This document shows, piece by piece, positions 1 through 64,000 of a stretch of 64,000 nucleotides of DNA. The notes below the pieces were generated by a model. It saw only the letters and a program-made list of their open reading frames with translations, made no database searches and was not told where the DNA came from. Both the position numbers and the translations under genes were made by a program. The first letter of the stretch is position 1. Every line of letters begins with the position of its first letter. The DNA comes from Pythium myriotylum. Its lineage: Eukaryota; Oomycota; Peronosporomycetes; Pythiales; Pythiaceae. The stretch spans positions 2,480,001 to 2,544,000 of the forward strand of contig JALJCQ010000009.1 in the NCBI GenBank assembly GCA_023091665.1, given 5' to 3'.

Positions 1-2362
1 TATCACCGCTAGACTCGCGCTTGATCTCATCTTGAACGGAAATCTCGGCCATGAAGTAGAGGTTGAAGAGTTTGTTGTCGACAGCTTCCTGCTTCATGAA
101 ATCAATGAACGAATGCTCCCAGTCGATTGCTGGCTCGTTGTCGTCGTCATCGTAGTAGTTGTAGATTAGGACGGTCGAAAGGAGTGCCTTCGATTGCGCG
201 TACAAAGGGGTATTATCTTCCGCCCCCTTGGGGAATCCGCCGAGGTAGGTATTGTAAAGGTTCATGGGCGATCCGAACGCCGATAGACACGGGCAGTCAC
301 TCATGCTCGAGGGAATCGAATCTCCTTCCTTCAACTTAGCACGCAGTGCGTTACAGGTGGCCACATCTTGGTTGGCCGGCGAGTACAGACACGTGCTGAA
401 GTGCGCTTCGGCGAGCTCGTACTTTTGGTAGAAATCAAAGTGGTCCAGGCGGTTCTGGAAGTACTGCGTGATCGAGTTGATCGTACACTCTGTGCCCGTA
501 GCCTTCCAGCAAATATCTTGAATGGTAACACGCTTCGGGTAAGCCGCATCCGTCGGGCCGTAAGTGACCTTGGCGACCTCTTCCTGGATGCGGATCGCCT
601 CACGCAAATACTCGAGGCGAGAGATAACACCGCCGTCCTTGGGGATCATCACGATCTGTGAAGTACGGTAAAATGGAGTGAAGAGCTCAGCATAACGATC
701 GCGTTCCTTGTACGGGCGGCTGCTCGTGGCGACCCAAAGCTTCACGGGGGTTGTCTCTACCTCGATCTGAGTAAGACCGAGGGAGAGCGCGATCACAACG
801 GCGAGAACAACCGACGAGACGATGTAAGGACGCTTGCCGTGGGCCAAGAACAGACCCCAGTTCTTGAGTGTGGTGGCCATCCACTCGTCGACCACACTGA
901 GCGGGCGATCATGCACGGCGGCACCAGCCGCAGCAGCGTGAAGCTGGCTGGACGAGGCCGCCGCGTACTTGTGGCTGCGACGAGACACGTACACGAAACC
1001 AGCAATGAGAGCAATAGCAACAACTCCGCCGAAGATCGCGAGGAAGTAGTTTAATGCCGTGAAGTCCGCGCGCTCGAGGTTATCGGCCATGTAGGTCATG
1101 AACTCGTCCCACTTGGGGTTCATCTTCGCTGAAGAAGTGCCCTTGCTTCCATCGGAGGACGCCTGGGCGCCGTAACAAGCAGGCGTGTACGTGCGCTTGT
1201 CGTCGGCAGTGATGCCACACACCGAACCACAGACCCCGAAACAGCTCTCCAAACGGCGGTCCTGAGGACTAAAGCAGTCAGTCGAGTTGGACCCACACGC
1301 ACAAAACTTCTCTTTCTGCTCTGCTTCAGGAAGCTGGTCCATTGTCATCACGTTGATCTGCAGTGGCGAACCCAAGCTGTTGAACTTGTACTGTCCCATG
1401 AAGTTGAGCAAGCCGTAGCCGTCCGTACAGTTTTGGAGTGGCGAGCAGAGCAGCGTGAACGAGTCATCCTTCTCACAGAAGTCGTAGATGTCACGGACCC
1501 AGTCCTTGCCCACATAGTAGTTCATGTCCTCGAGTGCCGGATAGATATCCTGTGCGTGGTTCTTGTCACCAGGCATGATGCGAACCTGGAGAGGTTCCAC
1601 AAACATGCTGTTGTTCGGGCTACATGTCATCTGGCACCAGACGTTGCGGAGGTTCTCCTTGCAAGCCGTGCACTGGCCCGGGAAGAGGCGAACCTGCTTC
1701 TGGAGGCCGGTGTATTGGTTCTCCGTGCAGCACAAGTATTCCTCGCCCTGAGCGATCGTGTCATTGTAGAGCAGCGGGCAGTCCACCTTGAACTGGGCCT
1801 GGTTGGCTGCGGTCCACTCCGAGAACCTGTTCGCGAAGCCCTGAGCGTAGGCTTCCTTGGTGCCGATGGGTGTGTACCGGTTGGGCACCGCGGCGGTCGA
1901 GTACGTGACGTTGACGTTAGCCGAGTCGAAGGCCGTGCACTGGCCGGGTCCACGCTTGTAGACTCCGAGCTCGGGCACTTTCTGCGGGTTGTCGATGCAC
2001 TCGTTCTTGCCCGAGTACTTGCACTTGGTATAGAGCTTCTCGATGGCTGCGAGCGCCGTGGCGTTGTTGGCGAGCGTCCAGGGCACGGTCGTGTTGACGC
2101 CGACGGACGTGGAGGTCGTCTGCGCCGAGACGTCCAGCGGCAGCGAGGCCATGAGCAGCGAGGTGGCCCAGCGGCGAGAGACGCGCTGCGAGCTTCCGCT
2201 CTGGCCGAGCGCGAGTGCGAGCACGAACGCAGCCGCGACGACGGCGGCGACGACTGCGACCCGCTCGACGAAGACGACGGCGAGCTCGGCGAAGAGCGAC
2301 TCGAGCGAGGAGCGCACGGCCGGCGTGGCGAGCGCGAGGCTCACGGCCGCGAACGCCCACAT
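1..2362 (-). CDS. NPC1: NPC1-like sterol transporter, copy A (C-terminal part beyond left edge)
   Basis: Niemann-Pick C1-type protein that moves sterols across the lysosomal/endosomal limiting membrane. The visible reading frame encodes the Cys-rich N-terminal sterol-binding domain (motifs such as CTACKENLRNVWCQMTC), the first membrane helix after 'FTALNYFLAIFGG', and the first large lumenal loop. It leaves the window about 730 residues in, just before the sterol-sensing domain. It aligns throughout with the complete neighbour at 4006-8430, so the two are tandem paralogues. The start is uncertain. The ATG at 2360-2362 gives a long hydrophobic leader; an in-frame ATG at 2150-2152 would give a shorter one. 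Similarity to the neighbour's N-terminus (SSxRxxRW before the signal core) extends upstream of the second ATG, which favours the first. Long plus-strand ORFs here are antisense shadows. Confidence 0.9.
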   Translation of the reverse strand, partial: MWAFAAVSLALATPAVRSSLESLFAELAVVFVERVAVVAAVVAAAFVLALALGQSGSSQRVSRRWATSLLMASLPLDVSAQTTSTSVGVNTTVPWTLANNATALAAIEKLYTKCKYSGKNECIDNPQKVPELGVYKRGPGQCTAFDSANVNVTYSTAAVPNRYTPIGTKEAYAQGFANRFSEWTAANQAQFKVDCPLLYNDTIAQGEEYLCCTENQYTGLQKQVRLFPGQCTACKENLRNVWCQMTCSPNNSMFVEPLQVRIMPGDKNHAQDIYPALEDMNYYVGKDWVRDIYDFCEKDDSFTLLCSPLQNCTDGYGLLNFMGQYKFNSLGSPLQINVMTMDQLPEAEQKEKFCACGSNSTDCFSPQDRRLESCFGVCGSVCGITADDKRTYTPACYGAQASSDGSKGTSSAKMNPKWDEFMTYMADNLERADFTALNYFLAIFGGVVAIALIAGFVYVSRRSHKYAAASSSQLHAAAAGAAVHDRPLSVVDEWMATTLKNWGLFLAHGKRPYIVSSVVLAVVIALSLGLTQIEVETTPVKLWVATSSRPYKERDRYAELFTPFYRTSQIVMIPKDGGVISRLEYLREAIRIQEEVAKVTYGPTDAAYPKRVTIQDICWKATGTECTINSITQYFQNRLDHFDFYQKYELAEAHFSTCLYSPANQDVATCNALRAKLKEGDSIPSSMSDCPCLSAFGSPMNLYNTYLGGFPKGAEDNTPLYAQSKALLSTVLIYNYYDDDDNEPAIDWEHSFIDFMKQEAVDNKLFNLYFMAEISVQDEIKRESSGD

Positions 2363-4005
2363 GGAGTTTATCGGAGACCGAGGGCGAGAGCGTTGAACGG
2401 AGCCCGTGGGGGTCGGCGTCGAATTCCTAAGTGATGGGACTCGAGCCGAGCGACCTGGACGTGGAAGAGGGAGATGGTTGGGCCTCGCGCGTGCTGACGT
2501 GACGCCAAGAAGGACTCAAGCTGTGTGCCTCTTGGTCTACGCCGGCCATCATGTCATCGCGCGGAGAAGACGAGGCCGCGACAGAACGTGGGTACGAAAC
2601 GACGGAAACGCACGCCGCTTCTGTCAGTACTTGCTTTGCGCGATTCGAATCGCTATGCGACAACTGGATACAATTCCGAGCTCGCTTGACAGGCATGACC
2701 GGGGAGTCAGTCTTTGTGCATTTGGATTGGCTAAAATAGGATGCCGTGTTCTTCTTTCAGCCAATCAGCGTGTACCTACATTACGCAGACCCGTGTTTAT
2801 GGCCACTTTCGAAAGTCCCAGCATGACCTGAGTCACTCAAATGGAAGGGTCGAGAGCACACGTGACGCCACCACTTGGCCGTGAGTTACCCTCTCAATGG
2901 CTGAGTCCCTCCTTTCGCGCCCCTACAGTCGCTGTGATCCGCTCTTCGGTCTCTCGCTCGGCCGTGATTCGTGCCAAATCTTCAAATAATAATTCCCGAC
3001 TCGCGCTGATTGCCAACGCCTCAAGTGCAGAACCAGGAGCCGAACCAGATTCCCCAAGATCATTTCACCGGTGCACGGGAGACTAAACAACGTCTTGCGT
3101 TGGATAGCAGCGACGGATAGTCCACGCGAGCCGTGACCACTGGTCATTGACCAGCCATCAAGCGCGTTTCGGTCGGCCCATCGGTCGCGGGGTGCGACAT
3201 CCGTCGCAGTCGAGAGGGAGACTCAACGGGGTCTTGCGAACTCTCTTCACGGAGGTGAAGATCTCCGCTGGGTTCATGTTCGATATTTTTTCGCGTCATC
3301 TTCGTCGCGTGGGATTGCTGTCAGTTGGATCTCCTGTTTGCTGCCAGAGACCTTGCGCAATCGCTTCAGGCGGTTATGACCTCGTTTCGACGATCGGCTC
3401 GATGGATCAACCACTCTCGGGGGGATTGGAGCTGTCTTTTCCTTGGTTTCGTGACGTGTACTGTATGCTTTGTCAACTCCAAACCTCCAAATCTTGAACT
3501 TTGTCAGTCGCCCATCGCTTCGATCGATTGGGCGTCGTCGCTGTCACACGAGAGCACTTGACTACTGTACGTACGTACTGTACTGTGGTACAGAAGGAGC
3601 AGTGTGCTCTGAAGCCTCATGGACTTCTTGCCGTCATGACAGACGTGAAAGAAATCGTGTTCTGCCCGTTCTATGCACGACAAGATGAAGCCATATTCCG
3701 GTGGACACAACATGGGTTCATTAGTCGTGACCGTTGTGAACAGTACTTGCTCCGGTGGGATGCTCGCTGTTAGTCGCCGGTGCCACCGCTCTGCGCCCAT
3801 TGGATAATCGTTGGGCCTCTGATCGTTCCTTTGACTGGCTTGAGATCATCCTGGATGCGACTCGAACCTAACTTCAATCCATATTTGAATCAGGCGAGGC
3901 TGTGGAGGAAACGCGGAATCTTCAACAGCAACAAGTGTTGTCAGACATTTAATAACCATTCATATTCATAATTCTCGTCTTCCTCAACTACATCAGCTCG
4001 TTGCA
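2363..4005. other. Intergenic spacer between the two NPC1 paralogues
   Basis: About 1.6 kb separating the 5' end of copy A from the 3' end of copy B. It should hold the promoter of A and the 3' UTR of B. Several ORFs of 60-140 codons exist on both strands, but none shows recognisable domains, good splice structure or protein-like composition. I see no RNA gene or mobile element in it. Confidence 0.6.
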
Positions 4006-7000
4006 CTAATTGTCTGTTGTTTGCGCAGCCTCCTTGGTCGTGTCGGCGCCGCGATACAGTGGACTCTCCTCGACCGCAGACGGACCCTGGTTCTTCTCGT
4101 TCTTGCGACGCAACAAAAAGTCTCGCACGTCGATGATCACGCTCAGCAACACAGGCAGCAACAACATGCCGTTCAACACACCGTACACAACCACCGTCAT
4201 GTACATACGGAAGTAGTACTTCTGGAACACACGAGAATCCGCCAGTGTCAGCATGCTCAGACCCACCACCTTCGTGATCGTGATGCCGAACAACACCGAC
4301 GTCAACACCTTGCGCAGAGCGATCTTCGCGCGCTGGTCACCACTACCGCTCGCCTTCGCAAACATGCGAACGTAGTGTCCACAGAACTCCACAGAGATAC
4401 CCGCAGCGATGATCAGGTTCACCATCGACAGACCGTTCAACATGATACCCAACGGGTGCATCAAACCCATCACCTGGATCACGATGTTCGCAGCCGCCAA
4501 TGTCACCACCAACGGATAGTACACACTCGTGAAGAAAATCGCCAGAATCAAGAAAATCGCCGCGAGGGCCAGACCCACGAGTTTGTAGGTATCCTCCACC
4601 ACAGTCAGGTACTGATCGAAGAAGACGTAGAAGAAGGAGTAGACCCAGACGTCGATGCCGGTCTTCTCGCTGATCCACTTTGCCGCACGACGACCCTGTG
4701 CGTAGAGGTCGATGAAGTCCTGCTGCGTCGGGTTCGAGGTCGCCTGAAGCATGTACGAGAAGGCCGAAATATTTTTGCCAAAGCCCGTGCTGTTGAGCCT
4801 GACTTGCGGGCTGCTATCGTTGAGAACCGGGACGGGTTTGTCATCGATGCTAAACTGGCCGCGGTAGATGGAGGCGCCGCCATACGAACACAAAGATCCC
4901 GCCGGAGATGTGGCGAAGATGCTGAAGAGGGACATGTACTCGTTCTCTGGAACCGGTGGTGCACTCTGCGAGGCAGACAAACAAGTCGGATTTTCCTTGC
5001 GCATGGCTGAGTACGTCGTATTGTCCGACTTAATTGGCAGATACGCGCCAGTCTGAGCGTCCACACGGCAGCACTCCGTGTCTGGGTTAATAAAGCTCCA
5101 GAAGTCGTCCATCCACGAGTATGTCTGAGTCTTGGCAAAATGGGTGATGTCTTTGTCCATGCTGTTCGCAAGGGCATCGATGATCTTAGCAATCGAGAAA
5201 TCGTCACAGAAGTCTTTCGACTTGCAGAATTTCGCTTCCACACTCTGGTCATTCAGGTTGAAGTATTCTGGGTTGCGGCCATAACCTCCTTCGACGACAA
5301 AGTACGTTGGAGGGCCAGTCGCCAGATACTCATCCACAATGTTGAAGTAAGAGATCAAGTAGGAGTCCGACGGCATCGATTCAGCCTGAGGTAAACCATG
5401 CTCAATGTTCTCGATCGACGCGATAGACGTCAGCGTCAAAGCCAAAAACACCAACAACACGACCAGCTTCACCAACGGGAACGACAAAAACGCCGTGTAC
5501 GCATCGATGCAACGATCGAAGAAGTGATGACCGAAACCCTCCGACTCCGCGCCGCCGGCCTCCAAACCACCCGCGCCGTCCTCAGGCGTCTTTGGCTCAG
5601 ATACCATCAACGGCTGCGATGGTTCCACAGCAGATGCAGTCACACAACACGCCACGTCGTACTTGCCACTCAGCTCACGACGCTTGTCCAGAGTGATGAT
5701 TGTCAGCAGCAACGTCATCTGAAGCACCAAGTTCACCGCCACAGCCACCGCAGAGAACGCTGCAAACCACAATACCGCCGGCATCGGAGAAATGCAACCG
5801 AACGCGAACGCGATCGACTCTGCACATGAAGCCATGAAGATACTCGGACCGATGTACGACACGCCCTCCGATACCAACACCGCCACCAGCTTCTCGATCG
5901 CTTCCTTGTTTCCCTCCAGATTCGCGAACAGCGCAGGCTGCTCACGACGCAGCAACGCGTGCTTGTCCTCTACTGCGTGCACCAGCAAGAAGATGTTGTC
6001 CACACCGATGGCCAGCGTCAAGAACGGAACCACCTCCATGATCACCAGCTGAAGCTTTGCGCCGCACCACATGAAGAAGCCGATCGTCGATGCGACGGCG
6101 AACATGATGCATACGATCCCGAGGAAGCCAACGCTCATCTTGGATGAGCGGAAAAAACTCTTGTCGAACTTCCAGCGGTTGATACCAAGCGAAACATAGA
6201 CAATCATGAGTGAGTAACTGAGGATGACAGGCAGCATATCACCGTTCGACTCGCGCTCAATCTCATCCTTAACGGAGTTTTCGGCGTAGAAGTAGAGGTC
6301 AAAGAGTTGATTTTCTTCGGCTTCTCGCTTCATGTACTTGATGTACTCTCGCTCCCAGTGGATTGCTGGCTCGTTCACATCGTCATCATAGTAATTGTAG
6401 ACCAATGCTGTAGTGAGAAGTGCCTTTGACTGCATGTAAAGTGGTGTGTTCTCTTCGGCTCCTTTCGGGAATCCACCAAGGTACGTGTTGTAAAGGTTCA
6501 TTGGAGATCCGAAAGCTGACAGGCACGGGCAGTCGCTCATAGTCGCTGGGATTGAATCGCCGTCCTTCAATTTTGAGCGGAGCGAGTTACACGTCTGCAC
6601 ATCCTGATTTGTTGGGGAATACAGACACGTGCTGAAGTGCTGTTCTGCAAGATCGTACTTCTGGTAGAAGTCGAAATGATCAAGGCGGTTCTGGAAGTAC
6701 TGTGTGATCGAGTTGACAGTGCAAGATGTACCAGTTGCCTTCCAGCAAACGTCGTCGAGACGGACCCGCTCAGGATAAGTACCGTTCGATGGTCCGTACA
6801 CGGTGTTAGCGATGTTTTCTTGCACACGGATCGCGTCACGCAGGTAAGCTGCGCGAGAGATGGCGCCTCCATCTTTCGGGATCATAATAACTTGCTCTGT
6901 ACGATAGAATGGAGTGAAGATCTCACCATATCGTGCACGTTCCTTGTATGGACGACTACTTGTGGAGACCCAGAGCTTGACAGGAGTCGTCTCCACCTCT

Positions 7001-8430
7001 ATCTGCGTGAGACCGAGCGAGAGGATAACGACGATCAACAACACGATAGATGAGACGATGTACGGGCGCTTGCCCTTCGCCAAGAAGAGTCCCCACCTCT
7101 TCAACGTTGCGGATATCCAGTCATCAACTGGGCTCAAACGGCGCTCGCCGATGTGGTCACCACGAATTGCAGCATTATGGAGCTGGGTCGAAGCTGTTGC
7201 AGCATACTTTCGTCCTCGAACGTACACATAGACGAAGCCTGCAATTAGAACAATGGCAACGACACCACCAAAGATCGCGAGGAAGTAGTTCAGCGCTGTG
7301 AAGTCAGCACGCACGAGATTGGCGGCCATATAGCTTGAAAACTCGTCCCACTTAGTATCAGTCGTGCCAGAACGACTATTTTCTGTAGTTGTCACAGCTT
7401 CGGCGCCGTAGCAAGCGGGCGTGTACGTGCGCTTGTCGTCGGCAGTGATGCCACACACCGAACCACACACGCCGAAACAGTTCTCCAGGCGTGCATCTTG
7501 AGGGTTGAAGCAGTCAGTCGAGTTGGACCCGCACGCACAAAACTTCTCCTTCTGCTCTGCTTCAGGAAGCTGGTCCATTGTCTTCACGTTGATCTGCAGT
7601 GGCGAACCCAAGCTGTTGAACTTATACTCTCCCATGAAGTTGAGCAAGCCGTAGCCGTCCGTACAATTTTGGAGTGGCGAGCAGAGCAGCGTGAACGAGT
7701 CATCCTTTTCACAGAAGTCGTAGATGTCACGGATCCAGTCCTTGCCGACGTAATAGTTCATAACCTCCAGCGCCGGGTAAATGTCTTTCGAGTGGTTCCG
7801 ATCGCCCGGCATGATGCGGACTTGAACCGGCTCGAGGTACTCACTGTTGTTCGGGTTACAGGTCATCTGGCACCAGACGTTGCGGAGGTTCTCCTTGCAA
7901 GCCGTGCACTGGCCTGGAATCATTCGGACTTGCGTTTGCAAGCCCTTGTACTGTGCTTCCGTGCAGCACAAGTACTCCGTACCTTTGGCGATCGTTTCGT
8001 TGTACAGCAGCGGGCAATCAAGCTGAAACTGCTGCTTGTTGGCAGTAGTCCACTCCGAGAACTTGTTGGCAAATCCCTGCTTATAGGCGTCTTCGGTTCC
8101 AATGGGCAGGTATCGATTGGGGATTGCTGCCGTCGAGTAGGTGATGTTGACGTAGGCCGAGTCAAAGGCCACGCATTTGTTTGGACCACGAATCCAGGTA
8201 CCGAGCTCCGGCACGCTCATGGGGTTCTCGATGCACTCATTCTTGCCCGAGTACTGGCACTTTGTGTAGAGCTTTTCAATGGCTGTGAGCGCCGTGGCGT
8301 TGTTGGCGAGCGTCCAGGGCACGGTCGTGTTAACGGTCTCAGCTGCCAATGTGAGCTGTGTCGTAACTGCGACTATTCCGAGCGAGGCAGTCCAGCGAAG
8401 GCTTCGTCCCGACGAGGTCTTCCTCGACAT
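4006..8430 (-). CDS. NPC1: NPC1-like sterol transporter, copy B (complete, 1474 aa)
   Basis: Intronless gene for a Niemann-Pick C1-family transporter that exports sterol from the endolysosomal lumen. Domain order: signal peptide (residues ~14-30), Cys-rich NPC1_N sterol-binding domain (~35-345), first transmembrane helix (~382-403), second helix (~456-475), lumenal loop (~480-730), then a sterol-sensing/Patched domain (~735-910) with the diagnostic VVPFLTLAIGVDNIFLLVHA. A charged cytosolic linker (~935-965), a second Cys-rich lumenal loop and a C-terminal five-helix bundle (~1265-1440) follow. Human NPC1 is 1278 aa; the extra length lies mainly in linkers. The ATG start gives a typical signal peptide. 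The C-terminus lacks an obvious LLxxx dileucine ending. Copy A is its tandem paralogue. Confidence 0.95.
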   Translation of the reverse strand: MSRKTSSGRSLRWTASLGIVAVTTQLTLAAETVNTTVPWTLANNATALTAIEKLYTKCQYSGKNECIENPMSVPELGTWIRGPNKCVAFDSAYVNITYSTAAIPNRYLPIGTEDAYKQGFANKFSEWTTANKQQFQLDCPLLYNETIAKGTEYLCCTEAQYKGLQTQVRMIPGQCTACKENLRNVWCQMTCNPNNSEYLEPVQVRIMPGDRNHSKDIYPALEVMNYYVGKDWIRDIYDFCEKDDSFTLLCSPLQNCTDGYGLLNFMGEYKFNSLGSPLQINVKTMDQLPEAEQKEKFCACGSNSTDCFNPQDARLENCFGVCGSVCGITADDKRTYTPACYGAEAVTTTENSRSGTTDTKWDEFSSYMAANLVRADFTALNYFLAIFGGVVAIVLIAGFVYVYVRGRKYAATASTQLHNAAIRGDHIGERRLSPVDDWISATLKRWGLFLAKGKRPYIVSSIVLLIVVILSLGLTQIEVETTPVKLWVSTSSRPYKERARYGEIFTPFYRTEQVIMIPKDGGAISRAAYLRDAIRVQENIANTVYGPSNGTYPERVRLDDVCWKATGTSCTVNSITQYFQNRLDHFDFYQKYDLAEQHFSTCLYSPTNQDVQTCNSLRSKLKDGDSIPATMSDCPCLSAFGSPMNLYNTYLGGFPKGAEENTPLYMQSKALLTTALVYNYYDDDVNEPAIHWEREYIKYMKREAEENQLFDLYFYAENSVKDEIERESNGDMLPVILSYSLMIVYVSLGINRWKFDKSFFRSSKMSVGFLGIVCIMFAVASTIGFFMWCGAKLQLVIMEVVPFLTLAIGVDNIFLLVHAVEDKHALLRREQPALFANLEGNKEAIEKLVAVLVSEGVSYIGPSIFMASCAESIAFAFGCISPMPAVLWFAAFSAVAVAVNLVLQMTLLLTIITLDKRRELSGKYDVACCVTASAVEPSQPLMVSEPKTPEDGAGGLEAGGAESEGFGHHFFDRCIDAYTAFLSFPLVKLVVLLVFLALTLTSIASIENIEHGLPQAESMPSDSYLISYFNIVDEYLATGPPTYFVVEGGYGRNPEYFNLNDQSVEAKFCKSKDFCDDFSIAKIIDALANSMDKDITHFAKTQTYSWMDDFWSFINPDTECCRVDAQTGAYLPIKSDNTTYSAMRKENPTCLSASQSAPPVPENEYMSLFSIFATSPAGSLCSYGGASIYRGQFSIDDKPVPVLNDSSPQVRLNSTGFGKNISAFSYMLQATSNPTQQDFIDLYAQGRRAAKWISEKTGIDVWVYSFFYVFFDQYLTVVEDTYKLVGLALAAIFLILAIFFTSVYYPLVVTLAAANIVIQVMGLMHPLGIMLNGLSMVNLIIAAGISVEFCGHYVRMFAKASGSGDQRAKIALRKVLTSVLFGITITKVVGLSMLTLADSRVFQKYYFRMYMTVVVYGVLNGMLLLPVLLSVIIDVRDFLLRRKNEKNQGPSAVEESPLYRGADTTKEAAQTTDN

Positions 8431-9448
8431 GAGCTCTGTGGTCGGATCCCAGCAAAGAAGATGGCTGGGAAGGAGTCAAGTTGGGAAGTGGCGCCAACAT
8501 CTCCGTCGGTGTTGGAGTTGGCGTGCCCCTCTCAGCCAGAGGATGACGCCGCATCTACATTCCATCAATTCACACAAACGTTGGCGGTAACGGCTGATGG
8601 ACACACTTGATTGGTGAAAAGGGACGCGCTGGATGTTATCATCCAATCCCATGAGGACATAGGTGGCATCAGGAATCCTGCCCCGACTCAGACGAGGACA
8701 AAGAAAGGAGGAGGATACAACAGGCACGATGATCACGAGCCGATTCTCCGCGAAGACCAGCAATACACATCCACGAGACTGCGTGTATTAGCTCTGAGCC
8801 TTGAAGGCTGAATAGGAGAGCGGGTGTCGCAGACCCGAGTGGCCTCACGTCACCAGGCATCACGCCTTCAGCCTGCGGTCAAGGCTGCGTGATTTGGAAG
8901 TCGGAGGAACTTGTTGATCCATTCGCCGGGCCGTCCAATGGTCTGTGGGTGTGCATCGATCACGTGTGCATTTCTTGATCGCAAACACGGAACCTTCAGG
9001 AGTTCTCTTTCCCGAGCAATTGCTGCGAGTGCGGACAGTCCCATAGGACACGTGCTCCTCTCGGCAGCTGCATCCACCAAATCGACGTTCGCTTGCTGTG
9101 GGCTTCCCCGGACATTTCGCCATTCAAGTGGTCTCTGATGCCTCTACTGTAGCTGTTCCTGTATCGTTGCAGTCGAGTTCAAGGCGGATAGTCATACTGT
9201 ATTAGTCTGTGACCGATTTTACTCAAGGCTTTGACAGAAATCGATCGGCTCGATGATTTAGGTGTCAGGTTGGTGTTCATCGATCCTGCGACATGAGAAT
9301 GTCCGTGTATTTCATGTTTCGTCGCGATAAACCGACAATTTGATCACGACAAGAGGCCCGCGATTTGGAAGGGTCAAGCTTGCATGATGCATTATTCCGC
9401 CAGTCCGTAGAAACCACCGTGGATGGTTCGCTTTCTTATTCACGCTGA

Positions 9449-9515
9449 CTTCGTTGCACACGTCAAAGCGGCGACCTTGGACTCCACGGTGGCCGCTTTG
9501 ACGTGTGCAACGAAG
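9449..9515. repeat. Perfect 24-bp inverted repeat with 19-nt spacer
   Basis: The left arm (9449-9472, starting CTTCGTTGCACACGTCAAAG) is exactly reverse-complementary to the right arm (9492-9515). Three further pairs form inside after one G-G mismatch. RNA from either strand would make a long hairpin. No terminal-inverted-repeat signature or target duplication was found around it. Confidence 0.85.
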
Positions 9516-10520
9516 CCGGCGACATTGAGAATGTCAGCAAAAGCCTCCCTCCATACTTGAGCGAGTATGTTGAAGCGTCCAGAACCATAGTCACTCCGGA
9601 ACCGCATTAGTTTCGGGCCACAAGACGTGTTCATGAGGATCCCAGCCCATTATGGATTGGCGCCAGACGAGCTTGTTCTGATCGAGGCTGAGGCGGATAG
9701 GATCGGTGCTGGCCTCGTGACACATACGTATCGGACTTCGAACGTGAGTATTGTGCGATGGCTCTGTCCATGTAAGCCTCAGCTTGTACAAAACCCCTTT
9801 TCGAAGACTGCTAGCCTTTTCAAGCCACGCAATCCATGCCATTTGTGGCCCCTCTTGCGCCCGCGCAGTCCGCGCCCACGGCTCAGACCCACGCCTCAAT
9901 GAACTCGCACACGTCACAGATCTGCTCACTTGCGTCATGTCTCTTTGGCTTTGACTTTGACGGTGAGATCTATGGGATCGCAAGTTGGCTACCCTGTTTG
10001 CTGCCGCTTCAAATGGCGGAGTATGTCGCGGGATTGCCACTCGTGGATGTCCGAGGAAAGAAATTCGTTTAGCTTCCAGTGGTGGGCACGCGAGTTGGCA
10101 TGCCGCGAGTGCTGATCTGAAGGTGCAACGGCAACCCGGACGTACTCGACTGGCACAGTGTATTTGTTCCATCACGGACTGAGCTGAGACTACAAGAAAC
10201 GGTGGCAGCGTGACTATTGCTCTCGTCACATGATATGGCGATCGGTCTGTCGGAAGGAACGCAAGTACCAGCGACCAGGAAAGCAAAGAACCATGGCGCC
10301 ACCAGATTTGAATGAGGGGGTAGAAAGACGGTTCTTACTAGAGTTTGATTCTCCATTTTTGATCGTGCGCGAGATGGCGACACGGGTGGAGCAATGGCAG
10401 AACAGCTTGAAGCTTCAGGACAAGCAAGAGACTAGCTCGTGCAGCATCCAACCATCGGGGGAAACATCGGCCATTCTCGAGCCGGATATAAATTCCAGTG
10501 ACGATCATCTTCTCATACGA

Positions 10521-10573
10521 AATCTACTCGTTCTGCATAGCACAAGACGCATGATATGCAGAACGCGTAGATT
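10521..10573. repeat. 18-bp imperfect inverted repeat
   Basis: Arms 10521-10538 and 10556-10573 pair at 17 of 18 positions (core CGTTCTGCAT / ATGCAGAACG) around a 17-nt spacer. It lies upstream of the polymerase eta gene. Function unknown. Confidence 0.75.
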
Positions 10574-10703
10574 ACGCAAACGAAGCCCGCAAAACTATCA
10601 ATGCCTGGCCGAGAAGTCGTGTTACATAATTGATTCGCATCGTCAATGGCGACACAGGGCCGAATTCTCAACCGGATGTCAGTCCAAAGTCAAAATGTGT
10701 CAT

Positions 10704-10784
10704 CGCAGTACTATTTTGCGACAGAGATAGTAAATAATATAACCCATCTCAGTACATCCATCTCCGTCACAAAATAATACTGCG
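10704..10784. repeat. 27-bp imperfect inverted repeat flanking a TATA-like spacer
   Basis: Arms 10704-10730 and 10758-10784 match at 23 of 27 positions; all four differences are transitions. The 27-nt spacer is AT-rich (taaataatataa). It sits 68 bp before the polymerase eta ATG and could be part of its promoter or the remnant of a foldback element. Confidence 0.7.
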
Positions 10785-10851
10785 CACAGTTTGTGCGTCG
10801 CAATTTCCGCGGCAAGTTGAGCCACTTGACGCGACGCCGCCCGCGAGCGCC

Positions 10852-12819
10852 ATGCGCGTGGTCGTGCACCTGGACCTCGACTGCTTCTACGCGCAGGTGG
10901 AGCAGCGGCGCCTGCGCCTGCCGCGCGACGCGCCCGTGGCCGTGCAGCAGTGGGGCAGTCTGCTCGCCATCAACTACGTCGCGCGCAAGTTCGGCATCAG
11001 CCGCGGCGACAACGTGGTCGAGGCCAAGAAAAAGTGTCCGCAGCTCCACGTCGTGCGTCCAGTTCGTCCGACGCGAGCGGATCGTGGTCCTCGGCACTGA
11101 CGTGTGCGTGTTCTGTAGCCACACGTCGAGCTGCTGGGCGAGAACCGCAAGCCCCATAGCGCGTACGACCGCACGCACCAGAAGGCGATTCTGCGGCGCT
11201 ACCGCGTCGCGAGCAAAGAGATCTACGAGGTGCTACGCCGCAGCGGAGCTGTCGTCGAGCGCGCGGGAATCGACGAGTCGTTTTTGGATATCACCGACCT
11301 CGTGCGGCAGCGAATGGACAAGATGGTGAGCGATGGCCGGCGAGCGTGTGAGGAAGGAGGAAGCCACCTCAGTGTCGATTTCTCTTTGTACTAGGACACC
11401 ATCTCGTCAGACTTCTGCTCAGACGGTGCCAATGGAGACACCAAGGTCGTGGGGATCTCGCCTCTGGATGGAACTGGGAAAGAGATTAAACTCGACGCGT
11501 TCAATGCGTTCCCTCTGACTGAGGACGAGCGCTGGCTCAGCGTGGGCGCGAGCGTGACACGAGAGATCCGCAAAGCGATCTTTGATGAGCTCGGGTTCAC
11601 CTGTTCAGTCGGCATCGCCACCAACAAGCTTGTCGCCAAGTTGGCATCGCCTCTCAACAAGCCAGACGGTCAAACGGTTTGTCAGACTGATCCGGTAATG
11701 CCTAGACCCAGCTTCTGACTCTGAATACTGTAGATCCTCGCCACACGGTTCTTCGGGCCACTAATGGAACACTTTCCGCTTCGAAAGATTCGCGGGCTTG
11801 GCGGAAAACTCGGTCGGGATTTGATTGGGTTGTATTACAAACTCAAGGGTGAAGAAGTAGATGTGTTGGCGACCAACTCGTGGGGCCAGATCGCAGATCC
11901 GTCCGCCACCGGCGTCAAACCAACTCTCACAGTGAGCGCGTTCGTGGAAGCTTGCAGCTTTGAAGATCTGGTCGCCCACTTGGGCCACGAGACTGCCACG
12001 TACGTGCGAGGCGTTTGCAGTGGCGATGACGGGAACGATCCCGTGAATCCATCCAAGATTGAGATCAAGACATTTACTGCTGCAAAACAATATGACGAGA
12101 AGTCGCGCTTGCAGCACGTCGACCAACTCAAGTACTGGCTTCCGATCCTGTCGGAGGAGGTGCTCGAGCGCTGCGAGGAAGAGAAGACCGAGAACAAAAG
12201 GTTCCCCTCGCAGGTTTGTATTAGCTACACCCGCGTTGGTGCAAAGCCCAGGTCGCGCAACTTTCCTATTTCACTTGACGCAACTATCGACTCGATCGTC
12301 AAGGCAGCGATGGCTGCGCTTCAGCATGACTTGGATTCGATGTTCCCTTGCGCACATCTTTCCATTCACATCAAAGATTTCATGGCAATCGGTAGTCGAA
12401 GTGCAAGCATTTCGACATTTTTCTCGAAGACTGAACATCGAGCGAATGGAGAGCATCCAGCATTCGTTAATGACCAGCTGGCTGTGCCACGCACTGCCTC
12501 AACTGCGCTGTCCAAGCGAAAGATCTCTGCGTTCTTTCGTGCCAGTGACTCGGTTGAAGGTCCGGTATCGGAAGAGGCATGGCAACGAATGGTACCTGGC
12601 GACACAGACGACGGTAATCGAGATCCATTTTACTGTGATTCATGTGACAAGTTCGTCTACGAGTCCAAGTCCGAGCATGCTGACTTCCATTACGCTCTGA
12701 AACTATCTAACGCGTTCGCGCCTTCCACCGAGACCTTGGGAGAGCGAAGTATATTTTCGTCAGAAACCAAACCAAAGAGATCGAGGCAGGGACCAATGGA
12801 TGCCTATTTATCTCGATAA
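10852..12819 (+). CDS. POLH: DNA polymerase eta (four exons, 591 aa)
   Basis: Y-family translesion polymerase that copies past UV photoproducts in the nucleus. Exons inferred from splice sites and continuity: 10852-11052, 11119-11325, 11395-11676, 11734-12819. Introns are 66, 69 and 57 nt, with donors GTGCGT, GTGAGC and GTTTGT. The palm motif HLDLDCFYAQVEQ gives metal ligand D8, and GIDESFLDIT gives D119/E120. The motif CSVGIATNKLVAKLAS and the little-finger sequence 'FGPLMEHFPLRKIRGLGGKLG' region follow. The C-terminal zinc finger (C531, C534, H545, H549, with EHADFHYAL) is a UBZ domain as in pol eta, binding monoubiquitinated PCNA. PIP-like motifs: SISTFF, KISAFF and the terminal QGPMDAYL. 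UBZ plus PIP motifs favour eta over kappa or iota. The ATG is the first before the palm motif. Confidence 0.93.
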
Positions 12820-12940
12820 CGAAGAAAGAACTCTTGTTCAACTGTGACTACAACGGTAGCTTCGGGCGTCTTTTCTTCAGAGCCCTTTCTAGTGATCATT
12901 TGTACTCGACAGCATAAACGCAAGATAGCCTAGGACTCAT

Positions 12941-13526
12941 TCACGGACAGAAAATGACTTGGAAGTGTTCGTCATCCGGGCAGTTGTAGACTTTGTCATT
13001 ATCCGCAGGAAAGTGGAAGGCATCTGGACAACCGTCGTAATGGCACATGATTCGTTCGCACCGGTAGAGTTCTGTGCCGATGTATTTTGTTGGAAGAATC
13101 ATAACAGGAACGTTGAACCCGGTTTTACCCGTCAGATTACGACACGCTTCTAGGCTATTGCAGTTCTGTGGTCCTGGGGGAATGATGCTAATATCATACC
13201 ATGCCTTTCCACCTCCGAGCGCGAACTCGGCCACTTCGTACAGCAAAGCATAAGGAAAGACAGTAGCACATGTGAGGAGAACGTCTATCCGTACATGTTG
13301 CTTGTGGATCCTCTCCATGTCGATACATAGTCGTTCCCGTGACGGCTCGATCGCATCCGTAGAAAGGCAACGACTTCGAACCTGGACCAAGCGGGCATAA
13401 TCCATTGTTGCCGAAGACGCGGATTGGATACTCGCATTGGTTCTTGAACGTGACGACAGTTGCTTCGGTGAGGAGCATCATCATGCACCAAAACATCGCA
13501 CTGCGGACTGTAAACGATGAAACCAT
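12941..13526 (-). CDS. Short thaumatin-like secreted protein (two exons, 174 aa)
   Basis: Exon 1 is 13295-13526 and exon 2 is 12941-13233. The 61-nt intron has donor GTACGG and acceptor GAAG, phase 1. Splicing restores the family hallmark ATLAEFALGGGKAWYDISI across the junction, where unspliced frames break it. A signal peptide (~residues 1-22, MFWCMMMLLTEA core) precedes the thaumatin opening VTFKNQCEYPIRVFG. Later hallmarks: NCNSLEAC, GFNVPV, DGCPDAFHFPAD and the terminal FQVIFCP. At 174 aa it belongs to the short thaumatin-like type (typical full-length proteins are ~200-230 aa). Family members are secreted and bind or hydrolyse beta-glucans or act as antimicrobial proteins; the activity here is not determinable. 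It is convergent with polymerase eta, 121 bp away. Confidence 0.88.
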
Positions 13527-13972
13527 GGGCTTGTAATGTTGCAGGGCCAGAGAGTATCTTTGTGAAGCGATCTCGTCTCGTTCCTAGCTGGATTTTTGGA
13601 AAATTGTGACGACGCATAGTGTGATGGAGATCGTTCCAAGAAGACGGTGTGACTCGGTAGGGTTAATGGCTGTTAGTGTTCCGTCCCATGGCAGCAGTTT
13701 GGTAATCATACTGGTCCCAGACGAGCTGCATCCTCTTGGCTGGTGATAGGTGGTACTGCGGATTCTTGTTCCCGGCAGTTTCCGTGGCCAGCACCACGCG
13801 CAACGTCGCAACGTCGTTTCAGTATCATATTTCCGAGGCTTCGAAGGATATGATGGCTCCACTATTAGATCAAATCACTTTTCGGAGTATGCGTGATTTT
13901 GTTGGTTGATATTGTCCGCTCCAACCAATCAAGAGTTAATATTTTGAAGCCAAACGCTCATCCTTAAGACAT
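13527..13972. promoter_or_regulatory. Divergent intergenic region
   Basis: 446 bp between the divergently transcribed thaumatin-like gene and the EF-hand gene, presumably carrying both promoters. A CCAAT-type box (accaatca, about 13923-13930) lies ~45 bp before the EF-hand gene's ATG. No ORF or RNA gene is supported. Confidence 0.4.
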
Positions 13973-16900
13973 ATGAGCGATCCTGGAGGCGCCGATGCGC
14001 GCAAGCCGCTCGCGTTCCCAAGCTCTCTCGCTGGCTCGTTTTCTCCCACACCATTGCCTCGTAGGCCTCGGGATGCGACGACGTCTCCGCGATCGCTCGT
14101 GTTGCCGCTTTCGTCCCCTCGACTACTCGACCCCGACGGCTTTCATCGCGATGCATTTGACGATCGCGACATCTTCAGTCGCCATGTGGCTGACCAACGA
14201 GTCCCTACGAATGGATTCAGCTATGAGAAGAGTGAGTCTTCCCCACGCGCAGCTGCTCGTGTGCATCCACCTTCACCGATGAGAGGGACCAACGCTACCG
14301 ACACGTCTTTCCAGATCTTACGGCCGTCGCTGAGCAAGATGCGCCCTTTAGTGCGCCCGCATTCGCCGGTGAGTGACCTGGCTCCAGAGGCTATCGTCAC
14401 TCATCAGATGATGCAGCAAATATCCCCTCGAGGATCCCCTCGAAAGGCCATTTTAGCAGCCTCTGACACAGAGAAGATCAACGCCTGGTTGCGAAGTCTG
14501 AAGCGGGAGAGCAATCAGTACTCTTCGTATTTTCTATATTGCGAGACACTCCTCCGAGAGAGCGAGTCTCTGCTGAAAGGAAAGGCTACGCCGAACCGAC
14601 TTCAGACTGCTGTTGCCTTCCACTGCCTTAGTCAGGCAACTGGCATTTTTGCTCGACACGAGAACGTACTTTCTCGTATCTGTCGCGATCTGGGAGCAGC
14701 GATTTTTGTATCACTTTCAGACGCAAACCATTTGCTTCCATGGCGAACAGGTTCATCGAAAGCACTCGAGTACTATGCCGACGAACTTACATACTACGAT
14801 CAGTTACGGGTTCTGAAGCAACAGCGAGACGACATGGAACGAGGTAAGTGCACGCATATTCGTGATTTCGTTTTTGTCCAGCGCTCATAGCGTGTGTTGC
14901 CAGATCTCCAAGTTCAGATGGCCAAGAACATCGAACGAGCAAAAGAGGAGAAACTAAACCTTGCAAGAATCAAAGATCTCGAGGCCAGATACAAGATTCG
15001 ATCACTCGAGCAAATCAGCCAGCGGAATACTGTTAATGCAGAACTCAATGAGAAACTCCGTGAGGTCCTCCAGAGCTTTCAGTACATGGACGAATCCGAG
15101 AAGCAGCGAGTCGTGCTCGGAGTCATTGAGGCTCTGCGAGCCCACATCACCTCAGATACATTGATCTCCATCACCGAACAGATCAGTCACTATGAAAAGG
15201 ATAAACTGCTCCGAGAACTGTTTCAGGACGATATTGCTCAGCTTACCGAGTGCGTGGGTGGATAGGTTGGTGCTTGTGCGCATGACTCAATACTAATGCT
15301 GATGTTTTTCATGTCAGGAAAATTCGGTCTGAGGTCGTCGCGACTTCGAGTGCCCAGCAAAACGCGATCCTGGAACGCTCGGCCGCTCGAATTACTCGCT
15401 TCCAGACCTTGATTTGGGATCGACTTCGCTCCAGCTCCGTAGCAAACGAGCCAGCGGGTGTCACGACCGCACGGTCACTCCATGACGATGACGACCTGTG
15501 CGACCAAGATCGGAAGGTGCTTGAGAGCATCAACGACGTGATTGAAGAGCTTCACACTATTAAACGCCACAATGCTGCTCTTGAAGAACATATCCGAGAG
15601 GCTGAACAGGTCATAAACAACATGCGATGGAGAAGCAATGCTCAACTAAATGAAGCCCAGGATGTGGCGATTCGTCATGCCAAAGAAATTGCAGATCTGA
15701 GAGAGGAGTTTGCGAAGGTAATCGTCCAGACCGCAGACAAAGAAGTTCAAACCGATAGATCAGCGAAAGCTAATAGATCCAACATTAATGCTGGAGATGA
15801 AGAAGACGAGGATACCGGCATTGTAGAGGGCACCGGCACCTACAGTGGTGTGCGAGGTCGTCGACGACGAGGTCTCACTGGAGATGATGACGATGACCTC
15901 ATCGTGAAGAATCGCCGACTCAATCAGTATGGCTTTGGTATCGCCAGCATTATTGAACAAGCGAGGATTCCGTCATCGAAGATACGAAAAATTCTAGCTA
16001 AGCGTAAGCCACTTACGCTAAACGAACTTCACGCCATTATCGTTGGTTATTATCAAGCTAAAATGTTTCAAGACGCCCAAGATGACAACGTGGGCAAGAC
16101 ACGAAGCAATCTGGCTCAGTTCATCATGGACATGTACACGCTACACTACGGTCTCAAAGACTTGGCGATCAGTCAACTCGTGTTTCTGGACGCATCTATT
16201 CGCAAGCATGCCACTGACAGTGTGAGAGTGCGCACATTTGGCCTGCTCACGGGTTCGCTCGAACCGGAATCGCATGCATGTTCCGTACAGGGAATTGACT
16301 TCTTCCTCTTTGTCGTCGTTGTTATGTTTAACGGTGAGTTTTAAGTGCAGCGTGCAGTTGCATTTCTCTCGCTGACGGCTAATCACTCTGTGCTTCAAAG
16401 CTGGAATTTACAAACGAGGTCGCAAGCAGTCGGTCCACGTTGCTCAAAACCTGAAGTCCTTCTTCGGGGAGGGTATCTTCATGAGTCCAAAGACCGTCAC
16501 ACTGAAGAGCGATGTGATTTGCAACAGTGTAGATCTTATATTCTCATACATGCGCAATGACCCTGGCAGCACACTGGACAAATTCAAAGAGGAGGTCCGT
16601 GCACTCTGCATCAGCCACCCAACCTGTGCCTTGGAGGTTGATGTCGCCTTGGAAAAAATTATGAACTACTGGTTCACACTGTACGAACAACAAATTGTCG
16701 ACATATACGCAATGTTTGCGCTCGTTGATACTAACGGCGATGGAACGCTAGACTTCCGGGAGTTCTGTGAGGTTGTTCATGTCCTCGAACCTGGTATGGA
16801 CCGTCGTGAAGCGCTATCGATCTACAACAAGGCTGCTGGAGACGACCATGTCATCGACAAAGACGATTTCGTACAAGTCATGCTCGCTCACCAACGTGGC

Positions 16901-17467
16901 ACCATTCTCAAAGAATTCTACAACGGTGAGTCGACTAAGAAGAGCATCTCAGCAATCCAACAGCGAAAGCCAGCGCTCAGCTTGGCTCCTATATCGTCAT
17001 CAGTCCCTGCAAGCTCGTTGCAATACAAAACTGTGGCTGGCGGAATGGCTCATCTGGATCGGGAGGAGTCCTACGCGTCGCTCGTTGCGGCTATGAGCAT
17101 CGTAACGGAATCGATGAGCTCCGTCAATACCCGCGATGAAGATGGCGATGAAGAAGACGGTGGAAGTGAAGAAGCCAAAGCTGGGGGCCAAAGCAAGGGT
17201 TCAATTCAAGAAAATGTTTCCTACATGGCTCTAAGTCGTCTGTCCGTTTGGGCATCTGAAGCAAAAGACAAGTTGATCGGCGTACAGCAGCAACCGTCCT
17301 TGCCGCTTGTAGCAGCAACCAACCAAACGCCAAGGGAACTTCGCACTTCATCTCCTGTTCTTGCTCGCATTTCTGAACAATCAAAAGACTCGTTTGAACG
17401 TGATGTGGACAATTTGCTTGAGGAGGCCCTAGCAAAGGCCAACATTGACATAAAAGAAGTCGTATGA
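13973..17467 (+). CDS. EF-hand coiled-coil protein, TSNAXIP1_N-like (four exons, 1099 aa)
   Basis: Exons 13973-14843, 14904-15249, 15318-16333 and 16401-17467, with donors GTAAGT, GTGCGT and GTGAGT and introns of 60-68 nt. All phases agree. The N-terminus is a disordered Ser/Pro/Arg-rich region. Next comes a helical segment (SLKRESNQYSSYFLYCETLL ... TPNRLQTAVAFHCL ...) resembling the N-terminal domain of translin-associated factor X-interacting protein 1. Coiled coils follow in exons 2 and 3, then an acidic linker and a helical domain starting RIPSSKIRKILAKRKPLTL. Exon 4 carries a canonical calcium-binding EF-hand loop DTNGDGTLDFREF and a degenerate second one. Proteins with this architecture are often flagellar or ciliary, which suits a zoosporic organism; that role is inference. 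Could alternatively be a cytoskeletal scaffold. Confidence 0.8.
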
Positions 17468-17507
17468 ATAGTCACCTGATTACTGAGAGTTGGGGGAATT
17501 AATGAGA

Positions 17508-20500
17508 TCAGTTTTTCTTCATGATCTCGCGTTCCATGTCTAAATCACGGATGGTGATTGTGTATGGCGGTGTTTTTCTGTTTGAGGGGGCCTCTTGGAT
17601 CATTTGCTCAATTGTCGACGGTGTCGCATCGAGAGGTACGTTTTGCCCACACACTTGAAGCACAGCCTGGCCCAATTTGATCATGCCTGAACGTTCAGCT
17701 GGGCCCGCACTCGAGATGAAAACTCGAACAAATGCAGCCTCGTCCTTCCAGTTCCCAAAAAGAATTCCGAGAGGGGCTTTCGGGAAAACTACCTCGTTCT
17801 GGACTTCAAACTGGAGGTCATCTTCTTCGGGCGCTCTCGTCTCGGGGTCAATTGAGGAGGATGGAGCAGCTGCGTCGTCTTCGCCGTTATTGGACACAAC
17901 GGTGTGCTCGGCTTTTTCTGTCTGGGGTGCCTTTCTACTCGCAGCCCATGACTTGACCTGTGCAACATACTCATCTTTTTGCACAAAGATTGCACGCATG
18001 GGTTGCTTCTCGCTAGCGATGTGCTTCAACTTCTCCATGATGCTGTTGAAGTTCTTTTGTGCCGGTGATATCATCACCGTGTCATTCACTTTCCATAGAA
18101 TATCCCCGCGATCGACGACATGACTTTTCTGAGCAAATGAAGGCTCACGAACAAAAGCCGAAACAACTACGTAGCTTCTTCCGTCTGCAGCTTCTTCATC
18201 CGACTGCTCCCACTCAATCATCGGCGGCCAATCGTGAAGTTTCACGACTCCGTCCGGTGTAGAAGCAAAGTGTAGAGTTGCGGGACGTTTCTTCGTGTCT
18301 TTCAGAATGTTCATGATCTCGGAAAGATCCTTGAACCGCAAATCGACATCATTGATCCTTGTAAGTATCTGTCCTGGTTGGATCTTCCCACTTAGCTCTG
18401 CCGCACACTTCTTTCCGTCTGGTCCGGGTTCAGCAAACCCCAACACAATAGCTCCGTACGGAGCGAGAGGTCGATTACGAAGGCGCAATCCGAAGGGGCC
18501 ATCTTGCTTGAAGACGACACTCACCAATTCCGGGCGAGTGATTACACGTTGTTGCCGATTCTTGGTCGTATCCTCCGGTACCAAAGAAAATCTAATTGTG
18601 TAAGGGAGTGGAAGCGTTGTCAGCAAGCTTGTAAACTCCTCAAGAGTGAGCTTGTTGCACGCGAGCCCGTTTATTGCGAGGGCACCTGCTCCAATAGGTA
18701 CTCGTGATAAATCAGCCGTGCCATTGACGCTTCCAGAAGCTTCCAGGTCCAAGATACGGCTGACTACGATATAGCGGTTGAGTACCCCCTTCGCAAACTG
18801 GAACGGGATCTTACCGCGTTCAACAAATGTACACTCTATCTCGTGTGGTTGGATGTCAATTTCCTTCGCTCCTCTCCAAGCACTCGCAGACGGAAGATCC
18901 TCCACACGGATGTCCAACAACTGGAATACTAGTGGCCAGTATTTCTCCATTTGGTCGTTGAGTGTCGTGATCAGCTTGATCATGTGTTTGAGTAATTTGC
19001 TCTCCATCGTTTTGCTTAGGTAGTCTCGAATGAGTTCACCAAAAGCCGAGGTCAACAGATTATAGATTGCGCTGAACCAGCTGCCCTGCACCGTTATCTT
19101 CAGCTCTTCACGAATCTCAATCTCTATCGAGTTCAGTACCAATGTTGGCTTGAATTCGCCAGTCTCCTTATTCAGAATTCGTTTCTCGGCCTTGAAACCT
19201 AGCGAGATCACTCCTCCAGCGAGCTCCGCATCTGCAAAGCCGCCACCATGGGCGTACGGGAAGTATTTTTGAGCGAACGTCCACTGGAATCCTTTGAGTA
19301 ACGCGGTAAGGTGGGTGGCTCTGACTGTAAACAATTCTTCGTCCGCTACAGTCCCCATCCGGACTTTAACGCGTTCTTTGCGAACGCGAAAGTTTGATAG
19401 ATCGAGCTTCGACAACGAATACTCAACTCCCTCTTCGACCCCAGCGATGGTATCTACCTTGATCGTTGGTAGAACTGACATGAAGAAGTCGAGACAGTGA
19501 TTCTTCACCCGATCTACAAACTCCTGGCGCTTTTCTCGGTCTCTCGTCAGCGTGCTGCCCCATGCAGCTATCTTATCTAGTTGCACTTCAGATATGGCTT
19601 TCTGCACATTCTCACAAAAGGCGTCAGGGTTTTCAACAGACTGAACAAGCTGCTTTGCTTGCTTGATTAGAGCCTGTCCTTGGCTCGTTTGCTGAAATTG
19701 CGCAAGGTATTTTTCACCCGACTCCCTTAACATTTCAGCTTGAACAGTGAGCTGGGGAATTAGCTCTTCAGCCTTGGAGATCAGCTGCTTAGGCTCGAGA
19801 TTGGTCAACGACTCGACACCTAGCTTCGCACTTGCCAACTGTTCAAGGTGGGTAAGTGCTTGTTGCGCTTTAACTAGCTCTCCCTCGTACTTTTGAATCG
19901 TGTCATAAATGCGCTCTCTCTCGAGCGTGCCCTTTACAAAGTCAAATTTGTCTCGTTGGGCCTCAGCCTTGTCTTCCAACGTAGCAATGAACTGAGATAG
20001 CACAAGTTTTTGTTGCTGGAAGTCTTGCTTTTGAATCTCACGCTTCGCAGTCTCAAGTTCACTCGAGGCCTTCGACCGTAAGCTAGCTTGAAAATTGCGC
20101 ACCTCGGAACTGTCTTTTAGCTTGCTCAGAACAGTCGTTGCCTGTGTGAAGAAGGCCGAGATGTCCTTGCCGTCTAGCAGTTCCGACTCCAGTGTTGTCC
20201 TCGCTGAGTTTGCGATCGCCTTCAGTTTCTGAATCTCAGTCTCTCCCACCGACTTTAATCGAGACGTGGCGTCCGCTAGCGTTGGATCAAACAAAGACCC
20301 AAGCAACTGCGAGTACTGGTCACTATATGCGGCATTTGTGGAAAGGAAAGAGATCGCATCCGCGTGTTGTTCACACATCATCTGGACAGCCGTGTACGTC
20401 TGTTGAGCCTTTGCGTGGAGCGACGCGGCGTCCTCGCGTGTGATTCGCCCTTGAAATTCTTCAAATATTGCATCAGCGGTCATGGGCTTTGGGACGCGCG

Positions 20501-20639
20501 AAAGGAGCCGCAAATCTACGGCTGAAATTTCTTGTGACTGAATCAAAGAAACCACTGAGTGTATCTGATCAAGTGGATTATGCTTGTTTTTGTAAGCACT
20601 CACCAAAAAATATCCAATTCCTCCAAAATCGAGTTGCAC
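17508..20639 (-). CDS. Coiled-coil, TULIP-like lipid-binding and multi-PDZ protein
   Basis: Convergent with the EF-hand gene (40 bp gap). Residues ~55-390 are helical, Gln/Lys/Glu-rich coiled coil. Residues ~430-580 (AGGVISLGFKAEKRI, then NSIEIEIREELKITVQGSWF, then SAIYNLLTSAFGELIRDYL) look like a BPI/TULIP lipid-transfer fold. PDZ-like modules follow at ~700-795 (GPFGLRLRNRPL; GKIQPGQILTRINDVDL), ~815-890 (RGDILWKVNDTVM) and ~945-1033 (APLGILFGNW; AERSGMIKLGQAVLQVCGQ). The start is unresolved. The open frame begins with GTG at 20637-20639 and its first in-frame ATG is at 20481-20483. A 66-nt segment beginning GTGAGT at 20601-20603 and ending in CAG looks like an in-frame intron, so the true N-terminus probably lies in an upstream exon. 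Role unknown; membrane-associated scaffold or lipid carrier is inference. Confidence 0.75.
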   Translation of the reverse strand: MQLDFGGIGYFLVSAYKNKHNPLDQIHSVVSLIQSQEISAVDLRLLSRVPKPMTADAIFEEFQGRITREDAASLHAKAQQTYTAVQMMCEQHADAISFLSTNAAYSDQYSQLLGSLFDPTLADATSRLKSVGETEIQKLKAIANSARTTLESELLDGKDISAFFTQATTVLSKLKDSSEVRNFQASLRSKASSELETAKREIQKQDFQQQKLVLSQFIATLEDKAEAQRDKFDFVKGTLERERIYDTIQKYEGELVKAQQALTHLEQLASAKLGVESLTNLEPKQLISKAEELIPQLTVQAEMLRESGEKYLAQFQQTSQGQALIKQAKQLVQSVENPDAFCENVQKAISEVQLDKIAAWGSTLTRDREKRQEFVDRVKNHCLDFFMSVLPTIKVDTIAGVEEGVEYSLSKLDLSNFRVRKERVKVRMGTVADEELFTVRATHLTALLKGFQWTFAQKYFPYAHGGGFADAELAGGVISLGFKAEKRILNKETGEFKPTLVLNSIEIEIREELKITVQGSWFSAIYNLLTSAFGELIRDYLSKTMESKLLKHMIKLITTLNDQMEKYWPLVFQLLDIRVEDLPSASAWRGAKEIDIQPHEIECTFVERGKIPFQFAKGVLNRYIVVSRILDLEASGSVNGTADLSRVPIGAGALAINGLACNKLTLEEFTSLLTTLPLPYTIRFSLVPEDTTKNRQQRVITRPELVSVVFKQDGPFGLRLRNRPLAPYGAIVLGFAEPGPDGKKCAAELSGKIQPGQILTRINDVDLRFKDLSEIMNILKDTKKRPATLHFASTPDGVVKLHDWPPMIEWEQSDEEAADGRSYVVVSAFVREPSFAQKSHVVDRGDILWKVNDTVMISPAQKNFNSIMEKLKHIASEKQPMRAIFVQKDEYVAQVKSWAASRKAPQTEKAEHTVVSNNGEDDAAAPSSSIDPETRAPEEDDLQFEVQNEVVFPKAPLGILFGNWKDEAAFVRVFISSAGPAERSGMIKLGQAVLQVCGQNVPLDATPSTIEQMIQEAPSNRKTPPYTITIRDLDMEREIMKKN

Positions 20640-20827
20640 GACGTACGAGTCACTTTCGAATCTACCCGTACCATTTGATCAGATTGTTGAATAGGTCAAA
20701 ATAATCACAGCGCACATGAAGCAGCAAACTCAATTGACTACCTGTAGTCGCGTACATCAGCGAGTCCAAACTTCGTCCGGACGCGGGTGCCAGTCGCCAG
20801 GCGGAGTAGCTGCTTCTATCACTTTCA

Positions 20828-21471
20828 TCAGATTAGCAAGAAGAAATCCGCTTTCAGTAGGGTTACATCCAGCCTCACCGGATAGGAGACTAGAGTCTCG
20901 ACGTCGCCATTAGAACAGAATCCCACTGCATATTCCTGTTCACGAAGTCTGTCCCGAACGGCAGAGTCAATTTTCCGCCCCAGAGCCATCTCCACGAAGG
21001 GAACAAACCTATACGAGTGGACCTCGCCCTCTCGTAGTGTAAGTGGTGCGTGGACGCTTTCGGCGGTCTGGTTGTCGCCAGCGGGTTCTTGTGGTGGTAG
21101 ACAGAGCACGCGAGTCCCCTTCGGAATCTCACCACATTCGAGCATTCGGAGCTCTGGCACGAGGCACTCGCGCTGATTCAGGACAGGGGATAATGACATT
21201 TACATCAATCGTGGAATATTCCCCAAGGCGGCTTGCCCATGCTCACCCACCAGAGCGTAGAGCGTCGCGCCGAACCGCAACTCCACTTCCACATGAGACT
21301 TGCGACCACTAGGGGACGACAGTGTTGAGCGAAAAAAGGGCGTATCCAGAAGGCCCGCAGCGCGTCGAACCTGATCACGCGCACGACACCGGGACCGAAG
21401 GGCGTGAGGACACGGTCGCCAGGTGCGTAGCGCAGCACATGCGCGAAGAGCGGCGGCAGCACCGACGTCAT
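20828..21471 (-). CDS. Small conserved-looking protein of unknown function (three exons, ~159 aa)
   Basis: Gene model inferred from splice signals: exons 21385-21471, 21251-21298 and 20828-21172. The introns are 86 nt (GTGCGC...CAAG) and 78 nt (GTGGGT...TCAG after a pyrimidine tract); all phases are zero. The product begins MTSVLPPLFA, then GDRVLTPFGPGV and HVEVELRFGATLYAL, which read like a small SH3-like beta barrel ('TPFGxGxV ... VxLxFG'), followed by a second region with IPKGTRVLCLPPQEP and YRFVPFVEMALGRKIDS. I do not recognise the family. A donor 6 nt downstream would add two residues to exon 1. Without splicing every frame is broken, which is the main caution. Confidence 0.5.
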
Positions 21472-21533
21472 GACGACTAACCAGATCCGAGTTCGCTCGA
21501 CTCGAGCTGCGATTCTGAGCAAACTCGAAGCAA

Positions 21534-21579
21534 TATTTACAGCTCCACAAAATGGAAAATCATTTTGTGGATGTAAATA
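21534..21579. repeat. Foldback repeat abutting the MITE
   Basis: Nested inverted repeats: TATTTACA...TGTAAATA outside and CCACAAAATG...CATTTTGTGG inside, with a 6-nt loop. The right arm ends exactly at the TA duplication of the adjacent transposable element. Confidence 0.75.
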
Positions 21580-22001
21580 CAGTTTGTTCGCGCTCTAAGC
21601 CGGACCCCTGATTTATCGAAGCAACGGGTCAAATAGAATTTCAGAGTATTTGCAAGAAAAGTACAGCTAATGCTTTAGGAGTTCTTTGGGCTTCTGATTC
21701 ATACGAAGCCGGTATCTTCTCCATACAAAATATGACAGGATGCGCACGGGTTTGGCCATACTGACTCCACAAATTTCTGCGCGATCATGCTCCCCACGCA
21801 TATCGACGGTGAAATATCCCCTTTTCAAAAGTCGTCTTCTTCGAAGAGCTGGCTCCGGACTGCACGAGTCTGTTGGTCTCATCCACTTGAACCGTCCGTC
21901 AGTACATCCACCCATCTCCATATCATCTCCCTGCGGGGAAGAAATATGGATTATAACAGGTTCATAGAGAGTTGACACCGGCTTGGAGCGCGAACAAACT
22001 G
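21580..22001. mobile_element. Tc1/mariner-like MITE (422 bp)
   Basis: Terminal inverted repeats begin CAGTTTGTTCGCGCTC and extend about 24 nt into each end with a single mismatch. The element starts with CAGT, ends with ACTG and is flanked on both sides by TA (21578-21579 and 22002-22003), the target-site duplication of the Tc1/mariner superfamily. The interior has a 103-codon minus-strand ORF without transposase motifs, so this is a non-autonomous element. An autonomous partner elsewhere in the genome is expected from family biology, not seen here. Confidence 0.8.
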
Positions 22002-22900
22002 TATTAGAGGTAGCGAAACCCCACGGAACGCCCTAAAAACAATTTCGCTCGGAAGAGAGTGATGATCCATAATTTGACCTATCAGTTTTTCCATGGTTAG
22101 GCGCCCCCACGAAAGCCCAATGCAACTTCAGCTTCCCACGCAGGAAGTGTCACTGTACAGCCTCCGAGAGAAAGCACGAAGAGGGGGGAAGCCACGGCAG
22201 GCCCTGTATGGCACTCGACGCGCAGTGTGCTGGAGCAAGCGTCGGGCTCGTTTCCGGAGCTTTCATGTTGCCGACAGCTCGTTGCTGCGAGTGATGAAGG
22301 AAAGAGAAAAATTACGTCGATTTTGCCAGGGAAAGCCCGAATTTCTTTCGGCCAATAAGCGTCATAGAATTTGAAAAATTGTTCCAGAGACAATCTCAGG
22401 AAAAAATAATTTCGACTTGTTCCGTGGGGTTTCAGGAAAAAATATTTCGACTTGTTCCGTGGGGTTTAGCTACCCCTATTACCCGACTCCGTGGTTTTTC
22501 TAAGACGCGTATTCTATGTCAAGTGTACCGAAATCCACGATTCTGGGAGGTGGTCGAGAAACTGTGAAATCGCACAATTTGGCCCATAATGCGAGAGTCG
22601 CACAGGTGGAAAGCGCGAGAAAAGTTGATGTCGAAGCGAGTGTGCAACTCACTGCACCTCGCGTCTTCACTCGCTCTTTTGCATGCGCGCGGAGCGTTGA
22701 TTGAGCGTGGTGCATGGCTCCCAAAACAGGTTTGCCCGAAGTTACCAATGGAAGGTACCACTATCAATACCTACATGGAAAATCAGATCCTCGAGGTCGG
22801 CCAAATTTCATGCACCGGATTAACCTACATATTTGCTGTCGAGGGTACCATTTACCCGCCTGCAAAGTGTGATTTCCCATTGAAGCAGAAGCGGTGCAAG
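22002..22900. other. Gene-poor spacer with a short tandem duplication
   Basis: No convincing gene. Short ORFs on both strands are unremarkable. A ~35-bp direct duplication (22396-22431 and 22432-22466, core TTTCGACTTGTTCCGTGGGG) differs between copies only by a 1-nt indel and the final base. Confidence 0.5.
22396..22466. repeat. Two-copy ~35-bp tandem repeat
   Basis: Adjacent near-identical copies of a sequence starting TCAGGAAAAAATA and ending CCGTGGGGTT. Probably a recent slippage duplication. Confidence 0.8.
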
Positions 22901-23772
22901 GCGAGCGTGCGCAGTCGACGGGGAATGCGCTCAAGCTGCCACCCAACTCGGCGCTTTTGGCTCGCGGTCTCAGTTCTTCTTGGATCATTCGGGCTCGATC
23001 GTCGTCTTCAACACTTCGTGCGCGCTCCGAACCACACGAACAACACCGTGACGTTCACCAAGAGACCGCTCTCTCTTACTCTTTCTTGCTCGTCAGTCGA
23101 TATCAGAGTGCTTCAGCAACATGCCTTAACCCTGGGCTCGCACGCAACGGTCGTGTGTTCGATGCCGACTAACGATGTGGTCAAGCTGCTGCAGGGACTG
23201 CAAGTGTACCCTGTTCGACGGCAAATTGCGGCTTAAGAGCATGCTGCAAAAGCATAAATGAGGTTACGAGCGATGGCAAGAGTAACTGGCTGGTGGTGTA
23301 CACAACAACGCTGGCGCGTTTGTTCGCATTGTGGGTGCCAACTGGATGCCTGTCTGCTCGTTCGTGACTCTCTGTGCCAAATCATCCTGAACAACGAGCG
23401 TTCTGTAGCGTTCGAAAATCGTCCATTCGAGGGGATCGACGAGGACAAGATGCGCCACATCAAGTCGCAGTTTCAGATGGTCAGCCCAGACACGTTCGCG
23501 ACAGGTAATAGGGACACGTGCACATTCTGTTGCAAGTGCGATGGCTCCGCCTAGGCACAAGCGGCTCTCTCACACTTTGAATTCCCGTTGGGAGCGAGAA
23601 GGAGTTCTCTGCAAAGTATTACTACCGCCACAACAGTATCATTCTCAACACGCCAGTGTTTAGCCGGCTCACTATTGATTTCAACATGGGCCACACAATG
23701 CCCAGCGAGTCTTCACAGCGACATCACAGCCATGCTGTTCATAGACGTGATCTCAGTGACTGTTGCTCGCTA
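22900..23772 (+). pseudogene. Probable decayed gene, family not recognised
   Basis: Protein-like stretches occur in shifting frames: one read containing SRSQFFLDHSGSIVVFNTSC near 22970-23030, one with RSVAFENRPFEGIDEDKMRH near 23400-23460, and one with KYYYRHNSIILNTPVFSRL near 23615-23670. The frames are separated by stops that plausible GT-AG introns do not fix with agreeing phases. A GTAATA donor at about 23504 is the only attractive splice signal. It may be a frame-damaged gene or a multi-exon gene I failed to resolve. It lies directly before the tandem arrays. Confidence 0.35.
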
Positions 23773-24015
23773 AGTTTAACGTGAACATCGCCGAAAGCAC
23801 CAACATGCCCACGTATATTTCATACATATTCAGAATGGATTGCAATATCTTTCGTTTTCTTCGCCTTCGCCCCACTCAATTAGTTCTTCACTTGCGAGTC
23901 CGTGAGATGCGAGTCACTAAACGAGGCACCGAATCGCTCTAGTACAAAGCGCGGCTTCAGATCTGGCTCCTTTTTCACAAAAGAGGCGAAAAACTGATTG
24001 ATAGGGTCATTTATG

Positions 24016-24116
24016 TCGAGACGTGGGGACTGTCTTCCGGCTAGCTATCGACGACAGCTTCGCCCTCGGTGCTTTCCCCCAGTCGACTTCCGAGCTGTTT
24101 GTTTTGTTGGCACCAT
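24016..24116 (-). pseudogene. Truncated, frameshifted H3-tail-mimic ORF at the array edge
   Basis: Start codon at 24114-24116 as in the full copies, but one C is missing in the run at about 24075-24080. This shifts the frame within the GGK of the tail, and homology stops after about 35 codons at the array boundary. Non-functional edge copy. Confidence 0.8.
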
Positions 24117-24144
24117 GTTTCTCCCAAGGTGCAAAAGGAAAAAT

Positions 24145-24223
24145 GGCCGGTATCGAACCCGGGACCGTTTCGCCCAGGAATCCCTAATCCATCGGCCTTA
24201 TTTATCACTATGCTATGACGCAC
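24145..24223 (-). repeat. tRNA-derived SINE-like segment, leading partial unit
   Basis: Same Pol III boxes as the full units: B box at 24149-24159, A box at 24205-24215. Preceded in its own orientation by an 18-nt A tract. Confidence 0.7.
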
Positions 24224-24378
24224 TACGACCATTCTTTTTTTTTTTTTTTTTTGACAAGTCACCCCAATCGCCCAACCTCATCCACAAGTAGTACACCTGT
24301 AAAATATTCATCGACGAGGTAAAAAAAGAGTAGTCAAAGTCATATTAACCCCACTTAATACAGACACTTCAAACTAAA

Positions 24379-24452
24379 ACTAGACCACACGGCCAACATC
24401 ACCAATTACACGTCCATAAAACATACTCCAACATAAGCGCATCACACACACA
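24379..24452. repeat. Module shared with array 2: tRNA-Pro 5' remnant and flank
   Basis: The first 16 nt (24379-24394), read on the minus strand, are GGCCGTGTGGTCTAGT. This matches the 5' end of the tRNA-Pro genes of array 2 at 15 of 16 positions and breaks within the A box. The following ~58 nt match the 5' flank of those genes at most positions. The module recurs in every array-1 unit. Confidence 0.85.
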
Positions 24453-24548
24453 TACACACACACATACACACATACATACACACATATATACACACATATA
24501 TACATACATACATACATACATACATACATACATACATACATACACACG
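24441..24548. repeat. CA / TACA microsatellite of array-1 units
   Basis: Runs of CA and CATA followed by a (TACA)n tract. The tract length differs between units and explains the 1400/1404/1412-bp spacings. Corresponding tracts lie at about 25841, 27241, 28651, 30055, 31462, 32866 and 34266. ORFs of MYVCMYVC type here are microsatellite artefacts. Confidence 0.95.
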
Positions 24549-24552
24549 ATTT

Positions 24553-24697
24553 ATAGCCGCCAAAATGGACTGCGAGTGTCGCCTACGGCGACATGGTGGA
24601 TCAAAGAGGCCACGAGACATGGTGATAGTGGGAGGGGGTTTATGGACCAGGTCACGTTGAAGGTTGGATGGTCGGTTGAGGTGATGAGCTCAAGGGG
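24553..24697. repeat. 145-bp module shared in inverted orientation with array 2
   Basis: This segment is the reverse complement, with scattered substitutions, of 35874-36019 in array 2. It includes the 15-nt palindrome GTCGCCTACGGCGAC (6-bp stem, 3-nt loop). It recurs once per unit. Confidence 0.9.
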
Positions 24698-24794
24698 TCA
24701 AAACGGGATGAAAAAAAAACTTGTAGTGGTTTCGCAGACTTGAGTGCCAATGGATAAGTAGAGGCATTACGACGGATAAAAGGCTCGATTCCCG

Positions 24795-25517
24795 TTATAT
24801 TACTGTTGTCGACCAACACTTCGATGCGCTTATGTAAATGTAAATAACCGTAATCGAGTCATAGTTTGTTTGTAGATACCTCCGTCGACCGAAAAACACC
24901 GAGTGAAACGAGACTGCAGCACGTACAGCGTGGAACCCACACAGACCATCGGGGCTGACACCGTCGTACTTCTTACCCCACGTTTGGGAGGCCAGGAACG
25001 TCCACAGATCGGTCTCGTCCGATGCCATGAAGCCACGAATACACTCGAACCACGGTGCACCTGTACCACCCTTCTCAGTCAAGCTGTGCAAAGCAACCCA
25101 CTCCTGGACACCGTCCATCCACTCGACGAGGGCACCACGAGTATCATCCAGCAACTTCACCGTGCGCACGACGCGCAGTCGATCACTCGCCACCTTCCTC
25201 AACTCCTTGCTTGAAAACTCGTCGGCACGATGCTTCGTCGAAGGGGCAACCATTGGCACAATCGTGGTGACTTGCTGAACCTTAAACGTGACCGTATACT
25301 CGACCGTCTTCTGCGAGCGCGATACGCGTTGATCCTCGTCAGTCTTCTCTCGCGGAAGGCGATCCGCCCGATCAGCATGCACCTCCCCCATGCGCTGCCT
25401 TGCTTCCACATCAACAGTCGAGGTGGGGGCTGTCTTCCGGCTAGCTATCGACGACAGCTTCGCCCTCGGTGCTTTCCCCCCAGTCGACTTCCGAGCTGTT
25501 TGTTTTGTTGGCACCAT
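24795..25517 (-). CDS. Histone H3-tail mimic protein, copy 1 (240 aa)
   Basis: Starting at the ATG (25515-25517), the product reads MVP then TKQTARKSTGGKAPR, then AKLSSIASRKTAP. Removing Met puts every residue in H3 numbering: K4, R8, K9, S10, K14, R17, R26, K27, P30. Differences from H3 include A1V, R2P, K18A, Q19K and changes at 21-28. No histone fold follows (H3 is ~136 aa). Residues ~110-150 (RTVKLLDDTRGALVEW, DGVQEWVALHSL) resemble a chromo/Tudor-type beta barrel. DGLCGFHAV at 190-198 resembles the DGxC active-site loop of OTU cysteine proteases and is cut off soon after. The last ~25 residues look like read-through of non-coding DNA. The ATG has a strong context (AAACATGG). I infer a truncated retroelement or host-derived ORF; whether it is translated is unknown. 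Confidence 0.75.
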   Translation of the reverse strand: MVPTKQTARKSTGGKAPRAKLSSIASRKTAPTSTVDVEARQRMGEVHADRADRLPREKTDEDQRVSRSQKTVEYTVTFKVQQVTTIVPMVAPSTKHRADEFSSKELRKVASDRLRVVRTVKLLDDTRGALVEWMDGVQEWVALHSLTEKGGTGAPWFECIRGFMASDETDLWTFLASQTWGKKYDGVSPDGLCGFHAVRAAVSFHSVFFGRRRYLQTNYDSITVIYIYISASKCWSTTVI

Positions 25518-25539
25518 GTTTCTCCCAAGGTGCAAAAGG

Positions 25540-25544
25540 AAAAA
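25540..25544 (-). terminator. T5 Pol III-type terminator after the tRNA-like segment
   Basis: Five T on the minus strand directly follow the tRNA-like 3' end, 22 nt before the ORF start codon. A Pol III transcript from the internal boxes would be expected to end here and exclude the ORF. Confidence 0.5.
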
Positions 25545-25623
25545 TGGCCGGTATCGAACCCGGGACCGTTTCGCCCAGGAATCCCTAATCCATCGGCCTT
25601 ATTTATCACTATGCTATGACGCA
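25545..25623 (-). repeat. tRNA-derived SINE-like segment with A and B boxes, unit 1
   Basis: The B box GGTTCGATACC (25550-25560) matches the consensus exactly. The A box TAGCATAGTGA (25606-25616) has one deviation. They are 56 nt apart start to start, which would fit a tRNA with a long variable arm. The T stem pairs only partly and no acceptor stem forms, so it is a tRNA-derived element, not a working tRNA. A 17-nt A tract lies just upstream in its own orientation, as at retroposon joints. The H3-mimic ATG starts 28 nt downstream. Confidence 0.75.
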
Positions 25624-26194
25624 CTACGACCATTCTTTTTTTTTTTTTTTTTGACAAGTCACCCCAATCGCCCAACCTCATCCACAAGTAGTACACCTGT
25701 AAAATATTCATCGACGAGGTAAAAAAAGAGTAGTCAAAGTCATATTAACCCCACTTAATACAGACACTTCAAACTAAAACTAGACCACACGGCCAACATC
25801 ACCAATTACACGTCCATAAAACATACTCCAACATAAGCGCATCACACACACATACACACACACATACACACACACATACATACACACATATATACATACA
25901 TACATACATACATACATACATACATACATACATACATACATACACACGATTTATAGCCGCCAAAATGGACTGCGAGTGTCGCCTACGGCGACATGGTGGA
26001 TCAAAGAGGCCACGAGACATGGTGATAGTGGGAGGGGGTTTATGGACCAGGTCACGTTGAAGGTTGGATGGTCGGTTGAGGTGATGAGCTCAAGGGGTCA
26101 AAACGGGATGAAAAAAAAACTTGTAGTGGTTTCGCAGACTTGAGTGCCAATGGATAAGTAGAGGCTTTACGACGGATAAAAGGCTCGATTCCCG

Positions 26195-26917
26195 TTATAT
26201 TACTGTTGTCGACCAACACTTCGATGCGCTTATGTAAATGTAAATAACCGTAATCGAGTCATAGTTTGTTTGTAGATACCTCCGTCGACCGAAAAACACC
26301 GAGTGAAACGAGACTGCAGCACGTACAGCGTGGAACCCACACAGACCATCGGGGCTGACACCGTCGTACTTCTTACCCCACGTTTGGGAGGCCAGGAACG
26401 TCCACAGATCGGTCTCGTCCGATGCCATGAAGCCACGAATACACTCGAACCACGGTGCACCTGTACCACCCTTCTCAGTCAAGCTGTGCAAAGCAACCCA
26501 CTCCTGGACACCGTCCATCCACTCGACGAGGGCACCACGAGTATCATCCAGCAACTTCACCGTGCGCACGACGCGCAGTCGATCACTCGCCACCTTCCTC
26601 AACTCCTTGCTTGAAAACTCGTCGGCACGATGCTTCGTCGAAGGGGCAACCATTGGCACAATCGTGGTGACTTGCTGAACCTTAAACGTGACCGTATACT
26701 CGACCGTCTTCTGCGAGCGCGATACGCGTTGATCCTCGTCAGTCTTCTCTCGCGGAAGGCGATCCGCCCGATCAGCATGCACCTCCCCCATGCGCTGCCT
26801 TGCTTCCACATCAACAGTCGAGGTGGGGGCTGTCTTCCGGCTAGCTATCGACGACAGCTTCGCCCTCGGTGCTTTCCCCCCAGTCGACTTCCGAGCTGTT
26901 TGTTTTGTTGGCACCAT
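26195..26917 (-). CDS. Histone H3-tail mimic protein, copy 2
   Basis: Same 240-aa product as copy 1, without amino-acid difference. ATG at 26915-26917. Confidence 0.75.
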   Translation of the reverse strand: MVPTKQTARKSTGGKAPRAKLSSIASRKTAPTSTVDVEARQRMGEVHADRADRLPREKTDEDQRVSRSQKTVEYTVTFKVQQVTTIVPMVAPSTKHRADEFSSKELRKVASDRLRVVRTVKLLDDTRGALVEWMDGVQEWVALHSLTEKGGTGAPWFECIRGFMASDETDLWTFLASQTWGKKYDGVSPDGLCGFHAVRAAVSFHSVFFGRRRYLQTNYDSITVIYIYISASKCWSTTVI

Positions 26918-26944
26918 GTTTCTCCCAAGGTGCAAAAGGAAAAA

Positions 26945-27023
26945 TGGCCGGTATCGAACCCGGGACCGTTTCGCCCAGGAATCCCTAATCCATCGGCCTT
27001 ATTTATCACTATGCTATGACGCA
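26945..27023 (-). repeat. tRNA-derived SINE-like segment, unit 2
   Basis: Boxes as in unit 1 (B box 26950-26960, A box 27006-27016). Confidence 0.72.
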
Positions 27024-27606
27024 CTACGACCATTCTTTTTTTTTTTTTTTTTGACAAGTCACCCCAATCGCCCAACCTCATCCACAAGTAGTACACCTGT
27101 AAAATATTCATCGACGAGGTAAAAAAAGAGTAGTCAAAGTCATATTAACCCCACTTAATACAGACACTTCAAACTAAAACTAGACCACACGGCCAACATC
27201 ACCAATTACACGTCCATAAAACATACTCCAACATAAGCGCATCACACACACATACACACACACATACACACACACATACATACACACATATATACATACA
27301 TACATACATACATACATACATACATACATACATACATACATACATACATACATACACACGATTTATAGCCGCCAAAATGGACTGCGAGTGTCGCCTACGG
27401 CGACATGGTGGATCAAAGAGGCCACGAGACATGGTGATAGTGGGAGGGGGTTTATGGACCAGGTCACGTTGAAGGTTGGATGGTCGGTTGAGGTGATGAG
27501 CTCAAGGGGTCAAAACGGGATGAAAAAAAAACTTGTAGTGGTTTCGCAGACTTGAGTGCCAATGGATAAGTAGAGGCTTTACGACGGATAAAAGGCTCGA
27601 TTCCCG

Positions 27607-28329
27607 TTATATTACTGTTGTCGACCAACACTTCGATGCGCTTATGTAAATGTAAATAACCGTAATCGAGTCATAGTTTGTTTGTAGATACCTCCGTCGA
27701 CCGAAAAACACCGAGTGAAACGAGACTGAAGCACGTACAGCGTGGAACCCACACAGACCATCGGGGCTGACACCGTCGTACTTCTTACCCCACGTTTGGG
27801 AGGCCAGGAACGTCCACAGATCGGTCTCGTCCGATGCCATGAAGCCACGAATACACTCGAACCACGGTGCACCTGTACCACCCTTCTCAGTCAAGCTGTG
27901 CAAAGCAACCCACTCCTGGACACCGTCCATCCACTCGACGAGGGCACCACGAGTATCATCCAGCAACTTCACCGTGCGCACGACGCGCAGTCGATCACTC
28001 GCCACCTTCCTCAACTCCTTGCTTGAAAACTCGTCGGCACGATGCTTCGTCGAAGGGGCAACCATTGGCACAATCGTGGTGACTTGCTGAACCTTAAACG
28101 TGACCGTATACTCGACCGTCTTCTGCGAGCGCGATACGCGTTGATCCTCGTCAGTCTTCTCTCGCGGAAGGCGATCCGCCCGATCAGCATGCACCTCCCC
28201 CATGCGCTGCCTTGCTTCCACATCAACAGTCGAGGTGGGGGCTGTCTTCCGGCTAGCTATCGACGACAGCTTCGCCCTCGGTGCTTTCCCCCCAGTCGAC
28301 TTCCGAGCTGTTTGTTTTGTTGGCACCAT
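27607..28329 (-). CDS. Histone H3-tail mimic protein, copy 3 (Ala to Ser variant)
   Basis: Identical to copy 1 except one alanine to serine change (HAVRASV in place of HAVRAAV) near residue 201, caused by a single substitution. The only amino-acid variant among the eight complete copies. Confidence 0.75.
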   Translation of the reverse strand: MVPTKQTARKSTGGKAPRAKLSSIASRKTAPTSTVDVEARQRMGEVHADRADRLPREKTDEDQRVSRSQKTVEYTVTFKVQQVTTIVPMVAPSTKHRADEFSSKELRKVASDRLRVVRTVKLLDDTRGALVEWMDGVQEWVALHSLTEKGGTGAPWFECIRGFMASDETDLWTFLASQTWGKKYDGVSPDGLCGFHAVRASVSFHSVFFGRRRYLQTNYDSITVIYIYISASKCWSTTVI

Positions 28330-28356
28330 GTTTCTCCCAAGGTGCAAAAGGAAAAA

Positions 28357-28435
28357 TGGCCGGTATCGAACCCGGGACCGTTTCGCCCAGGAATCCCTAA
28401 TCCATCGGCCTTATTTATCACTATGCTATGACGCA
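28357..28435 (-). repeat. tRNA-derived SINE-like segment, unit 3
   Basis: Boxes as in unit 1 (B box 28362-28372, A box 28418-28428). Confidence 0.72.
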
Positions 28436-29010
28436 CTACGACCATTCTTTTTTTTTTTTTTTTTGACAAGTCACCCCAATCGCCCAACCTCATCCACAAG
28501 TAGTACACCTGTAAAATATTCATCGACGAGGTAAAAAAAGAGTAGTCAAAGTCATATTAACCCCACTTAATACAGACACTTCAAACTAAAACTAGACCAC
28601 ACGGCCAACATCACCAATTACACGTCCATAAAACATACTCCAACATAAGCGCATCACACACACATACACACACACATACACACACACATACATACACACA
28701 TATATACATACATACATACATACATACATACATACATACATACATACATACATACATACACACGATTTATAGCCGCCAAAATGGACTGCGAGTGTCGCCT
28801 ACGGCGACATGGTGGATCAAAGAGGCCACGAGACATGGTGATAGTGGGAGGGGGTTTATGGACCAGGTCACGTTGAAGGTTGGATGGTCGGTTGAGGTGA
28901 TGAGCTCAAGGGGTCAAAACGGGATGAAAAAAAAACTTGTAGTGGTTTCGCAGACTTGAGTGCCAATGGATAAGTAGAGGCTTTACGACGGATAAAAGGC
29001 TCGATTCCCG

Positions 29011-29733
29011 TTATATTACTGTTGTCGACCAACACTTCGATGCGCTTATGTAAATGTAAATAACCGTAATCGAGTCATAGTTTGTTTGTAGATACCTCCG
29101 TCGACCGAAAAACACCGAGTGAAACGAGACTGCAGCACGTACAGCGTGGAACCCACACAGACCATCGGGGCTGACACCGTCGTACTTCTTACCCCACGTT
29201 TGGGAGGCCAGGAACGTCCACAGATCGGTCTCGTCCGATGCCATGAAGCCACGAATACACTCGAACCACGGTGCACCTGTACCACCCTTCTCAGTCAAGC
29301 TGTGCAAAGCAACCCACTCCTGGACACCGTCCATCCACTCGACGAGGGCACCACGAGTATCATCCAGCAACTTCACCGTGCGCACGACGCGCAGTCGATC
29401 ACTCGCCACCTTCCTCAACTCCTTGCTTGAAAACTCGTCGGCACGATGCTTCGTCGAAGGGGCAACCATTGGCACAATCGTGGTGACTTGCTGAACCTTA
29501 AACGTGACCGTATACTCGACCGTCTTCTGCGAGCGCGATACGCGTTGATCCTCGTCAGTCTTCTCTCGCGGAAGGCGATCCGCCCGATCAGCATGCACCT
29601 CCCCCATGCGCTGCCTTGCTTCCACATCAACAGTCGAGGTGGGGGCTGTCTTCCGGCTAGCTATCGACGACAGCTTCGCCCTCGGTGCTTTCCCCCCAGT
29701 CGACTTCCGAGCTGTTTGTTTTGTTGGCACCAT
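29011..29733 (-). CDS. Histone H3-tail mimic protein, copy 4
   Basis: Same product as copy 1. ATG at 29731-29733. Confidence 0.75.
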   Translation of the reverse strand: MVPTKQTARKSTGGKAPRAKLSSIASRKTAPTSTVDVEARQRMGEVHADRADRLPREKTDEDQRVSRSQKTVEYTVTFKVQQVTTIVPMVAPSTKHRADEFSSKELRKVASDRLRVVRTVKLLDDTRGALVEWMDGVQEWVALHSLTEKGGTGAPWFECIRGFMASDETDLWTFLASQTWGKKYDGVSPDGLCGFHAVRAAVSFHSVFFGRRRYLQTNYDSITVIYIYISASKCWSTTVI

Positions 29734-29760
29734 GTTTCTCCCAAGGTGCAAAAGGAAAAA

Positions 29761-29839
29761 TGGCCGGTATCGAACCCGGGACCGTTTCGCCCAGGAATCC
29801 CTAATCCATCGGCCTTATTTATCACTATGCTATGACGCA
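29761..29839 (-). repeat. tRNA-derived SINE-like segment, unit 4
   Basis: Boxes as in unit 1 (B box 29766-29776). Confidence 0.72.
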
Positions 29840-30414
29840 CTACGACCATTCTTTTTTTTTTTTTTTTTGACAAGTCACCCCAATCGCCCAACCTCATCCA
29901 CAAGTAGTACACCTGTAAAATATTCATCGACGAGGTAAAAAAAGAGTAGTCAAAGTCATATTAACCCCACTTAATACAGACACTTCAAACTAAAACTAGA
30001 CCACACGGCCAACATCACCAATTACACGTCCATAAAACATACTCCAACATAAGCGCATCACACACACATACACACACACATACACACACACATACATACA
30101 CACATATATACATACATACATACATACATACATACATACATACATACATACATACATACATACACACGATTTATAGCCGCCAAAATGGACTGCGAGTGTC
30201 GCCTACGGCGACATGGTGGATCAAAGAGGCCACGAGACATGGTGATAGTGGGAGGGGGTTTATGGACCAGGTCACGTTGAAGGTTGGATGGTCGGTTGAG
30301 GTGATGAGCTCAAGGGGTCAAAACGGGATGAAAAAAAAACTTGTAGTGGTTTCGCAGACTTGAGTGCCAATGGATAAGTAGAGGCTTTACGACGGATAAA
30401 AGGCTCGATTCCCG

Positions 30415-31137
30415 TTATATTACTGTTGTCGACCAACACTTCGATGCGCTTATGTAAATGTAAATAACCGTAATCGAGTCATAGTTTGTTTGTAGATACC
30501 TCCGTCGACCGAAAAACACCGAGTGAAACGAGACTGCAGCACGTACAGCGTGGAACCCACACAGACCATCGGGGCTGACACCGTCGTACTTCTTACCCCA
30601 CGTTTGGGAGGCCAGGAACGTCCACAGATCGGTCTCGTCCGATGCCATGAAGCCACGAATACACTCGAACCACGGTGCACCTGTACCACCCTTCTCAGTC
30701 AAGCTGTGCAAAGCAACCCACTCCTGGACACCGTCCATCCACTCGACGAGGGCACCACGAGTATCATCCAGCAACTTCACCGTGCGCACGACGCGCAGTC
30801 GATCACTCGCCACCTTCCTCAACTCCTTGCTTGAAAACTCGTCGGCACGATGCTTCGTCGAAGGGGCAACCATTGGCACAATCGTGGTGACTTGCTGAAC
30901 CTTAAACGTGACCGTATACTCGACCGTCTTCTGCGAGCGCGATACGCGTTGATCCTCGTCAGTCTTCTCTCGCGGAAGGCGATCCGCCCGATCAGCATGC
31001 ACCTCCCCCATGCGCTGCCTTGCTTCCACATCAACAGTCGAGGTGGGGGCTGTCTTCCGGCTAGCTATCGACGACAGCTTCGCCCTCGGTGCTTTCCCCC
31101 CAGTCGACTTCCGAGCTGTTTGTTTTGTTGGCACCAT
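30415..31137 (-). CDS. Histone H3-tail mimic protein, copy 5
   Basis: Same product as copy 1. ATG at 31135-31137. Confidence 0.75.
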   Translation of the reverse strand: MVPTKQTARKSTGGKAPRAKLSSIASRKTAPTSTVDVEARQRMGEVHADRADRLPREKTDEDQRVSRSQKTVEYTVTFKVQQVTTIVPMVAPSTKHRADEFSSKELRKVASDRLRVVRTVKLLDDTRGALVEWMDGVQEWVALHSLTEKGGTGAPWFECIRGFMASDETDLWTFLASQTWGKKYDGVSPDGLCGFHAVRAAVSFHSVFFGRRRYLQTNYDSITVIYIYISASKCWSTTVI

Positions 31138-31164
31138 GTTTCTCCCAAGGTGCAAAAGGAAAAA

Positions 31165-31243
31165 TGGCCGGTATCGAACCCGGGACCGTTTCGCCCAGGA
31201 ATCCCTAATCCATCGGCCTTATTTATCACTATGCTATGACGCA
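31165..31243 (-). repeat. tRNA-derived SINE-like segment, unit 5
   Basis: Boxes as in unit 1 (B box 31170-31180). Confidence 0.72.
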
Positions 31244-31818
31244 CTACGACCATTCTTTTTTTTTTTTTTTTTGACAAGTCACCCCAATCGCCCAACCTCA
31301 TCCACAAGTAGTACACCTGTAAAATATTCATCGACGAGGTAAAAAAAGAGTAGTCAAAGTCATATTAACCCCACTTAATACAGACACTTCAAACTAAAAC
31401 TAGACCACACGGCCAACATCACCAATTACACGTCCATAAAACATACTCCAACATAAGCGCATCACACACACATACACACACACATACACACACACATACA
31501 TACACACATATATACATACATACATACATACATACATACATACATACATACATACATACATACATACACACGATTTATAGCCGCCAAAATGGACTGCGAG
31601 TGTCGCCTACGGCGACATGGTGGATCAAAGAGGCCACGAGACATGGTGATAGTGGGAGGGGGTTTATGGACCAGGTCACGTTGAAGGTTGGATGGTCGGT
31701 TGAGGTGATGAGCTCAAGGGGTCAAAACGGGATGAAAAAAAAACTTGTAGTGGTTTCGCAGACTTGAGTGCCAATGGATAAGTAGAGGCTTTACGACGGA
31801 TAAAAGGCTCGATTCCCG

Positions 31819-32541
31819 TTATATTACTGTTGTCGACCAACACTTCGATGCGCTTATGTAAATGTAAATAACCGTAATCGAGTCATAGTTTGTTTGTAGA
31901 TACCTCCGTCGACCGAAAAACACCGAGTGAAACGAGACTGCAGCACGTACAGCGTGGAACCCACACAGACCATCGGGGCTGACACCGTCGTACTTCTTAC
32001 CCCACGTTTGGGAGGCCAGGAACGTCCACAGATCGGTCTCGTCCGATGCCATGAAGCCACGAATACACTCGAACCACGGTGCACCTGTACCACCCTTCTC
32101 AGTCAAGCTGTGCAAAGCAACCCACTCCTGGACACCGTCCATCCACTCGACGAGGGCACCACGAGTATCATCCAGCAACTTCACCGTGCGCACGACGCGC
32201 AGTCGATCACTCGCCACCTTCCTCAACTCCTTGCTTGAAAACTCGTCGGCACGATGCTTCGTCGAAGGGGCAACCATTGGCACAATCGTGGTGACTTGCT
32301 GAACCTTAAACGTGACCGTATACTCGACCGTCTTCTGCGAGCGCGATACGCGTTGATCCTCGTCAGTCTTCTCTCGCGGAAGGCGATCCGCCCGATCAGC
32401 ATGCACCTCCCCCATGCGCTGCCTTGCTTCCACATCAACAGTCGAGGTGGGGGCTGTCTTCCGGCTAGCTATCGACGACAGCTTCGCCCTCGGTGCTTTC
32501 CCCCCAGTCGACTTCCGAGCTGTTTGTTTTGTTGGCACCAT
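31819..32541 (-). CDS. Histone H3-tail mimic protein, copy 6
   Basis: Same product as copy 1. ATG at 32539-32541. Confidence 0.75.
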   Translation of the reverse strand: MVPTKQTARKSTGGKAPRAKLSSIASRKTAPTSTVDVEARQRMGEVHADRADRLPREKTDEDQRVSRSQKTVEYTVTFKVQQVTTIVPMVAPSTKHRADEFSSKELRKVASDRLRVVRTVKLLDDTRGALVEWMDGVQEWVALHSLTEKGGTGAPWFECIRGFMASDETDLWTFLASQTWGKKYDGVSPDGLCGFHAVRAAVSFHSVFFGRRRYLQTNYDSITVIYIYISASKCWSTTVI

Positions 32542-32568
32542 GTTTCTCCCAAGGTGCAAAAGGAAAAA

Positions 32569-32647
32569 TGGCCGGTATCGAACCCGGGACCGTTTCGCCC
32601 AGGAATCCCTAATCCATCGGCCTTATTTATCACTATGCTATGACGCA
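32569..32647 (-). repeat. tRNA-derived SINE-like segment, unit 6
   Basis: Boxes as in unit 1 (B box 32574-32584). Confidence 0.72.
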
Positions 32648-33218
32648 CTACGACCATTCTTTTTTTTTTTTTTTTTGACAAGTCACCCCAATCGCCCAAC
32701 CTCATCCACAAGTAGTACACCTGTAAAATATTCATCGACGAGGTAAAAAAAGAGTAGTCAAAGTCATATTAACCCCACTTAATACAGACACTTCAAACTA
32801 AAACTAGACCACACGGCCAACATCACCAATTACACGTCCATAAAACATACTCCAACATAAGCGCATCACACACACATACACACACACATACACACACACA
32901 TACATACACACATATATACATACATACATACATACATACATACATACATACATACATACATACATACACACGATTTATAGCCGCCAAAATGGACTGCGAG
33001 TGTCGCCTACGGCGACATGGTGGATCAAAGAGGCCACGAGACATGGTGATAGTGGGAGGGGGTTTATGGACCAGGTCACGTTGAAGGTTGGATGGTCGGT
33101 TGAGGTGATGAGCTCAAGGGGTCAAAACGGGATGAAAAAAAAACTTGTAGTGGTTTCGCAGACTTGAGTGCCAATGGATAAGTAGAGGCATTACGACGGA
33201 TAAAAGGCTCGATTCCCG

Positions 33219-33941
33219 TTATATTACTGTTGTCGACCAACACTTCGATGCGCTTATGTAAATGTAAATAACCGTAATCGAGTCATAGTTTGTTTGTAGA
33301 TACCTCCGTCGACCGAAAAACACCGAGTGAAACGAGACTGCAGCACGTACAGCGTGGAACCCACACAGACCATCGGGGCTGACACCGTCGTACTTCTTAC
33401 CCCACGTTTGGGAGGCCAGGAACGTCCACAGATCGGTCTCGTCCGATGCCATGAAGCCACGAATACACTCGAACCACGGTGCACCTGTACCACCCTTCTC
33501 AGTCAAGCTGTGCAAAGCAACCCACTCCTGGACACCGTCCATCCACTCGACGAGGGCACCACGAGTATCATCCAGCAACTTCACCGTGCGCACGACGCGC
33601 AGTCGATCACTCGCCACCTTCCTCAACTCCTTGCTTGAAAACTCGTCGGCACGATGCTTCGTCGAAGGGGCAACCATTGGCACAATCGTGGTGACTTGCT
33701 GAACCTTAAACGTGACCGTATACTCGACCGTCTTCTGCGAGCGCGATACGCGTTGATCCTCGTCAGTCTTCTCTCGCGGAAGGCGATCCGCCCGATCAGC
33801 ATGCACCTCCCCCATGCGCTGCCTTGCTTCCACATCAACAGTCGAGGTGGGGGCTGTCTTCCGGCTAGCTATCGACGACAGCTTCGCCCTCGGTGCTTTC
33901 CCCCCAGTCGACTTCCGAGCTGTTTGTTTTGTTGGCACCAT
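33219..33941 (-). CDS. Histone H3-tail mimic protein, copy 7
   Basis: Same product as copy 1. Downstream of its stop it shares 'gaggcatt' with copy 1, where the other copies read 'gaggcttt', so copies 1 and 7 share a sub-variant. Confidence 0.75.
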   Translation of the reverse strand: MVPTKQTARKSTGGKAPRAKLSSIASRKTAPTSTVDVEARQRMGEVHADRADRLPREKTDEDQRVSRSQKTVEYTVTFKVQQVTTIVPMVAPSTKHRADEFSSKELRKVASDRLRVVRTVKLLDDTRGALVEWMDGVQEWVALHSLTEKGGTGAPWFECIRGFMASDETDLWTFLASQTWGKKYDGVSPDGLCGFHAVRAAVSFHSVFFGRRRYLQTNYDSITVIYIYISASKCWSTTVI

Positions 33942-33968
33942 GTTTCTCCCAAGGTGCAAAAGGAAAAA

Positions 33969-34047
33969 TGGCCGGTATCGAACCCGGGACCGTTTCGCCC
34001 AGGAATCCCTAATCCATCGGCCTTATTTATCACTATGCTATGACGCA
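33969..34047 (-). repeat. tRNA-derived SINE-like segment, unit 7
   Basis: Boxes as in unit 1 (B box 33974-33984). Confidence 0.72.
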
Positions 34048-34622
34048 CTACGACCATTCTTTTTTTTTTTTTTTTTGACAAGTCACCCCAATCGCCCAAC
34101 CTCATCCACAAGTAGTACACCTGTAAAATATTCATCGACGAGGTAAAAAAAGAGTAGTCAAAGTCATATTAACCCCACTTAATACAGACACTTCAAACTA
34201 AAACTAGACCACACGGCCAACATCACCAATTACACGTCCATAAAACATACTCCAACATAAGCGCATCACACACACATACACACACACATACACACACACA
34301 TACATACACACATATATACATACATACATACATACATACATACATACATACATACATACATACATACATACACACGATTTATAGCCGCCAAAATGGACTG
34401 CGAGTGTCGCCTACGGCGACATGGTGGATCAAAGAGGCCACGAGACATGGTGATAGTGGGAGGGGGTTTATGGACCAGGTCACGTTGAAGGTTGGATGGT
34501 CGGTTGAGGTGATGAGCTCAAGGGGTCAAAACGGGATGAAAAAAAAACTTGTAGTGGTTTCGCAGACTTGAGTGCCAATGGATAAGTAGAGGCTTTACGA
34601 CGGATAAAAGGCTCGATTCCCG

Positions 34623-35345
34623 TTATATTACTGTTGTCGACCAACACTTCGATGCGCTTATGTAAATGTAAATAACCGTAATCGAGTCATAGTTTGTTTG
34701 TAGATACCTCCGTCGACCGAAAAACACCGAGTGAAACGAGACTGCAGCACGTACAGCGTGGAACCCACACAGACCATCGGGGCTGACACCGTCGTACTTC
34801 TTACCCCACGTTTGGGAGGCCAGGAACGTCCACAGATCGGTCTCGTCCGATGCCATGAAGCCACGAATACACTCGAACCACGGTGCACCTGTACCACCCT
34901 TCTCAGTCAAGCTGTGCAAAGCAACCCACTCCTGGACACCGTCCATCCACTCGACGAGGGCACCACGAGTATCATCCAGCAACTTCACCGTGCGCACGAC
35001 GCGCAGTCGATCACTCGCCACCTTCCTCAACTCCTTGCTTGAAAACTCGTCGGCACGATGCTTCGTCGAAGGGGCAACCATTGGCACAATCGTGGTGACT
35101 TGCTGAACCTTAAACGTGACCGTATACTCGACCGTCTTCTGCGAGCGCGATACGCGTTGATCCTCGTCAGTCTTCTCTCGCGGAAGGCGATCCGCCCGAT
35201 CAGCATGCACCTCCCCCATGCGCTGCCTTGCTTCCACATCAACAGTCGAGGTGGGGGCTGTCTTCCGGCTAGCTATCGACGACAGCTTCGCCCTCGGTGC
35301 TTTCCCCCCAGTCGACTTCCGAGCTGTTTGTTTTGTTGGCACCAT
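34623..35345 (-). CDS. Histone H3-tail mimic protein, copy 8
   Basis: Same product as copy 1. Last copy before array 2; the sequence upstream of its promoter side runs into the array junction. Confidence 0.75.
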   Translation of the reverse strand: MVPTKQTARKSTGGKAPRAKLSSIASRKTAPTSTVDVEARQRMGEVHADRADRLPREKTDEDQRVSRSQKTVEYTVTFKVQQVTTIVPMVAPSTKHRADEFSSKELRKVASDRLRVVRTVKLLDDTRGALVEWMDGVQEWVALHSLTEKGGTGAPWFECIRGFMASDETDLWTFLASQTWGKKYDGVSPDGLCGFHAVRAAVSFHSVFFGRRRYLQTNYDSITVIYIYISASKCWSTTVI

Positions 35346-35372
35346 GTTTCTCCCAAGGTGCAAAAGGAAAAA

Positions 35373-35451
35373 TGGCCGGTATCGAACCCGGGACCGTTTC
35401 GCCCAGGAATCCCTAATCCATCGGCCTTATTTATCACTATGCTATGACGCA
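35373..35451 (-). repeat. tRNA-derived SINE-like segment, unit 8
   Basis: Boxes as in unit 1 (B box 35378-35388). Confidence 0.72.
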
Positions 35452-35873
35452 CTACGACCATTCTTTTTTTTTTTTTTTTTGACAAGTCACCCCAATCGCC
35501 CAACCTCATCCACAAGTAGTACACCTGTAAAATATTCATCGACGAGGTAAAAAAAGAGTAGTCAAAGTCATATTAACCCCACTTAATACAGACACTTCAA
35601 ACTAAAACTAGACCACACGGCCAACATCACCAATTACACGTCCAAAAAACATACTCCAACATAAGCGCATCACACACACACACACGCACGCACACGCACG
35701 CACGCACACACGCACACACCACATGCATCAATCCCGCATGCCCCACCAAACAACAATGGCAGACAGATACAGACAGACAGTCATGCTGACAGACAAGTAG
35801 ACAGACAAGTAGACAGACAAGTAGACAAGTAGACAGACAGACAGAAATCATTCACCAACCAAAACCAATCCAA

Positions 35874-36019
35874 CCCCTCAAGTTCTCATTACCCCAACCG
35901 ACCACCCAACCCTCAATGTGACCTGGTCCAGGAACCCCCTCCCACTCTCACCGTGTCTCGTGGCTTCTTGGATCCACCATGTCGCCGTAGGCGACACTCG
36001 CAGTCCATTTTGGCGGCTA
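35874..36019. repeat. Module shared in inverted orientation with array 1 (first copy)
   Basis: Reverse complement of 24553-24697 with scattered differences, ending GGCGGCTA next to the array-2 unique region. It recurs every 1308 bp. Confidence 0.9.
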
Positions 36020-36844
36020 CAACGCCCTCCTCCACTTTGCGCATGCCCGAACAAGCGCCAGTTTGCCCTGCACTCCATTCTTCGTCGCCGCGTGGCTGGT
36101 GGCCTTGGGGATCACAACACAAAACACGAAGCACAACACTCCAGAAGCCATGCCTACTCGACGACTCACGCACACCGAGCAACCCTAGAGCAAGGCGAAC
36201 CGCGTGCGGGTGGAGACGTCCGGTCCGCATCGATAAGAAATTTGGAAGGTGGCGCTCGAGACACCGGGAGCGCCAGGAACGCCACAAACGCGTGGACTCG
36301 TCAGTCTACTTACGGCATTCCCACACGTCGTCACGCACGTCGTTACGGCCCATGGCTACACACCCTTCACGCCTGGACGAGTAGGCGTTGTCGCGCTGCA
36401 TGGAGGACTTTTGACGCATACAGAGAGACCTCGTCTCCCTCGTAATCGTGCTCACAATTGTGATCGTGACCATGGCCATGATCGTGGTTGGGGTCGTGGC
36501 CGTGGTCGTGGTTGTGGTTGTGGTCGGAGCTACAGCTGGACCTGGACCTGGGCCCATGGCGCTTGGTGAGTGAGTGAGTGTGTGGGCGATAGAGCGAAGC
36601 CCCGATCCGAGGACGACAGATCTGCTGCTAGTTGCGGGATGAGAGGGAGCAAGGGAGCAAGGGGGCAAGGGAGCGAGGAAGCGAGGAAGCGAGGGGGTGG
36701 GCGCAGGAAAGCAGGATAAAGCGAGCGTGGGGTAGGTAGTGAGTATGTTTGTTTATTTTGTATGGAAAGTGTGGCGTGTGTTGTTTATGCCGTGCTTGTT
36801 TTGTGCAGTGTGAATATGGATTCTTGTGTGTCGCGTTGGGGGGT

Positions 36845-36848
36845 AAAA
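36845..36848 (-). terminator. T4 Pol III terminator of the tRNA-Pro gene (first copy)
   Basis: TTTT on the minus strand 10 nt beyond the tRNA 3' end, present at the same offset in every unit. It supports the genes being transcription-competent. Confidence 0.6.
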
Positions 36849-36858
36849 GTAAAGAGAA

Positions 36859-36930
36859 GGGCCCTGCCGGAGATCGAATCCGGGACCTCTCGAACCCAAA
36901 TCGAGAATCATACCACTAGACCACAGGGCC
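36859..36930 (-). tRNA. tRNA-Pro(UGG), copy 1
   Basis: 72 nt ending in discriminator C, without encoded CCA or intron. The acceptor GGCCCTG/CAGGGCC pairs fully. The D arm contains the A box TGGTCTAGTGG. Anticodon stem CTCGA/TCGAG encloses loop TTTGGGT, giving anticodon UGG with G37. The variable loop is AGGTC. T stem CCGGA/TCCGG encloses TTCGATC. All arms are intact and the layout matches eukaryotic cytosolic tRNA-Pro, which reads CCA and wobble codons. A T4 terminator follows. Confidence 0.97.
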
Positions 36931-36978
36931 AACATAACCAATTACAAGTCCAAAAAACATACTCCAACATATGCGCAT

Positions 36979-37030
36979 CACACACACACACACGCACGCA
37001 CACGCACGCACGCACACACGCACACACCAC
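36979..37030. repeat. CA / CGCA microsatellite of array-2 units (first full copy)
   Basis: Alternating CA and ACGC runs about 50 nt upstream of each tRNA gene on its own strand. Length is constant across units, unlike the TACA tract of array 1. Confidence 0.9.
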
Positions 37031-37066
37031 ATGCATCAATCCCGCATGCCCCACCAAACAACAATG

Positions 37067-37152
37067 GCAGACAGATACAGACAGACAGTCATGCTGACAG
37101 ACAAGTAGACAGACAAGTAGACAGACAAGTAGACAAGTAGACAGACAGACAG
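37067..37152. repeat. GACA / AGACAGACAAGT minisatellite of array-2 units (first full copy)
   Basis: Repeats of GACA and of a 12-nt AGACAGACAAGT motif, at the same place in every unit. Confidence 0.9.
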
Positions 37153-38166
37153 AAATCATTCACCAACCAAAACCAATCCAACCCCTCAAGTTCTCATTAC
37201 CCCAACCGACCACCCAACCCTCAATGTGACCTGGTCCAGGAACCCCCTCCCACTCTCACCGTGTCTCGTGGCTTCTTGGATCCACCATGTCGCCGTAGGC
37301 GACACTCGCAGTCCATTTTGGCGGCTACAACGCCCTCCTCCACTTTGCGCATGCCCGAACAAGCGCCAGTTTGCCCTGCACTCCATTCTTCGTCGCCGCG
37401 TGGCTGGTGGCCTTGGGGATCACAACACAAAACACGAAGCACAACACTCCAGAAGCCATGCCTACTCGACGACTCACGCACACCGAGCAACCCTAGAGCA
37501 AGGCGAACCGCGTGCGGGTGGAGACGTCCGGTCCGCATCGATAAGAAATTTGGAAGGTGGCGCTCGAGACACCGGGAGCGCCAGGAACGCCACAAACGCG
37601 TGGACTCGTCAGTCTACTTACGGCATTCCCACACGTCGTCACGCACGTCGTTACGGCCCATGGCTACACACCCTTCACGCCTGGACGAGTAGGCGTTGTC
37701 GCGCTGCATGGAGGACTTTTGACGCATACAGAGAGACCTCGTCTCCCTCGTAATCGTGCTCACAATTGTGATCGTGACCATGGCCATGATCGTGGTTGGG
37801 GTCGTGGCCGTGGTCGTGGTTGTGGTTGTGGTCGGAGCTACAGCTGGACCTGGACCTGGGCCCATGGCGCTTGGTGAGTGAGTGAGTGTGTGGGCGATAG
37901 AGCGAAGCCCCGATCCGAGGACGACAGATCTGCTGCTAGTTGCGGGATGAGAGGGAGCAAGGGAGCAAGGGGGCAAGGGAGCGAGGAAGCGAGGAAGCGA
38001 GGGGGTGGGCGCAGGAAAGCAGGATAAAGCGAGCGTGGGGTAGGTAGTGAGTATGTTTGTTTATTTTGTATGGAAAGTGTGGCGTGTGTTGTTTATGCCG
38101 TGCTTGTTTTGTGCAGTGTGAATATGGATTCTTGTGTGTCGCGTTGGGGGGTAAAAGTAAAGAGAA

Positions 38167-38238
38167 GGGCCCTGCCGGAGATCGAATCCGGGACCTCTCG
38201 AACCCAAATCGAGAATCATACCACTAGACCACAGGGCC
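38167..38238 (-). tRNA. tRNA-Pro(UGG), copy 2
   Basis: Appears identical to copy 1; 1308 bp from it. Confidence 0.97.
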
Positions 38239-39256
38239 AACATAACCAATTACAAGTCCAAAAAACATACTCCAACATATGCGCATCACACACACACACA
38301 CGCACGCACACGCACGCACGCACACACGCACACACCACATGCATCAATCCCGCATGCCCCACCAAACAACAATGGCAGACAGATACAGACAGACAGTCAT
38401 GCTGACAGACAAGTAGACAGACAAGTAGACAGACAAGTAGACAAGTAGACAGACAGACAGAAATCATTCACCAACCAAAACCAATCCAACCCCTCAAGTT
38501 CTCATTACCCCAACCGACCACCCAACCCTCAATGTGACCTGGTCCAGGAACCCCCTCCCACTCTCACCGTGTCTCGTGGCTTCTTGGATCCACCATGTCG
38601 CCGTAGGCGACACTCGCAGTCCATTTTGGCGGCTACAACGCCCTCCTCCACTTTGCGCATGCCCGAACAAGCGCCAGTTTGCCCTGCACTCCATTCTTCG
38701 TCGCCGCGTGGCTGGTGGCCTTGGGGATCACAACACAAAACACGAAGCACAACACTCCAGAAGCCATGCCTACTCGACGACTCACGCACACCGAGCAACC
38801 CTAGAGCAAGGCGAACCGCGTGCGGGTGGAGACGTCCGGTCCGCATCGATAAGAAATTTGGAAGGTGGCGCTCGAGGCACCGGGAGCGCCAGGAACGCCA
38901 CAAACGCGTGGACTCGTCAGTCTACTTACGGCATTCCCACACGTCGTCACGCACGTCGTTACGGCCCATGGCTACACACCCTTCACGCCTGGAAGAGTAG
39001 GCGTTGTCGCGCTGCATGGAGGACTTTTGACGCATACAGAGAGACCTCGTCTCCCTCGTAATCGTGCTCACAATTGTGATCGTGACCATGGCCATGATCG
39101 TGGTTGGGGTCGTGGCCGTGGTCGTGGTTGTGGTTGTGGTCGGAGCTACAGCTGGACCTGGACCTGGGCCCATGGCGCTTGGTGAGTGAGTGAGTGTGTG
39201 GGCGATAGAGCGAAGCCCCGACCCGAGGACGACAGATCTGCTGCTAGTTGCGGGAT

Positions 39257-39280
39257 GGGGGGGGGGGGGGGGGGGGGGGG
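39257..39280. repeat. G24 homopolymer in the third unit
   Basis: Replaces a short GA-rich segment found in other units; linked to a T-to-C change (ccccgacccg) about 35 nt upstream. Confidence 0.9.
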
Positions 39281-39485
39281 CATGAGAGGGAGCAAGGGAG
39301 CAAGGGAGCGAGGAAGCGAGGGGGTGGGCGCAGGAAAGCAGGATAAAGCGAGCGTGGGGTAGGTAGTGAGTATGTTTGTTTATTTTGTATGGAAAGTGTG
39401 GCGTGTGTTGTTTATGCCGTGCTTGTTTTGTGCAGTGTGAATATGGATTCTTGTGTGTCGCGTTGGGGGGTAAAAGTAAAGAGAA

Positions 39486-39557
39486 GGGCCCTGCCGGAGA
39501 TCGAATCCGGGACCTCTCGAACCCAAATCGAGAATCATACCACTAGACCACAGGGCC
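39486..39557 (-). tRNA. tRNA-Pro(UGG), copy 3
   Basis: Appears identical to copy 1; spacing 1319 bp because of the G24 run. Confidence 0.97.
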
Positions 39558-40575
39558 AACATAACCAATTACAAGTCCAAAAAACATACTCCAACATATG
39601 CGCATCACACACACACACACGCACGCACACGCACGCACGCACACACGCACACACCACATGCATCAATCCCGCATGCCCCACCAAACAACAATGGCAGACA
39701 GATACAGACAGACAGTCATGCTGACAGACAAGTAGACAGACAAGTAGACAGACAAGTAGACAAGTAGACAGACAGACAGAAATCATTCACCAACCAAAAC
39801 CAATCCAACCCCTCAAGTTCTCATTACCCCAACCGACCACCCAACCCTCAATGTGACCTGGTCCAGGAACCCCCTCCCACTCTCACCGTGTCTCGTGGCT
39901 TCTTGGATCCACCATGTCGCCGTAGGCGACACTCGCAGTCCATTTTGGCGGCTACAACGCCCTCCTCCACTTTGCGCATGCCCGAACAAGCGCCAGTTTG
40001 CCCTGCACTCCATTCTTCGTCGCCGCGTGGCTGGTGGCCTTGGGGATCACAACACAAAACACGAAGCACAACACTCCAGAAGCCATGCCTACTCGACGAC
40101 TCACGCACACCGAGCAACCCTAGAGCAAGGCGAACCGCGTGCGGGTGGAGACGTCCGGTCCGCATCGATAAGAAATTTGGAAGGTGGCGCTCGAGGCACC
40201 GGGAGCGCCAGGAACGCCACAAACGCGTGGACTCGTCAGTCTACTTACGGCATTCCCACACGTCGTCACGCACGTCGTTACGGCCCATGGCTACACACCC
40301 TTCACGCCTGGAAGAGTAGGCGTTGTCGCGCTGCATGGAGGACTTTTGACGCATACAGAGAGACCTCGTCTCCCTCGTAATCGTGCTCACAATTGTGATC
40401 GTGACCATGGCCATGATCGTGGTTGGGGTCGTGGCCGTGGTCGTGGTTGTGGTTGTGGTCGGAGCTACAGCTGGACCTGGACCTGGGCCCATGGCGCTTG
40501 GTGAGTGAGTGAGTGTGTGGGCGATAGAGCGAAGCCCCGACCCGAGGACGACAGATCTGCTGCTAGTTGCGGGAT

Positions 40576-40593
40576 GGGGGGGGGGGGGGGGGG
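40576..40593. repeat. G18 homopolymer in the fourth unit
   Basis: Same site and same linked upstream variant as the G24 run; an extra GGGAGCAA repeat follows. Confidence 0.9.
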
Positions 40594-40806
40594 CATGAGA
40601 GGGAGCAAGGGAGCAAGGGAGCAAGGGAGCGAGGAAGCGAGGGGGTGGGCGCAGGAAAGCAGGATAAAGCGAGCGTGGGGTAGGTAGTGAGTATGTTTGT
40701 TTATTTTGTATGGAAAGTGTGGCGTGTGTTGTTTATGCCGTGCTTGTTTTGTGCAGTGTGAATATGGATTCTTGTGTGTCGCGTTGGGGGGTAAAAGTAA
40801 AGAGAA

Positions 40807-40878
40807 GGGCCCTGCCGGAGATCGAATCCGGGACCTCTCGAACCCAAATCGAGAATCATACCACTAGACCACAGGGCC
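40807..40878 (-). tRNA. tRNA-Pro(UGG), copy 4
   Basis: Appears identical to copy 1; spacing 1321 bp. Confidence 0.97.
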
Positions 40879-42114
40879 AACATAACCAATTACAAGTCCA
40901 AAAAACATACTCCAACATATGCGCATCACACACACACACACGCACGCACACGCACGCACGCACACACGCACACACCACATGCATCAATCCCGCATGCCCC
41001 ACCAAACAACAATGGCAGACAGATACAGACAGACAGTCATGCTGACAGACAAGTAGACAGACAAGTAGACAGACAAGTAGACAAGTAGACAGACAGACAG
41101 AAATCATTCACCAACCAAAACCAATCCAACCCCTCAAGTTCTCATTACCCCAACCGACCACCCAACCCTCAATGTGACCTGGTCCAGGAACCCCCTCCCA
41201 CTCTCACCGTGTCTCGTGGCTTCTTGGATCCACCATGTCGCCGTAGGCGACACTCGCAGTCCATTTTGGCGGCTACAACGCCCTCCTCCACTTTGCGCAT
41301 GCCCGAACAAGCGCCAGTTTGCCCTGCACTCCATTCTTCGTCGCCGCGTGGCTGGTGGCCTTGGGGATCACAACACAAAACACGAAGCACAACACTCCAG
41401 AAGCCATGCCTACTCGACGACTCACGCACACCGAGCAACCCTAGAGCAAGGCGAACCGCGTGCGGGTGGAGACGTCCGGTCCGCATCGATAAGAAATTTG
41501 GAAGGTGGCGCTCGAGGCACCGGGAGCGCCAGGAACGCCACAAACGCGTGGACTCGTCAGTCTACTTACGGCATTCCCACACGTCGTCACGCACGTCGTT
41601 ACGGCCCATGGCTACACACCCTTCACGCCTGGAAGAGTAGGCGTTGTCGCGCTGCATGGAGGACTTTTGACGCATACAGAGAGACCTCGTCTCCCTCGTA
41701 ATCGTGCTCACAATTGTGATCGTGACCATGGCCATGATCGTGGTTGGGGTCGTGGCCGTGGTCGTGGTTGTGGTTGTGGTCGGAGCTACAGCTGGACCTG
41801 GACCTGGGCCCATGGCGCTTGGTGAGTGAGTGAGTGTGTGGGCGATAGAGCGAAGCCCCGATCCGAGGACGACAGATCTGCTGCTAGTTGCGGGATGAGA
41901 GGGAGCAAGGGAGCAAGGGGGCAAGGGAGCGAGGAAGCGAGGAAGCGAGGGGGTGGGCGCAGGAAAGCAGGATAAAGCGAGCGTGGGGTAGGTAGTGAGT
42001 ATGTTTGTTTATTTTGTATGGAAAGTGTGGCGTGTGTTGTTTATGCCGTGCTTGTTTTGTGCAGTGTGAATATGGATTCTTGTGTGTCGCGTTGGGGGGT
42101 AAAAGTAAAGAGAA

Positions 42115-42186
42115 GGGCCCTGCCGGAGATCGAATCCGGGACCTCTCGAACCCAAATCGAGAATCATACCACTAGACCACAGGGCC
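42115..42186 (-). tRNA. tRNA-Pro(UGG), copy 5
   Basis: Appears identical to copy 1; spacing 1308 bp. Confidence 0.97.
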
Positions 42187-43422
42187 AACATAACCAATTA
42201 CAAGTCCAAAAAACATACTCCAACATATGCGCATCACACACACACACACGCACGCACACGCACGCACGCACACACGCACACACCACATGCATCAATCCCG
42301 CATGCCCCACCAAACAACAATGGCAGACAGATACAGACAGACAGTCATGCTGACAGACAAGTAGACAGACAAGTAGACAGACAAGTAGACAAGTAGACAG
42401 ACAGACAGAAATCATTCACCAACCAAAACCAATCCAACCCCTCAAGTTCTCATTACCCCAACCGACCACCCAACCCTCAATGTGACCTGGTCCAGGAACC
42501 CCCTCCCACTCTCACCGTGTCTCGTGGCTTCTTGGATCCACCATGTCGCCGTAGGCGACACTCGCAGTCCATTTTGGCGGCTACAACGCCCTCCTCCACT
42601 TTGCGCATGCCCGAACAAGCGCCAGTTTGCCCTGCACTCCATTCTTCGTCGCCGCGTGGCTGGTGGCCTTGGGGATCACAACACAAAACACGAAGCACAA
42701 CACTCCAGAAGCCATGCCTACTCGACGACTCACGCACACCGAGCAACCCTAGAGCAAGGCGAACCGCGTGCGGGTGGAGACGTCCGGTCCGCATCGATAA
42801 GAAATTTGGAAGGTGGCGCTCGAGGCACCGGGAGCGCCAGGAACGCCACAAACGCGTGGACTCGTCAGTCTACTTACGGCATTCCCACACGTCGTCACGC
42901 ACGTCGTTACGGCCCATGGCTACACACCCTTCACGCCTGGAAGAGTAGGCGTTGTCGCGCTGCATGGAGGACTTTTGACGCATACAGAGAGACCTCGTCT
43001 CCCTCGTAATCGTGCTCACAATTGTGATCGTGACCATGGCCATGATCGTGGTTGGGGTCGTGGCCGTGGTCGTGGTTGTGGTTGTGGTCGGAGCTACAGC
43101 TGGACCTGGACCTGGGCCCATGGCGCTTGGTGAGTGAGTGAGTGTGTGGGCGATAGAGCGAAGCCCCGATCCGAGGACGACAGATCTGCTGCTAGTTGCG
43201 GGATGAGAGGGAGCAAGGGAGCAAGGGGGCAAGGGAGCGAGGAAGCGAGGAAGCGAGGGGGTGGGCGCAGGAAAGCAGGATAAAGCGAGCGTGGGGTAGG
43301 TAGTGAGTATGTTTGTTTATTTTGTATGGAAAGTGTGGCGTGTGTTGTTTATGCCGTGCTTGTTTTGTGCAGTGTGAATATGGATTCTTGTGTGTCGCGT
43401 TGGGGGGTAAAAGTAAAGAGAA

Positions 43423-43494
43423 GGGCCCTGCCGGAGATCGAATCCGGGACCTCTCGAACCCAAATCGAGAATCATACCACTAGACCACAGGGCC
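43423..43494 (-). tRNA. tRNA-Pro(UGG), copy 6
   Basis: Appears identical to copy 1; spacing 1308 bp. Confidence 0.97.
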
Positions 43495-44738
43495 AACATA
43501 ACCAATTACAAGTCCAAAAAACATACTCCAACATATGCGCATCACACACACACACACGCACGCACACGCACGCACGCACACACGCACACACCACATGCAT
43601 CAATCCCGCATGCCCCACCAAACAACAATGGCAGACAGATACAGACAGACAGTCATGCTGACAGACAAGTAGACAGACAAGTAGACAGACAAGTAGACAA
43701 GTAGACAGACAGACAGAAATCATTCACCAACCAAAACCAATCCAACCCCTCAAGTTCTCATTACCCCAACCGACCACCCAACCCTCAATGTGACCTGGTC
43801 CAGGAACCCCCTCCCACTCTCACCGTGTCTCGTGGCTTCTTGGATCCACCATGTCGCCGTAGGCGACACTCGCAGTCCATTTTGGCGGCTACAACGCCCT
43901 CCTCCACTTTGCGCATGCCCGAACAAGCGCCAGTTTGCCCTGCACTCCATTCTTCGTCGCCGCGTGGCTGGTGGCCTTGGGGATCACAACACAAAACACG
44001 AAGCACAACACTCCAGAAGCCATGCCTACTCGACGACTCACGCACACCGAGCAACCCTAGAGCAAGGCGAACCGCGTGCGGGTGGAGACGTCCGGTCCGC
44101 ATCGATAAGAAATTTGGAAGGTGGCGCTCGAGGCACCGGGAGCGCCAGGAACGCCACAAACGCGTGGACTCGTCAGTCTACTTACGGCATTCCCACACGT
44201 CGTCACGCACGTCGTTACGGCCCATGGCTACACACCCTTCACGCCTGGAAGAGTAGGCGTTGTCGCGCTGCATGGAGGACTTTTGACGCATACAGAGAGA
44301 CCTCGTCTCCCTCGTAATCGTGCTCACAATTGTGATCGTGACCATGGCCATGATCGTGGTTGGGGTCGTGGCCGTGGTCGTGGTTGTGGTTGTGGTCGGA
44401 GCTACAGCTGGACCTGGACCTGGGCCCATGGCGCTTGGTGAGTGAGTGAGTGTGTGGGCGATAGAGCGAAGCCCCGATCCGAGGACGACAGATCTGCTGC
44501 TAGTTGCGGGATGAGAGGGAGCAAGGGAGCAAGGGGGCAAGGGAGCGAGGAAGCGAGGAAGCGAGGAAGCGAGGGGGTGGGCGCAGGAAAGCAGGATAAA
44601 GCGAGCGTGGGGTAGGTAGTGAGTATGTTTGTTTATTTTGTATGGAAAGTGTGGCGTGTGTTGTTTATGCCGTGCTTGTTTTGTGCAGTGTGAATATGGA
44701 TTCTTGTGTGTCGCGTTGGGGGGTAAAAGTAAAGAGAA

Positions 44739-44810
44739 GGGCCCTGCCGGAGATCGAATCCGGGACCTCTCGAACCCAAATCGAGAATCATACCACTAGA
44801 CCACAGGGCC
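44739..44810 (-). tRNA. tRNA-Pro(UGG), copy 7
   Basis: Appears identical to copy 1; spacing 1316 bp, one extra GAAGCGAG. Confidence 0.97.
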
Positions 44811-46054
44811 AACATAACCAATTACAAGTCCAAAAAACATACTCCAACATATGCGCATCACACACACACACACGCACGCACACGCACGCACGCACACACG
44901 CACACACCACATGCATCAATCCCGCATGCCCCACCAAACAACAATGGCAGACAGATACAGACAGACAGTCATGCTGACAGACAAGTAGACAGACAAGTAG
45001 ACAGACAAGTAGACAAGTAGACAGACAGACAGAAATCATTCACCAACCAAAACCAATCCAACCCCTCAAGTTCTCATTACCCCAACCGACCACCCAACCC
45101 TCAATGTGACCTGGTCCAGGAACCCCCTCCCACTCTCACCGTGTCTCGTGGCTTCTTGGATCCACCATGTCGCCGTAGGCGACACTCGCAGTCCATTTTG
45201 GCGGCTACAACGCCCTCCTCCACTTTGCGCATGCCCGAACAAGCGCCAGTTTGCCCTGCACTCCATTCTTCGTCGCCGCGTGGCTGGTGGCCTTGGGGAT
45301 CACAACACAAAACACGAAGCACAACACTCCAGAAGCCATGCCTACTCGACGACTCACGCACACCGAGCAACCCTAGAGCAAGGCGAACCGCGTGCGGGTG
45401 GAGACGTCCGGTCCGCATCGATAAGAAATTTGGAAGGTGGCGCTCGAGACACCGGGAGCGCCAGGAACGCCACAAACGCGTGGACTCGTCAGTCTACTTA
45501 CGGCATTCCCACACGTCGTCACGCACGTCGTTACGGCCCATGGCTACACACCCTTCACGCCTGGAAGAGTAGGCGTTGTCGCGCTGCATGGAGGACTTTT
45601 GACGCATACAGAGAGACCTCGTCTCCCTCGTAATCGTGCTCACAATTGTGATCGTGACCATGGCCATGATCGTGGTTGGGGTCGTGGCCGTGGTCGTGGT
45701 TGTGGTTGTGGTCGGAGCTACAGCTGGACCTGGACCTGGGCCCATGGCGCTTGGTGAGTGAGTGAGTGTGTGGGCGATAGAGCGAAGCCCCGATCCGAGG
45801 ACGACAGATCTGCTGCTAGTTGCGGGATGAGAGGGAGCAAGGGAGCAAGGGGGCAAGGGAGCGAGGAAGCGAGGAAGCGAGGAAGCGAGGGGGTGGGCGC
45901 AGGAAAGCAGGATAAAGCGAGCGTGGGGTAGGTAGTGAGTATGTTTGTTTATTTTGTATGGAAAGTGTGGCGTGTGTTGTTTATGCCGTGCTTGTTTTGT
46001 GCAGTGTGAATATGGATTCTTGTGTGTCGCGTTGGGGGGTAAAAGTAAAGAGAA

Positions 46055-46126
46055 GGGCCCTGCCGGAGATCGAATCCGGGACCTCTCGAACCCAAATCGA
46101 GAATCATACCACTAGACCACAGGGCC
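46055..46126 (-). tRNA. tRNA-Pro(UGG), copy 8
   Basis: Appears identical to copy 1; spacing 1316 bp, one extra GAAGCGAG. Confidence 0.97.
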
Positions 46127-47362
46127 AACATAACCAATTACAAGTCCAAAAAACATACTCCAACATATGCGCATCACACACACACACACGCACGCACACG
46201 CACGCACGCACACACGCACACACCACATGCATCAATCCCGCATGCCCCACCAAACAACAATGGCAGACAGATACAGACAGACAGTCATGCTGACAGACAA
46301 GTAGACAGACAAGTAGACAGACAAGTAGACAAGTAGACAGACAGACAGAAATCATTCACCAACCAAAACCAATCCAACCCCTCAAGTTCTCATTACCCCA
46401 ACCGACCACCCAACCCTCAATGTGACCTGGTCCAGGAACCCCCTCCCACTCTCACCGTGTCTCGTGGCTTCTTGGATCCACCATGTCGCCGTAGGCGACA
46501 CTCGCAGTCCATTTTGGCGGCTACAACGCCCTCCTCCACTTTGCGCATGCCCGAACAAGCGCCAGTTTGCCCTGCACTCCATTCTTCGTCGCCGCGTGGC
46601 TGGTGGCCTTGGGGATCACAACACAAAACACGAAGCACAACACTCCAGAAGCCATGCCTACTCGACGACTCACGCACACCGAGCAACCCTAGAGCAAGGC
46701 GAACCGCGTGCGGGTGGAGACGTCCGGTCCGCATCGATAAGAAATTTGGAAGGTGGCGCTCGAGACACCGGGAGCGCCAGGAACGCCACAAACGCGTGGA
46801 CTCGTCAGTCTACTTACGGCATTCCCACACGTCGTCACGCACGTCGTTACGGCCCATGGCTACACACCCTTCACGCCTGGAAGAGTAGGCGTTGTCGCGC
46901 TGCATGGAGGACTTTTGACGCATACAGAGAGACCTCGTCTCCCTCGTAATCGTGCTCACAATTGTGATCGTGACCATGGCCATGATCGTGGTTGGGGTCG
47001 TGGCCGTGGTCGTGGTTGTGGTTGTGGTCGGAGCTACAGCTGGACCTGGACCTGGGCCCATGGCGCTTGGTGAGTGAGTGAGTGTGTGGGCGATAGAGCG
47101 AAGCCCCGATCCGAGGACGACAGATCTGCTGCTAGTTGCGGGATGAGAGGGAGCAAGGGAGCAAGGGGGCAAGGGAGCGAGGAAGCGAGGAAGCGAGGGG
47201 GTGGGCGCAGGAAAGCAGGATAAAGCGAGCGTGGGGTAGGTAGTGAGTATGTTTGTTTATTTTGTATGGAAAGTGTGGCGTGTGTTGTTTATGCCGTGCT
47301 TGTTTTGTGCAGTGTGAATATGGATTCTTGTGTGTCGCGTTGGGGGGTAAAAGTAAAGAGAA

Positions 47363-47434
47363 GGGCCCTGCCGGAGATCGAATCCGGGACCTCTCGAACC
47401 CAAATCGAGAATCATACCACTAGACCACAGGGCC
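47363..47434 (-). tRNA. tRNA-Pro(UGG), copy 9
   Basis: Appears identical to copy 1; spacing 1308 bp. Confidence 0.97.
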
Positions 47435-48678
47435 AACATAACCAATTACAAGTCCAAAAAACATACTCCAACATATGCGCATCACACACACACACACGCA
47501 CGCACACGCACGCACGCACACACGCACACACCACATGCATCAATCCCGCATGCCCCACCAAACAACAATGGCAGACAGATACAGACAGACAGTCATGCTG
47601 ACAGACAAGTAGACAGACAAGTAGACAGACAAGTAGACAAGTAGACAGACAGACAGAAATCATTCACCAACCAAAACCAATCCAACCCCTCAAGTTCTCA
47701 TTACCCCAACCGACCACCCAACCCTCAATGTGACCTGGTCCAGGAACCCCCTCCCACTCTCACCGTGTCTCGTGGCTTCTTGGATCCACCATGTCGCCGT
47801 AGGCGACACTCGCAGTCCATTTTGGCGGCTACAACGCCCTCCTCCACTTTGCGCATGCCCGAACAAGCGCCAGTTTGCCCTGCACTCCATTCTTCGTCGC
47901 CGCGTGGCTGGTGGCCTTGGGGATCACAACACAAAACACGAAGCACAACACTCCAGAAGCCATGCCTACTCGACGACTCACGCACACCGAGCAACCCTAG
48001 AGCAAGGCGAACCGCGTGCGGGTGGAGACGTCCGGTCCGCATCGATAAGAAATTTGGAAGGTGGCGCTCGAGGCACCGGGAGCGCCAGGAACGCCACAAA
48101 CGCGTGGACTCGTCAGTCTACTTACGGCATTCCCACACGTCGTCACGCACGTCGTTACGGCCCATGGCTACACACCCTTCACGCCTGGAAGAGTAGGCGT
48201 TGTCGCGCTGCATGGAGGACTTTTGACGCATACAGAGAGACCTCGTCTCCCTCGTAATCGTGCTCACAATTGTGATCGTGACCATGGCCATGATCGTGGT
48301 TGGGGTCGTGGCCGTGGTCGTGGTTGTGGTTGTGGTCGGAGCTACAGCTGGACCTGGACCTGGGCCCATGGCGCTTGGTGAGTGAGTGAGTGTGTGGGCG
48401 ATAGAGCGAAGCCCCGATCCGAGGACGACAGATCTGCTGCTAGTTGCGGGATGAGAGGGAGCAAGGGAGCAAGGGGGCAAGGGAGCGAGGAAGCGAGGAA
48501 GCGAGGAAGCGAGGGGGTGGGCGCAGGAAAGCAGGATAAAGCGAGCGTGGGGTAGGTAGTGAGTATGTTTGTTTATTTTGTATGGAAAGTGTGGCGTGTG
48601 TTGTTTATGCCGTGCTTGTTTTGTGCAGTGTGAATATGGATTCTTGTGTGTCGCGTTGGGGGGTAAAAGTAAAGAGAA

Positions 48679-48750
48679 GGGCCCTGCCGGAGATCGAATC
48701 CGGGACCTCTCGAACCCAAATCGAGAATCATACCACTAGACCACAGGGCC
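48679..48750 (-). tRNA. tRNA-Pro(UGG), copy 10
   Basis: Appears identical to copy 1; spacing 1316 bp, one extra GAAGCGAG. Confidence 0.97.
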
Positions 48751-49986
48751 AACATAACCAATTACAAGTCCAAAAAACATACTCCAACATATGCGCATCA
48801 CACACACACACACGCACGCACACGCACGCACGCACACACGCACACACCACATGCATCAATCCCGCATGCCCCACCAAACAACAATGGCAGACAGATACAG
48901 ACAGACAGTCATGCTGACAGACAAGTAGACAGACAAGTAGACAGACAAGTAGACAAGTAGACAGACAGACAGAAATCATTCACCAACCAAAACCAATCCA
49001 ACCCCTCAAGTTCTCATTACCCCAACCGACCACCCAACCCTCAATGTGACCTGGTCCAGGAACCCCCTCCCACTCTCACCGTGTCTCGTGGCTTCTTGGA
49101 TCCACCATGTCGCCGTAGGCGACACTCGCAGTCCATTTTGGCGGCTACAACGCCCTCCTCCACTTTGCGCATGCCCGAACAAGCGCCAGTTTGCCCTGCA
49201 CTCCATTCTTCGTCGCCGCGTGGCTGGTGGCCTTGGGGATCACAACACAAAACACGAAGCACAACACTCCAGAAGCCATGCCTACTCGACGACTCACGCA
49301 CACCGAGCAACCCTAGAGCAAGGCGAACCGCGTGCGGGTGGAGACGTCCGGTCCGCATCGATAAGAAATTTGGAAGGTGGCGCTCGAGACACCGGGAGCG
49401 CCAGGAACGCCACAAACGCGTGGACTCGTCAGTCTACTTACGGCATTCCCACACGTCGTCACGCACGTCGTTACGGCCCATGGCTACACACCCTTCACGC
49501 CTGGAAGAGTAGGCGTTGTCGCGCTGCATGGAGGACTTTTGACGCATACAGAGAGACCTCGTCTCCCTCGTAATCGTGCTCACAATTGTGATCGTGACCA
49601 TGGCCATGATCGTGGTTGGGGTCGTGGCCGTGGTCGTGGTTGTGGTTGTGGTCGGAGCTACAGCTGGACCTGGACCTGGGCCCATGGCGCTTGGTGAGTG
49701 AGTGAGTGTGTGGGCGATAGAGCGAAGCCCCGATCCGAGGACGACAGATCTGCTGCTAGTTGCGGGATGAGAGGGAGCAAGGGAGCAAGGGGGCAAGGGA
49801 GCGAGGAAGCGAGGAAGCGAGGGGGTGGGCGCAGGAAAGCAGGATAAAGCGAGCGTGGGGTAGGTAGTGAGTATGTTTGTTTATTTTGTATGGAAAGTGT
49901 GGCGTGTGTTGTTTATGCCGTGCTTGTTTTGTGCAGTGTGAATATGGATTCTTGTGTGTCGCGTTGGGGGGTAAAAGTAAAGAGAA

Positions 49987-50058
49987 GGGCCCTGCCGGAG
50001 ATCGAATCCGGGACCTCTCGAACCCAAATCGAGAATCATACCACTAGACCACAGGGCC
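49987..50058 (-). tRNA. tRNA-Pro(UGG), copy 11
   Basis: Appears identical to copy 1; spacing 1308 bp. Confidence 0.97.
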
Positions 50059-51294
50059 AACATAACCAATTACAAGTCCAAAAAACATACTCCAACATAT
50101 GCGCATCACACACACACACACGCACGCACACGCACGCACGCACACACGCACACACCACATGCATCAATCCCGCATGCCCCACCAAACAACAATGGCAGAC
50201 AGATACAGACAGACAGTCATGCTGACAGACAAGTAGACAGACAAGTAGACAGACAAGTAGACAAGTAGACAGACAGACAGAAATCATTCACCAACCAAAA
50301 CCAATCCAACCCCTCAAGTTCTCATTACCCCAACCGACCACCCAACCCTCAATGTGACCTGGTCCAGGAACCCCCTCCCACTCTCACCGTGTCTCGTGGC
50401 TTCTTGGATCCACCATGTCGCCGTAGGCGACACTCGCAGTCCATTTTGGCGGCTACAACGCCCTCCTCCACTTTGCGCATGCCCGAACAAGCGCCAGTTT
50501 GCCCTGCACTCCATTCTTCGTCGCCGCGTGGCTGGTGGCCTTGGGGATCACAACACAAAACACGAAGCACAACACTCCAGAAGCCATGCCTACTCGACGA
50601 CTCACGCACACCGAGCAACCCTAGAGCAAGGCGAACCGCGTGCGGGTGGAGACGTCCGGTCCGCATCGATAAGAAATTTGGAAGGTGGCGCTCGAGGCAC
50701 CGGGAGCGCCAGGAACGCCACAAACGCGTGGACTCGTCAGTCTACTTACGGCATTCCCACACGTCGTCACGCACGTCGTTACGGCCCATGGCTACACACC
50801 CTTCACGCCTGGAAGAGTAGGCGTTGTCGCGCTGCATGGAGGACTTTTGACGCATACAGAGAGACCTCGTCTCCCTCGTAATCGTGCTCACAATTGTGAT
50901 CGTGACCATGGCCATGATCGTGGTTGGGGTCGTGGCCGTGGTCGTGGTTGTGGTTGTGGTCGGAGCTACAGCTGGACCTGGACCTGGGCCCATGGCGCTT
51001 GGTGAGTGAGTGAGTGTGTGGGCGATAGAGCGAAGCCCCGATCCGAGGACGACAGATCTGCTGCTAGTTGCGGGATGAGAGGGAGCAAGGGAGCAAGGGG
51101 GCAAGGGAGCGAGGAAGCGAGGAAGCGAGGGGGTGGGCGCAGGAAAGCAGGATAAAGCGAGCGTGGGGTAGGTAGTGAGTATGTTTGTTTATTTTGTATG
51201 GAAAGTGTGGCGTGTGTTGTTTATGCCGTGCTTGTTTTGTGCAGTGTGAATATGGATTCTTGTGTGTCGCGTTGGGGGGTAAAAGTAAAGAGAA

Positions 51295-51366
51295 GGGCCC
51301 TGCCGGAGATCGAATCCGGGACCTCTCGAACCCAAATCGAGAATCATACCACTAGACCACAGGGCC
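51295..51366 (-). tRNA. tRNA-Pro(UGG), copy 12
   Basis: Appears identical to copy 1; spacing 1308 bp. Confidence 0.97.
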
Positions 51367-52602
51367 AACATAACCAATTACAAGTCCAAAAAACATACTC
51401 CAACATATGCGCATCACACACACACACACGCACGCACACGCACGCACGCACACACGCACACACCACATGCATCAATCCCGCATGCCCCACCAAACAACAA
51501 TGGCAGACAGATACAGACAGACAGTCATGCTGACAGACAAGTAGACAGACAAGTAGACAGACAAGTAGACAAGTAGACAGACAGACAGAAATCATTCACC
51601 AACCAAAACCAATCCAACCCCTCAAGTTCTCATTACCCCAACCGACCACCCAACCCTCAATGTGACCTGGTCCAGGAACCCCCTCCCACTCTCACCGTGT
51701 CTCGTGGCTTCTTGGATCCACCATGTCGCCGTAGGCGACACTCGCAGTCCATTTTGGCGGCTACAACGCCCTCCTCCACTTTGCGCATGCCCGAACAAGC
51801 GCCAGTTTGCCCTGCACTCCATTCTTCGTCGCCGCGTGGCTGGTGGCCTTGGGGATCACAACACAAAACACGAAGCACAACACTCCAGAAGCCATGCCTA
51901 CTCGACGACTCACGCACACCGAGCAACCCTAGAGCAAGGCGAACCGCGTGCGGGTGGAGACGTCCGGTCCGCATCGATAAGAAATTTGGAAGGTGGCGCT
52001 CGAGACACCGGGAGCGCCAGGAACGCCACAAACGCGTGGACTCGTCAGTCTACTTACGGCATTCCCACACGTCGTCACGCACGTCGTTACGGCCCATGGC
52101 TACACACCCTTCACGCCTGGAAGAGTAGGCGTTGTCGCGCTGCATGGAGGACTTTTGACGCATACAGAGAGACCTCGTCTCCCTCGTAATCGTGCTCACA
52201 ATTGTGATCGTGACCATGGCCATGATCGTGGTTGGGGTCGTGGCCGTGGTCGTGGTTGTGGTTGTGGTCGGAGCTACAGCTGGACCTGGACCTGGGCCCA
52301 TGGCGCTTGGTGAGTGAGTGAGTGTGTGGGCGATAGAGCGAAGCCCCGATCCGAGGACGACAGATCTGCTGCTAGTTGCGGGATGAGAGGGAGCAAGGGA
52401 GCAAGGGGGCAAGGGAGCGAGGAAGCGAGGAAGCGAGGGGGTGGGCGCAGGAAAGCAGGATAAAGCGAGCGTGGGGTAGGTAGTGAGTATGTTTGTTTAT
52501 TTTGTATGGAAAGTGTGGCGTGTGTTGTTTATGCCGTGCTTGTTTTGTGCAGTGTGAATATGGATTCTTGTGTGTCGCGTTGGGGGGTAAAAGTAAAGAG
52601 AA

Positions 52603-52674
52603 GGGCCCTGCCGGAGATCGAATCCGGGACCTCTCGAACCCAAATCGAGAATCATACCACTAGACCACAGGGCC
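52603..52674 (-). tRNA. tRNA-Pro(UGG), copy 13
   Basis: Appears identical to copy 1; spacing 1308 bp. Confidence 0.97.
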
Positions 52675-53910
52675 AACATAACCAATTACAAGTCCAAAAA
52701 ACATACTCCAACATATGCGCATCACACACACACACACGCACGCACACGCACGCACGCACACACGCACACACCACATGCATCAATCCCGCATGCCCCACCA
52801 AACAACAATGGCAGACAGATACAGACAGACAGTCATGCTGACAGACAAGTAGACAGACAAGTAGACAGACAAGTAGACAAGTAGACAGACAGACAGAAAT
52901 CATTCACCAACCAAAACCAATCCAACCCCTCAAGTTCTCATTACCCCAACCGACCACCCAACCCTCAATGTGACCTGGTCCAGGAACCCCCTCCCACTCT
53001 CACCGTGTCTCGTGGCTTCTTGGATCCACCATGTCGCCGTAGGCGACACTCGCAGTCCATTTTGGCGGCTACAACGCCCTCCTCCACTTTGCGCATGCCC
53101 GAACAAGCGCCAGTTTGCCCTGCACTCCATTCTTCGTCGCCGCGTGGCTGGTGGCCTTGGGGATCACAACACAAAACACGAAGCACAACACTCCAGAAGC
53201 CATGCCTACTCGACGACTCACGCACACCGAGCAACCCTAGAGCAAGGCGAACCGCGTGCGGGTGGAGACGTCCGGTCCGCATCGATAAGAAATTTGGAAG
53301 GTGGCGCTCGAGGCACCGGGAGCGCCAGGAACGCCACAAACGCGTGGACTCGTCAGTCTACTTACGGCATTCCCACACGTCGTCACGCACGTCGTTACGG
53401 CCCATGGCTACACACCCTTCACGCCTGGAAGAGTAGGCGTTGTCGCGCTGCATGGAGGACTTTTGACGCATACAGAGAGACCTCGTCTCCCTCGTAATCG
53501 TGCTCACAATTGTGATCGTGACCATGGCCATGATCGTGGTTGGGGTCGTGGCCGTGGTCGTGGTTGTGGTTGTGGTCGGAGCTACAGCTGGACCTGGACC
53601 TGGGCCCATGGCGCTTGGTGAGTGAGTGAGTGTGTGGGCGATAGAGCGAAGCCCCGATCCGAGGACGACAGATCTGCTGCTAGTTGCGGGATGAGAGGGA
53701 GCAAGGGAGCAAGGGGGCAAGGGAGCGAGGAAGCGAGGAAGCGAGGGGGTGGGCGCAGGAAAGCAGGATAAAGCGAGCGTGGGGTAGGTAGTGAGTATGT
53801 TTGTTTATTTTGTATGGAAAGTGTGGCGTGTGTTGTTTATGCCGTGCTTGTTTTGTGCAGTGTGAATATGGATTCTTGTGTGTCGCGTTGGGGGGTAAAA
53901 GTAAAGAGAA

Positions 53911-53982
53911 GGGCCCTGCCGGAGATCGAATCCGGGACCTCTCGAACCCAAATCGAGAATCATACCACTAGACCACAGGGCC
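53911..53982 (-). tRNA. tRNA-Pro(UGG), copy 14
   Basis: Appears identical to copy 1; spacing 1308 bp. Confidence 0.97.
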
Positions 53983-55000
53983 AACATAACCAATTACAAG
54001 TCCAAAAAACATACTCCAACATATGCGCATCACACACACACACACGCACGCACACGCACGCACGCACACACGCACACACCACATGCATCAATCCCGCATG
54101 CCCCACCAAACAACAATGGCAGACAGATACAGACAGACAGTCATGCTGACAGACAAGTAGACAGACAAGTAGACAGACAAGTAGACAAGTAGACAGACAG
54201 ACAGAAATCATTCACCAACCAAAACCAATCCAACCCCTCAAGTTCTCATTACCCCAACCGACCACCCAACCCTCAATGTGACCTGGTCCAGGAACCCCCT
54301 CCCACTCTCACCGTGTCTCGTGGCTTCTTGGATCCACCATGTCGCCGTAGGCGACACTCGCAGTCCATTTTGGCGGCTACAACGCCCTCCTCCACTTTGC
54401 GCATGCCCGAACAAGCGCCAGTTTGCCCTGCACTCCATTCTTCGTCGCCGCGTGGCTGGTGGCCTTGGGGATCACAACACAAAACACGAAGCACAACACT
54501 CCAGAAGCCATGCCTACTCGACGACTCACGCACACCGAGCAACCCTAGAGCAAGGCGAACCGCGTGCGGGTGGAGACGTCCGGTCCGCATCGATAAGAAA
54601 TTTGGAAGGTGGCGCTCGAGGCACCGGGAGCGCCAGGAACGCCACAAACGCGTGGACTCGTCAGTCTACTTACGGCATTCCCACACGTCGTCACGCACGT
54701 CGTTACGGCCCATGGCTACACACCCTTCACGCCTGGAAGAGTAGGCGTTGTCGCGCTGCATGGAGGACTTTTGACGCATACAGAGAGACCTCGTCTCCCT
54801 CGTAATCGTGCTCACAATTGTGATCGTGACCATGGCCATGATCGTGGTTGGGGTCGTGGCCGTGGTCGTGGTTGTGGTTGTGGTCGGAGCTACAGCTGGA
54901 CCTGGACCTGGGCCCATGGCGCTTGGTGAGTGAGTGAGTGTGTGGGCGATAGAGCGAAGCCCCGACCCGAGGACGACAGATCTGCTGCTAGTTGCGGGAT

Positions 55001-55021
55001 GGGGGGGGGGGGGGGGGGGGG
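55001..55021. repeat. G21 homopolymer in the fifteenth unit
   Basis: Same site and linked variant as in units 3 and 4, but eleven units away from them. Confidence 0.9.
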
Positions 55022-55226
55022 CATGAGAGGGAGCAAGGGAGCAAGGGAGCGAGGAAGCGAGGGGGTGGGCGCAGGAAAGCAGGATAAAGCGAGCGTGGGG
55101 TAGGTAGTGAGTATGTTTGTTTATTTTGTATGGAAAGTGTGGCGTGTGTTGTTTATGCCGTGCTTGTTTTGTGCAGTGTGAATATGGATTCTTGTGTGTC
55201 GCGTTGGGGGGTAAAAGTAAAGAGAA

Positions 55227-55298
55227 GGGCCCTGCCGGAGATCGAATCCGGGACCTCTCGAACCCAAATCGAGAATCATACCACTAGACCACAGGGCC
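55227..55298 (-). tRNA. tRNA-Pro(UGG), copy 15
   Basis: Appears identical to copy 1; spacing 1316 bp because of the G21 run. Confidence 0.97.
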
Positions 55299-56534
55299 AA
55301 CATAACCAATTACAAGTCCAAAAAACATACTCCAACATATGCGCATCACACACACACACACGCACGCACACGCACGCACGCACACACGCACACACCACAT
55401 GCATCAATCCCGCATGCCCCACCAAACAACAATGGCAGACAGATACAGACAGACAGTCATGCTGACAGACAAGTAGACAGACAAGTAGACAGACAAGTAG
55501 ACAAGTAGACAGACAGACAGAAATCATTCACCAACCAAAACCAATCCAACCCCTCAAGTTCTCATTACCCCAACCGACCACCCAACCCTCAATGTGACCT
55601 GGTCCAGGAACCCCCTCCCACTCTCACCGTGTCTCGTGGCTTCTTGGATCCACCATGTCGCCGTAGGCGACACTCGCAGTCCATTTTGGCGGCTACAACG
55701 CCCTCCTCCACTTTGCGCATGCCCGAACAAGCGCCAGTTTGCCCTGCACTCCATTCTTCGTCGCCGCGTGGCTGGTGGCCTTGGGGATCACAACACAAAA
55801 CACGAAGCACAACACTCCAGAAGCCATGCCTACTCGACGACTCACGCACACCGAGCAACCCTAGAGCAAGGCGAACCGCGTGCGGGTGGAGACGTCCGGT
55901 CCGCATCGATAAGAAATTTGGAAGGTGGCGCTCGAGGCACCGGGAGCGCCAGGAACGCCACAAACGCGTGGACTCGTCAGTCTACTTACGGCATTCCCAC
56001 ACGTCGTCACGCACGTCGTTACGGCCCATGGCTACACACCCTTCACGCCTGGAAGAGTAGGCGTTGTCGCGCTGCATGGAGGACTTTTGACGCATACAGA
56101 GAGACCTCGTCTCCCTCGTAATCGTGCTCACAATTGTGATCGTGACCATGGCCATGATCGTGGTTGGGGTCGTGGCCGTGGTCGTGGTTGTGGTTGTGGT
56201 CGGAGCTACAGCTGGACCTGGACCTGGGCCCATGGCGCTTGGTGAGTGAGTGAGTGTGTGGGCGATAGAGCGAAGCCCCGATCCGAGGACGACAGATCTG
56301 CTGCTAGTTGCGGGATGAGAGGGAGCAAGGGAGCAAGGGGGCAAGGGAGCGAGGAAGCGAGGAAGCGAGGGGGTGGGCGCAGGAAAGCAGGATAAAGCGA
56401 GCGTGGGGTAGGTAGTGAGTATGTTTGTTTATTTTGTATGGAAAGTGTGGCGTGTGTTGTTTATGCCGTGCTTGTTTTGTGCAGTGTGAATATGGATTCT
56501 TGTGTGTCGCGTTGGGGGGTAAAAGTAAAGAGAA

Positions 56535-56606
56535 GGGCCCTGCCGGAGATCGAATCCGGGACCTCTCGAACCCAAATCGAGAATCATACCACTAGACCAC
56601 AGGGCC
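56535..56606 (-). tRNA. tRNA-Pro(UGG), copy 16
   Basis: Appears identical to copy 1; spacing 1308 bp. Confidence 0.97.
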
Positions 56607-57842
56607 AACATAACCAATTACAAGTCCAAAAAACATACTCCAACATATGCGCATCACACACACACACACGCACGCACACGCACGCACGCACACACGCACA
56701 CACCACATGCATCAATCCCGCATGCCCCACCAAACAACAATGGCAGACAGATACAGACAGACAGTCATGCTGACAGACAAGTAGACAGACAAGTAGACAG
56801 ACAAGTAGACAAGTAGACAGACAGACAGAAATCATTCACCAACCAAAACCAATCCAACCCCTCAAGTTCTCATTACCCCAACCGACCACCCAACCCTCAA
56901 TGTGACCTGGTCCAGGAACCCCCTCCCACTCTCACCGTGTCTCGTGGCTTCTTGGATCCACCATGTCGCCGTAGGCGACACTCGCAGTCCATTTTGGCGG
57001 CTACAACGCCCTCCTCCACTTTGCGCATGCCCGAACAAGCGCCAGTTTGCCCTGCACTCCATTCTTCGTCGCCGCGTGGCTGGTGGCCTTGGGGATCACA
57101 ACACAAAACACGAAGCACAACACTCCAGAAGCCATGCCTACTCGACGACTCACGCACACCGAGCAACCCTAGAGCAAGGCGAACCGCGTGCGGGTGGAGA
57201 CGTCCGGTCCGCATCGATAAGAAATTTGGAAGGTGGCGCTCGAGGCACCGGGAGCGCCAGGAACGCCACAAACGCGTGGACTCGTCAGTCTACTTACGGC
57301 ATTCCCACACGTCGTCACGCACGTCGTTACGGCCCATGGCTACACACCCTTCACGCCTGGAAGAGTAGGCGTTGTCGCGCTGCATGGAGGACTTTTGACG
57401 CATACAGAGAGACCTCGTCTCCCTCGTAATCGTGCTCACAATTGTGATCGTGACCATGGCCATGATCGTGGTTGGGGTCGTGGCCGTGGTCGTGGTTGTG
57501 GTTGTGGTCGGAGCTACAGCTGGACCTGGACCTGGGCCCATGGCGCTTGGTGAGTGAGTGAGTGTGTGGGCGATAGAGCGAAGCCCCGATCCGAGGACGA
57601 CAGATCTGCTGCTAGTTGCGGGATGAGAGGGAGCAAGGGAGCAAGGGGGCAAGGGAGCGAGGAAGCGAGGAAGCGAGGGGGTGGGCGCAGGAAAGCAGGA
57701 TAAAGCGAGCGTGGGGTAGGTAGTGAGTATGTTTGTTTATTTTGTATGGAAAGTGTGGCGTGTGTTGTTTATGCCGTGCTTGTTTTGTGCAGTGTGAATA
57801 TGGATTCTTGTGTGTCGCGTTGGGGGGTAAAAGTAAAGAGAA

Positions 57843-57914
57843 GGGCCCTGCCGGAGATCGAATCCGGGACCTCTCGAACCCAAATCGAGAATCATACCAC
57901 TAGACCACAGGGCC
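57843..57914 (-). tRNA. tRNA-Pro(UGG), copy 17
   Basis: Appears identical to copy 1; spacing 1308 bp. Confidence 0.97.
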
Positions 57915-59150
57915 AACATAACCAATTACAAGTCCAAAAAACATACTCCAACATATGCGCATCACACACACACACACGCACGCACACGCACGCACGCACA
58001 CACGCACACACCACATGCATCAATCCCGCATGCCCCACCAAACAACAATGGCAGACAGATACAGACAGACAGTCATGCTGACAGACAAGTAGACAGACAA
58101 GTAGACAGACAAGTAGACAAGTAGACAGACAGACAGAAATCATTCACCAACCAAAACCAATCCAACCCCTCAAGTTCTCATTACCCCAACCGACCACCCA
58201 ACCCTCAATGTGACCTGGTCCAGGAACCCCCTCCCACTCTCACCGTGTCTCGTGGCTTCTTGGATCCACCATGTCGCCGTAGGCGACACTCGCAGTCCAT
58301 TTTGGCGGCTACAACGCCCTCCTCCACTTTGCGCATGCCCGAACAAGCGCCAGTTTGCCCTGCACTCCATTCTTCGTCGCCGCGTGGCTGGTGGCCTTGG
58401 GGATCACAACACAAAACACGAAGCACAACACTCCAGAAGCCATGCCTACTCGACGACTCACGCACACCGAGCAACCCTAGAGCAAGGCGAACCGCGTGCG
58501 GGTGGAGACGTCCGGTCCGCATCGATAAGAAATTTGGAAGGTGGCGCTCGAGGCACCGGGAGCGCCAGGAACGCCACAAACGCGTGGACTCGTCAGTCTA
58601 CTTACGGCATTCCCACACGTCGTCACGCACGTCGTTACGGCCCATGGCTACACACCCTTCACGCCTGGAAGAGTAGGCGTTGTCGCGCTGCATGGAGGAC
58701 TTTTGACGCATACAGAGAGACCTCGTCTCCCTCGTAATCGTGCTCACAATTGTGATCGTGACCATGGCCATGATCGTGGTTGGGGTCGTGGCCGTGGTCG
58801 TGGTTGTGGTTGTGGTCGGAGCTACAGCTGGACCTGGACCTGGGCCCATGGCGCTTGGTGAGTGAGTGAGTGTGTGGGCGATAGAGCGAAGCCCCGATCC
58901 GAGGACGACAGATCTGCTGCTAGTTGCGGGATGAGAGGGAGCAAGGGAGCAAGGGGGCAAGGGAGCGAGGAAGCGAGGAAGCGAGGGGGTGGGCGCAGGA
59001 AAGCAGGATAAAGCGAGCGTGGGGTAGGTAGTGAGTATGTTTGTTTATTTTGTATGGAAAGTGTGGCGTGTGTTGTTTATGCCGTGCTTGTTTTGTGCAG
59101 TGTGAATATGGATTCTTGTGTGTCGCGTTGGGGGGTAAAAGTAAAGAGAA

Positions 59151-59222
59151 GGGCCCTGCCGGAGATCGAATCCGGGACCTCTCGAACCCAAATCGAGAAT
59201 CATACCACTAGACCACAGGGCC
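59151..59222 (-). tRNA. tRNA-Pro(UGG), copy 18
   Basis: Appears identical to copy 1; spacing 1308 bp. Confidence 0.97.
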
Positions 59223-60458
59223 AACATAACCAATTACAAGTCCAAAAAACATACTCCAACATATGCGCATCACACACACACACACGCACGCACACGCACG
59301 CACGCACACACGCACACACCACATGCATCAATCCCGCATGCCCCACCAAACAACAATGGCAGACAGATACAGACAGACAGTCATGCTGACAGACAAGTAG
59401 ACAGACAAGTAGACAGACAAGTAGACAAGTAGACAGACAGACAGAAATCATTCACCAACCAAAACCAATCCAACCCCTCAAGTTCTCATTACCCCAACCG
59501 ACCACCCAACCCTCAATGTGACCTGGTCCAGGAACCCCCTCCCACTCTCACCGTGTCTCGTGGCTTCTTGGATCCACCATGTCGCCGTAGGCGACACTCG
59601 CAGTCCATTTTGGCGGCTACAACGCCCTCCTCCACTTTGCGCATGCCCGAACAAGCGCCAGTTTGCCCTGCACTCCATTCTTCGTCGCCGCGTGGCTGGT
59701 GGCCTTGGGGATCACAACACAAAACACGAAGCACAACACTCCAGAAGCCATGCCTACTCGACGACTCACGCACACCGAGCAACCCTAGAGCAAGGCGAAC
59801 CGCGTGCGGGTGGAGACGTCCGGTCCGCATCGATAAGAAATTTGGAAGGTGGCGCTCGAGGCACCGGGAGCGCCAGGAACGCCACAAACGCGTGGACTCG
59901 TCAGTCTACTTACGGCATTCCCACACGTCGTCACGCACGTCGTTACGGCCCATGGCTACACACCCTTCACGCCTGGAAGAGTAGGCGTTGTCGCGCTGCA
60001 TGGAGGACTTTTGACGCATACAGAGAGACCTCGTCTCCCTCGTAATCGTGCTCACAATTGTGATCGTGACCATGGCCATGATCGTGGTTGGGGTCGTGGC
60101 CGTGGTCGTGGTTGTGGTTGTGGTCGGAGCTACAGCTGGACCTGGACCTGGGCCCATGGCGCTTGGTGAGTGAGTGAGTGTGTGGGCGATAGAGCGAAGC
60201 CCCGATCCGAGGACGACAGATCTGCTGCTAGTTGCGGGATGAGAGGGAGCAAGGGAGCAAGGGGGCAAGGGAGCGAGGAAGCGAGGAAGCGAGGGGGTGG
60301 GCGCAGGAAAGCAGGATAAAGCGAGCGTGGGGTAGGTAGTGAGTATGTTTGTTTATTTTGTATGGAAAGTGTGGCGTGTGTTGTTTATGCCGTGCTTGTT
60401 TTGTGCAGTGTGAATATGGATTCTTGTGTGTCGCGTTGGGGGGTAAAAGTAAAGAGAA

Positions 60459-60530
60459 GGGCCCTGCCGGAGATCGAATCCGGGACCTCTCGAACCCAAA
60501 TCGAGAATCATACCACTAGACCACAGGGCC
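60459..60530 (-). tRNA. tRNA-Pro(UGG), copy 19
   Basis: Appears identical to copy 1; spacing 1308 bp. Confidence 0.97.
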
Positions 60531-61766
60531 AACATAACCAATTACAAGTCCAAAAAACATACTCCAACATATGCGCATCACACACACACACACGCACGCA
60601 CACGCACGCACGCACACACGCACACACCACATGCATCAATCCCGCATGCCCCACCAAACAACAATGGCAGACAGATACAGACAGACAGTCATGCTGACAG
60701 ACAAGTAGACAGACAAGTAGACAGACAAGTAGACAAGTAGACAGACAGACAGAAATCATTCACCAACCAAAACCAATCCAACCCCTCAAGTTCTCATTAC
60801 CCCAACCGACCACCCAACCCTCAATGTGACCTGGTCCAGGAACCCCCTCCCACTCTCACCGTGTCTCGTGGCTTCTTGGATCCACCATGTCGCCGTAGGC
60901 GACACTCGCAGTCCATTTTGGCGGCTACAACGCCCTCCTCCACTTTGCGCATGCCCGAACAAGCGCCAGTTTGCCCTGCACTCCATTCTTCGTCGCCGCG
61001 TGGCTGGTGGCCTTGGGGATCACAACACAAAACACGAAGCACAACACTCCAGAAGCCATGCCTACTCGACGACTCACGCACACCGAGCAACCCTAGAGCA
61101 AGGCGAACCGCGTGCGGGTGGAGACGTCCGGTCCGCATCGATAAGAAATTTGGAAGGTGGCGCTCGAGGCACCGGGAGCGCCAGGAACGCCACAAACGCG
61201 TGGACTCGTCAGTCTACTTACGGCATTCCCACACGTCGTCACGCACGTCGTTACGGCCCATGGCTACACACCCTTCACGCCTGGAAGAGTAGGCGTTGTC
61301 GCGCTGCATGGAGGACTTTTGACGCATACAGAGAGACCTCGTCTCCCTCGTAATCGTGCTCACAATTGTGATCGTGACCATGGCCATGATCGTGGTTGGG
61401 GTCGTGGCCGTGGTCGTGGTTGTGGTTGTGGTCGGAGCTACAGCTGGACCTGGACCTGGGCCCATGGCGCTTGGTGAGTGAGTGAGTGTGTGGGCGATAG
61501 AGCGAAGCCCCGATCCGAGGACGACAGATCTGCTGCTAGTTGCGGGATGAGAGGGAGCAAGGGAGCAAGGGGGCAAGGGAGCGAGGAAGCGAGGAAGCGA
61601 GGGGGTGGGCGCAGGAAAGCAGGATAAAGCGAGCGTGGGGTAGGTAGTGAGTATGTTTGTTTATTTTGTATGGAAAGTGTGGCGTGTGTTGTTTATGCCG
61701 TGCTTGTTTTGTGCAGTGTGAATATGGATTCTTGTGTGTCGCGTTGGGGGGTAAAAGTAAAGAGAA

Positions 61767-61838
61767 GGGCCCTGCCGGAGATCGAATCCGGGACCTCTCG
61801 AACCCAAATCGAGAATCATACCACTAGACCACAGGGCC
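61767..61838 (-). tRNA. tRNA-Pro(UGG), copy 20
   Basis: Appears identical to copy 1; spacing 1308 bp. Confidence 0.97.
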
Positions 61839-63074
61839 AACATAACCAATTACAAGTCCAAAAAACATACTCCAACATATGCGCATCACACACACACACA
61901 CGCACGCACACGCACGCACGCACACACGCACACACCACATGCATCAATCCCGCATGCCCCACCAAACAACAATGGCAGACAGATACAGACAGACAGTCAT
62001 GCTGACAGACAAGTAGACAGACAAGTAGACAGACAAGTAGACAAGTAGACAGACAGACAGAAATCATTCACCAACCAAAACCAATCCAACCCCTCAAGTT
62101 CTCATTACCCCAACCGACCACCCAACCCTCAATGTGACCTGGTCCAGGAACCCCCTCCCACTCTCACCGTGTCTCGTGGCTTCTTGGATCCACCATGTCG
62201 CCGTAGGCGACACTCGCAGTCCATTTTGGCGGCTACAACGCCCTCCTCCACTTTGCGCATGCCCGAACAAGCGCCAGTTTGCCCTGCACTCCATTCTTCG
62301 TCGCCGCGTGGCTGGTGGCCTTGGGGATCACAACACAAAACACGAAGCACAACACTCCAGAAGCCATGCCTACTCGACGACTCACGCACACCGAGCAACC
62401 CTAGAGCAAGGCGAACCGCGTGCGGGTGGAGACGTCCGGTCCGCATCGATAAGAAATTTGGAAGGTGGCGCTCGAGGCACCGGGAGCGCCAGGAACGCCA
62501 CAAACGCGTGGACTCGTCAGTCTACTTACGGCATTCCCACACGTCGTCACGCACGTCGTTACGGCCCATGGCTACACACCCTTCACGCCTGGAAGAGTAG
62601 GCGTTGTCGCGCTGCATGGAGGACTTTTGACGCATACAGAGAGACCTCGTCTCCCTCGTAATCGTGCTCACAATTGTGATCGTGACCATGGCCATGATCG
62701 TGGTTGGGGTCGTGGCCGTGGTCGTGGTTGTGGTTGTGGTCGGAGCTACAGCTGGACCTGGACCTGGGCCCATGGCGCTTGGTGAGTGAGTGAGTGTGTG
62801 GGCGATAGAGCGAAGCCCCGATCCGAGGACGACAGATCTGCTGCTAGTTGCGGGATGAGAGGGAGCAAGGGAGCAAGGGGGCAAGGGAGCGAGGAAGCGA
62901 GGAAGCGAGGGGGTGGGCGCAGGAAAGCAGGATAAAGCGAGCGTGGGGTAGGTAGTGAGTATGTTTGTTTATTTTGTATGGAAAGTGTGGCGTGTGTTGT
63001 TTATGCCGTGCTTGTTTTGTGCAGTGTGAATATGGATTCTTGTGTGTCGCGTTGGGGGGTAAAAGTAAAGAGAA

Positions 63075-63146
63075 GGGCCCTGCCGGAGATCGAATCCGGG
63101 ACCTCTCGAACCCAAATCGAGAATCATACCACTAGACCACAGGGCC
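63075..63146 (-). tRNA. tRNA-Pro(UGG), copy 21
   Basis: Appears identical to copy 1; spacing 1308 bp. A further partial unit runs to the window edge, so more copies are likely beyond it. Confidence 0.97.
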
Positions 63147-64000
63147 AACATAACCAATTACAAGTCCAAAAAACATACTCCAACATATGCGCATCACACA
63201 CACACACACGCACGCACACGCACGCACGCACACACGCACACACCACATGCATCAATCCCGCATGCCCCACCAAACAACAATGGCAGACAGATACAGACAG
63301 ACAGTCATGCTGACAGACAAGTAGACAGACAAGTAGACAGACAAGTAGACAAGTAGACAGACAGACAGAAATCATTCACCAACCAAAACCAATCCAACCC
63401 CTCAAGTTCTCATTACCCCAACCGACCACCCAACCCTCAATGTGACCTGGTCCAGGAACCCCCTCCCACTCTCACCGTGTCTCGTGGCTTCTTGGATCCA
63501 CCATGTCGCCGTAGGCGACACTCGCAGTCCATTTTGGCGGCTACAACGCCCTCCTCCACTTTGCGCATGCCCGAACAAGCGCCAGTTTGCCCTGCACTCC
63601 ATTCTTCGTCGCCGCGTGGCTGGTGGCCTTGGGGATCACAACACAAAACACGAAGCACAACACTCCAGAAGCCATGCCTACTCGACGACTCACGCACACC
63701 GAGCAACCCTAGAGCAAGGCGAACCGCGTGCGGGTGGAGACGTCCGGTCCGCATCGATAAGAAATTTGGAAGGTGGCGCTCGAGGCACCGGGAGCGCCAG
63801 GAACGCCACAAACGCGTGGACTCGTCAGTCTACTTACGGCATTCCCACACGTCGTCACGCACGTCGTTACGGCCCATGGCTACACACCCTTCACGCCTGG
63901 AAGAGTAGGCGTTGTCGCGCTGCATGGAGGACTTTTGACGCATACAGAGAGACCTCGTCTCCCTCGTAATCGTGCTCACAATTGTGATCGTGACCATGGC

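Follow-up and report, generated by a model that had tools for sequence, protein, structure and literature searches.

An H3-like N-terminal tail is carried by eight tandem ORFs in the window (the whole stretch of 64,000 nucleotides of Pythium myriotylum DNA that was analysed), and by two further lineages of ORFs of 362 and 336 residues (Copia ORFs 1 and 3), which lie antisense directly behind Ty1/Copia pol. Sequence comparison suggests that this tail, on an extra gene of a retrotransposon, has been kept by selection. We propose that the array is a truncated, amplified relative of the Copia antisense accessory gene, and that its product displays an H3 tail to chromatin factors of the host, a reading to which we assign a probability of roughly 0.55.

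The array consists of eight units of about 1.4 kb, each with an ORF of 240 residues. The tandem ORFs had been recognized in a sequence-only reading, which is corrected here as to the strand, since they lie on the minus strand. Eight full-length matches to the ORF were found in the whole genome, all with frames open from ATG to stop.

24795..25517, minus strand: array copy 1, 240 residues with H3-like tail, chromo-like stretch and Cys half of the peptidase-like domain
25425..25517, minus strand: H3-like tail of copy 1 (Met plus 30 residues), recurring in each full copy
25083..25187, minus strand: chromo-like stretch in copy 1 (residues 111-145, approximately), so named solely from where it falls in the family alignment
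24888..24998, minus strand: region with the Cys motif in copy 1 (residues 174-210, approximately; DGLCGFHAVRAA), which matches the peptidase-like domain in its N-terminal part
26195..26917, minus strand: array copy 2, protein as in copy 1
27607..28329, minus strand: array copy 3, with Ser in place of Ala at one position
29011..29733, minus strand: array copy 4, 240-residue ORF
30415..31137, minus strand: array copy 5, 240-residue ORF
31819..32541, minus strand: array copy 6, 240-residue ORF
33219..33941, minus strand: array copy 7, 240-residue ORF
34623..35345, minus strand: array copy 8, 240-residue ORF
24015..24260, minus strand: truncated ninth copy, 98% identical, confined to upstream sequence and the tail-coding end
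25846..25944, no strand: ACAT microsatellite, of the type separating the units

Only two sites vary among the eight units in 1,121 aligned bases per unit (microsatellite excluded). One of these (24917) is responsible for the Ala/Ser change of copy 3, and the copies are indeed otherwise identical in amino acids, as had been stated; the other (24766) is located outside the ORF. A match of the array unit to mir-297 consisted of the ACAT microsatellite only, fell below the cut-off and was rejected.

The tail of the array protein is identical to host H3 in 22 of 31 residues, and its best match to histone H3 in the PDB (residues 1-42) has an E-value of 5.5e-8, bearing out the H3 N-terminal tail that had been read on the ORF. 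In the PDB matches listed, the similarity to H3 stops between residues 33 and 59. With E-values up to 10 allowed, Pfam gave zero families for the array protein, and therefore no histone fold is seen, again as first described; a plain histone variant was rejected on this ground. A single-sequence structure model of the array protein had a pLDDT of 34.5 and was set aside. In all three lineages (array and two Copia lineages) the tail begins at the first in-frame ATG. The positions K4, S10, K14 and K27 are present in all three tails and K9 in two, the Lys9 position being Tyr in Copia ORF 1. Ser25 is common to all three tails and is absent from all four host H3 genes. The first 53 residues of Copia ORF 3 also match PAF15/PCLAF (Pfam PF15715), a protein with an H3-like start, with an E-value below the cut-off (0.011); a PAF15-like identity was rejected, since a PIP box pattern is absent from the three proteins scanned.

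The position of the Copia ORFs is seen directly. Copia ORF 1 resides in an element (L052) with LTRs of 348 bases that are 99.1% identical and a CCAGT repeat on either side, and is located antisense between the 1633-residue gag-pol frame (RVT_2, E 8.6e-72) and the 3' LTR. This is the layout of a Ty1/Copia antisense aORF, an assignment that holds for the Copia copies only; tblastn (E up to 1e-3) gave no match to the Copia gag-pol in the window, by which the array copies are not inside a Copia element. An antisense ORF was found right behind pol in all three loci with pol at least 92% identical (C23, C12 and C22); in the stretch read of C22 there was no LTR pair. In C12, one of two near-identical Copia copies, the tail is broken, with changed residues, a region shorter by 16 bases, and tail and body in different frames. 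Three control loci with pol 66-69% identical (C30, C6 and C17), picked from 26 other pol matches because their match runs towards the pol end, all lacked an ORF of this kind within the 2 kb examined. A tail motif scan of C20, C15, C1, C24, C6, C13 and C22b, from which the C14 match was left out, identified the tail in none of these seven; it gave two motif matches (C20 and C24), neither of them tail-like.

The codons of the tail (codons 4-30) show long divergence with the protein kept. Compared to the four H3 genes found in this genome, the array tail has a pS of 0.85-0.92 and a pN of 0.19 (Fisher p 3e-8 and 3e-9 for the two H3 genes tested). The values are 0.96 and 0.25 between the tails of the array and Copia ORF 1, and 0.92 and 0.19 between those of Copia ORFs 1 and 3; further Fisher p values in these tail comparisons were 1e-8 and 2e-8. 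For the Copia ORF 1 tail against the one host H3 gene tested, the synonymous excess was not significant (p 0.12). Since nearly all synonymous sites differ and few nonsynonymous ones, recent read-in from an H3 gene does not explain the array tail. Moreover, Copia ORFs 1 and 3 are identical in 24 of 31 tail residues, compared to about 35% in the body. These codon patterns suggest selection on the tail, which may therefore let a mobile element engage the host chromatin machinery. The chromatin mimic suggested by the sequence-only reading is strengthened to this extent, as the codon divergence and the two other tailed lineages beside Copia pol argue for an imitation that was kept, not for an accidental fusion.

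Behind the tail, the Copia ORFs have a chromodomain, clear for one lineage, followed by a cysteine-peptidase-like domain. Chromodomains make up 13 of the 17 PDB matches at E up to 10 of the Copia ORF 3 body (best CDYL2, E 0.003; also HP1), and 13 of the 16 PDB matches of a profile of six bodies. The Pfam Chromo match of Copia ORF 3 is below the cut-off (E 0.057), and Pfam Chromo is absent from Copia ORF 1. The second domain is termed peptidase-like on the basis of a Cys motif and a downstream His, both present in the aligned Copia ORFs 1 and 3, a match of the profile of six bodies to OTUD3 (E 1.2), and a sub-threshold transglutaminase-like match of Copia ORF 1 (DUF553, E 0.075-0.096). Pfam detected no peptidase family, and the C6 locus has Arg at the place of the peptidase-like His.

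The sequence following the tail in the array protein had been called unrelated, a description that does not stand, since the body ties via decayed relatives to the chromodomain and cysteine-peptidase-like family. Direct comparison is significant for the tail only (BLASTP of the array protein against the Copia ORFs); the bodies align over 28 columns (hhalign probability 14%, E 0.0019), the array body matches the profile of bodies with E 0.16, and no PDB chromodomain match was found for it. The relative at C20 is 55 and 63% identical to the array body in two pieces, the chromo-like stretch being in the 55% piece, and the relative at C15 is 34 and 32% identical. Pieces of these two relatives in turn match the profile of the other bodies with E 8e-5 and 7e-4 (198 frame pieces). 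The similarity to relatives stops near residue 210, and the His half of the peptidase-like domain is not included in the array protein, which thus looks like a truncated relative with tail, chromo-like stretch and Cys half; we infer its membership of the family with moderate confidence. Over 67 codons, the array body and the C20 relative have a pS of 0.62 and a pN of 0.26, and therefore the array lineage was probably under selection earlier.

Relatives elsewhere were sought by a word-based search of 5.8 billion proteins, in which shared 5-residue words were required. The array protein retrieved 15 proteins and Copia ORF 1 a single one, all with histone domains, and no relatives of the body were found. 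As relatives of the body did not come up, no cross-species conservation was seen. The profile of six bodies gave nothing among 2422 candidates of the protein database, and one scan of viral contigs with the Copia ORF 3 body gave zero matches. The titles and abstract openings of the literature matches listed mention no H3-tail protein in a retrotransposon.

We propose that the accessory protein would most likely enter the nucleus and expose its tail to the enzymes and readers by which the host writes and reads H3 tails, while the chromodomain would bind chromatin that is methylated, or the methylated tails of other such proteins. The peptidase-like domain could act on local chromatin proteins. 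The joint action of tail and chromodomain might weaken silencing of the element, or steer the element to chromatin. The array proteins keep the tail and the chromo-like part and could therefore serve as a decoy if made; alternatively, the array may be a relic. The combination of a chromodomain with an H3 tail that was kept while synonymous change neared saturation points to a testable function, in which a mobile element directly engages the host histone-tail machinery.

The array could instead be a dead satellite, i.e. a fragment of a gene of this family that lay beside a tRNA-Pro-derived repeat and was passively amplified without a working protein, which we rate at somewhat less than an even chance. 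This applies to the array only and is compatible with the reading of the Copia ORFs given above. It would account for the missing peptidase half and for the very low variation among the eight copies (2 of 1,121 sites), a pattern expected from recent gene conversion or passive amplification, and it fits the following remnant upstream of the ORF.

25547..25590, minus strand: remnant resembling tRNA-Pro, some 30 bases upstream of the ATG, with an alignment score of 40 against 30 for the best of 500 shuffles

The remnant was tested in copy 1, the units being nearly identical; Rfam did not detect it upstream of the array ATG. In addition, a second array adjoins the ORF array, with units of about 1308 bases and a tRNA-Pro gene in each unit within the window, and the two arrays have pieces of 135 and 65 bases in common. 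On the other hand, all eight frames are open over 240 residues, and the divergence of the body from the C20 relative indicates a lineage probably selected before. A working titration array, as first imagined, is not supported, since the second peptidase half is lost and the copies are too alike to reveal present selection.

A more elaborate form of our proposal, which we consider rather doubtful, is that the Copia-encoded H3 tail mimic is modified by the host like H3 and read by its own chromodomain, as a self-made mark against silencing or for targeting, with the array as a host- or element-derived decoy bank. It is unlikely that a host gene family combining chromodomain, cysteine peptidase and H3 tail has been caught repeatedly by Copia elements and satellites. 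Copia ORFs 1 and 3 share only 35% identity although their pol genes share 92%, so the antisense ORF moves separately from pol, and the motif scan found no tail in the open frames of C13 (333 residues) and C22b (346 residues), both as a host family might give; however, all three tailed loci outside the array agree in position and orientation behind Copia pol. Finally, a functionless, accidental read-in from a histone H3 gene, which would explain why the tail is placed at the start codon as in H3 and follows H3 collinearly for about 31 residues, is highly improbable. The array tail has diverged from all four host H3 genes to near saturation at synonymous sites while few amino acids changed, comparison of the three lineages' tails with one another gives the same picture, Ser25 is common to them, and the tail is better kept than the body.

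Viral histone mimics are short stretches, whereas the tail described here extends over about 30 residues from the start codon and is borne by a retrotransposon; to our knowledge, it would be among the longest histone-tail imitations outside histones. The principle is comparable, as in the small hepatitis delta antigen and other viral mimics a parasite protein imitating a histone stretch is described to draw host chromatin factors (PMC6972770). The aORF-3R of plant LTR retrotransposons (Grande, RIRE2, Retand) is likewise an extra antisense gene between pol and the 3' LTR; some of its products are described as nuclear, with function not determined, and the review reports no clear database similarity, except for one product with an SMC domain and another with a transposase 28 domain, unlike the H3 tail, chromodomain and peptidase-like domain found here in Copia elements (PMC7264820). 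Chromodomains on retrotransposon proteins are also described for Ty3/Gypsy chromoviruses, oomycete Chronos and the diatom Copia element CoDi-I, but there with the integrase in pol (PMC5348765), and here following an H3 tail on an antisense gene of its own. The oomycete centromere element CoLT is also Ty1/Copia, and the excerpt describes it with GAG and POL, naming no extra ORF (PMC7082073).

One further feature is present between the tRNA-Pro-like remnant and the ATG of the array ORF.

25534..25547, minus strand: initiator-like site, one mismatch to the oomycete initiator consensus

We take this site to be an oomycete initiator-like sequence. The window has 11 such sites, compared to about 0.85 expected by chance, and nine of these are one repeated array site.

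All eight tandem copies announced by the sequence-only reading are present in the window, as 240-aa ORFs on the minus strand, spaced 1,400 to 1,412 bases apart and each opening with an H3-like tail (best E-value against H3 5.5e-8). The tail begins at the first in-frame ATG in each ORF, the upstream frame being displayed for copy 1. The units vary at 2 of 1,121 compared sites and have ACAT microsatellites between them, and a Pfam search of the array protein gave no family match. The following features adjoin the array.

Window 17511-20678, minus strand: open frame of 1,056 aa
Window 24015-24260: partial ninth copy
Window 35670-64000, continuing to about C9:2577239 on the same contig: second tandem array, with units of ~1,308 bases

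The array's tail fusion is not isolated in the genome (58.7 Mb, 55 contigs searched). With the array protein as query, 17 places matched. Eight are the array copies; the others are decayed body relatives where contigs C20 and C15 begin, plus tail matches on C23, C12 and C11, where the tail-match places include four host H3 genes (one on C12, three on C11). An ORF on C23 (Copia ORF 1; 362 aa, counted from the tail's ATG) has the tail in front of a body that differs from the array body; used as query it gave 23 matches. Its copy on C12 has a body 99% identical, and a 336-aa ORF on C22 (Copia ORF 3) combines an H3-like tail with a body 35% identical. Body relatives also occur on C1, C6, C13, C24 and at a further C22 locus (C22b), with internal stops in those of C1 and C6 and open frames in those of C13 and C22b. 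A 69-base stretch covering the start region of Copia ORF 1 and sequence upstream of it recurs on C7 (L063:1607-1675) with 86% identity.

Sequence comparison argues, with moderate strength, for the array protein being a divergent, truncated member of this family. Its body is closest to the broken relatives on C20 (two pieces, 55 and 63%) and C15 (34 and 32%), and when 198 frame pieces were compared with a profile of the other bodies, pieces from C20 and C15 gave E-values of 8e-5 and 7e-4. The array body itself reaches E 0.16 against that profile, and hhalign aligned 28 columns around a Cys motif with a probability of 14%. A single-sequence structure model had a pLDDT of 34.5, too low for use. 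On C15, two copies of the decayed relative follow each other right where the contig begins (L026:21-1102), and they may mark the margin of a further array.

The C23 ORF sits inside a Ty1/Copia element, antisense between pol and the 3' LTR. The LTRs are 348 bases long and 99.1% identical, starting with TG and ending with CA; CCAGT flanks the element on both sides, and a single gag-pol frame of 1,633 aa contains RVT_2 and Copia gag domains. The C12 element is 99.2% identical along its full length, and no matching pair for a target duplication was seen around it. On C22 the tailed ORF likewise lies antisense behind pol; an insert breaks the pol frame, which ends early, and no LTR pair was found within the 10 kb read. 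Since the C22 and C23 pol parts are ~92% identical but the ORFs only 35%, with no DNA-level match for the C22 ORF, the accessory ORF seems to have been exchanged between Copia elements while keeping its place. None of three more distant Copia loci, chosen from 26 other rows of the pol match list, had a comparable ORF in the 2 kb of sequence inspected after pol.

Behind the tail, the Copia ORF 3 body matches the chromodomains of CDYL2 and HP1 in a PDB search. Chromodomains make up 13 of its 17 PDB matches with E up to 10 (best 0.003), and 13 of 16 for a profile of six family bodies; Pfam Chromo falls below cut-off on Copia ORF 3 (E 0.057) and was not found on Copia ORF 1. The chromodomain is followed by a domain that has a Cys motif (NNCLFAALKLAL in Copia ORF 3) and, ~100 residues further on, a His within AHCFVML. 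We read this domain as a putative papain-fold cysteine peptidase of an OTU-like kind; database support is thin, consisting of an OTUD3 match of the six-body profile (E 1.2) and a sub-threshold transglutaminase-like match for Copia ORF 1.

Codon comparison (codons 4-30, small counts) suggests that the H3-like tail is kept by selection. Between the array tail and the four host H3 genes, 18.7 to 20.0 of 21.8 synonymous sites are different, as are 11.0 to 11.3 of 59.2 sites of the nonsynonymous class. The corresponding values are 20.0 of 20.8 and 15.0 of 60.2 for the array tail and the Copia ORF 1 tail, and 18.1 of 19.7 and 11.9 of 61.3 for the two Copia tails. Comparisons with host H3 are less extreme for Copia ORF 1 (pS 0.57-0.70, pN 0.33-0.34) and Copia ORF 3 (pS 0.65-0.78, pN 0.22-0.23). 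Five of the seven Fisher tests, run on rounded counts, gave 1e-6 or less; the other two, each against a single host H3 gene, gave 5e-4 (Copia ORF 3) and 0.12 (Copia ORF 1). Although the counts are small and pS is raised by differences in codon usage between histone genes and elements, a histone gene copied recently would not be expected to show this pattern of high pS and low pN. Between the two Copia ORFs, identity is 24/31 in the tail and 35% in the body, with 0.19 and 0.46 nonsynonymous differences per site; the third base is the same in 8 of 23 conserved tail residues versus 49 of 91 behind the tail. Compared by eye, 17 of the first 30 H3 positions are invariant across host H3, the array tail and the two Copia tails (T3 K4 Q5 T6 A7, S10 to P16, L20, A24, R26 K27, A29), and Ser25 occurs in all three tails but in none of the four host genes. 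Against selection on the tail, however, the tail of the nearly identical C12 element is damaged by altered residues and a disrupted frame, Copia ORF 1 carries Tyr at position 9, and a motif scan found no tail in seven other family loci, C15 being at a contig end. The differences between C23 and C12 are too few to say much on selection: 3 synonymous and 4 nonsynonymous in the ORF body (pS 0.014, pN 0.005), and 7 and 13 in gag-pol (pS 0.006, pN 0.003).

The nearest known kinds are antisense additional ORFs (aORFs) of LTR retrotransposons (PMC7264820), the chromodomains that oomycete Gypsy and diatom Copia elements carry (PMC5348765), ORFs captured by rotifer elements (PMC5408684) and viral histone mimics. 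Judged by title and opening of the abstract, none of the literature matches listed describes a retrotransposon protein with an H3 tail. Word-based protein database searches with Copia ORF 1 and the six-body profile did not turn up any relative of the bodies; part of the reason may be that annotation rarely includes the antisense ORFs of elements.

In these proteins the initial Met is followed by Ala or Val; a Met in this setting is usually cleaved off, which would leave the tail free as in H3. We infer that, since the tail retains K4, S10, K14 and K27, H3 enzymes could modify it and readers could bind it. Methylated H3 or methylated sister tails could be ligands of the chromodomain, and the peptidase-like domain would act nearby. 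The retrotransposon might gain escape from silencing or a say in where it integrates, which fits the nuclear location reported for some plant antisense aORF products (PMC7264820). The array could be a source of decoys or, with about equal likelihood, a relic amplified together with a repeat related to tRNA-Pro; ~30 bases before the array ATG there is a tRNA-Pro-like stretch, and the adjoining array has a tRNA-Pro gene in each window unit.

The second array has ~47 units overall, judged from its length; the tRNA scan covered the units in the window, with 21 tRNA-Pro(TGG) genes on the minus strand, one per unit. The two arrays have in common a 135-base piece (92%, inverted orientation; window 24554-24688 and 35885-36019) and a further 65-base piece (92%, same orientation), so they have exchanged sequence or have a common origin.
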